Made by a program: the position numbers and the translations under genes. A DNA stretch of 64,000 nt. It comes from Burkholderiales bacterium (GTDB taxonomy: Bacteria; Pseudomonadota; Gammaproteobacteria; Burkholderiales; Burkholderiaceae_C). This document shows, piece by piece, positions 1 to 64,000 of the stretch. The number at the start of each line of letters is the position of its first letter. Position 1 is the first letter of the stretch. The DNA is taken from NCBI GenBank assembly GCA_021414305.1, contig JAIOOS010000017.1:186001-250000 (forward strand), written 5' to 3'. A model generated the notes under the pieces. It searched no databases. It saw nothing but the letters and a program-made list of their open reading frames with translations, and was not told where the DNA came from.

Positions 1-1225
1 CGGGCACGTTGGAGATCGTCACGTTGGCCAGGCGCAGCCAGTCGGCGATGCGCGAGCGGCCGTAGAGCGAGGCCAGGCCGCTGATCAGCCAGGGCGAGCC
101 GAGCGAAGGAAAGTCGGTCGGGATGACGCCGCGGAAGGTGCCCATCTGCTTCTTCATCGCCGCGGTGCCGCGCTTGATCGCCTTCAGCCGCTCGGCCGGA
201 TCGGCCTCGTTGGTGCCGAGGTCGATCAGCGTGCCGGCGACCTGGTTGTTCGAGGTCGTGTCGCCTTCCTGGCGCAGCGAGATCGGCACCCCCGCGACCA
301 GCGAGGCCTCGGGCAGCTCGCGGCTGTCCTTCAGGTAGCTGCGCAGCGCGGTGCTGCACAGCCACAGCACCATGTCGTTGATCGAGGCGCCCAGGCCCTT
401 GCCGATCGCCTTGACCTCGGGCAGGGGCAGGGACACGGCGGCGAAGGCGCGCTGGTTGGTGATCGAGTGGTTGAACGGCGTGGGCGGCGCGAACTTGAAG
501 GCGCTGGGCGCCTTCTCGGCCTTGCGGGTGGCGCGGTCCTCGGGGCTTTCCTCGCGCCGCTCGGCGATCGCCTTCTGCACCGCGCCGGCGACCGTCTTCG
601 CCAGCGCCGGCACGAGCTTCAGGCCCTCGACGATCTGCCGCCCCTGGTTCTGCAGCGCCGCGGCCAGCAGCTCGGCGACGCCGAGCTGATAGGTGTTGGC
701 GCGAACCTCGCGCGGCGGCCTGATGGTGCGCGGCTCGGGCGTCACGTCGAACAGGCTGGTCGCCATCGCCACCCCGGCCTGGCCGTCGACGGCGCTGTGG
801 TGAACCTTGCCGTAGAAGCCGATGCGGCCGTCGGCCAGACCTTCGATGATGTAGAACTCCCAGAGCGGACGGCTGCGGTCGAGCAGCATCGAATGCAGCC
901 GCGCGGCGAGCGCCTCGAGTTGCTCGATCGTGCCCGGCTTGGGCAGCACCATGTAGCGCACGTGGTAGTCGAGGTCGATGTCGTCGTCGTGGATCCAGAC
1001 CGGGTTGGCCAGGTCGAACGGCATCAGGGCGAGCTTCCTCGTGAACACCGCCGCCATGTGCATGCGCTTGGCGACATGCGCCTTGACCGCCTCGTAGAAG
1101 CCCTCGCCGCCGTAGCCGGCGGGCGGCTCGAACAGGTTGAGGCTGCCGACGTGCATCGGCATCTCGGCGCTTTCCATGTGCAGGAAGGCACCGTCGACGA
1201 TGCTCAGGTGTTTCATCTGGGTCAT
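1..1225 (-). CDS. Wax ester synthase / diacylglycerol acyltransferase (WS/DGAT), 3' end outside window
   Basis: Acyl-CoA-dependent acyltransferase that would make wax esters or triacylglycerol, normally on the cytoplasmic face of the membrane. Reading the minus strand from ATG 1225 gives an unbroken frame to base 1, about 408 codons, so the C-terminal part lies outside the window. The family active-site motif HHxxxDG is present as HHSAVDG at about residues 142-148. The N-terminus MTQMKHLSIVDGAFLHME and the downstream SINDMVLW stretch are typical of the family. The gene is divergent from the gentisate operon, with a REP pair between them. The substrate preference (alcohol or diacylglycerol) cannot be told from sequence. 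Confidence 0.9.
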   Translation of the reverse strand, partial: MTQMKHLSIVDGAFLHMESAEMPMHVGSLNLFEPPAGYGGEGFYEAVKAHVAKRMHMAAVFTRKLALMPFDLANPVWIHDDDIDLDYHVRYMVLPKPGTIEQLEALAARLHSMLLDRSRPLWEFYIIEGLADGRIGFYGKVHHSAVDGQAGVAMATSLFDVTPEPRTIRPPREVRANTYQLGVAELLAAALQNQGRQIVEGLKLVPALAKTVAGAVQKAIAERREESPEDRATRKAEKAPSAFKFAPPTPFNHSITNQRAFAAVSLPLPEVKAIGKGLGASINDMVLWLCSTALRSYLKDSRELPEASLVAGVPISLRQEGDTTSNNQVAGTLIDLGTNEADPAERLKAIKRGTAAMKKQMGTFRGVIPTDFPSLGSPWLISGLASLYGRSRIADWLRLANVTISNVP

Positions 1226-1290
1226 GAGAACTCTCGCGTTCAGGCCGGTCCCCCTTGTACCGCGTGCCGCCTGGAGCAGCCACGGGGCTT

Positions 1291-1387
1291 CTCCCTCTCC
1301 CCGCTCGCGGGGAGAGGGCTGGGGTGAGGGGCGGCGCGCGATCCACCACCCTCACCCCGGCCCTCTCCCGCAAGCGGGAGAGGGAGG
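1291..1387. repeat. REP-like palindrome pair A (two inverted copies)
   Basis: Two copies in opposite orientation. Copy 1 has 12-bp arms CCCTCTCCCCGC (1293-1304) and GCGGGGAGAGGG (1307-1318) followed by a GGGGTGAGGGG tail. Copy 2 has the mirrored tail CCCTCACCCC (1349-1358) followed by CCCTCTCCCGC and GCGGGAGAGGG arms ending at 1385. The same unit recurs at 20261-20357 and 59537-59572. This is the layout of REP doublets. The right edge, GGGAGGA at 1382-1388, is the only purine-rich stretch at a usable distance (13 bases) from the ATG of the gentisate dioxygenase gene. Confidence 0.85.
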
Positions 1388-1401
1388 AATACGATCGGAG
1401 G

Positions 1402-2451
1402 ATGGATCGTCACCCCGTCGCCGCGAGCAGCGCCGAAGCGCGCCGCGCCTTCTACGAGCGGATCGGCGCGCTCGGCATGACGCCGCTCTGGGAAGTGCTG
1501 GGCGCCCTGGTGCCGCCGCAGCCGACCAGCCCGGTCGCGCCCGCGCTCTGGCGCTACGACACGGTCCGCGAGCACGTGATGGAAGCCGGCCGCCTGATCA
1601 CCGCCGAGGAGGCGGAGCGGCGCGTCCTGATCCTCGAGAACCCGGCCCTGCGCGGCCAGTCGTGCATCACCCAGTCGCTCTACGCCGGCCTGCAGCTCAT
1701 CCTGCCGGGCGAGGTGGCGCCGGCGCACCGCCACACCCAGTCGGCGCTGCGCCTGGTGCTCGACGGTGAAGGCGCGTACACGGCGGTCGACGGCGAGCGC
1801 ACGACCATGCGCTACGGCGACTTCATCATCACGCCCTCGTGGACCTTTCACGACCACGGCAACGACGGCACGGAGCCGGTGGTCTGGCTCGACGGCCTCG
1901 ACATCCCGCTGGTGCGCTTTCTCGACGCCGGCTTCGCCGAGAAGAGCGCGGCGAAGTCGCAGGCGGCGACGCGGCCCGAAGGCGATGCCCTGGCGCGCTA
2001 CGGCATGGGCCTGGTGCCCATGGACCTGCAGCAGCAGCCGCACGAGCCGACCCGGGTCTTCGTCTACCCGTTCGCGAAGACGCGCGAGGCGCTGCTCGGC
2101 ATCTCGAAGGCGGAGGTCGACCCGCACCACGGCTTCAAGCTGCGCTTCGTCAACCCCGCCACCGGTCGCTCGCCGATGCCGACGATAGGCACCTTCGCCC
2201 AGCGCCTGCCGAAAGGCTTCGCGACCCGGCCTGCGAAGAGCAGCGACTCCAGCGTGCACGTCTGCCTCGAAGGCGGCGGCACGGCGACGATCGGCGAGAA
2301 GGTGTTCGAGTTCGGCCGGCGCGACATCTTCGTCGTGCCCTCGTGGCAGCCGCTCTCGCTCGCGGCGCGCGAAGACAGCGTCCTCTTCAGCTTCTCCGAC
2401 CGACCCGTGCAGCAGGTGCTCGGCCTCTGGCGCGAACAGCGGCTCGACTGA
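1402..2451 (+). CDS. Gentisate 1,2-dioxygenase
   Basis: Opens the aromatic ring of gentisate (2,5-dihydroxybenzoate) with O2 and Fe(II) to give maleylpyruvate, in the cytoplasm. The product of 349 residues matches the usual length of the family and is a bicupin. The first cupin carries the metal-ligand pattern HRH at residues 109-111 (context PAHRHTQSALR) and a later HDHG. The second, degenerate cupin is the stretch ending in the GRRDIFVVPSW region. ATG 1402 is chosen because the family starts close to the RRAFYERI segment. GGAGG abuts this ATG with no spacer, so the working ribosome site is probably GGGAGGA in the REP just upstream. The next gene starts 2 bases after the stop and makes its substrate. 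Confidence 0.92.
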   Translation: MDRHPVAASSAEARRAFYERIGALGMTPLWEVLGALVPPQPTSPVAPALWRYDTVREHVMEAGRLITAEEAERRVLILENPALRGQSCITQSLYAGLQLILPGEVAPAHRHTQSALRLVLDGEGAYTAVDGERTTMRYGDFIITPSWTFHDHGNDGTEPVVWLDGLDIPLVRFLDAGFAEKSAAKSQAATRPEGDALARYGMGLVPMDLQQQPHEPTRVFVYPFAKTREALLGISKAEVDPHHGFKLRFVNPATGRSPMPTIGTFAQRLPKGFATRPAKSSDSSVHVCLEGGGTATIGEKVFEFGRRDIFVVPSWQPLSLAAREDSVLFSFSDRPVQQVLGLWREQRLD

Positions 2452-2453
2452 GC

Positions 2454-3644
2454 ATGCGAGACGACCGACCCGTGCTCGTCGCCGGTGGCGGCATCGGCGG
2501 CATCGCCGCGGCGCTGGCCCTGGCACGCCGCGGCTTCGCGGTCGAGGTGTTCGAGCAGGCGGCGGAGATCGGCGAGATCGGCGCCGGCGTGCAGCTCGCG
2601 CCGAACGCCTTCGCCGCCTTCGACGCGCTCGGCGTCGGCGAGCGGGCGCGCGCCCGCGCCGTCTACAACGACCGCATGGTGATGATGGACGCGGTCGACG
2701 GCAGCGTCGTCGCCGAGGTGCCGCTGGGCGAGGCGTTCCGCGCCCGCTTCGCCAATCCGTACGCGGTGATGCATCGCGCCGACGTGCACGGCTCGCTGGT
2801 CGAGGGCGCGCGCGCCGAGGCGCGGATCGCGATCCGGACCTCGACCCGGATCGAGCGCTTCGTCCAGGACGAAGGCGGCGTGACCGCGTTCGACGCCGCC
2901 GGCGGCGAGCATCGCGGCGCGGCGCTGATCGGCTGCGACGGCGTCAGGTCGAACGTGCGCTCGCAGTTGTTCGGCGACCCGGTGCGCGTCTCGGGCCACG
3001 TCGTCTATCGCGCCGTCGTCGAGGCCGCCGAGTTTCCCGCCGACCTCGCCTGGAACGCCGCCGCGGTCTGGGCCGGCCCGAACTGCCACCTCGTGCACTA
3101 TCCGCTGCGCGGCGGCGAGCAGTACAACGTGGTCGTCACCTTCCACAGCCGCGAGACCGAGACCTGGGGCGTGCGCGAAGGCAGCCGGGCGGAGGTCCTT
3201 TCCTACTTCGAAGGCATCTGCGAGCGCGCCCATCAGCTGCTGGAGCTGCCGAAGAGCTGGCGACGCTGGGCCACCGCCGACCGCGAGCCGATCGAGTGCT
3301 GGAGCGAGGGCGCGGTGACGCTGCTCGGCGACGCGGCGCATCCGCTGCTGCAGTACCTCGCGCAGGGCGCCTGCATGGCGCTCGAGGACGCGGTGACGCT
3401 GGGCGCGGCGCTCGACGTCGAGCGCGGCGATTTCGTCGCCGCCTTCCGCCGCTACGAGCAGGCGCGGGTCGCCCGCGCCGCGCGCGTGGTGCTGATGACG
3501 CGCGAGATGGGACGGCTCTACCACGCCAAGGGCGTGCAGCGGCTGGTACGCAACCAGCTCTGGAAGGGGCGCACGCCAGAGCGCTTCTACGACGCGGTGG
3601 AATGGCTCTACGGCTGGACGGCGGAGCGCTGCCTGGCCGCCTGA
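2454..3644 (+). CDS. 3-hydroxybenzoate 6-hydroxylase (FAD monooxygenase)
   Basis: Flavoprotein hydroxylase predicted to convert 3-hydroxybenzoate to gentisate using NAD(P)H and O2. It has 396 residues, the usual size of single-component aromatic hydroxylases. The N-terminal FAD Rossmann motif is GGGIGG (about residues 11-16), the central DG motif is IGCDGVRS (about 162), and the FAD-ribityl motif GDAAHP is at 292-297. Salicylate hydroxylase is the nearest alternative. The two-base spacing to the gentisate dioxygenase gene and the best-known pairing of this subfamily favour 3-hydroxybenzoate as substrate. No maleylpyruvate isomerase or fumarylpyruvate hydrolase gene is nearby, so the lower pathway must be encoded elsewhere. 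Confidence 0.85.
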   Translation: MRDDRPVLVAGGGIGGIAAALALARRGFAVEVFEQAAEIGEIGAGVQLAPNAFAAFDALGVGERARARAVYNDRMVMMDAVDGSVVAEVPLGEAFRARFANPYAVMHRADVHGSLVEGARAEARIAIRTSTRIERFVQDEGGVTAFDAAGGEHRGAALIGCDGVRSNVRSQLFGDPVRVSGHVVYRAVVEAAEFPADLAWNAAAVWAGPNCHLVHYPLRGGEQYNVVVTFHSRETETWGVREGSRAEVLSYFEGICERAHQLLELPKSWRRWATADREPIECWSEGAVTLLGDAAHPLLQYLAQGACMALEDAVTLGAALDVERGDFVAAFRRYEQARVARAARVVLMTREMGRLYHAKGVQRLVRNQLWKGRTPERFYDAVEWLYGWTAERCLAA

Positions 3645-3646
3645 GG

Positions 3647-3684
3647 CCGTCCCCGCCTTCGCTCGCGATCGCGTCTCGGGACGG
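3647..3684 (+). terminator. Possible hairpin after the gentisate operon
   Basis: Arms CCGTCCC (3647-3653) and GGGACGG (3678-3684) enclose a further CGCGATCGCG palindrome just after the stop codon. There is no T tract, so it is not a clear Rho-independent terminator. It may only be an attenuating or RNA-stabilising hairpin. Confidence 0.3.
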
Positions 3685-3776
3685 GCCGAATCGGCCGGCC
3701 ATCGCGGTGACGCGCCCTCTTGCACCCGCGCCCGCAAGCAGGCACTCTCTGCCTCTTCCCGCCGAGGAGCCCTGCC

Positions 3777-4229
3777 ATGGCCGTCCAGCGCGAGCGACCC
3801 TACTGTCGCTTCAACTTCCTCGTCGACATCGGCGACGGCAACACCGAGGGTGCGGGCGCCGGCTTCCAGGAAGTGGGCGCGATCGAGGCCGAGATCGGCG
3901 TCACCGAATACCGCAACGGCAACTCGAAAGAGAACAACGTCGTCAAGATCACCGGCCTCAGCAAGTTCACCAACGTGACCCTGAAGCGCGGCGTGATCGG
4001 CGCGCTCAACCTCTACCAGTGGCTCGACCAGGTGCGAAACGGCGACCAGGCGGCGCTGCGCACGGTCACGATCCAGTTGCAGAACGAGTACCACAGCGCC
4101 GTCGTGCAGACCTGGAAGCTGCTGCGCGCGCGGATCGTCAAGTTCACCAGCGGCCCGTTCAACGCGCAGTCCACCGATGTCGCCATCGAAGAGATCGTCC
4201 TCGCCTACGAGCGCCTCGAGCTCGAGTGA
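3777..4229 (+). CDS. Phage / contractile-injection tail-tube-like protein (gp19 family)
   Basis: A 150-residue protein of the T4 gp19-like tail-tube family (conserved phage tail region family). Features are the RFNFLVDIG start, a GFQEVG turn, the LKRGVIGALNLYQWLDQ segment around residue 75, and the beta-rich C-terminus ending in IEEIVLAYERLELE. Such proteins normally stack into the inner tube of phage tails and contractile injection systems. ATG 3777 has GAGGAG eight bases upstream. The following gene encodes a divergent paralogue. No sheath, baseplate, spike, AAA ATPase or capsid gene occurs anywhere in the window, so the biological role here is unclear. Confidence 0.85.
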   Translation: MAVQRERPYCRFNFLVDIGDGNTEGAGAGFQEVGAIEAEIGVTEYRNGNSKENNVVKITGLSKFTNVTLKRGVIGALNLYQWLDQVRNGDQAALRTVTIQLQNEYHSAVVQTWKLLRARIVKFTSGPFNAQSTDVAIEEIVLAYERLELE

Positions 4230-4662
4230 CGGCGCGGTTCGCGGCCGGCCGCTGGGTCGCTCGAACTTCGTCGTCCAGTGGGGTGGCGCGTCGGCCGCGG
4301 CTCAGGGCTTCGCCGAGGTGATCTTCCCGCCCTTCATCGTCGCGCGCGATGGTGAAGCGCCAGACGGCCAAGCGCGCGAAGGCGCCGCCGTGCCTGCCGC
4401 GAATCACCTCGTCCTGCGCCGCGGCGCGACCGGCGCCCTCGACCTCTACGACTGGTGGGACCGGGCGCGGCGCGGCCGGGCGCCGCGCCGACGCGTCGTC
4501 ACCGTGCGCCTGCTCGACGCCGGGCAGCGCAGCGTCGTCATGACCTGGCGCTTTCTCAATGCCCGGCCGGTCAGCCTCGCCTACTCGCCGCTGCTGGCCA
4601 TGGACGCGGGCGTTCTGATGGAGACGATCGAGATCGCCTTCGACGACGTCGAGATGGTGTAG
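4177..4662 (+). CDS. Second tail-tube-like protein, divergent paralogue
   Basis: About 161 residues if read from ATG 4177, which overlaps the upstream gene by 53 bases. The homologous part begins near residue 27 (RSNFVVQW). It follows the same order as the upstream protein: GFAEV turn, LRRGATGALDLYDWWD, a V-V-T-V-R strand, a WRFLNARPV segment and a final METIEIAFDDVEMV strand. The first 25 residues are Ser/Arg-rich, read out of frame through the end of the previous gene, and may not be translated. No good ATG or GTG start is available closer to the conserved part. Two tube-type paralogues next to each other also occur in extracellular contractile injection loci, but the other parts are missing here. 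Confidence 0.7.
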   Translation: MSPSKRSSSPTSASSSSDGAVRGRPLGRSNFVVQWGGASAAAQGFAEVIFPPFIVARDGEAPDGQAREGAAVPAANHLVLRRGATGALDLYDWWDRARRGRAPRRRVVTVRLLDAGQRSVVMTWRFLNARPVSLAYSPLLAMDAGVLMETIEIAFDDVEMV

Positions 4663-4677
4663 CCAGAGACGCGGCCG

Positions 4678-5943
4678 CTAGGCCGGAGGCGGTGGCCCGT
4701 AGCGCAGCGGAACGAACACGCGGACCGTCGTTCCGGTTCCGGGGTCGGTGTCCAGCTTGAGGGTGGCGTCGAGCAGCTCGCACAAGCGCTTGACGATCGC
4801 CAGGCCGAGCCCTTCGCCGTGCGACTGGTGCACGGGTCGCGAATCGCCGGAGGGGGCCGGCGATTCGCCCGGCGTCGTGCTGAGCGCGCTGACGAGCGGC
4901 GCGCCCGGGCCGGAGTGAAAGCCCGGGCCCGTATCCGCGATCGTCAAGACCCAGCGACCGTCGTCGCGCGCGGCCGTGTGGCCCCACGAGACGAGCACGC
5001 CGCCGGCATCGGTGTACTTCAGGGCGTTGAGGAGCAGGTTCTGGCCGATGCGCCGGATCTTGACCGCGTCGCCCTCGACCGGCAGCGCCTCGAGGCCCTC
5101 GGTCTTCAGGTACAGACCCTTGCCTTCGGCGACAGGGCGCAGGTCGTCGCAGAGGCGACGCAGCACGTCGGCCGCGTCGAAGGGCTCGACCCGCCGCACT
5201 TCCTGGCCGGCATGCAGGCGCGCCAGGTCGGTGACGTCGTCGAGCAGGCGGTGCAAGGCGCCGACGTTGTTGCGCAGCAGGTCGACGAAGGTGCTGCGCC
5301 GCTCGGGCGGCAGGTCGGAAAGGGCCAGCCCGTGGGTGACGTTCGAGACCACGCCGAGGTTGCCGCGCAGGTCGTGCGCCGCCTGCTGCCAGAGCTCGGC
5401 GCGGCTGCGTTCGATGGCGCGGATGTCCTCGAGCGCCGCCTCGAGGTCGCGCACGGTGCCCGCTGCTTCGAGCCGCTCGAGCCGGAAGTACTGCGCCGCG
5501 CTTTCGCTCGCGGCGCCGCTCAGGAAGACCGCGAGCGTCCGCCGCGCCCCGGTCTGGACCTCGGCGGCCGCGGGGTGGCTCTGGAAGTAGCGCTCGAGTT
5601 CGTCGACCAGGCAGAGGTGCAGCGCGCCCCATTCTCGGGTGACCTCGTGCAGGTCGTAGCCCTGCTGCCAGCGCTGCAGTCCGTGCGCCTTCGCGTCGCC
5701 GGCGAGATCGCTGTCGCTGGGCAGGACCGGCTGCGCGTCGGGCGCGGCTGCAAACGCCGCTGCCAGGCCCTCGATCCAGGGCGGCAAGTGGTCGAAAAGC
5801 TGGCCCTTGGGAAGCGAATCGCCGGTCGTCAGTTTGGGATCGACGGCGATCGCCTGGCGCCAGGCCTCCAGCAAGGAAGGAATCCGCGCCCGGAAATGGG
5901 CGCCCAGCGCCTCTCGTTGCACACCCACCTCATCGCCTGCCAC
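4678..5943 (-). CDS. Soluble sensor histidine kinase with N-terminal RsbRD-like domain
   Basis: Cytoplasmic two-component kinase of 421 residues without membrane segments. The N-terminal 150 residues are helical ([21 protein letters not shown]) and resemble the RsbRD_N sensory domain. The HisKA region has the phospho-accepting His at residue 190 in [12 protein letters not shown]. The ATPase domain shows the N box [10 protein letters not shown], the G1 box IADTGPGF and the G2 box [12 protein letters not shown]. No response regulator gene is adjacent, so the partner is unknown. Its stop is 16 bases from the convergent tail-tube pair, and it is followed upstream by the catalase gene on the same strand with a 57-base gap. 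Confidence 0.85.
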
Positions 5944-6000
5944 ATCGCTCCCCTCGGCCCCCTCTGGACCGGAGCGCGATTGTCGCAGGCGGGTCGACGC

Positions 6001-8088
6001 TCAGGCCAGCGTGCGCACCGAGGGCTCGCGTGCCCATTGCCGCGTTTTCGCCACGGCGATGAAGGCGCCGCTGTCGTGCGCGCTCACCACGCCGCCATCG
6101 GGCTCGACGCCGGCCTGCTGCAGGAGCACCTGGCCGCCGTGATCGATGGCGATCGCCTTCAGGTGACCGAAAGCGTTGCGCACGAAGTCGATCGCCGCGC
6201 CTTCCTTCGCCAGCGCCGCGGCGCCGGCATCGGAAAGGATGACCGCGACCGCGTCGAACAGCTGCGAAGGCGTGCCGGCGAGCTGCCCGTCGGCCGGCAG
6301 GCGCGAGCCGTCGGCGAGCTTGGCGCCGCCCACCTTCGGGGCGACGATCTTGACGCTGGCGCCGGCGTCGATCGCGGCCTTCTTCAGCGCGGCGACCAGG
6401 CCGGCGTCGGATCCGTCGGCGACGAGGATGCCGATCGCCCGGCCCTCGAGGGTGTCGAGCATCTTGCCGATGATCTGCAGCGCCGGCGACTCGGCCATGT
6501 CGATGATGGGCGCGGCCGGCTCCGGCGCCTTCGGCAGCGCGTCGAGGCCGAGCCCGTCGGCGACGCGCTGCCCGAGCGACGGGTCGATGTTGAGCAGGTG
6601 GCCCACCATCGCCTCGCGCACGTGCACCGTCTCCACCTTGGACAGCTCGAACACGAGCGCCGAGGCGATGTGCGCCTGCTCGATCCCGGTCTGGCTGCGG
6701 AAGAACAGGCGCGCCTGGCTGTAGTGGTCGGCGAAGGTCTCCGAGCGGACCCGGCCGCGCTCGCCCGATTCAGCCAGCGCGGCGCTGCGAAATCCGGTCG
6801 CCGGGCTCTCCCGGGCAGAGTCGGCGGCCAGCGTGTTCGGCTCGTAGGCCACCCGGCCCTTGGGCACCATCATCTGCATGTGGCCGTCGCGCTGCTGGTT
6901 GGCGAACGGACACTTCGGCGCATTGATCGGCAGCTGGTGGAAATTGGCCGAGCCCAGGCGCGAGAGCTGGGTGTCGAGGTAGGAGAAGAGCCGCCCCTGC
7001 AGCAGCGGGTCGTTGGAGAAGTCGATGCCCGGCACCAGGTGCGAAGGGCAGAACGCGACCTGCTCGGTCTCGGCGAAGAAGTTGTCGGGCCAGCGGTCGA
7101 GCACCATCCGGCCCACCACCTTCAGCGGCACCAGCTCCTCGGGGATCAGCTTGGTCGCGTCGAGGTGGTCGAAGGGGAAGGCCTGTGCCTCCTCCTCGGT
7201 GAAGAGCTGCACCGCGAACTCCCACTCTGGAAACCCGCCCGACTGGATCGCTTCGAACATGTCGCGGCGATGGAAGTCGGGGTCGGCGCCGGCGATCTTC
7301 ACCGCCTCGTCCCAGACCGTCGATTGCAGGCCGAGCCTGGGCCGCCAGTGGAACTTGACGAAGGTCGAATCGCCGGCGGCGTTGATCAGGCGAAAGCTGT
7401 GGATGCCGAAGCCCTCGATCATGCGCAGCGAGCGCGGCAGCGTCCGGTCGGACATCGCCCACATCACCATGTGCATGGACTCGGGCGTGAGCGAGATGAA
7501 ATCCCAGAAGGTGTCGTGCGCGCTCGCCGCCTGCGGAAAGCCCCGGTCGGGCTCCATCTTCACCGCGTGGATGAGATCGGGGAACTTGATCGCGTCCTGG
7601 ATGAAGAACACCGGGATGTTGTTGCCGACGATGTCGAAGTTGCCTTCCTTCGTGTACAGCTTGACCGCGAAACCGCGCACGTCGCGCGGCGTGTCGACCG
7701 AGCCGGCGCCGCCGGCCACGGTGGAAAAGCGCGTGAATACCGGCGTCTTCTCGCCCACCTCGGTGAAGATCTTCGCCGTGGTGTAGTCGGCGAGCGAGCC
7801 GGTGAGCTCGAAGAAGCCGTGCGCGGCGGTGCCGCGGGCATGGACGATGCGCTCGGGAATCCGCTCGTGGTCGAAGTGGGTGATCTTCTCGCGCAGGATG
7901 AAGTCTTCGAGCAGCGTCGGCCCGCGCGGATGGGCGCGCAGCGAGTTCTGGTTGTCGGAGACGGGCAGGCCCTGATTGGTCGTGAGCGGCGGATGCCCGG
8001 CGCCCGCGAGCTGGTGCAGCTCGCCGGCGTTGCCGGTGCGGGTGGAGCCGGATTGCCGCGGGCGGCTCTGAACTTTTCTGGTGGGCAC
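6001..8088 (-). CDS. katE: Large-subunit monofunctional catalase (HPII type)
   Basis: Decomposes hydrogen peroxide to water and oxygen with heme. The 695-residue length and the C-terminal flavodoxin-like/GATase1-like domain (from about residue 530, [13 protein letters not shown]) mark the clade 2 large-subunit type. The catalytic His region is [13 protein letters not shown], the distal Asn region is [11 protein letters not shown], and the proximal heme-ligand region is near [14 protein letters not shown], where the Tyr is the ligand. It starts with GTG at 8088, preceded by AGGA at about seven bases. It lies 55 bases downstream of the hybrid kinase gene on the same strand and could be read through from it. 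Confidence 0.93.
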
Positions 8089-8143
8089 GGGAGGTCCTGG
8101 GAAGCTGGGAGAGCAGCCTCCGTGGCAATCGCTGTGCCGCGCG

Positions 8144-9967
8144 TCAGGCGGGGATGGCGGCGCGTTCGGCGAGCAGCTCGATCAGCGCCGCCATGTCGAC
8201 CGGCTTGACGAAGTGGCGGTCGAAGCCCGCGGTGCGGGCGCGTTCCTGGTCGGTCGTCTGGCCCCAGCCGGTGAGGGCCACAAGGAACAGCTCGTTCGCT
8301 CCGCGCTCGGCCCGCAGCGTCGCCGCCAGCTCGTAGCCGTTCAGCCCGGGCATGCCGATGTCGAACAGGCCGGCGTCGAAGCGCGTGGCGCGCGCCGCGG
8401 CCAGTGCCGCCCTGCCCTCGTAGACAACCTGCACCGTGTGGCCCGAGGCCTCGAGCACGTGCGCCAGGCTGTCGGCGAAATCGGCGTTGTCGTCCGCGAG
8501 CAGGATGCGCAGCCGCCGCGGCGCCGCCGGCGCCGCCTCCGTTGCCGGCGGCGCCGAAGCGACCGGCGCGCTCCCCGCCATCCGCGCCAGCGTGACGGCG
8601 AAGGTCGAGCCCTGGCCGAGGCCGCGGCTCTCGAGCCGGATCCGGCCGCCGTGCAGCTCGACCAGCTGGCGCGAGAGCGCCAGGCCGACGCCGAGCCCGG
8701 CGCGGCCGCGCTCGAGCGACTTGTCGACCTGGACGAACATCTCGAACACCTCGGCCTGCATCGCCGGGGCGATGCCCATGCCGTTGTCGACGACGCGCAC
8801 CTCGACTTCGGCCTCGCCCAGCGCCCACGCGATCTCGATCCGGCCGCCGCGGTCGGTGTACTTGGCGGCGTTGTTGAGGAGGTTGACGAACACCTGCGCC
8901 AGCCGGGTCCGGTCGCCGTTCACCCAGGTCGGCGGCGGCCAGCTCGCGACCAGCGCATGGCCGCGCTCGCGCAGCTCCGGCTGCACCGCCTCGACCGCCG
9001 CCTGCAGCACCTCCACCAGGTCGAGCGGCTCCATGCGCAGCTCGAGCCGGCCGGTCGAGATGCGCGAGACCTCGAGCAGGTCGTCGATCAGGCGCACCAT
9101 CTGCTTGAGCTGGCGCTGCATGATCTCGCGCATCCGCTGCCGGAGCGCGGGATCGGCGTCGTCGCGGCTCAGGATCACCAGCGCGTTGCCGATGGGCGCG
9201 AGGGGGTTGCGCAGCTCGTGCGCGAGGGTGGCGAGGAACTCGTCCTTGCGCCGGTCGGCGGCCTGCAGCGCCGCCGCCTGCCCGCCGAGCTCGCGCAGCA
9301 TGTCGTTGAAGGCCTCGACCAGCGCGCCGACCTCGTCGTTGGTCGTCTTGTCGGCGCGCAGCGCGTAGTTGCGCTGCTGCACGACCTCGCGCGCGACCTC
9401 GGCGACGGCGACGATCGGATCGGTGACGCTGCGCTGCAGGCGTCGCGCCACCAGGCTGGCGAGGAGCAGGCTGACGAGGGTGACGAGGGCCAGGATCGCG
9501 AGGTAGTCGCGCAGTCGGCCGAGCAGGTCGTACTGCGCGCGCAGGACGATCGTGCCGAGCAGCTCGCCGTTCTGCTCGATGCGCTGACGCACCATCAGAT
9601 GCTCGGCGTCGAAGCTGTAGCCCTCGCGAGAGTCGCCGAGCACCGGCGCTGCGCGGGCCTGGCCGGGCGCGGTGTAGAGGGCGAACAGGCGGGCATCGGC
9701 CCGGTAGATGGCCGCTGCCTCGATCTGCGGGCGCAGGCTGAGCAGCTGCAGGTTCTCGCGCGCGACCCGCGGGTCGTCGAACACGAGCGCGGCGGCGCTC
9801 GCGCGCGCCACGAGGTCGGCCTGCGTCTTCAGGTCCTCGACCCGCGTCTCTCGGAAATTCTGCAGCTCGTAGACGAGCAGGGCAGCCGCGCTCAGCAGCA
9901 GGGCGACCAGCGTGGTCGTCATGACCACCCGCATCATCTTGTGCCGGATCGAGGTCACCGGCTTCAT
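8144..9967 (-). CDS. Membrane hybrid sensor histidine kinase (CHASE8-HAMP-HisKA-HATPase-REC)
   Basis: 607 residues. There are membrane segments at about 16-33 and 154-175 with a periplasmic domain of CHASE8 type between them, then HAMP (about 176-230). HisKA has His250 in [12 protein letters not shown]. The ATPase has N box [10 protein letters not shown] and G2 box GLGVGLALS. The C-terminal receiver domain has the phospho-acceptor Asp536 in [11 protein letters not shown] and lysine in FVKPVD. The start ATG overlaps the stop of the YfiR gene (ATGA, 9964-9967), indicating coupled translation. The receptor-YfiR-kinase order suggests the kinase reads a periplasmic signal relayed by the YfiR protein. 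The output regulator is not in the window, since the chain ends in a receiver without an effector domain. Confidence 0.9.
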
Positions 9968-10542
9968 GGCGTGATCACCCGTTCGGCGACGGCGAGCAGG
10001 CGCGCGCTGAGCTTCAGGCCGGCGCGCTCGGCTGCGAGCAGCGAGGCCTCGAAGCGAACCCGGCCCTGGACGAGCACGAAGTTGAGCGCGCTGCCCTCGG
10101 CCAGGCCGGTCGGCGCGTCGGTGATGGTGAGGATCGGCCGGCCGGCCGCGGCCCGCAAGGGCGCCGCGCTCCGGGCGGAGCGGCCGATGTAGAGCACGTG
10201 CAGCAGATCGATCGAGTCGCCCGGAGCGACGCGCGTCGCCACCAGCGGATGGCCGTTCACGGTCCGGCCGACGACCATTCGCTGCAGCTCGGCGAGCACG
10301 TCGTCGGCACCCAGGACGCCGATCACCTGCGGCGCCTCGGCGCTGGCGAACGCCGGCGCCGGCCAGTCGACATAGGTGAGGAACTTGTAGAGGTAGGCGG
10401 CCTTGACGCTCGCCTCCAGCGCCTCCTCTGCCGTCGCCAGGCCGCCGCCGAACGCGATGGCGGCGAGCGCCAGCCAGCCGGTGACGGACCGGCGCAGCGC
10501 CGTGAAGCCGGCGGCGGAGTCGACGCGGCCGTTCGCGCTCAC
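9964..10542 (-). CDS. YfiR family periplasmic protein (DUF4154)
   Basis: A 192-residue exported protein. The N-terminus after GTG 10542 is a signal peptide (ALRRSVTGWLALAAIAFGGGLA region) followed by the family signature EASVKAAYLYKFLTYVDWP. In Pseudomonas YfiR is a periplasmic repressor of the diguanylate cyclase YfiN. Here the downstream partner is a hybrid histidine kinase instead. GTG 10542 is five bases past the receptor stop codon, and the gene's own TGA overlaps the kinase ATG. An upstream start would run into the receptor gene. The role as ligand-sensing relay is inference from the operon. Confidence 0.85.
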   Translation of the reverse strand: MSANGRVDSAAGFTALRRSVTGWLALAAIAFGGGLATAEEALEASVKAAYLYKFLTYVDWPAPAFASAEAPQVIGVLGADDVLAELQRMVVGRTVNGHPLVATRVAPGDSIDLLHVLYIGRSARSAAPLRAAAGRPILTITDAPTGLAEGSALNFVLVQGRVRFEASLLAAERAGLKLSARLLAVAERVITP

Positions 10543-10546
10543 GCGA

Positions 10547-12463
10547 TCAGTTCCGCAGCCGCAGTTGCACGAAGACGCTTCGCTCGATCTCGACCCGGTT
10601 GTTGGCCGGCCCCCATTCGGCATGGCGCCGGTCGAGCAGGTTCTGCACGCCGAAGGAGACATCCGCGGCGTCGCTCACCTTCCAGGCGAAGCGGGTGTCG
10701 ACCGCGGTATAGGCGGGAACGTCGGGGGCCGGGCGCGAGCCGACGTAGCGCAGGTCGAGGTTCCAGATCCAGGCGGGGCCGAGGTCGAGCGAGGAACGCA
10801 GCGACGCGAAGTGGTGCGGATCGTTGCCGAGCGCCGCGACGCCGCCCACGTCGACCTCGCCCGGGCTGACGCGCAGCTTCTGGATCTGCAGCACCAGGCC
10901 GGCGTCGAGCCGCCAGTGCTCGCTCGCCCGCCAGCGCGCCCAGCTCTCGAGGCCCCGGGTCGAACCGCGGATGCCGTTCTCGAAGTGCAGGCCGTCGGCC
11001 GTTGGCGCCAGGCTGCGCAGATGCCGGTGCTCGGCGTCGAACAGCGTCAGCGAGTACGACAGCGTCGTGCTCGGCTGCGCGCGGTAGCCGAGCTCGAGCA
11101 CGTTCGAGACCTCGGAACGGAAGTCGGGCCCGCCGGCCAGCACGTAGGGCGGCTGCCCGGGAGAGAAGAACTCGCGGTCGATGCGCGAGGGCGCGCGCAC
11201 CGCCTTCGAGTAGGAGCCCCAGAGGAGATGGCCCTCGGCCACGGCCCAGGCCAGGCGCGCGCCGGGCAGCGTTTCCGCGCCGGTGTAGGCGTTGTCTTCG
11301 ACGCTGGCCGAGAGGGTGAGCGTGAGCGTCGGGCCCAGGTCGATCTGGTCCTGGGCGAACAGGCGGCTCCAGTTCAGCGAGCGGTTGCCGGGAATGAAGG
11401 CGAGGGTCGGGCCGGTATCGACCCGGTCGCGGGCGGAGCGGTAGCCGCCGCCCACCACCGCCGAGTGGCCGGCGGCCGGCTTGAAGCTGTACTGCGCGAC
11501 CGCGTCGAAGATGTCGAGACGCTCGGAGAAATTCTGCGGATGCATGCGCTCGGTGTGGTCGGCGTAGACCTGGACGCTTGTTTCGCTGCCGTCGGCGAAG
11601 CTGCGCTGCCAGCGGCCCATGAGGTTGGCGCCCGAGGAGTTGCGCGCGCCGGCGCTGGCCTGGTCGACGCTGCCGCGATACGCATCGCCCTGGACCGTGG
11701 CCGCGTCCCGCGCCTGGCCCCAGTCGAAGCGGAACCCGCCCTGGATGCCGTGCGCCGCGTCGTCGATCGAGCTGCCGTCGGCGCGGTGGGTCGCGTCGCG
11801 GTTGTAGTACTTGGCGTAGGCGCGAAAGCGCCCGCCGTCGCCGAGCACGCCGCCGTAGCGGACCGCGGCGCCGCGCTCGCGGTCGCCGGCGCGCACCGCG
11901 CCGAGCGCGCCCTGCGTGCCCGCCGCCGTGCGGGTGATGATGTGGATCAGGCCGTTGACCGCGTTGCTGCCCCAGAGCGCGGTGCTCGGCCCGGTGACGA
12001 CCTCGATCCGCTCGACGTCTTCGAGCATCACGTCCTGCGATTCCCAGAACACGCCGGAGAACAGCGGCGTGTACACGGTGCGGCCGTCGATCAGGACGAG
12101 CATCTTGTTGGCCAGCACGTTGTTGAAGCCGCGCCCGCTGATCGCGTACTGGCTCGAATCGGCACGGGCGACGTCGAGCGTCGGCGCCAGGCGCAGCGCC
12201 TCCGGAATCGTCGTCGCGCCGGAGCGCCGGATGTCCTCGGCGCTGATCACGAAGACCGAGGCGGCGACCCGGTCGAGCCGCTGCTCGCCGCGCGACACCG
12301 TGGTGACGACGACGTCGCGCAGCTGCTCGAGCGAAAGATCGGCGAGGCTGTCCACGCGCGGCTCGGGCGCGGCGACGGCCGGTGCGACCGACAAAGCCGT
12401 CATGCCTGCGAAACACATTCCCGCGAAGATGCGGGAGGTCGAGCCGGAACATCGGATCGGCAT
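10547..12463 (-). CDS. TonB-dependent outer-membrane receptor
   Basis: About 638 residues from ATG 12463, with a signal peptide ending near APAVAA. The plug domain shows LADLSLEQLRDVVVTTVSR, SVFVISAEDIRRSG, ALRLAPTLDVAR and the IEVVTGPSTALWGSNAVNG motif. The long beta-barrel part ends in an aromatic-poor QLRLRN terminus. This subclass, with a plug start like SLEQLRDV, is often paired with YfiR-type proteins rather than with siderophore genes. It is the first gene of the receptor-YfiR-kinase operon, with four bases to the next start. I see no cobalamin-riboswitch core upstream. The ligand is unknown. Confidence 0.88.
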   Translation of the reverse strand: MPIRCSGSTSRIFAGMCFAGMTALSVAPAVAAPEPRVDSLADLSLEQLRDVVVTTVSRGEQRLDRVAASVFVISAEDIRRSGATTIPEALRLAPTLDVARADSSQYAISGRGFNNVLANKMLVLIDGRTVYTPLFSGVFWESQDVMLEDVERIEVVTGPSTALWGSNAVNGLIHIITRTAAGTQGALGAVRAGDRERGAAVRYGGVLGDGGRFRAYAKYYNRDATHRADGSSIDDAAHGIQGGFRFDWGQARDAATVQGDAYRGSVDQASAGARNSSGANLMGRWQRSFADGSETSVQVYADHTERMHPQNFSERLDIFDAVAQYSFKPAAGHSAVVGGGYRSARDRVDTGPTLAFIPGNRSLNWSRLFAQDQIDLGPTLTLTLSASVEDNAYTGAETLPGARLAWAVAEGHLLWGSYSKAVRAPSRIDREFFSPGQPPYVLAGGPDFRSEVSNVLELGYRAQPSTTLSYSLTLFDAEHRHLRSLAPTADGLHFENGIRGSTRGLESWARWRASEHWRLDAGLVLQIQKLRVSPGEVDVGGVAALGNDPHHFASLRSSLDLGPAWIWNLDLRYVGSRPAPDVPAYTAVDTRFAWKVSDAADVSFGVQNLLDRRHAEWGPANNRVEIERSVFVQLRLRN

Positions 12464-12509
12464 AGCGCTCAGGCCTGGGAAGCAGGCGCGATGGTAGGGC
12501 CTCACGAAA

Positions 12510-12534
12510 GAGCGCCGCCTCGCGGGCGGCGCTC
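12510..12534 (-). terminator. Rho-independent-type hairpin
   Basis: Perfect 10-bp arms GAGCGCCGCC (12510-12519) and GGCGGCGCTC (12525-12534) with a 5-base loop. Read on the minus strand the hairpin is followed by TTTCG. It lies between the stop of the glycine-zipper gene at 12572 and the receptor gene start, as expected for a terminator separating the two. Confidence 0.65.
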
Positions 12535-12571
12535 GGCGTCCGGATCGGACCGCCCTCGGTCGTCTTTCCGC

Positions 12572-13087
12572 CTACTTGCCGTCGCGATCCGAATCGCCGG
12601 GAACGGCGCGCTCGACCGAGTCACTCACCCGGTTCCAGGCGTCGCGCGTGGCCAGCTTGGCGCGATCCCATTCGAGCGAGGACTTGCCGCGCATCGCGCT
12701 CCAGCGCGTGCCCAGCTCGGGCTCGATGTCTTCCCAGTCGCGACCGGCATGGGTGCCCCATGAGTTCACGCCGTAGGCGTAGGCCGGGCCGAAGTCGTCG
12801 TAGCTCGCGCCTTCGACATACGGACGGCTCGCATAGTTGTCGCGCCAGTACGCGTCTTCGCGGGTCGGGTCGATCGTCTCGGCGATGCCCTTGCCGGCAA
12901 GGCCGCCGACGACGGCACCGACTGCGGCGCCGACGACGGTGCCGACCGGTCCGGCAACGGTGCCGGTGGCTGCGCCCGCGGCAGCGCCGCCGAGGATCGC
13001 GCCGACGCCGGTGCCGATCGGATGAGCGCCGGGAGCGCCGGTGATCGGGTCGGGGTTGGCATCGGTTCGGATGGTGGTTTTGGCCAT
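12572..13087 (-). CDS. Glycine-zipper protein of unknown function
   Basis: 171 residues. Residues 20-70 are a Gly/Ala-rich glycine-zipper stretch with GxxxG spacing (GAILGGAAAGAA, VGAAVGAVVGGLAGKG) that could insert into a membrane. The rest is hydrophilic and acidic-aromatic (EDAYWRDNYASRPY, WEDIEPELGTRW). There is no clear cleavable signal peptide. Similar proteins are widespread in Burkholderiales and often sit among stress or envelope genes. I cannot assign a function. It has GGAGAC upstream of the ATG and a strong hairpin terminator after its stop. Confidence 0.7.
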   Translation of the reverse strand: MAKTTIRTDANPDPITGAPGAHPIGTGVGAILGGAAAGAATGTVAGPVGTVVGAAVGAVVGGLAGKGIAETIDPTREDAYWRDNYASRPYVEGASYDDFGPAYAYGVNSWGTHAGRDWEDIEPELGTRWSAMRGKSSLEWDRAKLATRDAWNRVSDSVERAVPGDSDRDGK

Positions 13088-13266
13088 TTCAAGTCTCCTG
13101 CGGAAGGTAAGCGACGCAACGCGTCGCGGGGACCTCGGGCAGGCAGACGGCGTGCCCGCGACGCCGGAGCGCCCTCCTACACGAGCTCAGGATTTCGCCC
13201 GGCAGGCCGGCCGTTGCGCGCTCCTTACCCTTGGGTCTCGCAACCACTTCACATCAGGAGCAGAAC

Positions 13267-13344
13267 ATGGGCAAGTACGTACTCGGCTGGTTTCTCGGCG
13301 TGCCGCTGATCGTGTTGGTCGTGATCTACTTCTTCGCGCACTGA
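13267..13344 (+). CDS. 25-residue single-pass membrane peptide
   Basis: A very short gene: ATG 13267 with AGGAG seven bases upstream, and TGA at 13342. The peptide begins MGKYVLGWFLGVP and continues as a hydrophobic helix (LIVLVVIYFF) ending in AH. That is a basic N-terminus, one membrane span and almost no C-terminal tail. Small proteins with the same MGKY-GW-GVP start occur in many proteobacteria to my recollection, which supports it being real. Function unknown. It is convergent with the ArsR-type regulator gene. Confidence 0.6.
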   Translation: MGKYVLGWFLGVPLIVLVVIYFFAH

Positions 13345-13354
13345 AGAAGCAGCC

Positions 13355-14056
13355 TTAGTCGGGCGAGCTCGCACTTGCCGCAAGCAGTGCCGCAAATGCG
13401 CGCTCGCCCGGCGGGGTGAAGGCGACGACGCGTGAGCCTTCCACCCGCCTCGCCCAACGCAGCGCGAACAGACGCTGCAACAGCGCGGCACCGAGCGCGC
13501 CACCGAGGTGATGGCGGCGCTCGCCCCAATCCAGGCAGGGCCGGCAGGCAGCGCGTCGGGTGTTGGCGGCGGCGGCTTCGGCATCGATGCCCAGCGCGGC
13601 GAACCAGGCGCTTCCGGCAGCAGTGAGGCGCAGATCGGCGCCGCGGCCGGCGAGCAGCCGTCGCTCGACCAGCATCTCGTAGGCGCGGACCGCGAGCTCG
13701 CCCGCGAGGTGGTCGTAGCAGACCCGCGCCTTGCGCAGCGCCGGTTCGCGCGGGCTCGAACGAACCCGCACCGCGCCGGTCCGGAAGGCCACGCCCATCA
13801 ACGACTCCAGCAGGTGGGCGACGTCGTGGTCGGCAAGGCGGAAATAGCGATGCCGGCCCTGGTGCTCGACCGCGACCAGGCCGGCATCGAGCAGCTTGGC
13901 GAGATGGCCGCTGATCGTCTGCTTGGTCACGCCGGCCACGGCCGCGAGCTCGGTCGCCGTCAGCGCCCGGTCGGCGAGCAGCGCGGTCAGCACCTCGGCG
14001 CGCGCATGGTCGCCGATCAGCGCGGCGATGCCGACGATGTTGGGACCGTCTTTCAC
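13355..14056 (-). CDS. ArsR-family winged-helix transcriptional regulator
   Basis: 233 residues starting at GTG 14056. The N-terminal 90 residues form a winged helix-turn-helix with [10 protein letters not shown], recognition region [22 protein letters not shown] and wing GRHRYFRL. The long C-terminal half contains the [11 protein letters not shown] and [19 protein letters not shown] segments typical of the large ArsR subgroup seen next to small monooxygenase or NIPSNAP genes. The Cys pair in CRPC could bind a ligand or metal, but this is untested. It is divergent from the NIPSNAP gene, with a 20-bp inverted repeat touching its own start codon. Confidence 0.85.
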
Positions 14057-14076
14057 GGTTCGATCGTAGCCGAACC
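14057..14076. promoter_or_regulatory. Candidate ArsR operator (20-bp inverted repeat)
   Basis: GGTTCG (14057-14062), eight bases, CGAACC (14071-14076). It abuts the GTG start of the ArsR-type gene and lies 53 bases before the NIPSNAP start, where an autoregulatory operator would be expected. Assignment to this regulator is inference. Confidence 0.45.
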
Positions 14077-14128
14077 ATTCCCGGCCCGATCCGGCCTATC
14101 GTGGCCTTCCTTCGACCCGAAGACCGCC

Positions 14129-14461
14129 ATGACGATCACCTGCTTCATCCGCTACCAGCTCGACCCGTTCCAGCGCGACGCGTTCAAGACCTACGCCGAG
14201 AACTGGGGCCGCATCATCCCCCGCTGCGGCGGCCACCTAGTCGGCTACTTCCTGCCGCACGAAGGAACGAACGACGAGGCTTGGGGCCTGATTGCGTTTG
14301 CGTCGCTGGCCGCCTACGAAACGTATCGATCCCGTCTCAAGGCCGACACCGAGGCGGGCGAGAACTTCGCCTTCGCCGCCTCGGCGCGCTTCATCCTGCG
14401 CGAGCAGCGCAGCTTCACCGAGGTCGTGGAAGGCACCTTCGGGATATCCGCCGTGCAATGA
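14129..14461 (+). CDS. NIPSNAP family protein
   Basis: 110 residues with the dimeric alpha/beta-barrel NIPSNAP pattern: [13 protein letters not shown] at the start, [13 protein letters not shown], the [11 protein letters not shown] segment and [19 protein letters not shown]. The biochemical role of bacterial NIPSNAP proteins is poorly known. Many are antibiotic-biosynthesis-monooxygenase-like folds without a proven reaction. The gene is divergent from the ArsR-type regulator, a pairing that recurs in proteobacteria, so that regulator probably controls it. Confidence 0.85.
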
Positions 14462-14550
14462 GTCCGCCCGGCGCGGGAAATACCGGCCGCTTTGGTTCAT
14501 CATCCGTGCTGTGACGAAGCGAGCGGCGACCCGCCGCACGGAGACAAGCC

Positions 14551-15729
14551 ATGCGCATCCTGTCCTTCTTCCTCCTGCCGGTCGCAGCCCTGCTTTCGGC
14601 CTGCGCTTCCGCGCCGCCGCCGCCCCAGCCCGGCAGCCTGCTCGCCGACCACCTGTTCGCCGCGCCGAGCGAGCGGGTCAGCACGGACGAGGTGCTCAAG
14701 GTCAGCGACGCAATGCGCCAGTACCTCGCGGTCGACATCGCCGACCAGATCCGAACCAAGGGGCCGCAGGCCGGCCTGGTCGACGCGCTCTACCGGCGCG
14801 CCCAGCTCAAGCTCGAGTACGACGCGGCCACGACCAAGACCGCCGCCGAGGCGTTCGATGCCCGCTCCGGCAACTGCCTCTCGCTGGTGCTCATGACGGC
14901 GGCTTTGGCGCATGAGCTCAAGCTCTCGGTGGTCTACCAGAGCGCCTACATGGAAGAGGCCTGGAGCCGCAGCGGCAACCTGCTGTTCGCCAGCGGCCAC
15001 GTCAACATCACCCTCGGCCGGCGCATGCTCGACGCCGGCACGATGCGTGACTACAGCCCGTGGACCATCGACTTCCTTCCGGCCGACGAGATCCGCACGC
15101 TGCGCGTGCGCGACATCGACGAGAACACGGTGCTCGCGATGTACGCCAACAACCGCGCCGCCGAAGCGCTGGCGCGGGGCCGGCTCGACGACGCCTATGC
15201 CTGGGCAGCCGAGGCGCTGCGCAAGGACCCGAGCTTCATGAACTCGTACAACACGCTCGGCGTCGTGTACATGCGGCACCAGGACCTGGCGCGGGCCGAG
15301 CGCACTTTTGCCTACGTGCTCGAGCGCGAGCCGAAGAACACCCGCGCGCTGGCCAACATCGCCGAGACCTACACCCGGCTGGAGCGCGCCGAAGACGCGG
15401 CCGCGGCGCGCACCCGGCTGGCGGCGATCGAGGCGGTGCCGCCGTTCCATTTCTTCAACCTCGGTCTCGATGCCGCGCGGCAAAGCGACTGGCGCACCGC
15501 ACGCGACTTCTTCGCCCGCGAGGTGGCGCGCGCCGACTACAACCACGAGTTCCACTTCTGGCTCGGCCTGGCCGACTGGCAGCTCGGCGACGTCAAGCAG
15601 GCGAGCAAGCACCTGCAGCTGGCGATGGACAACAGCACCACCCGCGGCCAGCACGACCTCTACGCCGCCAAGCTGGCGTGGCTGCAGTCGCGGCAAAAGC
15701 CCGACGCGTCGCGCCCGACCGGAAGCTGA
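14551..15729 (+). CDS. TPR lipoprotein with transglutaminase-like cysteine region
   Basis: 392 residues with a lipoprotein signal: a hydrophobic start and lipobox LLSAC with the lipid-accepting Cys at about residue 18, followed by a Pro-rich linker. Residues 60-200 resemble a transglutaminase-like fold with a Cys in SGNCLSLVL and a later His in GHVNITLG. Residues 205-390 are tetratricopeptide repeats (YNTLGVVYMRHQDLARAE, ALANIAETYTRLERAEDA). It is probably anchored to the inner leaflet of the outer membrane and holds or processes partner proteins. The enzymatic role is inference. It precedes the Pcm gene by 25 bases. Confidence 0.8.
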   Translation: MRILSFFLLPVAALLSACASAPPPPQPGSLLADHLFAAPSERVSTDEVLKVSDAMRQYLAVDIADQIRTKGPQAGLVDALYRRAQLKLEYDAATTKTAAEAFDARSGNCLSLVLMTAALAHELKLSVVYQSAYMEEAWSRSGNLLFASGHVNITLGRRMLDAGTMRDYSPWTIDFLPADEIRTLRVRDIDENTVLAMYANNRAAEALARGRLDDAYAWAAEALRKDPSFMNSYNTLGVVYMRHQDLARAERTFAYVLEREPKNTRALANIAETYTRLERAEDAAAARTRLAAIEAVPPFHFFNLGLDAARQSDWRTARDFFAREVARADYNHEFHFWLGLADWQLGDVKQASKHLQLAMDNSTTRGQHDLYAAKLAWLQSRQKPDASRPTGS

Positions 15730-15754
15730 CTTCGAGCGCGGCGGAGAGGCGCGC

Positions 15755-16423
15755 GTGAGCGGCGACGACTTCGTCGCGCGGCGCGAGCGGATGGTGCGCG
15801 AGCATGTCGCCGGGCGCGGCGTGCGGGACCCGGGCGTGCTGGCGGCGATGGGCCGGGTGCCGCGCGAGGCCTTCGTTCCCGCCGGCCTGCGCGACTCGGC
15901 CTACGACGACGGGCCGCTGCCGATCGAGGACGGGCAGACGATCTCGCAGCCGTACATCGTCGCCCTGATGCTCGAGGCGGCGGCGATCCGGCCTGGCGAC
16001 CGGGTGCTCGAGGTCGGCGCCGGCTCGGGTTACGCCAGCGCGGTGGCCAGCCTTCTCGCGGCGCAGGTCGAGGCGGTCGAGCGCCATCCCGGCCTCGCCG
16101 CCAGCGCCCGCGAGCGCCTGGCTCGGCTCGGATACGGCAACGTCGCCGTGCACTGCGCCGACGGCAGCGGCGGCTGGGCGGAGGCGGCGCCGTACGACGC
16201 GATCCTGGTCGCGGCGAGCGGGCCGCGCGTGCCGGCGGCGCTGCGCGCGCAGCTCGCGGTCGGCGGGCGGCTGGTCATGCCGGTCGGCGAGTCGAGCTGG
16301 CAGCAGCGCCTGGTGCGCGTCACGCGGCGCGACGAGAACGCGTTCGAGGAAGCCGACCTCGGCGGCGTGGTGTTCGTGCCGCTGGTCGGCGAGCACGGAT
16401 GGGCGCCGGGCGCCGGCTGCTAG
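15755..16423 (+). CDS. pcm: Protein-L-isoaspartate O-methyltransferase
   Basis: Repairs isoaspartyl residues in aged proteins by SAM-dependent methylation. The 222-residue length fits the family. Motifs are VPREAFVP, the substrate-binding DGQTISQPYIVALM, the SAM motif VLEVGAGSGYAS at about residue 88, and the late GGRLVMPVG. GTG 15755 is chosen because it keeps the family length and directly precedes SGDDF. Other in-frame starts run back into the lipoprotein gene. Function in the cytoplasm is well supported by family knowledge. Confidence 0.9.
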   Translation: MSGDDFVARRERMVREHVAGRGVRDPGVLAAMGRVPREAFVPAGLRDSAYDDGPLPIEDGQTISQPYIVALMLEAAAIRPGDRVLEVGAGSGYASAVASLLAAQVEAVERHPGLAASARERLARLGYGNVAVHCADGSGGWAEAAPYDAILVAASGPRVPAALRAQLAVGGRLVMPVGESSWQQRLVRVTRRDENAFEEADLGGVVFVPLVGEHGWAPGAGC

Positions 16424-16534
16424 CGAAGGACTGGGCTACTGCCCGTAGACGCAGCGCGCGAGTCTGATCGTCCTGCTCGGGCTCAAGCTGGCGCGCGAGC
16501 CGTTTGTCCTTGTCTACAGGGAGGGCACGACCCC

Positions 16535-16672
16535 TTAGCCCGCCGATGGCGGCTTGCTCGCCGGCGGTTGCCTGCCGTCGCTCTTGTGCTTCTTCGCACC
16601 GCTGCGCGTCTTGTGAGCTTGCGAGACAGGAATCGTCCTCTTTCCTTCGCGCTTCTTCCTTTGTAGTGCCAC
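16535..16672 (-). CDS. Possible 45-residue basic protein
   Basis: A short gene from GTG 16672 with a strong GGAGGT six bases upstream and stop TAA at 16535. The product is strongly basic (starts ALQRKKREGKRT, then KTRSGAKKHKSD) and ends in a Pro/Ser-rich tail. Its pI and length resemble small nucleic-acid-binding or ribosome-associated peptides, but no family is recognised. A longer overlapping frame on the same strand has no ribosome site and runs into pcm, so I prefer this one. Confidence 0.45.
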   Translation of the reverse strand: MALQRKKREGKRTIPVSQAHKTRSGAKKHKSDGRQPPASKPPSAG

Positions 16673-16768
16673 GATCGACCTCCGTTGGGGATTGAGCCCG
16701 CAGTATGCGGTGCAAAGATGTGCCCGCCACCGCCAAAGGCTATCGTCGGGCCGCACTCTGGAGCGACC

Positions 16769-17878
16769 GTGCCGAGCAAACACCGATTGAGCCCCTCCGG
16801 CCGCGTGGCCGTCCTCACCCACACCTCGAAGGTGCTGAAAGGCAATGCCCTCGGCGATCCGTTCGTGCGGCCGGTTCACGTCTGGCTGCCGCCGCAGTAC
16901 GACACGAAGGAATTCGCCGAGCGCCGCTTCCCGGTCCTCTTCGACCTGGTCGGATTCATGGGCAGCGGCGCGAGCCACGTCGGCTGGAAGGGATTCGGGG
17001 AGAACGTGCCTGAACGCGCGGCGCGCCTCATCCACCAGAAGAAGATGGAGCCGGCGATCGTCGTCTTCCCCGACTGCTTCACCTCGCTCGGCGGCAACCA
17101 GTACATCAATTCCTCCGCCGTCGGCCGCTACGCCGACTACCTGACGCAGGAGCTCGTGCCCCTGGTCGACGCCGAGTTCCGCACGCTCGCCTCGCGTGCG
17201 CACCGCGGCTGCTTCGGCAAGAGCTCGGGCGGGTACGGCGCCATCGTCCACGGCATGCTGTATCCGAAGGTGTGGGGAGCGGTTGCCGATCACTCGGGCG
17301 ACGCGTACTTCGATTTCGTCTATGGGGCCGACTGGCCGAACACGCTCGACGCGCTCGCCCGGTTCGCATCGCCCAGACGCAAGGAAGGGCCGATCGACGT
17401 CGCCGCGCTGGCGTCGGCAGCGAAGGGACTCGCCGAGGGACTCGACGACGGCCGCGTCGCCCGCTTCCTCGCCGACTTGCGCCGGAAGAGAAAGCTCGGC
17501 AAGGACGACGGGCACACGGTGATGAACCTCTGCATGGCCGCGACCTACGACCCCGACCCGAAGGCGCCGAACGGCTTTCGCCTGCCGTTCCACCTCGAGA
17601 CCGGCGAGCGGATCGAGTCCCGCTGGAAGCGCTGGCTCGCGCACGATCCGATCCACATGGTCAAGCGCCACGTCAAGGCGCTGAAGAGCCTGCGCGGGAT
17701 CTACGTCGATTGCGGCTGGGCCGACCAGTACCGCATCCACTACGGCGCGCGCCTCCTCTCGCTTCGCCTCGCCGAGCTGGGCGTCGAGCACCGGTACGAG
17801 GAGTTCGACGACAACCACTCCGACATCGACTACCGCATGGACACGAGCCTGCCTTTCCTCGTGCGGGCGCTGACCTGA
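16769..17878 (+). CDS. Alpha/beta-hydrolase, putative esterase of the esterase D family
   Basis: 369 residues from GTG 16769, which has GGAG at 16760. Carboxylesterase or S-formylglutathione-hydrolase-like fold. The nucleophile elbow GKSSG is at residues 150-154 (Ser152). An Asp-containing DCGWADQY region and a C-terminal EEFDDNHSDIDYRMD region could supply the acid and the His. There is no export signal, so it acts in the cytoplasm. It has about 100 extra residues between nucleophile and acid compared with classical S-formylglutathione hydrolase, so the substrate is uncertain. It converges with the GntR gene. Confidence 0.75.
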   Translation: MPSKHRLSPSGRVAVLTHTSKVLKGNALGDPFVRPVHVWLPPQYDTKEFAERRFPVLFDLVGFMGSGASHVGWKGFGENVPERAARLIHQKKMEPAIVVFPDCFTSLGGNQYINSSAVGRYADYLTQELVPLVDAEFRTLASRAHRGCFGKSSGGYGAIVHGMLYPKVWGAVADHSGDAYFDFVYGADWPNTLDALARFASPRRKEGPIDVAALASAAKGLAEGLDDGRVARFLADLRRKRKLGKDDGHTVMNLCMAATYDPDPKAPNGFRLPFHLETGERIESRWKRWLAHDPIHMVKRHVKALKSLRGIYVDCGWADQYRIHYGARLLSLRLAELGVEHRYEEFDDNHSDIDYRMDTSLPFLVRALT

Positions 17879-17898
17879 GCAGCCGGCGCCCGACGCGC

Positions 17899-18618
17899 TC
17901 AGCCCTTGAGGTCGATCTCGAGGTGCACGAAGTCGCCGCGGTAGGTGATCTCGCCGAGGTAGATCACGCGCCGCTTCGGCCCGGTGAAGACCCGCCGCAC
18001 CTCGGCCACCGGGGCGTTGACGCTGATGCCGAGGTGGCGCGCGACCTCGAGGTCGGCGGTCGCGATCGTCAGCACCTGGCGCGCGGTGACGATCTTCACC
18101 GAGGGCATCGCGAGCAGCAGCGGAATCACCGTCTCCTTGCGGAACCGCGCCGCCCGCTTCTCGAAGATCTCGGCGTCGAGGTAGATGTCGATCACGCAGT
18201 AGGGCCGGCCCTCGTGGGCGTGCACGCGGCGCATGTGCACGTAGCGCTCGGCGGCGACGCCGTCGCGCTCGGCCAGGCGGGGCGCGCGCGCCGACTCGTC
18301 GATGACGAGGATCGTCGGCTGCGTGTCGCGGTACACCTCGGCCAGGTTCTGCAGCGTCGTCTCGACCTTGAGCCAGCGGTCGGTCCGCGGCGCGCCGGTG
18401 ACGAAGGTGCCGCGGCCGCGCTGCGGCGAGACCAGGCCGTCGCGCGTCAGCCGCTCGATCGCCTGGCGGACGGTGACCCGGGCGACCTCGAACTCGGCGA
18501 CCAGTTTCTCGAGCGAGGGCAGCTTCTCGCCTTCGCGCCACATGCCCTTGACGATGCGCTGCCGGAACAGGTCGGCGAGCTGCACGTACAGCGGAACCTG
18601 GGCGTTGTCGAGGATCAC
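17899..18618 (-). CDS. GntR-family (HutC-type) transcriptional regulator
   Basis: 239 residues from GTG 18618. The winged helix (residues 5-75) has the family pattern VPLYVQLADLFRQRI, KLPSLEKLVAEF, ARVTVRQAIERLTRDGLV and the wing GRGTFV. The C-terminal UTRA effector domain (about 90-239) includes RVHAHEGRPYCV and the terminal YRGDFVHLEIDL. The start overlaps the stop of the GMC oxidoreductase gene (GTGA, 18615-18618), so it is the last gene of the importer/oxidoreductase operon and probably its regulator. Effector unknown. Confidence 0.88.
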   Translation of the reverse strand: MILDNAQVPLYVQLADLFRQRIVKGMWREGEKLPSLEKLVAEFEVARVTVRQAIERLTRDGLVSPQRGRGTFVTGAPRTDRWLKVETTLQNLAEVYRDTQPTILVIDESARAPRLAERDGVAAERYVHMRRVHAHEGRPYCVIDIYLDAEIFEKRAARFRKETVIPLLLAMPSVKIVTARQVLTIATADLEVARHLGISVNAPVAEVRRVFTGPKRRVIYLGEITYRGDFVHLEIDLKG

Positions 18619-20315
18619 GCCGGCTCTTCCTGGCGCCGCGCGCCGCGCGCCGGGGCTCCGCCCGCCTGGTCCTCGAGCAGCAGGGCCGCGCCCTTCTCGC
18701 CGATCGCGATCGCGGCCGCGTTGGTGTTGGTCGAGACCAGGCGCGGCATCACGGAGGCGTCGATCACGCGCAGGCCGTCGATGCCGCGCACCCGCAGCCG
18801 CTCGTCGACCACCGCGCCGGCATCGCCGCCCATGCGGCAGGTGCCGACCGGGTGGAACACGGTGCCGCCCTTCGCACGGGCGAAGGCCTCGAGCGCGCTC
18901 GGCGTCGTGATGCCGTTGCCCGGCAGGTACTCCTCGCCAGTGAGCAGGCCGCGGAACGCCGGCTGAGCGTAGATCTCGCGCAGCATGCGCAGGCCGGCGA
19001 CCAGCACCTTCGCGTCGCGCGGATCGGTGAGGTAGCCGGCGCGGATGCGCGGCAGCGCCAGCGGGTCGGCGCCGGCGATCTCGACCGTGCCCTTCGACTC
19101 CGGCCGGCACTGCGCCGCCGAGGCCGAAAAGCCCGAGAAGCGATGCAGCGGGTCGCCCGGCTTGTCGACCGACAGGGGCATGACGTTGAAGAGCACGTCG
19201 GCGCGGCCGCCCTCGGCATGCTCGGTCGCGACCAGGCCGCCCACCTGGCCGGCACCGACGGTGAGCGGCCCGCGCTGCCCGAACAGCCACTGCGCGCCCA
19301 TCTGCGCCAGGCGCAGGGGATTGCGCACGTCATCGTTGAGCGAGCGCTTGTCCTTCAGCTTGACGATCACCCGCGCCTGGTAGTGGTCCTGCAGGTTGGC
19401 GCCGACCTCGGGCGCGTCGAAGGCGACGGCGATGCCGTGCCGGCGCAGCAACGCCGCCGGGCCGATGCCCGAGAGCTGCAGCAGCTGCGGCGACTGCAGC
19501 GTGCCGGCAGCGAGGACCACCTCGCGCTCGGCGCGCGCGTTCTTCTTCTCTCCTGCCTCGACCCACTCGACGCCGGCGGCGCGCCCCTTCTCGACGACGA
19601 CGCGCGTCGCCTGCGCGCCGGTCACGACGACGAGGTTGGGCCGCGCCCGCGCCGGCGCGAGGAATGCGGTCGCGGCGTCGCAGCGCCAGTGGCCGCGCAG
19701 CGTCAGCTGGTAGCGGCCGAGGCCGTCGGAGACCGGGCCGTTGAAATCGTCGGTGAGCGGATGGCCCGCTTCGGCGCCAGCGGCTAGCCAGGCCTCGCAA
19801 TACGGATGGTCGTTGCGCAGGTCGGAGACGCCGAGCTCGCCCGCGGCGCCGTGGTACTCGCTTTCGCCGCCCTGGTAGGCCTCGGAGCGCTTGAAGTAGG
19901 GCAGCAGCTCGCGATAGCTCCAGCCGCGCGCGCCGTGCAGGCGCACCCAGTCGTCGAAGTCGGCGTGCTGGCCGCGGATATAGAGCAGGCCGTTGATCAC
20001 GCTCGAGCCGCCGAGCGCCTTGCCGCGCGGCCAGGCGATCCTGCGCTCGCCGGTGCTCGCCTCGGGCTCGAGCGGAAACTGCCAGGAGAAGCGCGGGTCG
20101 TAGATCGTGCGGAAGTAGCCGACCGGCAGCCGCGTCCAGAAGTGGCGCGTGTCGCGGCCCGCCTCGAGCAGCAGCACCCGGCACGCCGGGTTCGCGCTCA
20201 GCCGGTTCGCCAGCAGGCACCCCGCCGAGCCGCCGCCGACGATGATGTAGTCGTACCCGCGCCCTCCCTCTCCCGCCTGCGGGAGAGGGAGGGCGTGAGG
20301 GTGCTCGCGTGCCAC
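18615..20315 (-). CDS. GMC-family FAD oxidoreductase (choline dehydrogenase-like)
   Basis: 566 residues. FAD motif VGGGSAGCLLANRL follows YDYI, the second GMC signature is WPRGKALGGSSVINGLLYIRG, and the C-terminal active-site His and Asn lie in GGTVFHPVGTCRMG (about 500) and STNTNAAAIAIGEKG (about 540). The family oxidises alcohols, choline-like or aromatic polyols, and passes electrons to quinone or O2. The only in-frame start is GTG 20315. The first 20 residues are translated from the REP palindrome (LPLPQAGEGGRG), and no start codon exists next to YDYI, where the family normally begins. The next gene back is an importer, so the substrate is probably an imported alcohol. Confidence 0.88.
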   Translation of the reverse strand: MAREHPHALPLPQAGEGGRGYDYIIVGGGSAGCLLANRLSANPACRVLLLEAGRDTRHFWTRLPVGYFRTIYDPRFSWQFPLEPEASTGERRIAWPRGKALGGSSVINGLLYIRGQHADFDDWVRLHGARGWSYRELLPYFKRSEAYQGGESEYHGAAGELGVSDLRNDHPYCEAWLAAGAEAGHPLTDDFNGPVSDGLGRYQLTLRGHWRCDAATAFLAPARARPNLVVVTGAQATRVVVEKGRAAGVEWVEAGEKKNARAEREVVLAAGTLQSPQLLQLSGIGPAALLRRHGIAVAFDAPEVGANLQDHYQARVIVKLKDKRSLNDDVRNPLRLAQMGAQWLFGQRGPLTVGAGQVGGLVATEHAEGGRADVLFNVMPLSVDKPGDPLHRFSGFSASAAQCRPESKGTVEIAGADPLALPRIRAGYLTDPRDAKVLVAGLRMLREIYAQPAFRGLLTGEEYLPGNGITTPSALEAFARAKGGTVFHPVGTCRMGGDAGAVVDERLRVRGIDGLRVIDASVMPRLVSTNTNAAAIAIGEKGAALLLEDQAGGAPARGARRQEEPA

Positions 20316-20357
20316 CGGCCCCTCACCCCAACCCTCTCCCCGCGCGCGGGGAGAGGG
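20261..20357. repeat. REP-like palindrome pair B
   Basis: Two copies. One has 16-bp perfect arms (20261-20276 and 20279-20294) with a 2-base loop and tail GTGAGGGTG. The other has tail CCCCTCACCCCAA (20319-20331) and 13-bp perfect arms CCCTCTCCCCGCG / CGCGGGGAGAGGG (20332-20357). They fill the 63-base gap between the substrate-binding protein gene and the GMC gene, and also the first 18 codons of the GMC gene. Confidence 0.88.
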
Positions 20358-20378
20358 AGCCAGCGTTCGCCACGGCGG

Positions 20379-21377
20379 TCAGCCCTTGACCGTCTGCAGG
20401 AAGAGCTGCGGGTCGAAGTACTTCGCCGCCGGCACCGGGCTGGCGATGTTGCCGGCAACAGCGAAGAAGTCGGTCACCTGCTGCAGCCACTTGGTGGCGG
20501 TGCCGTCGGCGTAGAGCTTCCGCCACTCGGCCGAGGTGTAGTACTTCGAGAACTTCATCGAGTCGCGGAAGTCGGCGAGCGGCACTTCCTTGTACTGGGT
20601 CTTCTGCAGCGTCTCGGCGGCGGCGTCGAAGTTGGCGAGCATCGCGTCGTTCACCTCGCTCCAGCCGGCGATGAGCTGGGCCAGGGCCGGCTTGTTGCCC
20701 TCGTAGAAGTCGTTGCCCGCGGCCCAGCCGCCCATGATCGCGGCCTCGGGAAAGAACGCCGAGGCATCGACGATCTTGCGCGCGTTGGGCACCTTCTGCT
20801 TCACGGTCACGTCGAACGGCACCCAGAGCGCGACCGCGGGCACGGCGCCGGAAACGAAGGAGGTCACGGCTTCGGCCATGCGCTGGTTGACGAGCTGCAC
20901 GTCCTTGGCCGGATCGAGCTTGGCCGAGCGCAGCGCGCGATCGAGGAAGACGTGCGCGGTGGTGCCGGTGGTCGTGGAGATCTGCTTGCCCTTGAGGTCG
21001 GCGATCGACTTGATCGAGTCGTCGCGCACCCAGAGCTGCGCGGTCGCGTACTCGATGTTGTTGAGCAGGAACACCTTGCCCTGGCCGCGCGCCGGGAAGT
21101 TGGAGACGACGGCGCCGGTGGAGAGCACGTCGAGGCTGCCGCCGATCATCGCCTGGAACAGCTCGAGGCCGGTGGTGAACTGGATCAGCTCGAGGTCGAG
21201 GCCTCGCTTCGTCCACGCGCCCGACTGCTGGCCGAGCCAGATCTGGCCGTCGACCGCGGGCGTGTGCAGATAGCCGACACGAAGCTTGGTGCGCGGCTGC
21301 GCCACGGAGACAGCGGCGAAGCCGCCGAGCGAGGCGGCGGCGCCGGCCTGGAGAAGGGTTCTGCGGCGAAGGGTCAT
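20379..21377 (-). CDS. ABC transporter substrate-binding protein, SsuA/TauA/NMT1 type
   Basis: 332 residues from ATG 21377, which has AGGAG at a normal distance. The twin-arginine-like leader is LRRRTLLQAG, followed by a hydrophobic stretch and cleavage after VAQ. The mature part starts LRVGYLHTPAVDGQIW and has the family pattern of an early GLDLELIQF and a central GTTAHVFLDRAL loop. It acts in the periplasm, delivering a small organic anion to the permease encoded upstream. This clade covers sulfonates, pyrimidine precursors and aromatic acids, so the ligand is not predictable. The order permease-ATPase-binding protein-GMC-GntR is one operon. Confidence 0.86.
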   Translation of the reverse strand: MTLRRRTLLQAGAAASLGGFAAVSVAQPRTKLRVGYLHTPAVDGQIWLGQQSGAWTKRGLDLELIQFTTGLELFQAMIGGSLDVLSTGAVVSNFPARGQGKVFLLNNIEYATAQLWVRDDSIKSIADLKGKQISTTTGTTAHVFLDRALRSAKLDPAKDVQLVNQRMAEAVTSFVSGAVPAVALWVPFDVTVKQKVPNARKIVDASAFFPEAAIMGGWAAGNDFYEGNKPALAQLIAGWSEVNDAMLANFDAAAETLQKTQYKEVPLADFRDSMKFSKYYTSAEWRKLYADGTATKWLQQVTDFFAVAGNIASPVPAAKYFDPQLFLQTVKG

Positions 21378-21427
21378 GGAGGTCTCCTGGGGTTCGTCAG
21401 TCAATCAAGTCAATCGGCATCGTTCGA

Positions 21428-22282
21428 TCAATCGGCGGCGCGCACCGCCTGCCGGGCCTGCGCCTCGTATTCCTTCATCACCAGGCCGCGGATGTGCGCG
21501 CGCAGCAGGGCGAAGCGCGGGTCCTCGTGCACCGATTCGTTGCGCGGGTAGCCGAACGGCACGTCGATCACGGTCCGCACCCGGGCCGGCCGCGCCGTGA
21601 CGACGACGATCCGCGAGGAGAGATAGATCGCCTCGTCGACCGAGTGCGTGATCAGCAGCACCGTCTTGCCTTCGGTCGCGAGCACCTGCAGCAGCAGGTC
21701 CTGCATCGCGGTGCGGGTTTGCGCGTCGAGCGCGCCGAACGGCTCGTCCATCAGCAGGAACTCGGGCTTCACCGCGTAGGCGCGGGCGAGCGCGAGGCGC
21801 TGGCGCATGCCGCCCGAAAGGTGCTTCGGGTAGTGGTCGGCGAAATCGGCGAGCCCCATCAGCGCCATGTAGCGCTCGACGATCTCGGTGCGCTGCGGCG
21901 CGGCGACCCGGGCCGCCGCCAGGCGCAGGCCGAACTCGATGTTGCCGCGCACCGTGAGCCAGGGAAAGACGCCGTACTCCTGGAAGATCACGCCGCGGTC
22001 GGGCCCGGGCCCGCGGATCGGCGCATCGTCGAGCAGCACCTGGCCGCGCGTCGGCTTGACGAAGCCGCCGACGATGTTCATCAGCGTCGTCTTGCCGCAG
22101 CCCGAGGGGCCGATGATCGAGACGAACTCGCCCTGGCGGATCTCGAGGTCGATGCCGTCGACCACGGTCATCGGCCCGGCGGCGGTGGGAAAGTCGACAC
22201 CGACGTCGTCGAAGCGCAGCCGGACCGGAAAGCTCGGCATCACCACCATCGGCAAGGTATCGGGCGGCGGAACGGGGCTCAT
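21428..22282 (-). CDS. ABC transporter ATP-binding protein, SsuB/TauB type
   Basis: 284 residues. Walker A GPSGCGKTT (about residue 58), Q-loop VIFQEYGVFPWL, signature LSGGMRQRLALARA, Walker B LLMDEPFGALD and switch His ITHSVDEA. It energises the adjacent permease on the cytoplasmic side. The ATG overlaps the permease stop (22279-22282). The N-terminal 20 residues before FDDVGVDF are Pro-rich and not part of the domain, so the true start could be a later Met such as the one in MPSFPVRL. Confidence 0.9.
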   Translation of the reverse strand: MSPVPPPDTLPMVVMPSFPVRLRFDDVGVDFPTAAGPMTVVDGIDLEIRQGEFVSIIGPSGCGKTTLMNIVGGFVKPTRGQVLLDDAPIRGPGPDRGVIFQEYGVFPWLTVRGNIEFGLRLAAARVAAPQRTEIVERYMALMGLADFADHYPKHLSGGMRQRLALARAYAVKPEFLLMDEPFGALDAQTRTAMQDLLLQVLATEGKTVLLITHSVDEAIYLSSRIVVVTARPARVRTVIDVPFGYPRNESVHEDPRFALLRAHIRGLVMKEYEAQARQAVRAAD

Positions 22283-23076
22283 GAAATCCGGTCCTGCCAG
22301 GCCACCAGCCGGCGCGTCGCGGCGCGCAGCGCCAGGTCCATGGCCAGCGCGATCAGGCCGATGCAGATGATGCCGACGTAGATGATGTCGAGCTGGAAGA
22401 ACGACGAGGCGTTCTGGATCAGCGCGCCCAGGCCCTGCTGCGCCGCGATCAGCTCCGAGGCGACCAGCGTCGCCCAGGCGACGCCGAGCGCCACCCGCAC
22501 CGCGGTGAGGATGTGCGGCACCGTCAGCGGCACGATCACCTTGGCGAAGATCTCGGCGTCGTTGGCGCCGAGGGTGCGCGAGACCTTGACGTAGATCGGG
22601 CTGATCTGGCCGATGCCTTCGACCATGACGATCACGCCGGCGAAGAACGAGGCGTAGAACAGGATCGCCGTCTTCGCCGCCTCGCCGATGCCGAAGTAGA
22701 CGATGACGAGCGGGATCAGGGCGATCGGCGGCAGGGCGCGGAAGAAGTTGATCAGCGGGTCGAGAAACGTGCGGACGTTGCGGTACCAGCCGATCGCGAA
22801 GCCCACCGGCACCGCCACCAGCACGCCGAGGAAGACGCCGACGAAGACCCGCCGCGTCGACATCCAGATGTCGAGCGCGAGCCGGTCCTGCGCGAGCTCG
22901 AAGAACTTGCGCAGCACCGCGTGCGGCGCCGGCACCAGCGAAGGATTGATGAGGCCGCTGGCGCGCACCGCGTACCAGAGCGCCACCAGCGCCAGCCAGG
23001 GCGCTGCCAGCAGCGCGATCCGCACTGCGGGGTTGCGCGCTTGCGGCTTCAAAAGAGCAAACGTACCATGGACCAT
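22279..23076 (-). CDS. ABC transporter permease, SsuC/TauC type
   Basis: 265 residues with about six membrane helices, the first being LLAAPWLALVALWYAV. The cytoplasmic EAA loop, which docks to the ATPase, is KVSRTLGANDAEIFAKVIVP around residue 175. ATG 23076 places the start only 18 bases from the start of the divergent enolase-type gene, or overlapping it if that gene uses ATG 23068. An alternative TTG start at about 23053 would leave more promoter space. It is the first gene of the importer operon. Confidence 0.87.
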   Translation of the reverse strand: MVHGTFALLKPQARNPAVRIALLAAPWLALVALWYAVRASGLINPSLVPAPHAVLRKFFELAQDRLALDIWMSTRRVFVGVFLGVLVAVPVGFAIGWYRNVRTFLDPLINFFRALPPIALIPLVIVYFGIGEAAKTAILFYASFFAGVIVMVEGIGQISPIYVKVSRTLGANDAEIFAKVIVPLTVPHILTAVRVALGVAWATLVASELIAAQQGLGALIQNASSFFQLDIIYVGIICIGLIALAMDLALRAATRRLVAWQDRIS

Positions 23077-23094
23077 CCCTTTATACCGACGCCG

Positions 23095-24264
23095 ATGAGC
23101 AGAGACAACCGGGTAAGCACCGCGCCGCCCCCCGTGATTGCGAGGGTCGACGTGCACGTGCTGCGCTGGCCGGTGAAGGCGCCGGTGCGCACCTCGTTCG
23201 GCACCATGCACGACCGGCCCGCCGTGCTGGTGCGGGTCGAGGACGGCGAGGGCGCACACGGCTGGGGCGAGGCCTGGTGCAACTTTCCTTCCTGCGGCGC
23301 CGAGCATCGCGCCCGCCTGATCGAGACCGTGCTCGCCCCCCTGGTCACGGGCCGCGCGTTCGCCACGCCGCAAGCGGCGTTCGCCGAGATGACGGAGAAG
23401 ACCGCGGTGCTGGCGATCCAGTCGGGCGAGCCCGGGCCGATCGCCCAGGCGATCGCCGGCGTCGACCTCGCGCTCCACGACCTCGCCGCGCGCCGCCGCG
23501 GCCTGCCGCTCTGGCGCCAGCTCGCGCCCGACGCGAACGAAGGCAGCGGACGCAGCGGCGTCGCGGTCTATGCCAGCGGCATCAATCCCGAGCGCCCCGG
23601 CGAGACCGTGGCCGGGCTGCGCCGCGCCGGCTACAGCGCGTTCAAGCTCAAGGTCGGCTTCGGCGAAGCGCGCGACATCGCCAACCTCGCCGAAGTGCGC
23701 GCCGCCGCCGGCGCCGAGGCCGCCGTGATGGTCGACGCCAACCAGGCCTGGGACCTGGCCACCGCCAGCGCGATGGCCACCCGGCTGGCGGCTTCGGCGC
23801 CCGCCTGGCTCGAAGAGCCGCTGCGCGCCGACCGGCCCTGGCCGGAATGGCAGCGCCTCGCCGCCGCCTCGCCGATCCCGCTCGCCGCGGGCGAGAACAT
23901 GATCGGCGACGACGCGTTCGCAGCGCTCGTCGCCTCGGGCGCGATCGCCGTCGTCCAGCCCGATCTCGCCAAGTGGGGCGGGATCTCGGGCGTGATCGGC
24001 GTGATCGAGCGGGTGGCCGCCGCCGGCCTGCGCTACTGCCCGCACTACCTCGGCGCCGGCATCGGCCTGCTCGCCTCGGCGCACCTGCTCGCGGCGCGCG
24101 GCGGCGCGGCGAGCTGGCTCGAGGTCGATGCCAACGAGAACCCGCTGCGGACCCTCCTCTGCCCGCCGCTGGCGACGCTGGACAACGGCTGGATCACCCT
24201 GTCGGAAGCCCCCGGGCTCGGCTGCGAGCCCGACCTCGCGGCGCTGCGCTCCCTCTGCGCCTGA
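23095..24264 (+). CDS. Enolase-superfamily enzyme (mandelate racemase / muconate lactonizing type)
   Basis: 389 residues from ATG 23095 (398 from ATG 23068, same frame). N-terminal capping domain with HVLRWPVKAPVRTSFG. The barrel carries the KxK pair in FKLKVGFG (about residue 186), metal ligands in VDANQAW, LEEPLRAD and AAGEN, and the later HYLGAGIGLLAS motif. The superfamily abstracts a proton alpha to a carboxylate, so the substrate is a carboxylic acid, probably a sugar acid or a cyclic precursor. It is divergent from the importer operon, suggesting that the imported compound is its substrate, but the exact acid is not predictable. Confidence 0.85.
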   Translation: MSRDNRVSTAPPPVIARVDVHVLRWPVKAPVRTSFGTMHDRPAVLVRVEDGEGAHGWGEAWCNFPSCGAEHRARLIETVLAPLVTGRAFATPQAAFAEMTEKTAVLAIQSGEPGPIAQAIAGVDLALHDLAARRRGLPLWRQLAPDANEGSGRSGVAVYASGINPERPGETVAGLRRAGYSAFKLKVGFGEARDIANLAEVRAAAGAEAAVMVDANQAWDLATASAMATRLAASAPAWLEEPLRADRPWPEWQRLAAASPIPLAAGENMIGDDAFAALVASGAIAVVQPDLAKWGGISGVIGVIERVAAAGLRYCPHYLGAGIGLLASAHLLAARGGAASWLEVDANENPLRTLLCPPLATLDNGWITLSEAPGLGCEPDLAALRSLCA

Positions 24265-24307
24265 AGGGCGGGCGGAAGGCCGCCCCCGGGCGAGCGATGA
24301 TCGCGGC

Positions 24308-25639
24308 ATGAACTGGAACCGCGAACGAACGGCCTCCCTGCGTTGCCGGACGGCGCTCGCCGCGCTGCTCGTCGCCGCGGCGGCGCCTGCCGGCGCCGCC
24401 GACGACGCCGCTTCGGCGAACGCGGTGGCGTCCTCGGCCTCCCTTGCGGCTTCGGCCCCCGCCGCCGCTACTTCCGCGCCCTCGCCGGCGGTGCTTGCCG
24501 CGCGCGCCAGCCTCGAGCGCATCCGGGCGCTGCGCGCCCAGCGGCCGGGCGACGGCCTGCTCGCCTACTACCAGGCCAGCGCCCATGTCGCGCTCGGCGA
24601 GCGCGAGGCCGCGCTGGCCGAGCTGCGCAGCCTGTTCGGCCGGCGCCTGGGCATCGTTCCGGCCGCCGGCACCGGTTTCGATTCGCTCTGGGCCGATCCC
24701 GAGTTCCAGAGCGTGCGCGAGCGGCTCGCCAGCGAAGAGCCGCGCACCGCCGACGCACCGCCGTCGTTTCGCCTCGCCGACCCGCGCCTGATCCCCGAAG
24801 GCATCGCCTGGGATGCGGCGCGCAAGCGCTTCCTCGTCGGCAGCATCGCCCAGCGCAAGATCGTCGCCGTCGAGCGGCGCGGCAAGACGCGCGACTTCTC
24901 GCGCCCCGAGGACGGCCTGGACGCGGTGCTCGGCCTGGCCGTCGACGCGCGCCGCCGCCGGATCTATGCGGTCAGCACCAACGGCTTCGAGGACAGCGCG
25001 CGCACCGCGCGGCGCAACGCGGTGGTGGTCTACGACCTCGGGCGCGGCCGCAAGGTCGCGCGGCACGACGTGCCCGAGGCCCTGCAGCTCAACGACGTGG
25101 CCGTCGCCGCCGACGGCACGCTGTACGTCAGCGACTCGGAGGCGGGCTCGCTCTTTCGCATGCGGCCCGGCGAGCGCCGGTTCACTCTCTTCGGCACGGC
25201 CGGGGCCGCGCGTGGCGCCAACGGCGTGGCGGTCGCGCCCGACGGCACGGTCTACGTCACGCTCTCCACCGGCATCGGCCGGATCGAGCCGCGCGACGGT
25301 CGCCTCGCCCGCCTGCCGCAGCCGGACAGCGTGGTCAGCGGCGGCATCGACGGCCTGTACTGGCACGAGGGCGACCTGATCGGCGTGCAGAACAGCACCA
25401 ACCCGGGTCGCGTGATCCGTCTGCGCCTGGCCGACGGTGGCAAGCGCATCGACGGCCTCGTCGTGCTGCAGTCGCACCACCACCCGGCGTTCGTCGAGCC
25501 GACCACCGGCGCGATCGCCGGCAGCGCGATCCATGTTCTCGCCAACACCTTCGTCGGCCGCTACCAGCCCGACGGCAGCGTCAGGGACGCGACGACCGTG
25601 CAGCCGACGACGGTGCTGGCGGTGCCCCTGCGCCGCTAG
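24308..25639 (+). CDS. Secreted SMP-30/gluconolactonase-like beta-propeller protein
   Basis: 443 residues. Signal peptide (ALAALLVAAAAPAGAADDA) and an Ala/Ser-rich linker to about residue 55. A short helical TPR-like segment follows (LLAYYQASAHVALGEREAALAELRSL), then from about residue 160 a six-bladed propeller of SMP-30/NHL type (LIPEGIAWDAARKRFLVGS, LNDVAVAADGTLYVSDS, ANGVAVAPDGTVYVTL, GGIDGLYWHEGDLIGVQN). Family members are lactonases or binding proteins. Acidic metal-ligand positions are only partly evident, so the activity is uncertain. It starts 44 bases after the enolase-type gene and may share its transcript. Confidence 0.78.
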   Translation: MNWNRERTASLRCRTALAALLVAAAAPAGAADDAASANAVASSASLAASAPAAATSAPSPAVLAARASLERIRALRAQRPGDGLLAYYQASAHVALGEREAALAELRSLFGRRLGIVPAAGTGFDSLWADPEFQSVRERLASEEPRTADAPPSFRLADPRLIPEGIAWDAARKRFLVGSIAQRKIVAVERRGKTRDFSRPEDGLDAVLGLAVDARRRRIYAVSTNGFEDSARTARRNAVVVYDLGRGRKVARHDVPEALQLNDVAVAADGTLYVSDSEAGSLFRMRPGERRFTLFGTAGAARGANGVAVAPDGTVYVTLSTGIGRIEPRDGRLARLPQPDSVVSGGIDGLYWHEGDLIGVQNSTNPGRVIRLRLADGGKRIDGLVVLQSHHHPAFVEPTTGAIAGSAIHVLANTFVGRYQPDGSVRDATTVQPTTVLAVPLRR

Positions 25640-25642
25640 CGT

Positions 25643-26041
25643 CTAGCGTGCCGCCAGGCCCCTCGGGCTCGCGCCGGCGGCCGGGCCGCGCAGGCGGGCG
25701 AACAAGCCGTCGCTGATCTCGTCGACCGCGCCGGTCGAGACGCTGCGCAGGCGACCCAGCAGTTCCTTGGCCGCCGGCACGGCCACCGGCGCGCGGCCGC
25801 TGCCGTCGAGGTCGGCGAAGCAGCCGTTGATGGCGAAGAAGATGTTCTCGGCGAAGGTCTGCAGGGCGTTCACCGGACCGGCGAAGTCGCCGATCGGCAG
25901 CAGGCCCATCTCTTCCCGGGTCATGGCCAGCGCCCGTTGCGCCGCGTTCCGGTAAGCCTCGGGCGTCATCGGCTCGAGGTTGCGGTCGGCGCGGTCGAGG
26001 GCGACGACGAGGTCGCGTAGCTGCTTGATCCGGATGTTCAT
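25643..26041 (-). CDS. Hypothetical protein, 132 residues
   Basis: I do not recognise this gene. ATG 26041 is preceded by GGAG at eight bases. The protein is soluble and mostly helical: MNIRIKQLRDLVVALDRADRNLEPM at the start, a TPEAYRNAAQRALAMTREEMG helix and a NALQTFAENIFFAINGCFADLDGSG core. It has no signal peptide and no obvious catalytic motif. It lies convergent with the propeller gene, four bases away. An upstream start at 26134 adds 31 low-complexity residues and has no ribosome site. Confidence 0.6.
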   Translation of the reverse strand: MNIRIKQLRDLVVALDRADRNLEPMTPEAYRNAAQRALAMTREEMGLLPIGDFAGPVNALQTFAENIFFAINGCFADLDGSGRAPVAVPAAKELLGRLRSVSTGAVDEISDGLFARLRGPAAGASPRGLAAR

Positions 26042-26177
26042 CGCGCAATCTCCGTCGGCAAGAGGGAACCCCTTGCTTTCGGCGCTTTGTACGCGGTCTG
26101 GAGCGCTGTCGGCAACGGGTGCTGTATCCCTCACGCAACTCCGGGGCCAGGGGGGCGTGAATTCTTCGCGCCGGAGC

Positions 26178-28046
26178 TCAAAGCCCGTGTTCCGCGACGA
26201 TGTGGAACACCGTCAGCGAGCCGACGAACGACGCCGGCGCCGTCAGCTGCACCAGCGCGCCGCCGCGGCTGCCGAAGCGCTTGACCCAGGAGGTCGCGAG
26301 GCCGTACTCGTTGACGGCGAGAACGACGCTGACCTCGCCCGGCGCGATCGCGCCGGTGCCGACCTGCTGCCCGCGCAGGCCCCAGGCGCGCCCCTCGGCG
26401 GTAGCCGCCGAGACGTGATAGCCACGCTCCTGCTCCAGCGGCGGATAGCGCAGGCCGAGAATGCGCGCGGCGCCGGCCGGGTCGAAGTCGACCAGGTCGC
26501 CGCTGTCCGGCTCGTACTTGAAGCCGACCGGGTTGGCGCCGAGGAAGACGATCCGCCCGCCGGCCTCGAGATAGCGGCGCAGCAGCGCGCTCGCGTCGCC
26601 CGGCGCCAGCAACGCGGGCGGCACCCGGTTGGCGGCGAACACCACGACGCTGCGCCCGCCCTTGTCGACCTGGGCGCTCATGAGCTCGGCGAGCCCCGCA
26701 CGGTCCACGCGGCGGTAGCCCGCGCTCTCGAACGAGCCGCGGATCGCGACATCGACATCGTTGCGGAACCAGGCGAACGCGTCGCCTGCCTGCTTCGGCT
26801 CCCAGTAGACGTAGCGGGCCGGCGGTGGCGGCGGCGGGCCGGCGTCGTCGGCGACATCGAGCGCGTAGAGCGTGCCCTCGTCGGCAGCGGCGTAGACGAC
26901 GCGACCGGCAACCACCGGCGAGGAGAACGCCCGGTCGCCGAGCGGAAAGCGCCAGAGCGCCGCGCCCGAGGTCTTGTCGATCGCGTGCAGGGCGCCGGAG
27001 AAGTCGCTGACGAGGAGCACGCTGCCGGCGATCGCCGGCGAGCCGAACACCGCGCCGCCGGTCGCGAAGCGCCAGCGCTCGGCGCCGCTCTGCAGATCGG
27101 CGGCCTGCACGATCGCGGCGCTGCCGCTGGCGAGGTAGAGCTGGCCGTCTTGCACCGCCGAGGAAAGGATCCACGAGCTGCCGTCGTGCGTCGTCTTCCA
27201 CTTCAGGGCGCCGCTCGCGAGGTCGATGCCGTAGGCGAAGCCGTCGCGTCCGCCGATCGCGACCACGCCGTCGGCGATGGAGGCGGAGCCGAACACCGAG
27301 GTGGTGTCGTTCTCGCGATCGGCGAAGCTGCGCGAGGCGCCCTCGGTCGCGAAGCGCCAGCGCAACGACCCGCTCTGCCGGTCGAGCGCGAGGACGTGGC
27401 CGCTCATCGTGCCGACCACGACCGTGCTGTCGCTCACCGCCGGCGTGGAGCGCACGCGGGAGCCGGCATCGTGGCTCCAGAGCAGGCGGCCGCTGCGCAG
27501 GTCGAAAGCGCGGACGTGGCCGTCACCGCTGCCGACGTAGAGCGCGGCGGCGAAGGCGACCGGCGACGAGGTGTAGAAGTCCCAGTAGTTGCGCGAGTCT
27601 CGATCGCGGCCGAGATCGGCGCCCCAGCGGCGCGCGCCGTCGGCGGCGGCGAGCGCGTGGAGGCGGCCGTCGCGGCTGGTGACGAAGACGGTGCCGTCGA
27701 CCACGCAGGGCGAGGCGCTCACGCCGGAGCCGAGCGCGACGCGCCAGCGCTCCTTGCCGCTCGCCGCGTCGAGCGCGTAGACGGTGCCGTCGGCGCTGCC
27801 GAAGTAGACGCTGCCGGCGGCAACGGCCGGGGTACCGCGGATCGGCGCGCCGGCCGTGAAGCTGAAGCGCACGCCGAGCAGGCGGCGCGGCGCCGGCGCC
27901 TCGTAGACGCCGGCCAGCGCCGGGCCGCCCCTGAACATCGCCGGGGCCGCGGCGGCGGCAAGAGCACCCGCGCCGCTGCCGGCGAGACTGGCGGCGAGCA
28001 CGAGAGACAGGGCGAGCCGCGGAGCGGCTGGAGGCAGTCGATTCAT
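26178..28046 (-). CDS. Secreted PQQ-type beta-propeller protein with C-terminal alpha/beta domain
   Basis: 622 residues with a signal peptide (LALSLVLAASLAGSGAGALA). Residues about 60-400 are repeated PQQ-enzyme/BamB-like blades such as GSVYFGSADGTVYALDAASGKERWR. They contain Trp-docking repeats but no dehydrogenase active-site residues, so a PQQ-binding enzyme is unlikely. A Pro-rich linker (PPPPPPARY) leads to a 200-residue alpha/beta domain with VDKGGRSVVVFAANRVPP and RYLEAGGRIVFLGANPVGF, resembling the GATase1-like or ThuA fold. The protein probably acts in the periplasm or envelope. The gene follows the AraC-type regulator by 30 bases on the same strand. Confidence 0.78.
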   Translation of the reverse strand: MNRLPPAAPRLALSLVLAASLAGSGAGALAAAAAPAMFRGGPALAGVYEAPAPRRLLGVRFSFTAGAPIRGTPAVAAGSVYFGSADGTVYALDAASGKERWRVALGSGVSASPCVVDGTVFVTSRDGRLHALAAADGARRWGADLGRDRDSRNYWDFYTSSPVAFAAALYVGSGDGHVRAFDLRSGRLLWSHDAGSRVRSTPAVSDSTVVVGTMSGHVLALDRQSGSLRWRFATEGASRSFADRENDTTSVFGSASIADGVVAIGGRDGFAYGIDLASGALKWKTTHDGSSWILSSAVQDGQLYLASGSAAIVQAADLQSGAERWRFATGGAVFGSPAIAGSVLLVSDFSGALHAIDKTSGAALWRFPLGDRAFSSPVVAGRVVYAAADEGTLYALDVADDAGPPPPPPARYVYWEPKQAGDAFAWFRNDVDVAIRGSFESAGYRRVDRAGLAELMSAQVDKGGRSVVVFAANRVPPALLAPGDASALLRRYLEAGGRIVFLGANPVGFKYEPDSGDLVDFDPAGAARILGLRYPPLEQERGYHVSAATAEGRAWGLRGQQVGTGAIAPGEVSVVLAVNEYGLATSWVKRFGSRGGALVQLTAPASFVGSLTVFHIVAEHGL

Positions 28047-28076
28047 GGGCTGGACATCCGCGAAGCCGCGGCATGT

Positions 28077-29027
28077 TCAGCGATCGATCGCCGCCTCGCA
28101 ATGCACATCCGCACCGGCGCTTGCACTTTTGTGCCGGGCGCGAAAGCCTCCCGGGGGAAGGCCGGTGCGGCGCCGGAAGAAGCGGCTGAAGTAGGCGGCG
28201 TCGGAAAAGTTCAGCCGCTCGGCGATGGCGGCGGCGGAGAGATCGGTCTGCAGCAGCAGCCGCTGCGCGGCGAGCAGGACGTGCGCGTGGATCAGCTCGC
28301 CCGCGCTGCGCCCGAAGGCGATGCGCAGGCTCCGGTTCAGCGCCCGCGCGCTCGTGCCGAGACGCTCGGCGTGACCGGCGACGCCGTCGCCCATGCGGGC
28401 GTCGGCCGCGAGCTGCTCGGCGAAGCGCGTGGCGAGCGACGCCGGTTCGGCCGCGCCACGCTCGGCCGGCGCGGGGCTCGCCCGCTGCAGCAGCGTGAGC
28501 AGTCGGTACATGTCGGCGCGCAGCAGGTGGCTGCTGTCGCTGCGCGGCGCGCCGAGCTCGGCCGCCATGGTGCCGACGAGCTCGAGCAAGGCGTCGAAGC
28601 GCCGCCGCGGCAGGGCGATCGCGCGGTCGGCCGGGGGCCGGCTCAGCGCCGCCATCCTGCCGGTGAAGCACGGGTCGGCGAAGAAGGCATCGAGGAAATC
28701 GGCCTCGAAGAAGGCGAGCCAGCCCTGCAGATGCGCGCGCTCCAGGCGCCAGCGGCGGGTCTCGTGCGGGCGGGTGACGAGCACCGTTCCCGGCGCGACT
28801 TCGGCCGCGGCGCCGTCGAGCTCGAGGCGGCCGCGCCCGGCGGTGACGAACGCGATCTCGTAGAAGCCGAGCCGGTGCGGCAGCGGCCCGGTGATGAAGC
28901 CGGGAATCGAGGCGACGCTGCAGGCGTCGACGAGCAGCGGCATCCCGTACTTGTGCCGGTCGAAGGCGATGCGGCGCAGGCCTTCGCCGGGCGAAAGCGA
29001 CAAGGCATCGACGCTGAGCCTCGACAT
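28077..29027 (-). CDS. AraC-family transcriptional regulator
   Basis: 316 residues from ATG 29027, which has GGGAGA upstream. The N-terminal cupin-like effector domain (about 1-150) includes GRGRLELDGAAAEVAPGTVLVTRP. The C-terminal double helix-turn-helix has LGTSARALNRSLRIAFGRSAGELI and the signature LSAAAIAERLNFSDAAYFSRFFRRRTGLPPGGFR. Linkage to the downstream PQQ-propeller gene suggests that this is its target. The effector is unknown. Confidence 0.9.
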   Translation of the reverse strand: MSRLSVDALSLSPGEGLRRIAFDRHKYGMPLLVDACSVASIPGFITGPLPHRLGFYEIAFVTAGRGRLELDGAAAEVAPGTVLVTRPHETRRWRLERAHLQGWLAFFEADFLDAFFADPCFTGRMAALSRPPADRAIALPRRRFDALLELVGTMAAELGAPRSDSSHLLRADMYRLLTLLQRASPAPAERGAAEPASLATRFAEQLAADARMGDGVAGHAERLGTSARALNRSLRIAFGRSAGELIHAHVLLAAQRLLLQTDLSAAAIAERLNFSDAAYFSRFFRRRTGLPPGGFRARHKSASAGADVHCEAAIDR

Positions 29028-29164
29028 CCGGCGATCTCCCGAAGCGCATGCCAGCGGGCGGCCGGCGTGGACCACGATAGCGCGAAGAGGCCGCACCGCG
29101 CGGGGGATGGCGCCGGCCCGGGCGCCGTGCTACATCTGCACTCCCAAAAAAAGGAGGCGACGAC

Positions 29165-29773
29165 ATGGGCATTTCGGCAATCCGGGGCGCGGTCAGCGAC
29201 AAGAGCTACACCGTGGTCGGCACGACGCTGGAAGAGATCGACAAGGATATCGAGAAGAAGGGTCCGCCCGACCCGAACGAGAGCAAGAGGTACTCGGGCT
29301 CCTGCCGCGGCAAGGTCGAGGTGGCGATCAAGGAATCGGACATCGAGCACGAGGTCAAGTCGGCCGGCGGCAGTTTCACCGCCACCGCCACGCTGAAGAG
29401 CGGCAGCGTCACCAGCACGGCGGTGATCACCGTGCCCAAGCTGGCGAGCGACAAGGACCTCAGCGACGCCGCGAAGAAGGAATGGAGGCGCTTCCTGGTG
29501 TTCGTCGGCGTGCACGAGCGCGGCCACGCCGACTCCTACTACCAGGTGGCCTGCGACGTGGGCAAGGACCTCAACTCGATGAGCGGCACCGGCACCGGCA
29601 AGAGCGAGAAGGACGCCAAGATCGCGGCCACCAAGGCGCTCTATGCGCAGATCGTCAAGAAGTACGGCGGCGCGGCGATGGACGACCTGGTCAAGGCCGA
29701 CGCCAAGGCCTACGACTCGAAGACCAAGCACGGCGAATCGCAGGGCGCCGTGCTCAAGACCAGCATCAAGTAG
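29165..29773 (+). CDS. DUF922 family predicted Zn-dependent protease-like protein
   Basis: 202 residues with very strong ribosome site AAAAGGAGG. DUF922 pattern: YTVVGTTLEEIDKDI at the start and the zinc motif HERGH at residues 117-121 (context VGVHERGHADSYYQ). The family is predicted to be metallopeptidases, usually exported. Here no signal peptide is visible at the N-terminus (MGISAIRGAV), so this copy may be cytoplasmic or use another export route. It is Lys-rich and less GC-biased than its neighbours. Activity is not demonstrated for the family. Confidence 0.82.
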   Translation: MGISAIRGAVSDKSYTVVGTTLEEIDKDIEKKGPPDPNESKRYSGSCRGKVEVAIKESDIEHEVKSAGGSFTATATLKSGSVTSTAVITVPKLASDKDLSDAAKKEWRRFLVFVGVHERGHADSYYQVACDVGKDLNSMSGTGTGKSEKDAKIAATKALYAQIVKKYGGAAMDDLVKADAKAYDSKTKHGESQGAVLKTSIK

Positions 29774-29869
29774 CCGCCCGGGGCCGCCTGCGGACGGCCC
29801 CTGGAGGGCGAGCAGCGAGCGGCTAGCATGGGCTCCGAGAGCGCGAAGACGCGCGCACCTGGAGACACC

Positions 29870-30691
29870 ATGACGATTTCCCCACTCCTCCGCCGGGCCG
29901 CGGGCGCGCTGTGCGTGCCGCTCATGCTCTCGCTCGCCGGCGCCGCCGTGGCCCAGACCAAGCCCGCGCGCAGCGACGTCGGCGCCGATGCCGGCACGGC
30001 CATCCTCTGGGTCGGCAACAGCTTCTTCTATTACAACAACAGCATGCACGGCCACTACAGCGACCTGGTTCGCTCGGGCGAGCCGGGCGCGCCGAACCGG
30101 GGCACCTCGGTGACGATCAGCGGCTCGGGCCTCGACTGGCACGACATCGCCACCTACCTGCAGCCCGACGGCATCGGCAAGTACTCGTTCGTGCCCGGCA
30201 ACAAGATCGTGTTCAACAAGCCCGGCCGGCAGTTCGACACCGTGATCATGATGGACTGCAGCCAGTGCCCGATCCATCCGCAACTCGACGCCGCCTTCCA
30301 CGAGACCGTGAAGAAGGACGCCGCGATCGTCACGAAGTACGGCGCCCGGCCGGTGCTGTTCATGTCGTGGGCCTACAAGGACGCACCGGAGATGACGGGG
30401 CAGCTCGCCGAGCAGTACACGATCGCCGGCAACGCCAACGACGCGCTCGTCATTCCCGCCGGTTTAGCCTACGCCAAGGCGATCGCGCGGCGCCCCGAGC
30501 TCGAGCTCTACCAGCCCGACAAGCGCCACCCGACGCTCGCCGGCACCTATCTCGCCGCATGCACGACCTACGCGACGCTTCGCAAGAAGTCGCCGGTCGG
30601 CAACAAGTACACCGCCGGGCTCGACCCGGAGCTCGCGACCTTCCTGCAGACGGTGGCGGCGGACACGGTGAAGGAGTACTTCAGCCGCTGA
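29870..30691 (+). CDS. Secreted SGNH-hydrolase-like protein (DUF4886 type)
   Basis: 273 residues from ATG 29870 (GGAG upstream), with a signal peptide ending near AGAAVAQ. The block-I equivalent is ILWVGNSFFYYNNSMH, where Gly-Asn-Ser replaces the usual GDS. The C-terminal QPDKRHPTLAGTYLAACTTYA carries the Asp/His pair (D..HP) of SGNH enzymes. It is probably a periplasmic esterase or deacetylase of unknown substrate. An upstream in-frame ATG at 29828 would disrupt the signal peptide. It stands alone on its strand, about 100 bases after the DUF922 gene. Confidence 0.8.
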   Translation: MTISPLLRRAAGALCVPLMLSLAGAAVAQTKPARSDVGADAGTAILWVGNSFFYYNNSMHGHYSDLVRSGEPGAPNRGTSVTISGSGLDWHDIATYLQPDGIGKYSFVPGNKIVFNKPGRQFDTVIMMDCSQCPIHPQLDAAFHETVKKDAAIVTKYGARPVLFMSWAYKDAPEMTGQLAEQYTIAGNANDALVIPAGLAYAKAIARRPELELYQPDKRHPTLAGTYLAACTTYATLRKKSPVGNKYTAGLDPELATFLQTVAADTVKEYFSR

Positions 30692-30786
30692 TCGCGTTCG
30701 ATTGAACTCGCGGCGACTTGGGGGGATCGAATCGGAGTTCGCAGGTTTGATTGGTAGAGTCCGAGCGAATCCGAAAGGACCCGCAG

Positions 30787-31401
30787 TTGGATCCAGTGGC
30801 CTTTCTCACCGACCCGGTGGTGGCGCCGTTCGCCGGCGCGCTTGCCGTGATGGCGCTCTTTTTCGTGCTCGAGCTGCTGCTCACGCTGCTTGCCGGCACC
30901 GGGCTCGCCCACCTGCTCGGCTCGCTCGCCGAGTCGCACTGGCTGCCCGACGCCTCGCTCGTCAACTGGCTGCTGCTCAAGGAAACGCCGTTGATGATGG
31001 TGCTGATGGCGGCGATCGGCGGCTTCGGCCTCGCCGGCACCGGCTACCAGCTCATCGCCCTCACCGCCAGCGGCCATCTCGCGCCGGTGCTCGACGCCTC
31101 GATCTTCGCGACGATCTGCGCCGTGTTCTCGGTGCGCGGCCTGGGCATGATCTTTCGCAAGCTCAACCTGGTGAGCACCACCGCGCTCGAGCCGCAGGAG
31201 TTCCTGGGCAACGTCGCCACGGTGAGCAGCCCCGAGGCGCGCAAGGGCTACGCGGCGAGCGCCAAGTTCACTGACCGGCATGGCTACGTCCATCTGCTGA
31301 TGGTCGAGCCGAGCACGAGCGAGGAGGTCTTCGTCGAAGGCGACCGCGTCGTGCTCTGCGAGCGGGCTTCGGCCTCGCTCTTCCGGGCGCGAAAGGCCTG
31401 A
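30787..31401 (+). CDS. yqiJ: YqiJ-like OB-fold membrane protein
   Basis: 204 residues from TTG 30787 (AAAGGA eight bases upstream; ATG 30751 is in frame but has no ribosome site). There are three or four membrane helices in the first 130 residues, then a cytoplasmic OB-fold (about 135-204) with EFLGNVATVSSPEARKGYAASAKFTDRHGYVHLLMVEP. It matches the E. coli YqiJ layout. It belongs to the NfeD-like partners of flotillins, and the flotillin gene yqiK follows 47 bases later, as in E. coli. Confidence 0.85.
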   Translation: MDPVAFLTDPVVAPFAGALAVMALFFVLELLLTLLAGTGLAHLLGSLAESHWLPDASLVNWLLLKETPLMMVLMAAIGGFGLAGTGYQLIALTASGHLAPVLDASIFATICAVFSVRGLGMIFRKLNLVSTTALEPQEFLGNVATVSSPEARKGYAASAKFTDRHGYVHLLMVEPSTSEEVFVEGDRVVLCERASASLFRARKA

Positions 31402-31448
31402 CGGCCGAACCCCGCCCACTTCGCGTTTCCAACCCGCAGGGACCTTTC

Positions 31449-33155
31449 ATGGAAGCACTCCTCACCTCCGCAGGCCTGATCCTCGGTGGCGTTCTTCTCG
31501 TCGCGCTGCTCGGCATCATCGGCCTGAAGTTCTACACGCTGTCGAGCAAGGAGCGCGCTTTCGCCCGCACCGGCGCGGGCAGCCAGAAGGTGGTGCTGAA
31601 CGGCGGCGCCTTCGTCATTCCCGGCATCCACGAGATCGTCATCGTCAACATGAAGACGCTGCGCCTCGAGGTCGACAAGTCCGGCAAGGAATCGCTGATC
31701 ACCAAGGACCGCCTGCGCGTCGACGTGCGGGTCGAGTTCTACGTGCGGGTCAAGGCCGACGCCGAGGCCGTTGCCAAGGCGGCGCAGACGCTCGGCGTGC
31801 TGACGCGCGACCCGCAGGCGCTGAAGGCGCAGGTCGAGGCCAAGTTCGTCGACGCGTTGCGCGCGGTGGCGGTGAAGATGACGATGTACGACCTGAACGC
31901 GCTGCGCGCCGAGTTCGTGCAGCAGGTGCGCCAAGTGGTGGCCGAGGACATCGCCCAGAACGGCCTAGAGCTCGAGAGCGTGTCGCTGACCTCGCTCAAC
32001 CAGACCAAGAAGGAGTTCTTCGATCCCACCAACGCCTTCGATGCCGAGGGCCTGCTGGCGCTGACGCGCGAGACCGAGGCGCGGCGCAAGTCGGTGAACG
32101 ACATCGAGCAGGACACCAAGGTGCAGATCGAGACCAAGAACCTCGACGCCACCCGCCAGCAGCAGTCGCTGCGCCGCCAGACCGAGGAGGTCAAGCTGCA
32201 GACCAACCAGGAGATCGCGACCCTCACCGCCAACCAGGAGGCGGCGGTCGCGGCCAACCAGGCGGCGGCGCGGCAGCAGGCCGAGAGCGCGACGATCGAG
32301 GCGAACCGGGCGATCGAGACCAACCGGATCGAGGCGCAGCGCGTCACCAAGGAGGCGATCGTCCAGGCCAACGCCGCGGTCACGATCCGCGGCCAGGAGC
32401 AGGACGTGCGCGTGGCCGTGAAGTCGAAGGACGTGGCCGCCGCCGAGGCCGAGGCCGACGCCGCCAAGGCGCTCGCCGTCGCGGCGCGCGAGGCGGTGGA
32501 AACCGCGCGCCAGGTCGAGGTGGCCAATCGCGGCAAGGCGGTGACGCTGGTCAAGGCCGAGGAGAAGGCGCGCGAGGCGTCGATCGGCATCGTGGTCGCG
32601 GCCGAAGCGGAGAAGCAGGCCGCCGGCAACAAGGCCGAGGCGATGCGCGTCGAGGCGACCGGCGAGCGCGACGCGGCGGTGCTGCGCGCCGCCGGCACGG
32701 TGGCCGAAGGCACGGCCGAGGCCGAAGCGCTGAGCAAGAAGAACCAGGCGCAGAACGAGCTCTCGCCGGCGGTGATCGCACAGCAGGTGCGACTCGCGGT
32801 GCTCGCCGCCTTGCCCGGGATCGTCGAGCAGAGCGTCAAGCCGCTGATGAACATCGAGTCGATCCGCATCGCCGAGATCGGCGGCCTGGGCACCGGCGGG
32901 CAGGGCGAAGGCAACGGCGCCAACAGCGTGGCCTTGAACGGCAGCGGCGGCGGGCTCTCCGACCAGGTCGTGGCGAGCGCGCTGCGCTACCGCACGGCGG
33001 CGCCGATGGTCGATTCGCTGCTGCGCGAGGTGGGCCTCGGCGGCGGCGGCGACCTGGCGCAGATGCTCAACGGCGTGGCCAGCCTCGGACATGCCGCGCC
33101 GGACAACCCGCAGTTGCCGACCGCGACCCCGGGCCGCGAGTCGACGCCGTCCTGA
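31449..33155 (+). CDS. yqiK: YqiK-like flotillin (SPFH protein)
   Basis: 568 residues. One N-terminal membrane helix (LILGGVLLVALLGIIGLKF), an SPFH/band 7 domain (about 40-200, RLRVDVRVEFYVRVKADAEAV), a long Ala/Glu/Lys/Gln-rich coiled coil (about 210-430) with flotillin-type EA repeats (EARRKSVNDIEQDTK, AAEAEKQAAGNKAEA), and a Gly-rich C-terminus. Flotillins organise membrane microdomains as oligomeric scaffolds. The adjacent yqiJ partner supports the identity. A Rid-family gene follows with a 16-base gap, suggesting one transcript. Confidence 0.92.
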   Translation: MEALLTSAGLILGGVLLVALLGIIGLKFYTLSSKERAFARTGAGSQKVVLNGGAFVIPGIHEIVIVNMKTLRLEVDKSGKESLITKDRLRVDVRVEFYVRVKADAEAVAKAAQTLGVLTRDPQALKAQVEAKFVDALRAVAVKMTMYDLNALRAEFVQQVRQVVAEDIAQNGLELESVSLTSLNQTKKEFFDPTNAFDAEGLLALTRETEARRKSVNDIEQDTKVQIETKNLDATRQQQSLRRQTEEVKLQTNQEIATLTANQEAAVAANQAAARQQAESATIEANRAIETNRIEAQRVTKEAIVQANAAVTIRGQEQDVRVAVKSKDVAAAEAEADAAKALAVAAREAVETARQVEVANRGKAVTLVKAEEKAREASIGIVVAAEAEKQAAGNKAEAMRVEATGERDAAVLRAAGTVAEGTAEAEALSKKNQAQNELSPAVIAQQVRLAVLAALPGIVEQSVKPLMNIESIRIAEIGGLGTGGQGEGNGANSVALNGSGGGLSDQVVASALRYRTAAPMVDSLLREVGLGGGGDLAQMLNGVASLGHAAPDNPQLPTATPGRESTPS

Positions 33156-33171
33156 AGCGAAGGAGCTCGCC

Positions 33172-33657
33172 ATGGCCCGCATCGAAGCGGAGCTTTCCGC
33201 ATTGGGTCTCGTGCTGCCGGCGCCGCTGCAGGCGCCGCCCGGCGTGGTGCTGCCGTTCGCGATGGTGCGCATCGTCGGCACCCGGGCGATCGTCTCGGGG
33301 CACGGCCCGCTGAACGCAGACGGCTCGCTCGCCCAGCCGCTCGGCAAGGTCGGCAGCGACCTGAGCGTCGAGCAGGGCTACGCGGCCGCGAAGCTGACCG
33401 CGCTCGCCATCCTCGCCAGCCTGCAGCGCGCGCTCGGCGACCTCGACCGCATCGCCGCCTGGACTCGGGTGTTCGGCATGGTGAACTCGGCCCCCGGATT
33501 CATCCGCCAGCCGGCCGTCATCAACGGCTTCAGCGAGCTGGTGCTCGAGTTGTTCGGCCCGCAGGTCGGCGCGCATGCGCGCAGCGCGGTCGGCTTGTTC
33601 GAGCTGCCGTTCAGCATTCCGGTCGAGATCGAGGCGGAGGTCGAGATCGCCGCCTGA
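33172..33657 (+). CDS. RidA/YjgF/Rid family protein
   Basis: 161 residues from ATG 33172, with AAGGAG at a good distance. Typical Rid order: MVRIVGTRAIVSGHGP, LGKVGSDLSVEQGYAAAKLTAL, DLDRIAAWTRVFGMVN, INGFSELVLELFG and ARSAVGLFELPFSIPVEIEAE. The catalytic Arg of RidA enamine deaminases is not clearly conserved (ARSAVGLFELP at the usual site), which places it in one of the Rid subfamilies without proven deaminase activity. It is probably a cytoplasmic trimer. Link to the flotillin pair is by position only. Confidence 0.85.
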   Translation: MARIEAELSALGLVLPAPLQAPPGVVLPFAMVRIVGTRAIVSGHGPLNADGSLAQPLGKVGSDLSVEQGYAAAKLTALAILASLQRALGDLDRIAAWTRVFGMVNSAPGFIRQPAVINGFSELVLELFGPQVGAHARSAVGLFELPFSIPVEIEAEVEIAA

Positions 33658-33689
33658 CACGCTCGCCGACGCCGTTTCGCGCCGCGAGC

Positions 33690-33935
33690 TCAGTCCTTGC
33701 GGCCGAGCTCGCGCCAGCTCGTTTCCGCGATCTCCACGCCGTGCTTCTTCGCCGCCGCCCTGATGCGCTTCCAGGCCGCGTCGCGTTCGGCGTCGCTCAC
33801 GTCCTTCACCTGATTGAACCGGGCGATGGCGTTGCGCACGTGCGCAGCGTTCTCGAGCGGCTCCTTGCGTTGCTCGGGAAAGGCGAACGTGCCTTGCGCG
33901 AGCTTGTTGCGCGCGGCGGCTTTCAGTGCGGTCAT
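33690..33935 (-). CDS. DUF6582-type small protein
   Basis: 81 residues, ATG 33935 with GGAGAC upstream. Highly characteristic sequence: FAFPEQRKEPLENAAHVRNAIARFNQVKDVSDAERDAAWKRI. It is a soluble basic helical protein, common in bacteria and in phage-encoded contexts, sometimes at the C-terminus of larger proteins. Function unknown. It is convergent with the Rid gene. Confidence 0.8.
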   Translation of the reverse strand: MTALKAAARNKLAQGTFAFPEQRKEPLENAAHVRNAIARFNQVKDVSDAERDAAWKRIRAAAKKHGVEIAETSWRELGRKD

Positions 33936-34016
33936 GACGTCTCCAGTTCGGAAATCCGACAGGCGCGCGCGGCAAGGCGCGTTCCCGCAGGCGGCCGGTC
34001 GTGAGACCATTTCGCC

Positions 34017-35099
34017 ATGTCGACCTCCTCCCTGCTGAACGACGCTGCGCTCTACGCGCAGGCGCATGAAGTCCCCTGGCCGCGCGACCCCGAAGCCGCG
34101 CCGGCGCCCGGCCAGCCACCCTGGGGCGTTCATCACGACGACCCGCCGCCCTTCAACCGGCTGCGCGGCCCGGTGCACGCGCGCGGGCCGCAGGCGGGCG
34201 TGATCCGCCAACACGGCGAGGTGATCGCGACCTGGGGCGAGCCGGATCGGGCCGACCTCACCTTCAGCGTCGCCAAGAGCTACCTCGCGCTGCTCGCCGG
34301 CGTCGCGCAGGGCGACGGCCTGCTGCCCGACGAGAACGCGCCGGTCGCGGAGCGATTGCCCGGCATCTGCTTCGACAGCGCGCACAACCGGCCGATCACC
34401 TGGGCGCATCTGCTGACGCAGACCAGCGAATGGGAAGGCACGTCGTTCGGCCTGCCCGACACCGTGGATCGCTGGCGCAAGGTCGCCCAGGACCCGCGGC
34501 CCGCGGCCGGACCCAAGGGCGGTGCGCGGCCGTTGCAGGCGCCGGGCACGTACTGGGAATACAACGACGTGCGCATCAACCAGTTCGCGCTGGCCTTGCT
34601 GCACCTCTTCGGCAAGCCGCTGCCCGAGGTGTTCCTCGCGCGGATCCTGCGGCCGCTGGGCGGAGGCGACGGCTTCGCCTGGCGCGGCTACGACGACGCC
34701 TGGGTCGATCTGCCGGGCGCTGGCCGCGTGCAGACGGTTCCCGGCGGAACGCATTGGGGGGCAGGCGTCTCGATCAGCGCGCACGACCAGGCGCGCATCG
34801 GCCAGATGGTTCTCGACGGCGGTGCGTTCGCCGGTCGCCAGCTCGTGCCGAAGCGCTGGATCGAGCGCATGGCCGAGCCGGGCCCGATCGCGCCCTTCTA
34901 CGGCCGGCTGCTCTGGCTGAACCGCGACGGCAAGGCGTTCCCCGGCGCCTCGCCGCGCGCCGTCTTCATGGTCGGCGCGGGCGGCCACTACGTCTGGATC
35001 GACCCCGAGCTCGACGCCGTGGTCGTGCTGCGCTGGCTCGACCCGGCCTATGCCGGGCTGACGATGCCGCGCATCGCGAAGGCGCTCGCGGCCGGCTGA
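34017..35099 (+). CDS. Serine beta-lactamase-fold hydrolase
   Basis: 360 residues. Class C/esterase-type beta-lactamase fold with SxxK motif SVAK at residues 84-87, YxN equivalent in WEYNDVRIN (about 180) and a HxG-like GGTHWGAG / GAGGHYVWI in the last strand. No signal peptide is evident (MSTSSLLNDAALYAQAHE), so this is more likely a cytoplasmic esterase or peptidase than an antibiotic-resistance enzyme. It stands alone between convergent neighbours. Confidence 0.82.
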   Translation: MSTSSLLNDAALYAQAHEVPWPRDPEAAPAPGQPPWGVHHDDPPPFNRLRGPVHARGPQAGVIRQHGEVIATWGEPDRADLTFSVAKSYLALLAGVAQGDGLLPDENAPVAERLPGICFDSAHNRPITWAHLLTQTSEWEGTSFGLPDTVDRWRKVAQDPRPAAGPKGGARPLQAPGTYWEYNDVRINQFALALLHLFGKPLPEVFLARILRPLGGGDGFAWRGYDDAWVDLPGAGRVQTVPGGTHWGAGVSISAHDQARIGQMVLDGGAFAGRQLVPKRWIERMAEPGPIAPFYGRLLWLNRDGKAFPGASPRAVFMVGAGGHYVWIDPELDAVVVLRWLDPAYAGLTMPRIAKALAAG

Positions 35100-35108
35100 C
35101 CCGAATCG

Positions 35109-35978
35109 CTACTCGGGCAGGCGGCCGAGCGCGAACATCACTTCGAGCACCGGCCCCGGCGCGCCCATGGCGCCGAACCAGCGCATGTAGATCTCGGGCA
35201 GCGCGCTGCTGCGGTAGATCTGCGCCAGCGCCGAGTCGACGGTCTGCTTCAGCGCCCAGTCGCCGCGCGGCAGCGCGATCGCATAGGGCTCGTACGACAA
35301 GGCATCGACGAGCAGGGCCAGCGCCTTCGGGTCCTTGGCCTTGTTGACCAGGCCGACCAGGAGCACGCGGTCGCTGGCGAAGGCGTCGATGGTGCCCGCC
35401 TCGAGCTGCTCCAGCCCCTCGTCGCGCGTGTTCAGCTTGACGACGGTGGCGGTGACCACCTTCGCCTTCAGCGCCGCCTCGAGCGCGCGCTCGTTGCTCG
35501 TGCCGGCGATCACGCCGATCTTCTTGCCCGACAGGTCGAGCAGGGTGTTGGCAGCGGTGGAGCCACGCACCAGGAGGCCGGTGCCGTCGAGGAAGGTAAG
35601 GGTGGAGAACGACGCCTGGCTCATGCGCGAGAGCGTCACCGTGCTCGCGCCGCATTCCATGTCGGCCTGGCCGCTGGAGAGGGCGGCGAAGCGGTTCTGC
35701 GAAGTCACCGGCACCCACTTCACCTGCAGCGGCGCGACGCCGACCTGGCGCTCGATCACGCCGACGATGCTGCGGCACAGGTCGACGGTGTAGCCGGCGG
35801 GCTTCTTGTCGGCGTCGTCGAACGAGAACGGCAGCGCGTCGGTGCGGTAGGCGATCGAGATCGTCTTGGTGCTCTGGATCTTCTTCAGCCGACCGTCGAA
35901 CGGCGCCGCGGCCATCTGGGCCAGGGCGATCGTCGGCGCGAGGCAGAGCGCGGCGAGCAAGAGATGGCGGCGTGACAT
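35109..35978 (-). CDS. Amino-acid ABC transporter substrate-binding protein (GltI-like)
   Basis: 289 residues from ATG 35978, which has AGGAG upstream. Signal peptide LLLAALCLAPTIALAQ. SBP_bac_3 fold: LKKIQSTKTISIAYRTDALPFS, PAGYTVDLCRSIV, SGQADMECGASTVT and AGTSNERALEAAL. This order is that of glutamate/aspartate-binding proteins. It is orphaned, because no permease or ATPase gene of this family is in the window. Confidence 0.88.
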   Translation of the reverse strand: MSRRHLLLAALCLAPTIALAQMAAAPFDGRLKKIQSTKTISIAYRTDALPFSFDDADKKPAGYTVDLCRSIVGVIERQVGVAPLQVKWVPVTSQNRFAALSSGQADMECGASTVTLSRMSQASFSTLTFLDGTGLLVRGSTAANTLLDLSGKKIGVIAGTSNERALEAALKAKVVTATVVKLNTRDEGLEQLEAGTIDAFASDRVLLVGLVNKAKDPKALALLVDALSYEPYAIALPRGDWALKQTVDSALAQIYRSSALPEIYMRWFGAMGAPGPVLEVMFALGRLPE

Positions 35979-36090
35979 GGGGCGGCTCCTGGGTTGGCGC
36001 GACCGGCGAGCGGCGGCGGGGTCGCGCATTCTAGGAGCGCGATCCCGCCGCACGGCATTGCACCAAGGGGCAGTTGCCGCCCCTGCCGAC

Positions 36091-36411
36091 TCAAAGGAAC
36101 ACGCTCGAGCCCGCGAATCGCGCGGCGATGACGAGCATCATCATGCCGGCAAGGATCAGCCCGGTGGCCATGCCGCGCCGGATCCTGCCCGAACTCCCGC
36201 CCAGCGCCAGGCTCGAGCCCAGCCAGATCGATCCGAGCGCGAGCGTCGTCGCCCAGAGAAGAAAAGTCGACAAGGGCGTACCCATGGCGAGGAAGGCGGG
36301 CGTACCGGACGAAAAGCTTCCCCTGAGCGAAGCCTGGAAGAAGTAGACGAAGGGCGTGCCGAACACCACCGCGGCGGCGGCGAGCACCCTGCGGGAGGAT
36401 GACCGCGACAT
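36091..36411 (-). CDS. Small integral membrane protein of unknown function
   Basis: 106 residues from ATG 36411. Three predicted membrane helices (VLAAAAVVFGTPFVYFF, TFLLWATTLALGSIWLG, MATGLILAGMMMLVIAA). Loops are short, with basic ends (SRSSSRRV, GRIRRG). No recognisable domain. An in-frame ATG at 36489 adds a non-conserved leader and would overlap the porin pseudogene. Confidence 0.6.
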   Translation of the reverse strand: MSRSSSRRVLAAAAVVFGTPFVYFFQASLRGSFSSGTPAFLAMGTPLSTFLLWATTLALGSIWLGSSLALGGSSGRIRRGMATGLILAGMMMLVIAARFAGSSVFL

Positions 36412-36485
36412 GGCAGGGTCCGATCTCGAATGCAGATGACGCGTCGCCGGCAAGATTCGGGCGCCGCTGGCGGATGCGCTTCTCA

Positions 36486-37318
36486 TCACATGGCCTTGCT
36501 GAGGGTCAGGATGACCCGGCCCTTGTTGATATCGCCGTAGAAGTCCTTCTTGTTCGCGCCGACGTAGGCGGCGGCGGCCGACACGCCCGAACCCAGGATC
36601 GCCGCCATGTCGTAGGTCACGCCGATCTTGTAGTCGTAGTAGCTCTTGAAGCCGGCGTCGATCGTGCCGCCTTCGCCGCCGTCGATCGTCGCGTTGCGCA
36701 GCTTCTTCGCAGGTGGGTGTAGCCGGCGTGAGCGTTGATGGTCAGCTTGTCGATCGGGAAGTTGGCGTTGAGCTCGACGTAGCCGGTGCCCCGGCCGCGG
36801 CTGCCGCCGAGCGAGTCGCCGTTGGCCTCGGCGGCGAGCTTCTGCAGCTTGCCCAGGCCGAAGTAGTCGCCGGAGACGGTGTACGAATACTTCGCCGTCA
36901 GCCACTGCCAGGTCAGCGCGCCGTAGATCTCGGTCGTGTTGAAGCTGACGACCTTGTCCTTCTGCGGGTAGTAGTACTGCAGGATGCCGACGTCGTAGCC
37001 GAATTCCTTGGTGATCTCGCCCTTGTAGCCGGCGTAGAAATCCATCTCGAGCGACGCGTTGGTGAAGCTGACGTTCGAGTTCCAGTTGCCCAGATAGAAG
37101 CCGTTGGACGACCAGTCGAACCCGCCTTGCAGCGCCGGCGAGAACCACTCGGTATCGCCCTGGTCCTGGCCGCGGAACTTGTACTTGGTGGTCAGGTTGA
37201 CGTTCGCGGTGAACCCGCCCACCACCGGCTCCGGCGCGGCCGGGGCGGCAGGCGTGGCCTGGGCAAAGGCGCCAGCGGCGCCGAGCGAAAGTAGCGAGCT
37301 GACAAAGACTTGCTTCAT
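36486..37318 (-). pseudogene. TorF-family putative porin, frameshifted near 36707
   Basis: From ATG 37318 the frame encodes a signal peptide (LLSLGAAGAFAQ) and a beta-rich barrel (FTANVNLTTKYKFRGQDQG, YAGYKGEITKEFGYDVGILQYYYP) of the TorF family. It then goes out of frame at about 36707-36711, after AHAGYTHL. The last 65 residues continue in another frame (KKLRNATIDGGEGG, YYDYKIGVTYDMAAI, final strand GRVILTLSKAM), ending at 36486. One base is missing in an AAG-rich stretch. Restoring it gives about 277 residues, the family length. It is either a sequencing error or a recent loss. No slippery heptamer typical of programmed shifts is seen. Confidence 0.8.
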
Positions 37319-37376
37319 GGTGTTGCCTTTCGGGTTGTGGGGAATCGGATCGGTCGCGCCGACGGCGCGAACGCGG

Positions 37377-38102
37377 CTACGCCGTCTGGAAGTGGATCCT
37401 TGCGGGGCGGTCCATCGGCGCGAGCCAGCTCGAGTACGCCGCGCGCGCCGCTACGTGAACGGCCGCGACCCGTTCGGGCAGGCAGGTCAGGATCTGCTGC
37501 GCCGGCTGGACGGCAGGTCCGCTGGCCCGGGCCAGCTCGTCGGGGTGCGCAAGACACCACGCCTTGACGATGGCTTCGGTCACTTCGAAGTGCCCCTGGA
37601 ACGCCAGGTGCGGGCCGAAGACGAAGCCCTTGTTGAGGCAGTGCTCGCCGTAGAGCGTCCGGGTCGCGCCCGCGGGAATGCCGAAGGACTCGTAGTGCCA
37701 GTTGAAGGCATGCACCTGCGAGGCCGGCCCGAAGATCGTCCTTGCCGCGGGCGTCGTGCGCAGGCTGGCCCAGCCGATGTTCGGGCACGGGTTGCGATGC
37801 ACCGCGGCACCCAGGGCACGAGCGAGGAGCTGCCCGCCGAAGCAGTGGCCGAGCACCGGCACGTCGCGCGCAACCGCGTCGCGGGCCAGGTTCAGCTCGC
37901 TCGCAACCCAGGCGAACGGGTCGTTGACGCTGTCGTCGCTGCCCAGGAACACGACGCCGGCGAACGAACGCGCGTTCGCGGGAACGTCATCTCCGTCGCA
38001 GGGCCGGATGACCTGCGAGGCGATGCCCGCCTCGTCGAGGAACTGGAGAAGGTACCCCGGGTGCTGCAGGGGATCGTGCTGGAAGATGGCAATCGGTTTC
38101 AT
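37377..38102 (-). CDS. Class I glutamine amidotransferase-like protein
   Basis: 241 residues. GATase1 domain with nucleophile Cys87 in VLGHCFGGQLLA and a later GHFEV segment (about 171) that may supply His and Glu. An NWHYESF motif is typical of stand-alone GMP-synthase-like amidotransferases. No synthase domain or partner gene is nearby, so substrates are unknown; small-peptide or gamma-glutamyl hydrolases also use this fold. Cytoplasmic. Confidence 0.8.
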   Translation of the reverse strand: MKPIAIFQHDPLQHPGYLLQFLDEAGIASQVIRPCDGDDVPANARSFAGVVFLGSDDSVNDPFAWVASELNLARDAVARDVPVLGHCFGGQLLARALGAAVHRNPCPNIGWASLRTTPAARTIFGPASQVHAFNWHYESFGIPAGATRTLYGEHCLNKGFVFGPHLAFQGHFEVTEAIVKAWCLAHPDELARASGPAVQPAQQILTCLPERVAAVHVAARAAYSSWLAPMDRPARIHFQTA

Positions 38103-38212
38103 GTCGGTACACGAGCTGTTCGTGCAACCGTCAATCTAGGCGTCGCCGCGTAAAGAAGGCATCAAAAACGCACCGTGCCCGCAGCACGGTTCGCGCAGCG
38201 GGCGCCCGGTCC

Positions 38213-38683
38213 TCAGGCGGCCGAAGGCGCAGCCGACCAGCCGGCGATCGCGCGGTGCAGCGCCGCGGCATCGGCGGCCGCATTCAGGCGATCACGCAGG
38301 CCCCGGTCCGACAGCATTTCCGCAATTTCGGAGAGGATCTCGAGGTGGCGCTGGTTCGCCGCTTTCGGCACGAACAGGAACACGAACAGGCCCACGGGAA
38401 GCCGGTCCGGCGCGTCGAATTCGATCGGACTGCGCAGGCGCAGCACGGCCGCGAGCGGATCCTTCAGCGCGGTGATCCGACCATGCGGAATGGCGACGCC
38501 GTGACCGAGCCCGGTGGAGCCGAGCCGCTCGCGCGCCATCAGGTTGTCGGCGACCGTCGTCCGGGCCACGCCATGCTGCTGCTCGAACAGGAGGCCTGCC
38601 TGCTCGAACAGCCGGGCCTTGTTCGCGACGTCGACATCCACGAGGACGTCGCCGGCCGAAAGGATCGCCGACAGCTGGTTCAT
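38213..38683 (-). CDS. EIIA(Ntr)/PtsN-like phosphotransferase domain protein, kdp-linked
   Basis: 156 residues from ATG 38683. PTS EIIA type-2 domain with the phosphorylatable His at residue 67 in GHGVAIPHGRI, and FLFVPKAANQRHLEILSEIAEML. In E. coli, PtsN (EIIA-Ntr), when unphosphorylated, binds KdpD and stimulates kdpFABC. Here the gene starts 34 bases after the kdpC stop on the same strand and so is the fifth gene of the kdp operon. Whether it is the genome's only EIIA(Ntr) or a second, dedicated copy cannot be told from this window. A GGAGG lies 14 bases upstream, rather far. Confidence 0.85.
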   Translation of the reverse strand: MNQLSAILSAGDVLVDVDVANKARLFEQAGLLFEQQHGVARTTVADNLMARERLGSTGLGHGVAIPHGRITALKDPLAAVLRLRSPIEFDAPDRLPVGLFVFLFVPKAANQRHLEILSEIAEMLSDRGLRDRLNAAADAAALHRAIAGWSAAPSAA

Positions 38684-38717
38684 GGCGCGAGCGTCGGCCT
38701 CCGCGGGCGCCACGGGA

Positions 38718-39299
38718 TCACGGCTTGGCCGATGCGGCGTCGAGCGCGAGGTTGAGCGCCAGCACGTTGACGCGGGGCTCGCCGAGAAACCCGAGCAGCG
38801 GCCGCACGGCATTCGCTTCGACCAGCGCCTCGACGCGCTCGACCGGAATCGCGCGCACGCGAGCGATCCTGCCAGCTTGGTAGCGCGCGGCGGCGAGGCT
38901 GATCTCCGGGTCGAGGCCGCTGGCCGAGGCCGTGACCAGGTCGACCGGGATCGGCGCCTTGTTGCCGGGATCGGCCGCGCGCAGCGCCTCGATCCGGCCC
39001 TTGACCGCATCGAGCAGCGCCGGATTCGTCGGCCCCTGGTTCGAGCCGCTCGATCCGCCGGCGTTGTTTGCCATCGGCGACGTCGCGGAAGGACGGCCCC
39101 AGAAGTGCTTCGGGTCGCTGAAGCTCTGGCCGATCAGCATCGAGCCGACGGGCTTGCCCTCGCGCTCGACCAGGCTGCCGGCCGCCTGCCGGGGGAACGC
39201 GGCCTGGCCGATGCCGGTGACGACGAGCGGGTAGGCGATCCCCGTGACGAGCGACAACAGCGCGAAGAGCACGAAAGCGGGACGAAGGATGGCGTTCAT
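38718..39299 (-). CDS. kdpC: KdpC, K+-transporting ATPase C chain
   Basis: 193 residues. N-terminal membrane helix ([22 protein letters not shown]), then the periplasmic domain with [24 protein letters not shown] and the C-terminal [10 protein letters not shown]. It has the usual length. It stabilises the KdpFABC complex and raises ATP affinity of KdpB. Its start is 18 bases after the kdpB stop, the usual kdpFABC order. Confidence 0.95.
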
Positions 39300-39316
39300 A
39301 CGAATCTCGTTCGAAG

Positions 39317-41434
39317 TCAGGCGAGGTGGGCCGCCGAGAGCAGCAGATCGATCAGCTTGATGCCGATGAAGGGCACGATCAGGCCGCCGACGCCGTAGAT
39401 CAGGACGTTGCGGCGCAGCAGCTCGGCGGCGGGTGCCGGGCGGTACTTCACGCCCTTCAGCGCGAGCGGAATCAGAAAGACGATGACGATCGCGTTGAAG
39501 ATCACCGCCGAAAGGATCGCCGACGAGGGGCTCGCCAGGCGCATCACGTCGAGCGCGGCGAGCTGCGGATAGGTGGTCGCGAACGCCGCCGGAATGATGG
39601 CGAAGTACTTCGCCACGTCGTTGGCGATCGAGAACGTGGTCAGCGAGCCGCGCGTCATCAGCAACTGCTTGCCGGTCTCCACCACCTCGAGCAGCTTGGT
39701 CGGATTCGAGTCGAGGTCGACCATGTTGCCGGCCTCCTTCGCCGCCTGCGTGCCGGTGTTCATGGCGACGGCGACGTCGGCCTGGGCCAGAGCCGGCGCG
39801 TCGTTGGTGCCGTCGCCGGTCATCGCCACGAGCCGGCCTTCCGCCTGGTACTCGCGGATCATCTTCAGCTTCGCCTCGGGGGTCGCCTCGGCGAGGAAGT
39901 CGTCGACGCCGGCCTCGGCGGCGATCGCCGCGGCGGTCAGCCGGTTGTCGCCGGTGATCATCACCGTCTTGATGCCCATGCGGCGCAGCTCGGCGAAGCG
40001 CTCCTTGATGCCGCCCTTGACGATGTCCTTGAGCTCGACCACGCCGAGCGGCCTGGCGCCGTCGGCGACGACGAGCGGCGTGCTGCCGCGCCGCGCCACT
40101 TCCTCCATGGCTTGCACCACGCCCGCGGGAAACGATCCGCCCAGCGCCTCGACGTGCTTCCTGATCGCGTCGCCGGCGCCCTTGCGGATCTGCCGCGCGG
40201 GCGCGTCGCCCGCGGCCGCGAGGTCGACCCCGCTCATTCGCGTCTGCGCGGTGAAGGCGATGAACTTCGCCGCGAGCGAAGCCATGTCGCGCTCGCGCAG
40301 GTTGAACTTCTGCTTGGCGAGGACCGTGATGCTGCGGCCCTCGGGCGTCTCGTCGGCCAGCGACGAGAGCTGGGCCGCGTCGGCGAGCTGCTGCTCGGTC
40401 ACGCCGGGCGCAGGATAGAAGGCCGAGGCCTGGCGGTTGCCGAGGGTGATCGTGCCGGTCTTGTCCATCAGCAGCACGTCGACGTCGCCGGCCGCCTCGA
40501 CCGCGCGGCCCGAGGTGGCGATGACGTTGGCCTGCATCATCCGGCTCATGCCGGCGACGCCGATCGCCGAGAGCAGCGCGCCGATCGTCGTCGGGATCAG
40601 GCAGACGAGCAGCGCCACCAGCGTGGTGACCGTCACCGCCGAGCCGGCCTTGGCGACGTCGACGCTGAACAGCGACATCGGCAGCAGCGTGACCACTACC
40701 ACCAGGAAGACGATGGTCAGGGCCACGAGCAGGATGTTGAGGGCGATCTCGTTCGGCGTCTTCTGCCGGCGCGCGCCTTCGACCATCGCGATCATCCGGT
40801 CGAGGAACGCCTCACCCGGATTGACGCCGACGCGCACCACCAGCCAGTCGGAGAGCACCCGCGTGCCGCCGGTGACCGAGGCGAAGTCGCCGCCGGCCTC
40901 GCGGATGACGGGCGCCGATTCGCCGGTGATCGCGCTCTCGTCGACCGAGGCCACGCCTTCGATGACTTCGCCGTCGAGCGGAATCGTGTCGCCGGCCTCG
41001 ACCAGGACGACGGCGCCCTTCCTCAGCTCCTCGGCCTCCTGCGGATGCCACGACGCGCCGTGCTTCGGCACGCGTCCGGAGGCGGCGTCCCTGGGCGCCG
41101 CGAGAACCTTGGCGATGACCTTCTTCTTCATGCCGCGCAGGCTCGCCGTCTGCGCCTTGCTCCGGCCCTCGGCCAGGGCCTCGGCGAAGTTGGCGAACAG
41201 CACCGTGAACCAGAGCCAGACGGCGATGGCGATGATGAACGCCGCCGGCGCCTCGCCGCGGCCGAGGAGCGCCTGCACGCCGAGGACGGTCGTCAGGATG
41301 CTGCCGACGTAGACGACGAACATGACCGGGTTGCGCCACTGGACGCGCGGGTCGAGCTTGACGAAGGCATCGCGGACGGCCGGGCGCACGAGCGCCGGAT
41401 CGAACAGCGAGAAGGCGGTGCGGGTGGAGGCCAT
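39317..41434 (-). CDS. kdpB: KdpB, P-type ATPase subunit
   Basis: 705 residues from ATG 41434. P-type ATPase with the phosphorylated Asp in [10 protein letters not shown] (about 320), TGES in [10 protein letters not shown], hinge motif [22 protein letters not shown] and membrane helices at both ends. It hydrolyses ATP to drive high-affinity K+ uptake through KdpA. A GTG three codons earlier is a possible start. The gap to kdpA is five bases. Confidence 0.96.
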
Positions 41435-41439
41435 GGCGC

Positions 41440-43251
41440 TCACTTGGTGGAAAACAGCATCAGGTGCTCGATCACCGGCCCGAGGGCGAGCGCCGGCACG
41501 TAGTTCAGCAGGCCGACCAGCAGCACGCTGCCGATCAGCAGGAACACGAACAGGGGGCCGTGCGTCGGCAGCGTCCCGGCCGTGACCGGCAGGCGCTTCT
41601 TCGCCGAGAGCGAGCCGGCGATGGCGAGCACGGGAACGATCACGCCGAAGCGGCCGAACCACATCGCGATCGCGAGCATCGTGTTGTAGAACGGCGTGTT
41701 CGCGGACAGGCCGCCGAAGGCGCTGCCGTTGTTGTTGCCGGCCGAGCTGAACGCGTAGAGGATCTCCGAGAGGCCATGCGCGCCCGGGTTGGCGATGCCG
41801 GCCCGGCCGGCGTCGGCGCCGACCGCGATGGCGGTGCCCGCGAGCACGAGGATCGGCGTGACGAGGATCGCGATCGCGATCATCTTCATGTCGAAGGTCT
41901 CGATCTTCTTGCCCAAGTACTCGGGCGTGCGGCCGATCATCAGGCCGGCGATGAAGACGGTGAGGATCGCGAACACGAGCATCCCGTAGAGGCCGGCGCC
42001 CACGCCGCCGAACACGACCTCGCCGAGCTGCATCAGCACCAGCGGCACGGCGCCGCCGAGGGGCGTGAAGGAGTCGTGCATGGCGATGACGGCGCCGCAC
42101 GACGCAGCAGTGGTGATCACCGCGAACAGGGTCGACGCGGCGATGCCGAAGCGCGACTCCTTGCCTTCCATGTTGCCGCCCGGCTGCAGGACGCTCGCGG
42201 TCTGGTCGACGCCGAACGCGGGCAGCAGGGGGTTGCCGCCCTGTTCCGCCGGCGAGATGACGGCGACCGCGACGACGAACATCAGCGTCATCGCCGCCAG
42301 CAGCGCCCAGCCCTGGCGGCTGTCGCCGGCCATGCGGTCGAAGGCGAACACCAGCGCCGCCGGGATCAGGAAGATCGACAGCATCTGCATGAAGTTCGTG
42401 AGCGGCGTCGGGTTCTCGTACGGATGCGCCGAGTTGACGTTGAACGGGCCGCCGCCGTTGGTGCCGAGCATCTTGATCGCTTCTTGGGAGGCGATCGGGC
42501 CCATGGGCAGGCTCTGCGTCGGCGCCTTCTGCTCCTCCATCACCGGCTCGCCCTTGGCGTCCTTCAGCGGCTGGCCGTCGGGGCCGTTCTTCGCCTGGCT
42601 GTAGGTGTTGACCTCGAGCGTCGTCACGTCCTTGTAGGCGTCGAAGTTCTGGATCACGCCCTGGCTGACCAGGAACACCGCGAACAGCAGCGAGAGCGGC
42701 AGCAGCACGTAGAGCGTCGAGCGGGTCACGTCGACCCAGAAGTTGCCGACGGTTCCCGACGAGCGCGCGACGAAGCCGCGCACCAGCGCCCAGACGACGG
42801 CGATGCCGGTCGCGGCCGAGAGGAAGTTCTGCACCGTGAGCGCGAGCATCTGCGTCAGGTAGCTCATGGTCGATTCGCCGCCATAGCCCTGCCAGTTGGT
42901 GTTGGTGACGAAGCTCACCGCCGTGTTGAACGACGAGCCCGCCTCGACGCCGGCCATGCCCTGGGGATTGAGCGGCAGCACGCCCTGCAGGCGCTGCAGG
43001 GCGTAGACCGCGATCACGCCGACGACGTTGAAGGCGACGAGCGCGATCGCATAGCGCTTCCATCCGCTGCTCTCCGACGGTTCGACGCCGGCGAGTCGAT
43101 AGAGGCCGCGCTCGACCGCGGCCACCGGTGCGAGCCAGCGCGGCAGGCGACCCTCGGCCACGGCGGCCAGCCAGATGCCGAGCGGCCAGGCGGCGGCGAG
43201 CAGCACCAGCAGGTAGACGACCAGCTGGATCCAGGATTGCGACGAGGGCAT
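41440..43251 (-). CDS. kdpA: KdpA, K+-translocating subunit
   Basis: 603 residues from ATG 43251, about ten membrane helices. The four pore-loop repeats are visible as [40 protein letters not shown] and [13 protein letters not shown]. It forms the K+ selectivity filter in the inner membrane. The ATG overlaps the kdpF stop (ATGA). Confidence 0.96.
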
Positions 43252-43340
43252 CACAGGTTCTCCGCGTTGAACAGCGCGACCAGCAGGTAGACGAAGAGGA
43301 CGATCGCGACGACGGCGCAGATCAGGTACAGGCCGCTCAC
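43251..43340 (-). CDS. kdpF: KdpF, small subunit of the K+-transporting ATPase
   Basis: 29 residues from GTG 43340, one membrane helix ([20 protein letters not shown]) and the typical FNAENL end. It stabilises the complex. The TGA overlaps kdpA ATG by four bases, and the GTG overlaps the stop of the preceding small gene (GTGA, 43337-43340). It is too short for most automated callers. Confidence 0.88.
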
Positions 43341-43432
43341 TTGCGATCTCCCAGCGCGGCACAGCCGGCCACGAGGCCGAGCAGTGCCGCCGAGAACACG
43401 GCGATCAGGAAGATGTACATGAGGTCTTGCAT
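43337..43432 (-). CDS. Extra 31-residue membrane peptide in front of kdpF
   Basis: From ATG 43432: [19 protein letters not shown], then [11 protein letters not shown]. One membrane helix and a short basic end. It is chained by a GTGA overlap to kdpF, so it is translated with it and almost certainly real. From memory, a similar small gene precedes kdpF in several Burkholderiales. It could be a second KdpF-like helper. It is the first gene of the operon, and a tandem 11-bp repeat lies 41-62 bases upstream. Confidence 0.7.
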
Positions 43433-43472
43433 GGTCTGGCCATCCGGTAGGAAGCGGAACGTTAGGCATCTG

Positions 43473-43494
43473 GGCATAAAGACGGCGTAAAGAC
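43473..43494. promoter_or_regulatory. Tandem 11-bp repeat, candidate KdpE box
   Basis: GGCATAAAGAC (43473-43483) is followed directly by GGCGTAAAGAC (43484-43494), ten of eleven positions identical with period 11. In the kdpFABC direction it reads GTCTTTACGCC GTCTTTATGCC. OmpR/PhoB-type regulators such as KdpE bind direct half-sites spaced by one helical turn. It lies in the 116-base divergent region between the two kdp units. Confidence 0.65.
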
Positions 43495-43548
43495 CTTGTC
43501 CCATCTCAATGTCGCGTCGCGGTGCGGGTCCGCTCCATAAAATCAGCA

Positions 43549-46257
43549 ATGGCAAGCGACGACGCGCGACCCGATCCCGACGCACTCGTCGAGCGCATAC
43601 GCGACGAGGAAGCGAAGGCGGCGCGCGGGCGGCTGCGCATCTACTTCGGCTCCTCGGCCGGCGTCGGCAAGACCTTCGCGATGCTCGGCGCGGCGCGTGC
43701 CGCCAAGGCGGCGGGCACCGACGTCGTCGCCGGCGTGGTCGAGACGCACGGGCGCGCCGACACCGTGGCCCAGCTGCAGGGGCTCGATCTCCTGCCGCGG
43801 CAGACCATCGCCACCGCGGGCAAGGCGACGTTGTCGGAATTCGACCTCGACGGCGCGCTCGCCCGGCACCCGGCGCTGATCCTCGTCGACGAGCTCGCGC
43901 ACTCGAACGTGGCCGGGGCTCGCCACCCGAAGCGCTGGCAGGACGTCGAGGAGCTGCTCGCCGCCGGCATCGACGTCTGGACCACGCTCAACGTGCAGCA
44001 CCTCGAAAGCCTGAACGACGTGGTCGGCGGCATCACCGGCGTGCGCGTCCAGGAGACGTTGCCCGACACCTTCTTCGACCGCGCCGACGAGGTGGTCCTC
44101 GTCGACACGCCGGCCGACGAGCTGCTCGCCCGGCTCAAGGCCGGCAAGGTCTACGCCGAGACCCAGGCCGAGCGCGCTGCCGCCAACTTCTTCCGCAAGG
44201 GCAACCTGATGGCCCTGCGCGAGCTCGCCCTGCGCCGCACCGCCGACCGAGTGGAGGACGACGTCCAAGCATACCGCGTCGACCGCTCGATCAGCCGGGT
44301 GTGGAAGACCGAGGCGGCGCTGCTCTGCTGCATCGGACCGGGCGCGAACGCCGAGCACATCGTTCGCGGCGCGGCGCTGCTGTCGCAGCAGCTCGCCGTC
44401 TCATGGCACGCCGTGTACGTGGAGACGCCGGCGCTGCAACGGCTGCACAAGGACGAACGCGAGCGGATCCTGCGCGCCGTCAAGCTCGCCGAGGACCTGG
44501 GGGCGACGACGGCGGTGCTGCCGAGCGAGGCCGTGGCGCCGGCGGTGGTCGCGCACGCCCGCCGCCACAACCTCTCGAAGATCGTGATGGGCCACAACCA
44601 GGCGAGCATGTGGCGACCCGCGGGCACGCTCGCGCAGCAGCTCGGCCGGCTGGCGCCCGACGTCGACCTGATCGAAATCGGCGCCCCGGCCGAGACGCGC
44701 GGGCCGGTGCGCAGCAGGAGCGACGCCGACTCGCGCCGCACCGGGCTCGACGCCAAGGGCTATCTCGTCGCCGCGGCAGCCTGCGCGCTGCTCACCGCGG
44801 CGACGATGCCGCTCGAGGCGGTGCTCGACCTGCCCAACATCGTCATGCTGTTCCTTCTCGCGGTGCTCGGCGTCGCGCTGCGCTACGGGCGCGGGCCGGC
44901 GGCACTCGCTTCGGTGCTGAACGTCGCGGCCTTCGACTATTTCTTCGTCCCGCCCAAGCTCTCGTTCAGCGTCAGCGACTTCCAGTACGTGCTGACCTTC
45001 GGCGTGATGCTCGCCGTCGGCCTGATCGTCGGCCAGCTCACCGCCGGGTTGCGTTACCAGGCACGCATCGCCACGCACCGCGAGCGCCGCTCGCACGCCC
45101 TGTTCGAGGTGGCGCGCGACCTCTCGAGCGTGCTCGCCACGGAGCAGGTGGTCGAAGCCGCCGCGCAGGCGGTGGCGCGCGAGTTCCGCGCCCGCGCGCA
45201 CGTCTTCGTGCTCGGGAACGACGATCGTCTCGGCGGCGTCGCGGCGGGGCCGGAAGACGCGGGGCTGGATGCCGGCACCGCCCGCTGGGCCTTCGATCAC
45301 GCCCAGGCCGCCGGCCTCGGCACCGACACGCTGCCCGGCAGCGCCTGGCTCTACCTGCCGCTCAAGGCGCCGATGCGCACCCGCGGCGTGCTCGCGCTCA
45401 AGCCGGAGGAGCCGCGGCTCCTGCTCGTGCCCGAGCAGCGGCGCCAGCTCGAGACCTTCGCCGCGCTGACCGCGATCGCCCTCGAGCGCGTGCACTACGT
45501 CGAGATCGCGCAGGGCGCGACGGTGCAGATCGAATCGGAGCGCTTGCGCAACTCGCTGCTGGCGGCGCTGTCGCACGACCTGCGCACGCCGCTCGCCGGC
45601 CTGGTCGGCCTGGCCGACACGCTGCGCCTGACGCCGCCGCCCCTCAGCGGCGAGCAGGCGGAAATCGCCGAGGCGCTGCAAAGCGAGGCGCTGCGCATGA
45701 GCACGCAGGTGAACAACCTGCTCGACATGGCGCGCATCGAGAGTGGGGCGATCCGCCTGCGGCGCGAATGGCACTCGGTCGAGGAGATCGTCGGCAGCGC
45801 CGTGCGGGCGACGGCGCGCACGGTCGCGCCGCGCGTCGTCAGCACCGACCTGGCCGCCGACCTGCCGCTGGTGGAATGCGACGCGGTGCTGATCGAGCGG
45901 GTGATCGTCAACCTGCTCGAGAACGCGGCGAAGTACACGCCGCCGGCGACCCGCATCCGCATCTCGGCGCGGCCTCTTGACGGCCTCATGCGCGTGGAGG
46001 TCGCCGACAACGGGCCGGGAATCCGCGCCGGGCAGGAAGCGGCGATCTTCGAGAAGTTCACGCGCGGCACGCGCGAGTCTTCCATCGCCGGCGTCGGCCT
46101 CGGCCTGGCGATCTGCAAGGCGATCGTCGAGGCGCATGGCGGAACGATCGTCGCGCAGACGGCGGAAGGCGGCGGCGCTGCGCTGGTGTTCACGCTGCCC
46201 CTGGGCACGGCCCCGGTCTTCGAGGCCGACGAAGCGCACGCGACGAGCTCGCCATGA
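43549..46257 (+). CDS. kdpD: KdpD, sensor histidine kinase
   Basis: 902 residues from ATG 43549 (an upstream ATG at 43522 adds nine). Order: KdpD N-terminal domain with Walker motif GSSAGVGKT (34-42), a USP-like domain (about 250-370), four membrane helices (about 405-500, YLVAAAACALLTA to VGLIVGQLTAG), a GAF region, HisKA with His in LSHDLRTPLAGLVG, N box NLLENAAKYT and G2 box GVGLGLAICKAI. It senses K+ limitation and phosphorylates KdpE. It is divergent from kdpFABC and overlaps kdpE by four bases (ATGA). Confidence 0.95.
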   Translation: MASDDARPDPDALVERIRDEEAKAARGRLRIYFGSSAGVGKTFAMLGAARAAKAAGTDVVAGVVETHGRADTVAQLQGLDLLPRQTIATAGKATLSEFDLDGALARHPALILVDELAHSNVAGARHPKRWQDVEELLAAGIDVWTTLNVQHLESLNDVVGGITGVRVQETLPDTFFDRADEVVLVDTPADELLARLKAGKVYAETQAERAAANFFRKGNLMALRELALRRTADRVEDDVQAYRVDRSISRVWKTEAALLCCIGPGANAEHIVRGAALLSQQLAVSWHAVYVETPALQRLHKDERERILRAVKLAEDLGATTAVLPSEAVAPAVVAHARRHNLSKIVMGHNQASMWRPAGTLAQQLGRLAPDVDLIEIGAPAETRGPVRSRSDADSRRTGLDAKGYLVAAAACALLTAATMPLEAVLDLPNIVMLFLLAVLGVALRYGRGPAALASVLNVAAFDYFFVPPKLSFSVSDFQYVLTFGVMLAVGLIVGQLTAGLRYQARIATHRERRSHALFEVARDLSSVLATEQVVEAAAQAVAREFRARAHVFVLGNDDRLGGVAAGPEDAGLDAGTARWAFDHAQAAGLGTDTLPGSAWLYLPLKAPMRTRGVLALKPEEPRLLLVPEQRRQLETFAALTAIALERVHYVEIAQGATVQIESERLRNSLLAALSHDLRTPLAGLVGLADTLRLTPPPLSGEQAEIAEALQSEALRMSTQVNNLLDMARIESGAIRLRREWHSVEEIVGSAVRATARTVAPRVVSTDLAADLPLVECDAVLIERVIVNLLENAAKYTPPATRIRISARPLDGLMRVEVADNGPGIRAGQEAAIFEKFTRGTRESSIAGVGLGLAICKAIVEAHGGTIVAQTAEGGGAALVFTLPLGTAPVFEADEAHATSSP

Positions 46258-46961
46258 GCGAGCCGGCGCCCACCGTCCTGCTGGTCGAGGACGACCGCAA
46301 CATCCGCCGCTTCCTGCGGGCCTCGCTCGAAGCCGAAGGCTGGCGCGTGTTCGAAGCGGAGACGGTGAAGGAGGGTCTGGCCGATGCCGCGGCCAGGAAG
46401 CCCGACCTGGTGATCGCGGATCTCGGCCTGCCCGACGGCGACGGCGTCGAGCTGATCCGCGCCCTGCGCCTCGGCTCGCACGTGCCGGTGATCGTGCTCT
46501 CGGCGCGCTCGGAAGAGCGCGACAAGGTGCGCGCCCTCGACGCCGGCGCCGACGACTACATCGAGAAGCCCTTCGGCGCTTCCGAGCTGCTGGCCCGCGT
46601 GCGCGCCAACCGGCGGCGCCAGCAGAGCCTGCGCGACCCCGACGCCGGCACCCGCGCGACGCTCGGCGACGTCGAGGTCGACTTCGCCGCGCATCGGGTG
46701 ACCAAGGGCGGCCGCGAGGTCCACCTGACGCCGATCGAGTTCAAGCTGCTCTCGGTGCTGGTGGCCAATGCCGGCAGGGTGCTGACGCATCGCCAGCTCC
46801 TGCGCGAGGTGTGGGGGCCGTCGCGCGTCGAGCACAGCCACTACCTGCGCGTGTTCATGGGCACGCTGCGCCACAAGCTGGAGGACGATCCGGCGCAGCC
46901 GCAGATCTTCCTCACCGAGACCGGCGTCGGCTACCGGCTGGTGCTGCCCGCGAGCGCCTAG
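46254..46961 (+). CDS. kdpE: KdpE, response regulator
   Basis: 235 residues. Receiver domain with Asp56 in VIADLGLPDGDG, the acidic pair VEDDRN at the N-terminus and Lys in YIEKPFG. The C-terminal OmpR-type winged helix includes VHLTPIEFKLLSVLV and LRHKLEDDPAQPQIFLTETGVGYRL. It activates kdpFABC, probably through the tandem repeat at 43473. Its stop overlaps the convergent exonuclease stop. Confidence 0.95.
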   Translation: MSEPAPTVLLVEDDRNIRRFLRASLEAEGWRVFEAETVKEGLADAAARKPDLVIADLGLPDGDGVELIRALRLGSHVPVIVLSARSEERDKVRALDAGADDYIEKPFGASELLARVRANRRRQQSLRDPDAGTRATLGDVEVDFAAHRVTKGGREVHLTPIEFKLLSVLVANAGRVLTHRQLLREVWGPSRVEHSHYLRVFMGTLRHKLEDDPAQPQIFLTETGVGYRLVLPASA

Positions 46962-47827
46962 TCGCATGCGCGCCGGCCGGCGCTAGCCCGGCCGACCGGC
47001 CTCGTGCTTTCTTCCGCCGAGGGCCAGGCAGCGCTCGAGAAGGCGCGGCGCGTTCGCCTTTTCGTCCAGGACGCGAACGCCGGCGTCGGCCCGCGCGAGC
47101 GCAGCGTGCCGACCGCGCGGAACAGCTTCTCATCGCTGCGCAGCGTGGCGAGCTGCTTGAACAACAGCGCCAGCTCCCGGCGCTCGCCGAGCAGCTCGGG
47201 CGGGAAAGCCTCGATCGCGCCATGGCGGTTCAGCAGCCGTGCCGCACCGACCGCGCCGATGCCGGCGATGCCCGGATAGCCGTCGGCGGCATCGCCGACC
47301 AGGGCGAGCCAGTCGGGAATCAGCGCCGGCGGCACGCCGAACTTCCTGCGCACACCCTCGGCGTCGCGGATCGTCTTGCCGCGGCGGTCGATCTGCACCA
47401 CCCGGTCGGCGACGACGCATTGCGCGAGGTCCTTGTCGGGCGTCCAGATGCAGACCTTCTCCACCTTCGGGTCGGCAGCGGCGATGCGCGCCGCCGAGGC
47501 GAGCGCGTCGTCGGCCTCGAGCTCGACCATCGGCCAGGTGACCACACCCATCGCGACGAGCGCCTCCTCGAGCGGATGGAACTGCGCCCACAAGGCCGGC
47601 TCGATGCCCGCACCGGTCTTGTAGCCCGGCCACAGGTCGTTGCGGAAGGATTCGATCACGTGGTCGGTGGCGACGCCGACGTGGGTTGCGCCCTGCTCGA
47701 TCATCTCGAGCACCGACTGCAGCACGCCGACCACGGCACCGAGCGGCCGGTCGCCCTTCGTGAAGCGGCGCAGGCCGTAGAAATGGCGGAACAGTTCGTA
47801 GGTGCCGTCGACCAGGTGGACGATCAT
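46958..47827 (-). CDS. Stand-alone 5'-3' exonuclease (FEN/PIN type), probable C-terminal frameshift
   Basis: 289 residues as read. PolA-type 5' nuclease without polymerase: VHLVDGTYELFRHFYG, the acidic cluster ELEADDALASAARIA, WTPDKDLAQCV, and the helix-hairpin-helix VGDAADGYPGIAGIGAVGAARLL. It processes flap or branched DNA and RNA primers. After GPTPAFASWTK the frame becomes Arg/Ser-rich and unlike the family. The alternate frame after an A homopolymer (TTTT at 47059-47062 on the plus strand) gives KANAPRLLERCLAL, which does fit. One base is probably missing. The corrected gene would end at 46983. Confidence 0.85.
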   Translation of the reverse strand: MIVHLVDGTYELFRHFYGLRRFTKGDRPLGAVVGVLQSVLEMIEQGATHVGVATDHVIESFRNDLWPGYKTGAGIEPALWAQFHPLEEALVAMGVVTWPMVELEADDALASAARIAAADPKVEKVCIWTPDKDLAQCVVADRVVQIDRRGKTIRDAEGVRRKFGVPPALIPDWLALVGDAADGYPGIAGIGAVGAARLLNRHGAIEAFPPELLGERRELALLFKQLATLRSDEKLFRAVGTLRSRGPTPAFASWTKRRTRRAFSSAAWPSAEESTRPVGRASAGRRACD

Positions 47828-47919
47828 CGATCGATTGTCTCCAGCCCGGCGAAAGGGGCTTACCGAGTGTTACCGCAGAAACACCGGACAGGCATTCCAA
47901 TTGCCCCCCGATCAGGCGA

Positions 47920-48657
47920 ATGAACGACTCCGAACCCTCCAGCCTCTGGAGCATCAGCTCCTTCGAGCGGGCGCGCCTCGCCGGCCGGCTCGCGGGCGGC
48001 GACGACCGCCCGACCCTGCTGCCGACCACGCTGCTGGCCGATCTGCAGCAGCTGCACAACGACCCGGCCAACGACGACGTGCTCGAGGTCATCGCCGCCT
48101 GCGTGCGCAACCGCGAAGCGGCGCTGCTCTACCTGGAGCACGGCGAGAAGGTGTGGCCGGTGACGGTGTTTCCGCGCGAAGTCCTCTATCACTCCCCGCG
48201 TGAGGCGTCGCAGATGGCCGGCCCCGGGTTCTCGACGCTGCGCGTCCTCGGCGCCGAGCCGCCGGGGGTGAAGCCGCCGGGCGATGCGATGCACGAGCGC
48301 ATCGCCGGCACCAACCGCTACTACCCGCTGGCCGGCCTGTTGTGGGCGGTGGCGCTGCACGGGCCGCGCGCCGCGCTGCTGACCGAGATCAGCGGCCGGG
48401 TGGCCTACCGGTTGGTGTCGTCGGCGCCCAAGGACCTGCCGCCCTCGCTCGGCGCGCTGGCCTCGGCGGTGGGGCGGCTGCGCAACGAAGCGGCGTCGCT
48501 GCGCGACGTTGCAGGCTGGCCGGGGCTCAGCGTCGAGCGCGCCAGCCGGCTGCTCAACGCGCTCTACCTGACCGGCGCCCTGATGGTCTCGCGCAGCCAC
48601 CCCGCCGCGCGCAGCGAGCCGCTGAACTGGCGGAGCTGGCTGACCCGTCGCCGCTAG
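47920..48657 (+). CDS. Conserved hypothetical protein, 245 residues
   Basis: I do not recognise a named domain. It is cytoplasmic: no signal peptide, no membrane helices. Features are LLADLQQLHNDPANDDVLEVIAACVRNREAALLYLEHG in the N-terminal third, a WPVTVFPREVLYHSP segment, and a winged-helix-like C-terminus (VAGWPGLSVERASRLLNALYLTGALMVSRS), the pattern of many DNA-binding or DUF4388-like tails. It could be a regulator. It is divergent from the exonuclease gene and convergent with the DUF3297 gene, with a 4-base overlap. Confidence 0.7.
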   Translation: MNDSEPSSLWSISSFERARLAGRLAGGDDRPTLLPTTLLADLQQLHNDPANDDVLEVIAACVRNREAALLYLEHGEKVWPVTVFPREVLYHSPREASQMAGPGFSTLRVLGAEPPGVKPPGDAMHERIAGTNRYYPLAGLLWAVALHGPRAALLTEISGRVAYRLVSSAPKDLPPSLGALASAVGRLRNEAASLRDVAGWPGLSVERASRLLNALYLTGALMVSRSHPAARSEPLNWRSWLTRRR

Positions 48658-48902
48658 CGGTAGAACGCCTCGACCCTGCCCTTCAGGGTGATGAGCAGCG
48701 GCTGGCCCTTCCTGTCCAGCGTCTTGCCGGCGGGCACCTTGACCCAGCCCTCGCTGATGCAGTACTCCTGCACGTCGAAGCGCTCCTTGTCGTTCAGGCG
48801 GATGCCGACGCCGTGCTCGAACACGGCCGGCACATGGTGCGGGCTGCGCGGGTCGACCGAGAGACGGTCGGGCAGGGCGGGAGCGGGGCTCGCTTCGGTC
48901 AT
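48654..48902 (-). CDS. DUF3297 family protein
   Basis: 82 residues. Matches the DUF3297 pattern: LPDRLSVDPRSPHHVPAVFEHGVGIRLN, KERFDVQEYCISEGWVKVPAGKTLDRKG and LLITLKGRVEAFYR. It is a small soluble protein, widespread in proteobacteria, with no known function. It stands about 50 bases after the reductase gene on the same strand. Confidence 0.88.
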   Translation of the reverse strand: MTEASPAPALPDRLSVDPRSPHHVPAVFEHGVGIRLNDKERFDVQEYCISEGWVKVPAGKTLDRKGQPLLITLKGRVEAFYR

Positions 48903-48953
48903 GGGGTTCCTGGGTGGGGCGGCGCCTGGGCGACGCCATGGCGCCTATTGTTG

Positions 48954-49991
48954 CTAGAAGACGGCGTGATCGCCGCGTTCCGGCGCGGGCGCGCCGGCGA
49001 CGAGCTTCGCGTAGTGGTCGAACAGGGTCTCCGTGCCGGTCGAAGGCGTCGCCGCGGCGTCGTAGCGGCCGCTCGCAGGATCGAGCACGAGCATCGATTC
49101 GGTCGCGTAGTAGCGACCGATGCGCGCCAGCTCGGCCTTGGCCGCGAGCCCGGGAACGAAGCGCCCGGCCGCGCCGAGCACGCCGACGATGGCGTCGAGC
49201 ATCGCCACCGGCACCTGCCGGAAACGCGCCGGCCGGCCGAGCAGCGCGAACAGACGCTCGCCCTGCTGGCGCGGCGTGATCGCCTCGCCCGGGCCGCCGA
49301 TCGGCAGGATCCGGTTGCGCCGGCTCTCGTCGTCGAGGCAGCCGGCCAGGTAGTCGCCGAGGTCGGCGTCGCTGATCGGCTTGCAGGCGGTGAGCGTGCC
49401 GTCCCCGAACACCAGGAAGGGCTTGCCGCCGCGAACCCGCTCGACCTGCCCGGAAAGCGACTTGAAGAACGCGGTGGGCCGGACGATCGAGTACGCCAGG
49501 CCCGATTCCATCAGCACCTTCTCGAACGCGAGCTTGGCGTGCTGGAAGGCGAGCAGGGGCTTCTGCACGCAGATCGCCGAGAGCAGCACGACCTGCTCGA
49601 CGCCTGCGTGCCGCGCCGCCTGCAGGGCATGGACGTGCGCCTGGTGGTCGATGGCCCAGGCGTCGCGCGGCGCGCCGGTGCGCGACGCGAGGCACGAGAC
49701 GAGGGCGTCGAAGCGCTCGCCGCGCAAGCCCTCGCCCGCCAGCGAGGCCGGATCGGTGACGTCGCCGAAGCGAAGGGTGGCGCCGCCGAGAAGCCGGGCG
49801 CTGTCGGCAGGGCCGAGCCGGCCGCCGGCTCCGGCGCGCGGCCGCACCAGGCACACGACCTCGTGCCCTCGGCGCAGCAGGGCCTGCACGGTCGCGCGGC
49901 CGAGGGTGCCGGTGGCGCCGAGCATGAACACGCGGCGCGGCTGCGAAGAGCGCGGCGAAGGGGCGTGATCCGAAGGCGGGGGCAGTGTCAT
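48954..49991 (-). CDS. Divinyl (proto)chlorophyllide a 8-vinyl reductase-like protein (BciA type)
   Basis: 345 residues. NmrA-type SDR with NADPH motif MLGATGTLGRATVQALL. The downstream sequence follows the BciA/DVR family closely: SAICVQKPLLAFQHAKLAFE, YSIVRPTAFFKSLSGQVE, FGDGTLTACKPISDADL, ILPIGGPGEAITPRQQGE and IGRYYATESMLVLDP. BciA reduces the C8 vinyl group in bacteriochlorophyll synthesis. No other pigment gene is in this window, so the organism may be phototrophic with the gene outside its cluster, or may use the enzyme otherwise. It has a 30-residue Pro/Ser-rich N-terminal extension, not unusual for the family. Confidence 0.85.
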   Translation of the reverse strand: MTLPPPSDHAPSPRSSQPRRVFMLGATGTLGRATVQALLRRGHEVVCLVRPRAGAGGRLGPADSARLLGGATLRFGDVTDPASLAGEGLRGERFDALVSCLASRTGAPRDAWAIDHQAHVHALQAARHAGVEQVVLLSAICVQKPLLAFQHAKLAFEKVLMESGLAYSIVRPTAFFKSLSGQVERVRGGKPFLVFGDGTLTACKPISDADLGDYLAGCLDDESRRNRILPIGGPGEAITPRQQGERLFALLGRPARFRQVPVAMLDAIVGVLGAAGRFVPGLAAKAELARIGRYYATESMLVLDPASGRYDAAATPSTGTETLFDHYAKLVAGAPAPERGDHAVF

Positions 49992-50033
49992 GGTCCTTGC
50001 GGGCAGGTCCGCAAGGATAGGAGAGCGGCGGAG

Positions 50034-51008
50034 CTATTCGGGCTCGATGCCCGCGCCCTTGATCACCTTGCCCCACTTCTGCGCCTCTGCCGCCTGGAAG
50101 CGCGCCAGCTCCTCGCTCGTCGCCGTCGTCCATGCGTCGGTGCCGGTGCCCTCGTAGAACGTCTTCGCCGAGGCGCTCTTCGTGCCCGCGGCGAGCAGCT
50201 CGCGCAACCGCGTCGCCACCGCGGGCGGCGTGTTCGCCGGCACCCAGGCGGCGAACCAGTAGCCCATGTCGTAGCCCTTGACGCCCGCCTCGTCGATGGT
50301 CGGCACGTCGGGCAGGAGGGCGATCCGCTTGGTCGTGGAGACGCCGAGCGCCTTGAGCTTGCCGCCCTTGATCTGCGGCAGGCCGGTGGCGGTGTCGGTG
50401 ATCATGAAGTCGATCTGCCCGCCGAGCAGGTCGGTGAGCGCCTGCGGGTTGCTCTTGTAGGGCACGTGCAGGATGTCGGTGTGGCTGAGCTGCTTGAACA
50501 TCTCGCCCGCGACCCGGCTCGACGAGCTGCCGCTGCCGAAGCTGAGCTTGCCCGGCTCCTTCTTCGCCTTGGCGAGGAGGTCGGCGACCGTCTTGTAGGG
50601 CGCGTCGGCGCGCACCACCAGCACCTGCCCTCCCTTGCCGAGGCCGGTCACCGGCACGAAGTCCTTCACCGGGTCGTAGGGCAGCTTTTTGTAGAGATGC
50701 TCGTTGGCGGCGTGCGTGGTGTTGGTGGAGATCAGCACCGTGTAGCCGTCGGCCGGCGCACGCGCTGCCGCCTGCGCGGCCATCATCCCGCTCGCGCCCG
50801 CCTTGTTGTCGACGATCACCGCCTGCTTGGTGTCGGCGGTGATCGAGGCGCCGAGCGCGCGTGCGAGCTGGTCGGTGGCGCTGCCGGCGGCGAAGGGCAC
50901 GACGAAGGTGATCGGCCGCTCGGGGTACTTGCCCTGGGCGAACGCAGAGGGCGCGGCGAACGAGGCGAGCAGCGCGGCGGCGAGGAGGGTGCGGCGGGAA
51001 ATGGGCAT
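50034..51008 (-). CDS. Bug-family tripartite tricarboxylate transporter substrate-binding protein
   Basis: 324 residues. Signal peptide RRTLLAAALLASFAAPSAFAQ, then PERPITFVVPFAAGSATDQLARAL, the Asp-binding loop region VIVDNKAGASGMMAAQ, and PVTGLGKGGQVLVV. Bug proteins are very numerous in Burkholderiales and bind carboxylates in the periplasm. The membrane subunits TctA/TctB are not nearby. It is the third gene after atuA and the AtuA-type small protein, 33 bases downstream. Confidence 0.9.
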   Translation of the reverse strand: MPISRRTLLAAALLASFAAPSAFAQGKYPERPITFVVPFAAGSATDQLARALGASITADTKQAVIVDNKAGASGMMAAQAAARAPADGYTVLISTNTTHAANEHLYKKLPYDPVKDFVPVTGLGKGGQVLVVRADAPYKTVADLLAKAKKEPGKLSFGSGSSSSRVAGEMFKQLSHTDILHVPYKSNPQALTDLLGGQIDFMITDTATGLPQIKGGKLKALGVSTTKRIALLPDVPTIDEAGVKGYDMGYWFAAWVPANTPPAVATRLRELLAAGTKSASAKTFYEGTGTDAWTTATSEELARFQAAEAQKWGKVIKGAGIEPE

Positions 51009-51041
51009 GCGAGTCTCCGTATCGTTGGAATGGAAGGAAGT

Positions 51042-51401
51042 TCAGTCGTCGGCGCCGGCCAGGTGCGCGCTGAGCGCATCGGGCACCGTGATCTCGAGGT
51101 CGAGCAACAGAAAGGCGAGCGCCTTGCCGTGGCTGTCGAGGTTGAGCGCGTCGTTGACGCCGCCGTCGAGCGCGTCGTCGAGCACGAAGTTCATTGCCTG
51201 CAGGTTCGGCAGCAGGTAGCGCGTCACCCGAGTCGGCCGCCGGTGCGCGAACTGCGCCGCGACGCGCGCTTCGGTGACCTGCTCGACGAGCAGCGGCCAG
51301 AGCGCCGGATGCCAGGCGATGACGCTGATGTTCGAGCGGTTGCCCTTGTCGCCGGTGCGACCGTGGGCGAGGCGATGGAGCGGAACGGATTGCGCGCTCA
51401 T
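51042..51401 (-). CDS. AtuA-type ferredoxin-fold small protein
   Basis: 119 residues: VPLHRLAHGRTGDKGNRSNISVIAW, RYLLPNLQAMNFVLDDALDGGVNDALNLDSHGKALAFLLLDLEI. This is the C-terminal domain of AtuA/DUF1446 proteins, often encoded separately, as here. The ATG overlaps the atuA stop (ATGA, 51398-51401). Both are probably subunits of one acyl-CoA or acid-processing enzyme; the activity is not established. Confidence 0.88.
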   Translation of the reverse strand: MSAQSVPLHRLAHGRTGDKGNRSNISVIAWHPALWPLLVEQVTEARVAAQFAHRRPTRVTRYLLPNLQAMNFVLDDALDGGVNDALNLDSHGKALAFLLLDLEITVPDALSAHLAGADD

Positions 51402-52783
51402 GCCGGCTCCATCATGACGAAGGACGTGGGCACCTCGCCGCGCGGCACGAAGCACGAGTGGGTGGAGAGCCGCTGCCGCAGGCCGGTGCGCACGCCGCCG
51501 CCGCCCGCCGGGCCGCAGGTGTAGAGGGCGGTCACCTCGCGCGGCAGCCGCGCCGCCTCGGCCTTGTCGTCGTGCAGCGCGGCGACGCGCAGGCGCACGT
51601 CGCGCCCGCCGCCGTGCGGCTGCGCCGCCAGCCACGCGCCGGCGTCGTCGCCGAACACGCTGCCGGCGCCGATCAGGTCGACGCGCAGCCGCCCGAGGGA
51701 TTGCAGCCGCTCGCGCAGCACCTGCGCGGCGAGCCGCGCCCGCGCCTCGGCGCGCTCCCCGGCGTACGAGATCTCGCCCTCGGCGAGCCAGCCCTGCTCG
51801 CTGAACACGTTGACCTTCAGCGTGGTCGGTCGCGCGTGGCCGCGCACGCCTTCGAGGCGAACGCGATCGGGCCCGAGCTCCACCACGCGCGCCAGGGAAA
51901 TGTCGGCAACGACGTCGGGCGTGAGGTAGGCCGCCGGATCGTGCACCTCGTAGAGCAGCTGCTCGGTGACGGTGTGCGCGTCGATCCTGCCGCCGGTGCC
52001 CGGCGGCTTGCTGATCGTGCAGTGGCCTTCGGCGTCGATCTCGGCGATCGGGTAGCCGACGTGGGCGAGGTCGGGGATGTCCTTGTAGCCCGGGTCGGCG
52101 TAGTAGCCGCCGCTCACCTGCGCGCCGCACTCGAGCAGGTGCCCGGCCATCGTGGCGCGGGCGAGCCGGTCCCAGTCGTCGCGCCGCCAGCCGTGGTGCG
52201 CGAGGGCCGGGCCGACGGTGAGCGAGGGATCGGCGACGCGCCCGGTGACGACGATCTGCGCGCCGGCGACCAGCGCATCGGCGATCGGCTCGGCGCCGAT
52301 GTAGGCGTTGGCGCACACCATCGTCCGCAGGATCGCTTCGACGCCGGGCCGGTCGCCGAGCGCTGCCTGCAGCAGCGTGCGCCGTTCGGCCGAGCCGAGG
52401 TCGTCGCCCTCGACGACCGCGATCCGCGGCGGCTCGAGGCCGAGCTCGGCGGCGAGCGCCGCGATCCTGCGCGCCGCGCCGCGCGGATTGGCGGCGCCGA
52501 AGTTGCTGACGATGCGAATGCCGTGCTCAAGGCAGCGCGCAAGCACCGGCCGCAGCAGGTCGACGAGGAGCGGCTCGTAGCCGTGTTCCGGATCGCTGCG
52601 CCGGGCGAGCTGGGCCAGGGCGAGGGTGCGCTCGGCGAGCGTCTCGAAGATCAGGAAGGCGGGGCCGCCGGCGGCGATGAGGGCCTCGACCACGGGGCCG
52701 GCGGCGTCGGTCCGGTCACCGGAGAAGCCGGCCGCGCAGCCGATGCGAAGAGGCGCTGTCGTCGGGCCGGAGGCGGGGTGCAT
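51398..52783 (-). CDS. AtuA family protein (DUF1446)
   Basis: 461 residues: RIGCAAGFSGDRTDAAGPVV, RIVSNFGAANPRGAARRI, VTGRVADPSLTVGPALAHHGW and GHLLECGAQVSGGYYADPG are family hallmarks. AtuA is named for acyclic terpene utilisation in Pseudomonas. In Burkholderiales it also sits in many operons with Bug proteins and LysR regulators. The reaction is unknown. It starts 74 bases from the divergent LysR gene. Confidence 0.88.
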   Translation of the reverse strand: MHPASGPTTAPLRIGCAAGFSGDRTDAAGPVVEALIAAGGPAFLIFETLAERTLALAQLARRSDPEHGYEPLLVDLLRPVLARCLEHGIRIVSNFGAANPRGAARRIAALAAELGLEPPRIAVVEGDDLGSAERRTLLQAALGDRPGVEAILRTMVCANAYIGAEPIADALVAGAQIVVTGRVADPSLTVGPALAHHGWRRDDWDRLARATMAGHLLECGAQVSGGYYADPGYKDIPDLAHVGYPIAEIDAEGHCTISKPPGTGGRIDAHTVTEQLLYEVHDPAAYLTPDVVADISLARVVELGPDRVRLEGVRGHARPTTLKVNVFSEQGWLAEGEISYAGERAEARARLAAQVLRERLQSLGRLRVDLIGAGSVFGDDAGAWLAAQPHGGGRDVRLRVAALHDDKAEAARLPREVTALYTCGPAGGGGVRTGLRQRLSTHSCFVPRGEVPTSFVMMEPA

Positions 52784-52824
52784 GGGCGCACTCTAGGGGC
52801 CGGGGTGTCATCCGTAAAATCGAA

Positions 52825-52838
52825 AGTTGAGATCAACT
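52825..52838. promoter_or_regulatory. Candidate LysR-type operator
   Basis: A perfect 14-bp palindrome core AGTTGAGATCAACT (6-bp arms, 2-base centre), located between the atuA start at 52783 and the LysR start at 52857. That is the usual place for an autoregulatory LysR site. The classical T-N11-A form is not obvious, so the assignment is positional. Confidence 0.45.
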
Positions 52839-52856
52839 GATCGGGAAAGCAGATTC

Positions 52857-53765
52857 ATGGCCGCCTCGCTCCGCCAGCTTCGCGCCTACGCGCTCCTGCT
52901 CCAGGAGCGCAACTTCACCCGCGCGGCGGCGGCGATGCACCTGTCGCAGCCCGCCTTCAGCGCGTTGATCGGCGGGCTCGAGGAGACGCTAGGCGTGCGC
53001 CTCTTCGATCGCAGCAAGCGGCACGTCGCGCCCACCGTCGAGGGGGCGGACTTCGAGCCCGCGGCGCGGCGCGTGCTGACCGAGTTCGACAGCGCGATCG
53101 CCGGCATGCACGATCGGGCGACGCTGCGCCGCGGCCGGGTCTCGCTCGCCCTGCTGCCCTCGCTCGCCGCCGGCTGGCTGCCCGGCGTGCTGGCGCGCTA
53201 CCGGGCGCTCTACCCCGGCATCGCGGTCGACGTCGCCGACGTGCTCTCGGAGCCCTGCATCGAGCGGGTGATGACGATGCAGGCCGACTTCGCGCTCGCC
53301 GCGGTGCGCGCCGAGACGCCGGAGCTGCAGGCGCAGGTGTTCTGCGCCGACGACTTCCACCTCGTCTGCCGCGCCGACCATCCGCTGGCGAAGGCGCCGG
53401 AGCCGATCCGCCTGCGCGACCTCGCGGCCTGGCCTTTCATCCACCTGTCGCGGACCAGCAGCGTGCGCCAGTACCTCGACGCGGCGTTCCGGCCGCAGGC
53501 GATGGACACGGTGATGGAGGTCGACCAGCTCGCCACGGTGATGGGCATGGTGCGCGCCGGGCTCGGCATCAGCGTCGTGCCGGCGCTCGCCCTGTTCCAC
53601 TTCGAGCAGCCCGAAATCGCGACCCGCCCGGTCCGCCTGCCCGGCCTGGCACGCCGGATCTACCTGGTGCGCCGCCGTGATCGCAGCCTCTCGCTGGCGG
53701 CGCAGGCGCTGCACGACATGGTGCTGGCAGAGCGGCCTGTGCCTGTGCGCAGCCGACGCCGCTAG
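52857..53765 (+). CDS. LysR-family transcriptional regulator
   Basis: 302 residues from ATG 52857. N-terminal winged helix LRQLRAYALLLQERNFTRAAAAMHLSQPAFSALIGGLEETLGVRLFDRSKR and a type-2 periplasmic-binding-like effector domain with DFALAAVRAETPELQ and MGMVRAGLGISVVPALA. Divergent from the AtuA/Bug operon, which it probably controls. The upstream Met at 52827 falls inside the candidate operator and is less likely. Confidence 0.9.
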   Translation: MAASLRQLRAYALLLQERNFTRAAAAMHLSQPAFSALIGGLEETLGVRLFDRSKRHVAPTVEGADFEPAARRVLTEFDSAIAGMHDRATLRRGRVSLALLPSLAAGWLPGVLARYRALYPGIAVDVADVLSEPCIERVMTMQADFALAAVRAETPELQAQVFCADDFHLVCRADHPLAKAPEPIRLRDLAAWPFIHLSRTSSVRQYLDAAFRPQAMDTVMEVDQLATVMGMVRAGLGISVVPALALFHFEQPEIATRPVRLPGLARRIYLVRRRDRSLSLAAQALHDMVLAERPVPVRSRRR

Positions 53766-53798
53766 GGCTTTCGCCGCCGGCAACGCCCCGCTGATGGA

Positions 53799-54005
53799 TC
53801 AGGGCGCTTCGGCGCCGCGACCTTCTTCCGGCAGCGGCGGGCTGCGCAGGCCGATCGGCGCATGCAGGGCGAGCTCGTGCTCTACCGTCCCGATCTCCTC
53901 GACCAGACGGTCGACCAGGGCGGCGTTCCACTGCGGTTGAGAGTAGGCGGCCGAGAGATCCTTCTTGAGGCGCCTGTACTTGCCGAAAAGCTGATCTACC
54001 GACAT
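53799..54005 (-). CDS. Small helical hypothetical protein, 68 residues
   Basis: ATG 54005 with GGAG eight bases upstream (another ATG 36 bases earlier is possible). Sequence features: MSVDQLFGKYRRLKKDLSAAYSQPQWNAALVDRLVEEIGTVEHEL, a predicted two-helix amphipathic hairpin, and a PPLPEEGRGAEAP tail. No named domain. It converges with the LysR gene. Between it and the next gene (54006-54239) I see no further gene, only an imperfect hairpin near 54205-54233. Confidence 0.5.
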   Translation of the reverse strand: MSVDQLFGKYRRLKKDLSAAYSQPQWNAALVDRLVEEIGTVEHELALHAPIGLRSPPLPEEGRGAEAP

Positions 54006-54239
54006 CGCCGCACTCCGACCGCCGTTGTTGCGATGCAGCATACAGGCGCGGATGGCGCGGCGCTTGTAGGCGAATTCCGATTTTGGTTGTCGCTCTAGTG
54101 CGCGTGCGCGCCCTCTTGGTGCACGGGGTCGCCCCCTTCTGGCGAGGCGGCACCGTCCGGCCGTGACCGTCGTCCTGTCCGACCCGCTGGTCGCCCGGCG
54201 CGGCGAAGAATGCGTCTTCCGCATTTCTTCGAGAACACG

Positions 54240-54431
54240 ATGACCGATCCCCGCAACGTCGCCCACGACAAGAAGGTCCAGCAGGAAAAGAAGCACCGCC
54301 ACGAGGAGATCGCGCCCGGCGCCGACGCGACGCCGCAGCCCGGCAAGAAGACGCACATGGAGCACCACGCCTCCGACACGCCCAAGGTGCCGGACGAAGC
54401 CGCCCCCGAAGACGCGGCCACGCAGCCCTAG
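54240..54431 (+). CDS. Small hydrophilic Lys/His/Asp-rich protein, 63 residues
   Basis: ATG 54240: MTDPRNVAHDKKVQQEKKHRHEEIAPGA, then TPQPGKKTHMEHH and acidic end. It has no hydrophobic core and is predicted to be disordered. Proteins of this composition are common small hypotheticals in betaproteobacteria and may be stress-related; that is recollection, not proof. It overlaps the convergent sulfatase stop by four bases. The ribosome site is weak, so the start is uncertain. Confidence 0.5.
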   Translation: MTDPRNVAHDKKVQQEKKHRHEEIAPGADATPQPGKKTHMEHHASDTPKVPDEAAPEDAATQP

Positions 54432-56107
54432 GCCGGCGCCTCGGGCGTCGCGGGGAGCGGCTCGTCCTTCTCCCAGAACGCCCGCGTCACGCCCTGGCTG
54501 CTCATCAGGGCGACGATCTTCTCGCGCGGGATCACGCCGCAGCGTGCCGCCCAGGCGTCGTACTGCCTGGCCATGTCGGCCACGCGCTTCGGTTGCTGGG
54601 CCGCCAGATCGTGCAGCTCGGTGCGGTCGGCGTCGAGGTCGTAGAGCTCCCAGTCGCGCGGGTAGCGCTTCACCAGCTTCCAGGCGCCGATGCGCACGGC
54701 GGCGTTGCCCTCGTGCTCCCAGAACATGGGCTTGCGCTCGATGCCGTCTTTCGCGAACACGGGCAGCAGCGTCTGCCCTTCGAGCGGCTCGATCGGCCGG
54801 CCCTCGAATTCGGCCGGGTAGGTCGAGCCGGTCGCGTCGACGATCGTCGCCATGATGTCGGGCAGGTAGCCGGGCGCATGACGCAGCCCGCCCTTCTCGG
54901 CAATGCCCTTCGGCCAGTGCGCGATCAGCGGCGTCGAGATGCCGCCCTCGTGGATCCAGTGCTTGTAGAGGCGAAACGGCGCGTTCGAGAGATTCGCCCA
55001 GGCGGTGCCGTAGCTCTGGTAGGTGTTTTCCGGGCCGGGCATGCGGCAGGTGTCGTTGCCGAAGTGCACCGGCTCGCCGCTTCGCGTATTGCGCCGCGCG
55101 ATCATGAGCTTGTCGACCAGCTCGTCGATCGTCACGTCCTCGGGGATGTCTTCGGCGCAGGCGCCGTTGTCGGCGAGAAAGATGACGAGCGTGTCGTCGA
55201 GCTGGCCGGTCTTCTCGAGCGCGCCGAGGATCCGGCCGATGCCCTGGTCCATGCGGTCGATCTGCGCGGCGTAGACCTCCATGCAGCGCAGCGTCCAGGC
55301 GCGGAACTGGGCGTCGGCCTCGGCTTCGGTCCAGGGCGGCTGGGTCGGGTCGCGCTCGGTCAGCTTCCAGTGCTCCTTCAGCAGGCCGGAGGCGACCAGC
55401 CTGTCGAGCCGCTGCTCGCGCAGCCGGTCCCAGCCGGCGTCGAACCGGCCCTCGTACTTCGCGATGTCCTCCTCGTGCGCGTGCAGCGGCCAGTGCGGCG
55501 CGGTGTAGGCCACGTACTCGAAGAAGGGCTCGTCGGCGCGCTCCCGGGCGTGGCGCTCGATGTACTCGACCGCCTGGTCGCTGATCGCGTCGGTGTAGAA
55601 GAAGCCTTCGGCATGCGCCTCGCGCTCGACGTTCTCGTTGCCGCGCGTGAGCGTGTTCGGGTCGTAGAAGCTGCCGGCGCCGATGATCGTGCCGTAGAAC
55701 TCGTCGAAGCCGCGCTGCAGCGGCCAGGTGTCGGTCGGCTTCACCAGGCTCGAGGCGACGTGCCACTTGCCGCTCATGTAGGTGCGGTAGCCGTTCGCCT
55801 TGAGCACCTGCGGGATCGTCACGCAGCGGTGGTTCAGGTTGCCGGCGTAGCCCTCGGGGCCCGAGTCGTAGGTGAGGATGCCCACGCCGGTCTGGTGCGG
55901 ATGCAGCCCCGTGAGCATCGAGGCGCGCGAGGGGCTGCAGCGGGCGGTGTTGTAGAAGCTGCTGAAGCGCAGGCCGTCCTTCGCCAGCCGGTCGAGGTTC
56001 GGCGTCTCGATCTCGCCGCCGTAGCAGCCGAGGTCGGAGTAGCCCATGTCGTCGTTGAGGATCAGGACGACGTTCGGCTTCTTCTTCGCGGAGGGGGTGG
56101 TGCTCAT
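54428..56107 (-). CDS. Sulfatase (arylsulfatase type I)
   Basis: 559 residues. Catalytic formylglycine motif CSPSR with Cys57 in NTARCSPSRASMLTG, metal ligands in NVVLILNDDMGYSDLG (DD pair), a KWHVASS lysine-His region and FLADNGACAEDI (DN pair). There is no signal peptide, so the enzyme acts in the cytoplasm. A maturase (FGE) or anaerobic sulfatase-maturing enzyme must be encoded elsewhere. The gene starts 52 bases after the ABC ATPase gene, so it belongs to the LacI-regulated operon and probably desulfates the imported compound. Confidence 0.9.
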   Translation of the reverse strand: MSTTPSAKKKPNVVLILNDDMGYSDLGCYGGEIETPNLDRLAKDGLRFSSFYNTARCSPSRASMLTGLHPHQTGVGILTYDSGPEGYAGNLNHRCVTIPQVLKANGYRTYMSGKWHVASSLVKPTDTWPLQRGFDEFYGTIIGAGSFYDPNTLTRGNENVEREAHAEGFFYTDAISDQAVEYIERHARERADEPFFEYVAYTAPHWPLHAHEEDIAKYEGRFDAGWDRLREQRLDRLVASGLLKEHWKLTERDPTQPPWTEAEADAQFRAWTLRCMEVYAAQIDRMDQGIGRILGALEKTGQLDDTLVIFLADNGACAEDIPEDVTIDELVDKLMIARRNTRSGEPVHFGNDTCRMPGPENTYQSYGTAWANLSNAPFRLYKHWIHEGGISTPLIAHWPKGIAEKGGLRHAPGYLPDIMATIVDATGSTYPAEFEGRPIEPLEGQTLLPVFAKDGIERKPMFWEHEGNAAVRIGAWKLVKRYPRDWELYDLDADRTELHDLAAQQPKRVADMARQYDAWAARCGVIPREKIVALMSSQGVTRAFWEKDEPLPATPEAPA

Positions 56108-56159
56108 GGCGGCGTGTTGCAGTCGGGGCTGGCGGTTCGATGGAAGGGGCGGTTGCGGT

Positions 56160-57212
56160 TCAGAGGCGGATGCCGGTCGTGGCGTCGAACAGGTGCGCCG
56201 CCTCCGGCGCGAAGGCGAGGGCGACGACCGAGCCTTCCGCCACGCCCTGCGGCCGGTCGCTCTTCAGCTTGAGGGGACGCTCGTCGGCGTCGAGCAGGCT
56301 GAGGATCCAGCTGTCGCCGAGGTCCTCGATCCGCTCGACGGTCGCCGCCATGCCGTCGCCCGCGACGATGCGCAGGTCGCCGGGGCGGATGCCGAGCGTC
56401 ACCGGGCGCGACGAGGGCGAGGCCTGCGCCACCGGCAGCGTCGCACCGCCGAACTCGACGTTCGCCCCCGACCAGGTGGCGGGCAGCAGGTTCATCGGCG
56501 GCGTGCCGATGAAGCCGGCGACGGCGAGCGTCTCGGGCGTGGCGAAGATCTCGCGCGGCGTGCCGACCTGGACGATGCGGCCGTCCATGAACACGGCGAT
56601 GCGGTCGGCCAGCGTCATCGCCTCTTCCTGGTCGTGGGTGACATAGACCGTGGTCGCGCCGAGCGAGCGCTGCAGCTTGTGCAGGCCGAGCCGGGTTTCG
56701 AGGCGCAGCTTGGCGTCGAGATTGGAGAGCGGCTCGTCGAGGAGAAAGAGCTTCGGCTGGCGGACGATCGCCCGCGCCAGCGCCACGCGCTGCTGCTGCC
56801 CGCCCGAGAGCTGGCCCGGCGTGCGCGCGAGCAGGTGGCCGATGTCGACCTTGGCGGCAGCATCGGCGACCGCGCGCTCGATCTCGCCCGCGGACGTGCC
56901 CACCATCTTCAGCGGGAAGCCGATGTTCTGCGCCACCGTCATGTGCGGATAGAGCGCGTAGCTCTGGAACACCATGGCGACGTCGCGCTCGCCCGGCTCC
57001 TTCGTCGTGACGTCTGCGCCGTCCATCGTCACGGCGCCCTCGCTGACCGTCTCGAGCCCGGCGAGGATGCGCAGCGTCGTCGTCTTGCCCGAGCCCGAGG
57101 GGCCGAGCAGGACGAAGAACTCGCCCGGCCGGATCTCGAGGTCGATGCCGTGCAGCACGGTCGTCGCGCCGTGGCGCTTGACAATGCCCTGGAGCTTCAC
57201 GCTCGCCGTCAT
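56160..57212 (-). CDS. ABC transporter ATP-binding protein, MalK/UgpC type
   Basis: 350 residues. Walker A GPSGSGKTT, Q-loop MVFQSYALYPHMTV, signature LSGGQQQRVALARA, Walker B LFLLDEPLSNLDA and switch VTHDQEEAM. The C-terminal OB-fold/TOBE regulatory domain (from about 240, IGTPPMNLLPATW) is typical of carbohydrate importers. The start ATG overlaps the permease stop (57209-57212). Confidence 0.92.
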   Translation of the reverse strand: MTASVKLQGIVKRHGATTVLHGIDLEIRPGEFFVLLGPSGSGKTTTLRILAGLETVSEGAVTMDGADVTTKEPGERDVAMVFQSYALYPHMTVAQNIGFPLKMVGTSAGEIERAVADAAAKVDIGHLLARTPGQLSGGQQQRVALARAIVRQPKLFLLDEPLSNLDAKLRLETRLGLHKLQRSLGATTVYVTHDQEEAMTLADRIAVFMDGRIVQVGTPREIFATPETLAVAGFIGTPPMNLLPATWSGANVEFGGATLPVAQASPSSRPVTLGIRPGDLRIVAGDGMAATVERIEDLGDSWILSLLDADERPLKLKSDRPQGVAEGSVVALAFAPEAAHLFDATTGIRL

Positions 57213-58084
57213 GCTCGCCGCCCTCCGCCTTTCACGGCGCCGACCGTGAGGCCCTTGACGATGTGACGCTGCGCGACCAAGCCGATCACGATCACCGGCG
57301 CCATCGCCAGCATCGCGGCGGCGGCGAGCTTCGCCCACTGCGTCTGCTCGACCGAGATGAAGTTGAACATGGCGACGGTCACCGGCCGAACCCGGTTGCC
57401 GCCGAGGACGACGGCGAACAGGAACTCGTTCCAGGCATTGAGAAAGACGAAGATCGTCGTCACCGCCATCCCGCCGCGCACCTGCGGCAGGATCACGTAC
57501 CAGAGCGCGCGCAGCCGCCCGGCGCGGTCGAGCAGCGCGGCTTCTTCCATCTCGAGCGGCACGTCCTCGAAATACGAGACCATCAGCCAGACGGCGAACG
57601 GCAGCGAGAAGGTGAGGTAGATGACGGTCAGGCCGCTGTAGCTGTCGAGCCCGCCGATCTTCTGCAGCACCAGGTAGTAGGGAATGATCAGCCCGACCGG
57701 CGGCAGCATCTGCGTCGCCAGCACGTAGAAGCCCGAAGCGCGCTTGGCCGGATAGCGCAGTCGCGCCAGCGCATACGCGGCGGGCACGGCGAAGAGCATC
57801 GTCAGCACCGTGGCGCCGCTGGCGACGACGATGCTCGACCAGATGTTGGGCATGATCGACGACGCGCCGAAGATCACCTCGCGGTAGTTCGCCAGCGTCG
57901 GCTCGAAGATGAACTTCGGCGGATACGCGAGCACGTCGCGCTCGGTCTTGAACGAGGTGAGCAGGCCCCAGAGCACGGGGAAGGCCCAGACGGCGAGGCC
58001 GACGCCGGCGATGGCGTAGAGCGCGATGTGCCGGGCCGCCGAACGGGACGTCGAAGTGCTCAATTGCCGCCCCCTCTTCGCCAT
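57209..58084 (-). CDS. Carbohydrate ABC transporter permease, MalG/UgpE type
   Basis: 291 residues with six membrane helices; the first is IALYAIAGVGLAVWAFPVLW. The EAA loop is EEAALLDRAGRLRALWYVILP (about 185). It pairs with the MalF-type permease encoded upstream, but the two genes are separated by about 570 bases of repeats instead of the usual few bases. Translational coupling between the two permeases is therefore impossible here. Confidence 0.9.
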   Translation of the reverse strand: MAKRGRQLSTSTSRSAARHIALYAIAGVGLAVWAFPVLWGLLTSFKTERDVLAYPPKFIFEPTLANYREVIFGASSIMPNIWSSIVVASGATVLTMLFAVPAAYALARLRYPAKRASGFYVLATQMLPPVGLIIPYYLVLQKIGGLDSYSGLTVIYLTFSLPFAVWLMVSYFEDVPLEMEEAALLDRAGRLRALWYVILPQVRGGMAVTTIFVFLNAWNEFLFAVVLGGNRVRPVTVAMFNFISVEQTQWAKLAAAAMLAMAPVIVIGLVAQRHIVKGLTVGAVKGGGRRA

Positions 58085-58091
58085 CGGAGGA

Positions 58092-58333
58092 GTCGCGGCA
58101 GGCGGTGCCCGGCCGGGGCGCTGACGGGGGCGGTCGGCGCTGCGCGCCGACTCCGCTGGTCCGTCCGGTTTCGCGGCGCGCCGAAAAACTCCCGACGTTC
58201 GCTGCGCTCACTCTGGTCAAACAGTTTCGGCGAGTCAGATGAACGAAGCACGCGCTCCGCGCGTGCCGCCGCAAAACCGAACAGCCCAGCCGCCCCCTCC
58301 ACAGCGTCCCGGCCGGGCACCGCCTGCCGCGAC
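58092..58333. repeat. MITE-like element 1 with 30-bp inverted ends
   Basis: The ends are 58092-58121 (GTCGCGGCAGGCGGTGCC...) and 58304-58333 in inverted orientation; 29 of 30 bases agree. The total is 242 bp. The interior holds core A (about 58178-58261: GCGCCGAAAAACTCCCGACG... with GGCGAGTCAGATGAACG), which is repeated in inverted form in element 2. No open frame with a ribosome site is present. This and the next entry fill most of the 58085-58652 gap. Confidence 0.75.
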
Positions 58334-58373
58334 CCACCGCCGTGCTTTCGCCCAAGAAGACCCGACGCCACAG

Positions 58374-58613
58374 CAAAGGCGCGGGGGCGCGGGCTGCGGC
58401 GCGCGTGGGAGGCGCCGAGCAGCGCAGGAGGCGGGGCCGCGCGCGCAGCGCGCTTCGTCATCTGACTCGCCGAGACTGTCTGACCGCAGTGAGCGAAGCG
58501 AACGAAGGGAGTTTCCTCGGCGGGCCCCGCCTTCGAGCAGCGCAGGGAAGTTGGCTCGCGCAGCGAGCCAACCGCCGAGGTCGTGCGCCGCAGCCCGCGC
58601 CCCCGCGCCTTTG
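58374..58613. repeat. MITE-like element 2 with 29-bp perfect inverted ends
   Basis: The ends are 58374-58402 (CAAAGGCGCGGGGGCGCGGG...) and 58585-58613, perfectly inverted, total 240 bp. The interior contains core B (about 58441-58528: TCATCTGACTCGCCGAGACTG and GTGAGCGAAGCGAACGAAGGG), the inverse of core A, and a 10-bp stem GTTGGCTCGC-GCA-GCGAGCCAAC (58550-58572). The ends differ from element 1, but the length and core are the same. Confidence 0.75.
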
Positions 58614-58652
58614 CCGGCCCGTCGCCTCCAGAGGTCATCGCACGAAGCAAGC

Positions 58653-59537
58653 TCATGCCCCCCTCCGCCGCAGCCGGAACATGAACCACGAGATCGCGAA
58701 CGTGATCGCCAGCAGCACCATCGCCAGCGACGCGCCGTAGCCCAGGTTGAGCTCGGTGAACGAGGTGCGGTACGCGTAGAGATTGAGGATCTCGGTCGCC
58801 GACCCCGGCCCGCCGCCGGTCGCCGCGAAGATCGCCGCGAACGCCGAGAGCGCGGTCATCATGCGCAGGATCACGACCATGACGATCGCAGGACGGATCA
58901 GCGGCAGCGTGATGTGGAAGAAGCGCTGCCAGGCGCCGGCGCGGTCGAGCCGGGCCGCTTCGTAGACGTCGGGCGGCAGGGTCGAGAGCGTCGCCAGCAG
59001 CACCAGGAAGGCGAACGGCGTCCATTGCCAGGTGTGGATCGCGATCACCGAGATCAGCGCGAGCTGCGGGTCGCCGAGCCAGTTGTGGCTGCCGAGGCCG
59101 AGCGCGCGCGTCACCATGTCGACCAGGCCGACGTCGGGCGCCAGCACCAGCGTGCGCCAGAACAGGCCCACGACCACCGGCGCGAGCACGATCGGCAATA
59201 TCGCGGCGACGCGCAGCACGCCCTGGCCTTTCGGGATCTGCAGCACCAGCAGCGCCAGCGACAGGCCGACGATCACCTGCAGCACCACCGTCGAGCCGGT
59301 GTAGACGCCGGTCAGCAGCAGCGAATTCCAGAAGCGCGGGTCGCTGCCCATCTTGACGTAGTTGTCGACGCCGGCGAAGCCCGAGAGCCAGGGCATGCCG
59401 AGGTCGAGCCGATGCAGGCTGTTCCAGGCGAGGTAGACGAGCGGCGCGGTGGTCGTGAGCACGAGCACGGCGATCGCCGGCAGCAGCAGCGCCAGCGCGA
59501 AGCGGCGCTCGCGCGCCTCGAGGGTGGGCGCGGCCAC
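58653..59537 (-). CDS. Carbohydrate ABC transporter permease, MalF/UgpA type
   Basis: 294 residues from GTG 59537 (GTG 59543, two codons earlier, is also possible). Six membrane helices, the first being ALALLLPAIAVLVLTTTAPLVYLAW. The EAA loop is YEAARLDRAGAWQRFFHITLPL (about 200). Start and ribosome site both fall inside the REP copy at 59537-59572. The gene is the second of the LacI-regulated operon. Confidence 0.88.
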   Translation of the reverse strand: MAAPTLEARERRFALALLLPAIAVLVLTTTAPLVYLAWNSLHRLDLGMPWLSGFAGVDNYVKMGSDPRFWNSLLLTGVYTGSTVVLQVIVGLSLALLVLQIPKGQGVLRVAAILPIVLAPVVVGLFWRTLVLAPDVGLVDMVTRALGLGSHNWLGDPQLALISVIAIHTWQWTPFAFLVLLATLSTLPPDVYEAARLDRAGAWQRFFHITLPLIRPAIVMVVILRMMTALSAFAAIFAATGGGPGSATEILNLYAYRTSFTELNLGYGASLAMVLLAITFAISWFMFRLRRRGA

Positions 59538-59572
59538 CCTCACCCCGGCCCTCTCCCGCTCGCGGGAGAGGG
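59537..59572. repeat. REP-like palindrome C (single copy)
   Basis: Tail CACCCTCACCCCGGCC (59535-59550) and 11-bp arms CCCTCTCCCGC (59549-59559) / GCGGGAGAGGG (59562-59572), loop TC. It is the same unit as at 1.3 and 20.3 kb. It occupies the whole gap between the binding-protein stop (59587) and the permease start. Confidence 0.85.
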
Positions 59573-59586
59573 AGTCGCCGTCGGAC

Positions 59587-60978
59587 TCACCCCTTCAGGA
59601 TCGTCGCGATCCGGGCCTGCGCCTCGTCGAGCGCTTCCTTCGGCTTCTTCTGCCCGACCAGCGCCGACTGGATCGCCGTCGCCATGGTCTCGCCGATGGC
59701 GGGCCACTGCGGCACGCGCGGCCGCCAATCGACGTCGGTGTCCTGCTCCAGCGATTCGAGCGCAGCCGGGATGAAGTTGTCGCCGGCGTCCTTCATCGCC
59801 GCAGCGAACTCCGGCGTGCGCCAGAGCGCGATCCGGTTGATGCCCGAGCGCTTGGCCGGGCCGGCGAACTTCCACGAGGTGCGCGCCTGCGTCTCGGCCG
59901 AGGCCGCCCAGGCGATGAAGAGCCACGTCGCCTTCTTCTGCTTCTCGGTCAGGGCGGCGTTGATCGGGAAACCCCAGTTCCAGATCGAGGTCACGCGCTT
60001 GCCGTTCGGTCCCTTCGGCCAGCGCGCGTAGGCGATCTTGCCGACGACCTTGGACTTCTCCGGGTTGGTGATCACCGCGGCCGAGGAATGCGCGTCGATG
60101 TAGGTCGCCACCGTGCCCTGCGAGAACGCATCGGCGATGTCGGGCCAGTTCCAGTTGCGCACCGCCGGCGGCGCATAGGCCGTGAGCGTGTCGACGTACC
60201 AGGTGAGCGCCTGCACCGCCTGCGGCGAGTTGACGACGACGTTGTTGCCCTGCATCCAGCTGCCGCCGAAGCCGCGGAACAGGGACGGGTAGACGTACAT
60301 GTTCTGGCCCGCGCCCGAGAAGCCGCGCAGCGCCAGGCCGTAGACGCGGGCGTTGGCGTCGGTCAGCGCCTTGGCGTTGGCGACGAGCTGGTCGTAGGTC
60401 TCGGCCGGCTTCAGGCCCTTGGCCTCGTACAGGTCCTTGCGGTAGACCTGCACCGTGACCTCGCCGTCGTAGGGAATGCCGTAGGGCTTGCCGTCGATCG
60501 AGTCGGCGTCGCGCCAGGCCTTGATGATGTCTTCGTAGTGGAACCAGGCCTTGTCGGTCAGCGTGGCGTCGTTCAGATAGGTGTCGAGCGGCTCGACCCA
60601 CTTGTTCGAGACGTACAGCGGGTAGTACATCGGGTCGGCGGCATGGGTCGCGTAGGTCGCCGTCTTCGACGAGAGGTCGAGCAGCGCCTTCTGCCGGATC
60701 TGCCCGGGCGGCACCTTCTCGAAGCGCAGCTTGATGCCGGTGAGCGCCTCGAACTGCGGCTGCAGGCTGATCAGGTTCTCGAAGTAGCTCGCCGGGATCA
60801 CCATCACGGTGATGCTCTCGCCCTCGACCTGCTTCCAGTTGATCTTCGCCGCCTTGTAGGGCGCGAGCTCGTCGGCCTGCGCCCACGCCGGGCCGAGCCC
60901 GACCGGCCCGAGGGCGACGGCGGCGCCGAGCGCGGCGCCCTGCTTCAGAACCTCGCGGCGGCCTTGGCTTCGCTTCAT
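59587..60978 (-). CDS. Carbohydrate ABC transporter substrate-binding protein (SBP_bac_1)
   Basis: 463 residues from ATG 60978 with AGGAG eight bases upstream. A twin-arginine-like leader (GRREVLKQGAALGAAVALG) suggests Tat export, then cleavage near AWAQ. The mature part has VEGESITVMVIPASYFENLISLQPQFEALTGIKL, DGKPYGIPYDGEVTVQVYRKDL and WNWGFPINAALTEKQKKATWLF. This is the MalE/UgpB-like fold, for oligosaccharides or sugar-like ligands. A LacI-type operator lies in its leader (60994-61007). Confidence 0.9.
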   Translation of the reverse strand: MKRSQGRREVLKQGAALGAAVALGPVGLGPAWAQADELAPYKAAKINWKQVEGESITVMVIPASYFENLISLQPQFEALTGIKLRFEKVPPGQIRQKALLDLSSKTATYATHAADPMYYPLYVSNKWVEPLDTYLNDATLTDKAWFHYEDIIKAWRDADSIDGKPYGIPYDGEVTVQVYRKDLYEAKGLKPAETYDQLVANAKALTDANARVYGLALRGFSGAGQNMYVYPSLFRGFGGSWMQGNNVVVNSPQAVQALTWYVDTLTAYAPPAVRNWNWPDIADAFSQGTVATYIDAHSSAAVITNPEKSKVVGKIAYARWPKGPNGKRVTSIWNWGFPINAALTEKQKKATWLFIAWAASAETQARTSWKFAGPAKRSGINRIALWRTPEFAAAMKDAGDNFIPAALESLEQDTDVDWRPRVPQWPAIGETMATAIQSALVGQKKPKEALDEAQARIATILKG

Positions 60979-60993
60979 TGCAGGCACTCCTCG

Positions 60994-61007
60994 TGTATTC
61001 GATTACA
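60994..61007. promoter_or_regulatory. Candidate LacI-type operator O1
   Basis: TGTATTCGATTACA, a near-palindrome with the central CG typical of LacI-family sites, located 16 bases before the binding-protein start. It matches the second site at 61083-61096 in inverted orientation with one mismatch. Confidence 0.7.
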
Positions 61008-61082
61008 TGACGGTAGCAGCCCCGTCCGGCCGACACAACACCCGAGTATCAGCGTTTCCACGGAGCGTAAGCTCATGCCTTG

Positions 61083-61096
61083 TGTAATCGAATTCA
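61083..61096. promoter_or_regulatory. Candidate LacI-type operator O2
   Basis: TGTAATCGAATTCA, three bases before the ATG of the LacI gene. Its reverse complement TGAATTCGATTACA differs from O1 at one of fourteen positions. Site centres are 89 bases apart, suitable for autoregulation or for looping. Confidence 0.7.
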
Positions 61097-61099
61097 GGC

Positions 61100-62149
61100 A
61101 TGACGCGCGCCACCGCCATTGCCGACAAGCCGGGCCGCCCCAGCGCCAAGGACGTGGCGCGCCTGGCGGGCGTTTCCACCGCCACGGTATCGCGCTTCCT
61201 CAATTCGCCGGCGCAGGTCGACGCCGAGACGCAGGCGCTGGTGCGCGACGCGGTGCTCAAGCTCCGCTACGTGCCGCACGGCGCCGCCCGGGCGCTGCGC
61301 AGCGCGCGCAGCCACATGGTCGGCGCGGTCGTGCCCTCCTTCGACTACGCGCTCTACGCGCGCACCACCAGCGCGATGCAGGCGGTGCTCGACGCCCGCG
61401 GCTACTCGATGGTGCTGGCCGAGCACCACTACGAGCTCGCCTCCGAGGTGCGCATCACCGAGCAGCTCATCAGGCGCGGCGTCGACGCGTTCGTCTTCGT
61501 CGGCCTCGACCACGACCCGGCCCTCTTCGCCCTGCTCGAAAGCTACGGCCGGCCCTACGTGCTGACCTGGGGCGTCGATCCGATGCGGCGCCATCCGAGC
61601 ATCGGCTTCGACAACCGCGCCGCCACCTTCGAGATGACGCGCCACCTGCTCGGCCTCGGCCACCAGCGTTTCGGCCTGCTCAGCGCGCCCACCGCCGGCA
61701 ACGACCGGGCCACCGAGCGCGGCGCCGGCATGCGGGCGGCGCTGGCGCAGGCCGGCCTCGCCCTCGACGAGCGCTGCGTGCGCCACGGCCCGATCGACCT
61801 CGGCGCGGCGACGGCGATGATGAAGTCGCTGCTCGCCCTGCCGAAGGCGCTGCGCCCGACCGCGGTGATCGGCACCAACGACGTCTTCGCCGTCGGCGCG
61901 ATGCTCGCCTGCCGGGCCGAGGGCGTGCGCATTCCCGAAGACGTCTCGATCGCCGGCTGCGACAACACCGACCTCGGCGCGACGCAGACGCCGGCCCTCA
62001 CCAGCATCCGCACGCCGATCGTCGAGATCGGCCGCGCCGCCGCCGAGCAGGTGGTCGCGCGCCTCGAGGGCGAGCCGCACCTCGCCTTCCAGCTGCTCGG
62101 CTTCGAGCTCGTGAGCCGCGGCAGCACCGCGGCGCCGCCGCGACGCTGA
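61100..62149 (+). CDS. LacI-family transcriptional regulator
   Basis: 349 residues. HTH SAKDVARLAGVSTATVSRFLNSP, hinge helix GAARALRSARSHMVG and a periplasmic-binding-like effector domain (ITEQLIRRGVDAFVFVGLDHD, DEDVSIAGCDNTDLGATQTPALTSIRTP order). Divergent from the importer operon, with two matching operators between. It probably represses importer and sulfatase genes until a sulfated or related ligand is bound. Confidence 0.92.
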   Translation: MTRATAIADKPGRPSAKDVARLAGVSTATVSRFLNSPAQVDAETQALVRDAVLKLRYVPHGAARALRSARSHMVGAVVPSFDYALYARTTSAMQAVLDARGYSMVLAEHHYELASEVRITEQLIRRGVDAFVFVGLDHDPALFALLESYGRPYVLTWGVDPMRRHPSIGFDNRAATFEMTRHLLGLGHQRFGLLSAPTAGNDRATERGAGMRAALAQAGLALDERCVRHGPIDLGAATAMMKSLLALPKALRPTAVIGTNDVFAVGAMLACRAEGVRIPEDVSIAGCDNTDLGATQTPALTSIRTPIVEIGRAAAEQVVARLEGEPHLAFQLLGFELVSRGSTAAPPRR

Positions 62150-62267
62150 GGCAGCAGCCGGCGAGGGACGTCGGTCAGCGTTCCGGCGCGGCCACGGGCC
62201 CGCGCGAGGCCGCGGCCGTCGCCCGGCGCGTCGCTAGACTCGCCGCACCACGAGACGGAGGCAAGCG

Positions 62268-64000
62268 ATGGCGGAGGCGGTGATCAGGCGCGGGCGGGCG
62301 CGCCTCTGGATCGGCGGGGTTCTCTGGCTCGTCGTCATCGTCGTGCTCGCGCTCGCGGTCGGCGTCTACGCGTTCATGCGCGCCAGCCTGCCCACGCTCG
62401 ACGGCACGATCGCCGCCGCCGGACTGCGCGGCCCGGTCACGGTCGCGCGCGACGAGCTCGGCGTGCCGCTGCTCCGCGGCGGCGACCGCGCCGACATCGC
62501 CTTCGCCACCGGCTTCGTGCATGCGCAGGAGCGCTTCTTCCAGATGGACCTGCTGCGTCGTGCCGGCTCGGGCGAGCTCGCGGCGCTGCTCGGCAAGGCG
62601 CTGCTGCCCGTCGACCGCGAGCGCCGCCTGCACCGCTTCGGCGCCCGCGCCGGCGTCGCCCTCGCCGCCCTGCCCGAGCGCGACCGGGTGGTGCTCGAAC
62701 GCTATGCCGCCGGCGTGAACGCCGGCCTCGCCGGCCTCGCCGCGCGGCCGTTCGAGTACGGCGTGCTGCGCGCGGTGCCGCGCCGCTGGGTCGCGCAGGA
62801 CACCCTGCTGGTGGCCTGGGCGATGTACTTCGACCTGCAGGACGACCAGTTCCACCGCGTGTTCTCGCGCGGCTGGCTGCGCGACCAGGGCAGCTCGCCC
62901 GAGCAGCTCGCCTTCCTGCTGCCGACGGCGAGCGGCTACGACGCGCCGCTCGACGCGGCGGCGATCGACGAGCCGGCCGCGCCTCTTCCTGCGCAGCCGC
63001 CGGCCTGGTTCGGCAAGCCGGCGAAGACCAAGGTCGCGCTGCTCGAGGACATCGGCAATGCCGAGGTCGGCAGCAACAACTGGGTCGTCGCCGGCGCGCG
63101 CAGCAAGAGCGGCGCGGCGATCGTCGCCAACGACATGCACCTGACGCTGCGCCTGCCGCACATCTGGTACCGCGCCGCGATCGAGATCGAGGCGCCGGGC
63201 GCGCCGCCGCGCCGCCTGGTCGGCGTGACGCTCCCCGGCACGCCGGCGATCGTCGCCGGCAGCAACGGCCAGGTCGCGTGGGGGCTGACCAACAGCTACG
63301 GCGCGTACCTCGACCTGCTCGAGCTCGAGCTCGACCCGAAGGACCCGACCCGCTACCGCCTGCCGCCGCCGCTCTCGGGCGCTGCCGCGGGCGAGGAGTG
63401 GGGCCTGATCCGCACGGTCGAGGAGCGCATCGCCGTCGCCGGCGGCGAGGACGATGTGCTGCGCGTGCAGGAAACGGCATTCGGCCCGATCTGGGAGCGG
63501 GGTGGCCGCCGCTACGCGGTGCACTGGGTCGCGCACGACCCCGGCGCGGTGAACTTCGTGTCGTTCCAGCTCGAACGCGCGGCGACCGCGGAGGAAGCGC
63601 TCGCGATCGGCCAGCGCTCGGGCATTCCGGCGCAGAACCTGGTGGTCGGCGACATCGCCGGGCACATCGGCTGGACGATCGGCGGCGCCCTGCCGAATCG
63701 CCCCGCGACCTGGGCCTCGACCTTTCCGGCGCCGGCCGCCGCGTCGGCGTCGCACACCTGGTCGGGGCTCGCGCCGCCCGGTTCCTACCCGAGCATCGGC
63801 AACCCGTCGTCAGGTCAGATCGCCACCGCCAACGCGCGCCAGCTCGCAGGCGCCGCCTACGCCGCGATCGGCGACGGCGGCGCCGACCTCGGCGCACGTC
63901 AGCGCCAGGCACAGGCCAGCGTCGCCGCGCTCGGCCCGAGCACCGACGAGGCCGGCGTCTACGGCGTCTTCCTCGACGATCGCGCCCTCTACCTCGCGCC
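62268..64000 (+). CDS. Penicillin acylase family Ntn-hydrolase, 3' end outside window
   Basis: The frame is open from ATG 62268 (GGAGG-like ACGGAGG upstream) to the window edge, 577 codons. An N-terminal membrane helix (LWIGGVLWLVVIVVLALAVGVY) may act as anchor or signal. The family autoprocessing site is G268-S269 in EVGSNNWVVAG; the Ser becomes the N-terminal nucleophile of the beta subunit. Segments FATGFVHAQERFFQMDLLRR and ANDMHLTLRLPHIWYRA support the family. The substrate is unknown: acyl-homoserine lactones or other amides are as likely as penicillins. It is 118 bases after the LacI gene. Confidence 0.9.
   Translation, partial: MAEAVIRRGRARLWIGGVLWLVVIVVLALAVGVYAFMRASLPTLDGTIAAAGLRGPVTVARDELGVPLLRGGDRADIAFATGFVHAQERFFQMDLLRRAGSGELAALLGKALLPVDRERRLHRFGARAGVALAALPERDRVVLERYAAGVNAGLAGLAARPFEYGVLRAVPRRWVAQDTLLVAWAMYFDLQDDQFHRVFSRGWLRDQGSSPEQLAFLLPTASGYDAPLDAAAIDEPAAPLPAQPPAWFGKPAKTKVALLEDIGNAEVGSNNWVVAGARSKSGAAIVANDMHLTLRLPHIWYRAAIEIEAPGAPPRRLVGVTLPGTPAIVAGSNGQVAWGLTNSYGAYLDLLELELDPKDPTRYRLPPPLSGAAAGEEWGLIRTVEERIAVAGGEDDVLRVQETAFGPIWERGGRRYAVHWVAHDPGAVNFVSFQLERAATAEEALAIGQRSGIPAQNLVVGDIAGHIGWTIGGALPNRPATWASTFPAPAAASASHTWSGLAPPGSYPSIGNPSSGQIATANARQLAGAAYAAIGDGGADLGARQRQAQASVAALGPSTDEAGVYGVFLDDRALYLA

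Follow-up and report, generated by a model that had tools for sequence, protein, structure and literature searches.

The 22 bp at positions 43473-43494 (minus strand) are very probably the KdpE site that switches on the kdp pump, as judged by comparison with the kdp promoters of relatives. The site was analysed within a 64,000-nt stretch of DNA, here called the window, from a Burkholderiales bacterium (GCA_021414305.1, contig JAIOOS010000017.1; whole genome 5.28 Mb). In the reading that we favour with considerable confidence, phosphorylated KdpE binds this site and acts on the kdpFABC promoter in one direction, by PhoB-like class II activation from the promoter-proximal place, and a second box of the same kind controls a glutamine amidotransferase gene. 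Each 11-bp half-site would be occupied by one of two KdpE subunits in head-to-tail arrangement; KdpE would substitute for a missing -35 element and recruit RNA polymerase towards kdpFABC only. A broader proposal, which we think probable with a good deal less assurance, is that two boxes are the general rule at the kdp promoter, that of E. coli included, that the proximal box alone suffices, and that the amidotransferase clade is a second conserved KdpE target in Burkholderiales.

The site was originally predicted as a tandem 11-bp repeat, and its coordinates and letters are exact: positions 43473-43483 read GGCATAAAGAC and positions 43484-43494 read GGCGTAAAGAC. The two half-sites are adjacent and identical at 10 of 11 bases. 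Read on the minus strand, towards kdpFABC, the candidate box is GTCTTTACGCC (43494-43484) followed by GTCTTTATGCC (43483-43473). Its half-site hexamers, TTTACG and TTTATG, repeat with period 11 and have the direct TTTAYR form of a KdpE box. The exact 22-mer is found at one place in the window when up to 3 mismatches are allowed (none in 100 shuffles) and has a single occurrence in the whole 5.28-Mb genome. The bare tandem repeat is nevertheless weak evidence, as such repeats are not rare within the window. Adjacent 11-mers with no more than one differing base begin at eight positions, in four clusters; besides the one at 43473, these lie at 23853, 24742-24745 and 45226. What lifts the repeat at 43473 above chance is that its motif, orientation and place are conserved and that, when both strands of the window are scanned with a box profile, only two places reach 12 bits, 43473-43494 (26.7 bits) and 38147-38168 (23.2 bits). 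A chance tandem repeat, to which the four equally good clusters would lend some weight, is rejected because the motif is conserved in kdp upstream regions; orientation and spacing are also kept in relatives, a second site has the same architecture, and we regard this explanation as having practically no prospect of being correct.

The repeat is located, as predicted, between the divergent kdpFABC (minus strand) and kdpDE (plus strand) units, and KdpA, KdpC, KdpF, KdpD and KdpE match their family models. On the minus strand, kdpF (43251-43340; Pfam PF09604, NCBIfam TIGR02115) has a GTG start and is followed by kdpA (41440-43251; TIGR00680, 755.8 bits), kdpB (39317-41434; start inferred by position, DKTGT motif recognised by eye) and kdpC (38718-39299; Pfam PF02669). 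On the plus strand, kdpD occupies 43549-46257 (Pfam PF02702; 1111.4 bits to NF007793, just below the cut-off of 1123) and kdpE occupies 46254-46961.

The E. coli KdpE box is described, in the available part of the report, as two direct 6-bp half-sites, TTTATA-N5-TTTACA, with period 11, a description that rests on an alignment of several bacteria; the same part names R193, R200 and T215 of KdpE as important for DNA binding (PMC3264566). The window KdpE shares 144 identical residues with E. coli KdpE (225 aa), scores 333.2 bits to NF007820 (cut-off 325), as befits the cognate regulator, and retains the contact residues as R199, R206 and T221. Since the half-sites match the footprinted E. coli box and the contact residues of KdpE are kept, the repeat is predicted to be a KdpE box of known kind. 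It resembles the E. coli site kdpFABC_BS in its direct TTTAYR half-sites, its 5-bp spacer, its orientation towards kdpFABC and its regulator, an orthologue of E. coli KdpE in which the contact residues are kept. The reading of the repeat as a direct-repeat site of an OmpR-family regulator has therefore fared well: the sequence is that of a KdpE-type box, conserved in the group and aimed at kdpFABC. That it would define a KdpE box in this group holds in part, as a conserved box is present in the group but a box of this kind had already been described in E. coli, in the part of the report consulted (PMC3264566). In Mycobacterium smegmatis, KdpE binds a 22-bp site upstream of kdpF; the likeness to the window box lies in this length and place and is drawn from the description only, and the M. 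smegmatis kdp promoter is, unlike that of the window, of SigF type, according to the available part of that paper (PMC5401905).

Conservation upstream of kdp in relatives, on which the original prediction had staked the box, was then found. The 22-bp box profile was trained on 80 upstream sequences, of which 79 came from the named set (the best 80 of 589 listed kdpA loci) and one was that of the window itself. The collection comprised 181 records. Thirteen without a usable kdpA start were set aside, including that of the second genus mate G288, in which only 92 bp of contig precede kdpA; the remaining 168 were thinned to 152 unique upstream regions. The bit thresholds were picked after the data were seen. 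A box of at least 15 bits is present in 140 of the 152 unique regions, whereas the reversed regions give 5 and the opposite strand gives 3; 9 of the 152 have no box at 12 bits. Among the held-out regions, which took no part in training, motif and place are kept in 70 of 72 at the same threshold of 15 bits; the reversed control gives 2 of 72, and the opposite strand 0 of 72. Three regions (L083, L086 and L087) are left out of the 72 as they had been found by a box-pattern search and were guaranteed a box; with them, the counts are 73, 2 and 0 of 75. The large excess of forward boxes over both controls shows that the box points to kdpFABC. It is the motif that is conserved and not the literal 22-mer, which is found at up to 3 mismatches in 9 of 200 genomes of the order, its own included (reversed pattern, 4 of 200); for five of the eight other matches, the surrounding stretch of about 1.5 kb to either side contains no kdpA. 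In many family members, the half-site is shifted from TTTAYR to TTGAYR.

Direct repeats of about 11 bp are common in the OmpR/PhoB family, and the pho box of phoA shares its geometry with the window box, so that a site for another regulator of this family has to be weighed. We hold this to be very unlikely. The motif is TTTAYR and not TGTCA, the box tracks the kdp genes across the set, kdpDE adjoins it, and, in the family sample, boxed orthologues of the amidotransferase (described below) are found only in genomes with kdpA.

KdpE, taken as the regulator, would have two places at a typical kdp promoter. When 140 kdp promoters are aligned on their best box, a half-site scoring at least 5 bits is found at +43 in 89 and at +32 in 28, and no offset from -60 to +90 other than 0, 11, 32 and 43 exceeds 12 of 140. 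The pattern xAxxxT is found at +62 in 121 of the 140, that is, 8 bp past the proximal box place (without L083, L086 and L087, the counts for half-sites at +43 and +32 and for xAxxxT at +62 are 87, 28 and 119 of 137). From these recurring offsets, the typical kdp promoter is predicted to consist of a distal box, 10 bp, a weaker box three helical turns on, 8 bp and the -10 element. Most of the kdp promoters examined, including that of E. coli, carry putative second-box half-sites exactly 32 bp further, followed by 8 bp and xAxxxT. In E. coli MG1655, the order is ATTTTTATACT TTTTTTACACC, 10 bp, ATTTTTGCGAA ATCTTTGCAGC, 8 bp and TACCCT, with the proximal repeat scoring 13.8 bits versus 32.3 bits for the distal one. 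The proximal place of Yersinia is weak (6.7 bits, L072). As the E. coli footprint covers -72 to -50 only, in the available part of the report (PMC3264566), we found no published support for the proximal place. The window differs from E. coli in that its only kdp box, next to the predicted -10, corresponds in position to the weaker, proximal repeat of E. coli and not to the footprinted site.

When the window is excluded from the training of the model, it scores 26.4 bits at the proximal place and -48.7 bits at the distal place. The box ends 8 bp before the predicted -10 element TAACGT (43459-43464, minus strand), the spacing that xAxxxT has in the relatives; an E. coli-type distal site would be separated from the -10 by about 40 bp, a stretch that contains another repeat. 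Among the 152 upstream regions, the best box is at the distal place in 126 and at the proximal place in 14, with 3 unclear and 9 without a box; 7 of the 14 in the proximal class, the window among them, have no upstream half-site. The window box would be the promoter-proximal of two places 32 bp apart; the distal box is absent in the window, whose kdpDE is divergent. The window box was also considered as a distal box, and this was rejected: nothing box-like is present at +43 (-15.6 bits), there is no -10 at +62 (-7.0), and the predicted -10 lies 32 nt before a small open reading frame (ORF), similar to relatives. A second xAxxxT, at +30 after the best box, is also common (78 of 140), so that the -10 assignment by spacing alone is not unique; the T of this motif may be the T of the proximal left half-site, and the motif is perhaps a second start site.

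The proximal half-sites of the relatives might instead be promoter sequence, a -35 variant, with one true box at varying distance. The weakness of the left proximal half-site (28 of 140, as above) would fit such an arrangement, but only 10 bp separate the right one from the -10, where a -35 element would have 17 bp, and in its 89 promoters it fits the half-site profile of the main box. Moreover, a complete box occupies exactly the proximal place at the kdp promoter of the window, upstream of the amidotransferase genes of G202, G324 and the window, and at the sites directed at kdpD that are described below. We therefore consider a -35 variant unlikely and retain the proximal place as a putative KdpE box.

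By eye, no TTGACA-like hexamer is present 17 bp before TAACGT. As the box ends 8 bp before the predicted -10 and covers the -35 region, PhoB-like class II activation is likely, with transcription predicted to start downstream of TAACGT, near 43452, towards kdpFABC. Class II promoters with a PhoB pho box likewise have direct 11-bp repeats over the -35 place. E. coli phoA has TGTCAC-10-TATAGT and the window has TTTATG-10-TAACGT, the last hexamer lying 10 bp before the -10 in both; from this equal geometry, we infer activation of the same class at the window kdp promoter. The pho box differs from the window box in motif and regulator. The second window site repeats this 8-bp spacing between box and predicted -10, as do the boxes directed at kdpD in two relatives, G436 and G355.

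The divergent order of the window is uncommon. In 250 sampled genomes of the family, 94 kdpA places were found in 93 genomes, and at 84 of these places kdpD lies behind kdpC in the same orientation. Of the remaining ten, three are divergent (the window, G436 and G355) and one is convergent, while six, on contigs that have no kdpD match, could not be judged. Among loci with both genes found (n = 54), kdpD is downstream on the same strand in 49, upstream on the same strand in 2 and divergent in 3, the last three all being copies of the window. The genus mate G388 (KdpA identity 86%) has the ordinary kdp gene order and a distal box; on this one comparison, the divergent arrangement and the loss of the distal box would both be recent in the window's line. 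In G436 and G355, which are two species from a single other genus, kdpD and kdpF are separated by a region with two boxes, one in each direction. Their kdpD-directed boxes read GTCTTGATGCC TTCTTGATGCG or GTCTTGACACC TTCTTGATGCA, score 21.0 and 20.4 bits and lie 8 bp from CACACT. The divergent intergenic regions are at 1560-1760 of L164 (G436) and 650-1760 of L169 (G355), and in G355 the amidotransferase gene stands between the kdpD and kdpF boxes.

A profile scan of both strands of the window at 12 bits finds no kdpD-directed box. The suggestion of a single site shared by the two divergent units is accordingly unsupported, as the divergent relatives have a separate box directed at kdpD and the window has none. 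For a single KdpE box that activates both kdpFABC and the divergent kdpDE, it can be said that the box is flanked by the two units and that about 65 bp separate its centre from the start of kdpD, a distance at which class I activation would be possible. The half-sites are, however, directional and aimed at kdpFABC, kdpD has its own box 8 bp from CACACT in G436 and G355, and the box still faces kdpF at the 84 of 94 kdpA places where kdpDE lies downstream of kdpC. Such dual activation appears improbable to us, and the one-way site is preferred. The divergent relatives have one box per direction, and kdpDE of the window is probably without KdpE feedback; the single site may have a weak effect on kdpD.

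The second candidate KdpE box (38147-38168, minus strand) reads TTTTTGATGCC TTCTTTACGCG and is followed after 8 bp by a predicted -10 element, TAGATT (38133-38138), with transcription predicted to start near 38126. Downstream lies the gene for a class-I glutamine amidotransferase of 241 aa (37377-38102, minus strand; Pfam PF00117), which, given the same spacing, would be under the same control. The protein contains Cys87 in GHC and His171 and Glu173 in H-F-E, which we take to be the class-I catalytic triad; its best match in a PDB sequence search is 3m3p. The loose 21-mer that first revealed the second box occurs at two places in the genome versus one for the reversed control. This result alone means little, and the amidotransferase claim is therefore carried by the comparison of orthologues. 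A spaced pattern of box and -10, composed after both sites were known, finds at up to 2 mismatches in the 5.28 Mb only the two window sites, both with 0 mismatches (reversed control, 1).

In the 250 family genomes, 19 amidotransferase orthologues, including that of the window, have at least 47% identity; the other 26 matches have 33-41%. An upstream box is present in 19 of 19 orthologues (7.6 to 23.2 bits) and in 0 of the 11 weaker matches that were scanned (best -1.1 bits; 15 further ones were left unscanned). Over all amidotransferase upstream regions scored, the weakest box called has 7.6 bits (L206), and the best region called boxless has 6.5 (L231). When the 19 upstream regions are read backwards, one reaches 7.5 bits (L201, 8.7); on the opposite strand, two reach 7.5 bits (L200 and L206), in intergenic regions shared with kdp boxes. 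Twelve of the 19 orthologues are located within about 8 kb of kdp genes; the seven that are unlinked to kdp (G282, G202, G317, G343, G426, G217 and G133) are still boxed, with 9.7 to 19.7 bits. kdpA is present in 18 of the 18 other genomes with an orthologue versus 74 of the 231 without (Fisher p 5e-9, a value that overstates independence as the genomes are related).

Order-wide, 28 more amidotransferase matches were found, one with an upstream region that is too short; of the 27 others, four have a box of at least 9.5 bits, and the rest have at most 6.5. Two of these four (L222, L229, L237 and L249) adjoin kdpA or kdpD; the upstream region of L229 also reaches 8.0 bits when reversed. In a tree of 58 sequences, the 19 orthologues and these four form one clade with support of 100/100; the four from outside the family are labelled "box" from their own scores (9.5, 13.8, 16.5 and 26.9 bits), and the row L226, labelled "no box", had an upstream region too short for testing. 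A member of the KdpE regulon would be expected to have the box in orthologues, to lack it in paralogues and to co-occur with kdp, which is the pattern found, with the box absent in the scanned paralogues. The boxes of the orthologues, the co-occurrence with kdpA and the single clade lead us to place this amidotransferase clade in the predicted KdpE regulon.

The KdpE box itself is already known and ordinary in kind. kdpFABC had been called the sole target of KdpE in E. coli, and adeP, uxaA and uxaC were then added as direct targets, according to the available part of the report (PMC7657598); KdpE targets beyond kdp are thus not new as an idea. In the open-licence literature, we found no description of a proximal KdpE box, a separate kdpD-directed box or an amidotransferase target, and an earlier description is possible. 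What merits work at the bench is the architecture with a proximal box only, together with the amidotransferase target. KdpDE is a textbook two-component system, and the window genome naturally parts the proximal box from the distal one. If the architecture is as proposed, a conserved second box beside the -10 would account for the contact of KdpE with RNA polymerase. The amidotransferase target, if true, would connect the metabolism of nitrogen or glutamate with potassium starvation. The usual counter-ion of K+ is glutamate; the low-potassium response would take in an enzyme that handles amides or glutamate, and the amidotransferase clade would gain a physiological context.

Several other genes of the locus deserve mention. 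The small ORF (43337-43432, minus strand; 31 aa) lies between the promoter and kdpF and overlaps the kdpF start. An ORF is present at this place in 122 of 136 unique kdp promoters with a recognised kdpF, by loose automatic criteria that include some wrong frames; by the same kind of criteria it is absent in E. coli, Yersinia, Rahnella and Pantoea. The window ORF has no Pfam or NCBIfam match, and its product is membrane-like. It is possibly an overlooked Kdp subunit or a leader peptide. Directly after kdpC, a PtsN-like PTS IIA gene (38213-38683, minus strand; Pfam PF00359) scores 122.6 bits to TIGR01419, below the cut-off of 138.7. This is an extra copy, 71% identical to the copy on G000:C16. 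A PtsN-like match is present in 246 of the 250 family genomes, and, among the matches listed, two are present in the window's own genome, G270, G332 and G335. IIA-Ntr has been suggested to interact with KdpD, in the available part of the source (PMC3610689). Beside kdpE, positions 46958-47827 (minus strand) encode a stand-alone 5'-3' exonuclease (Pfam 5_3_exonuc_N, the DNA polymerase I-like N-terminal part). In the genus mate locus L181 (G388:C184), a gene resembling a CorA-type Mg transporter, recognised by eye, is located downstream of kdpC, just before kdpD.
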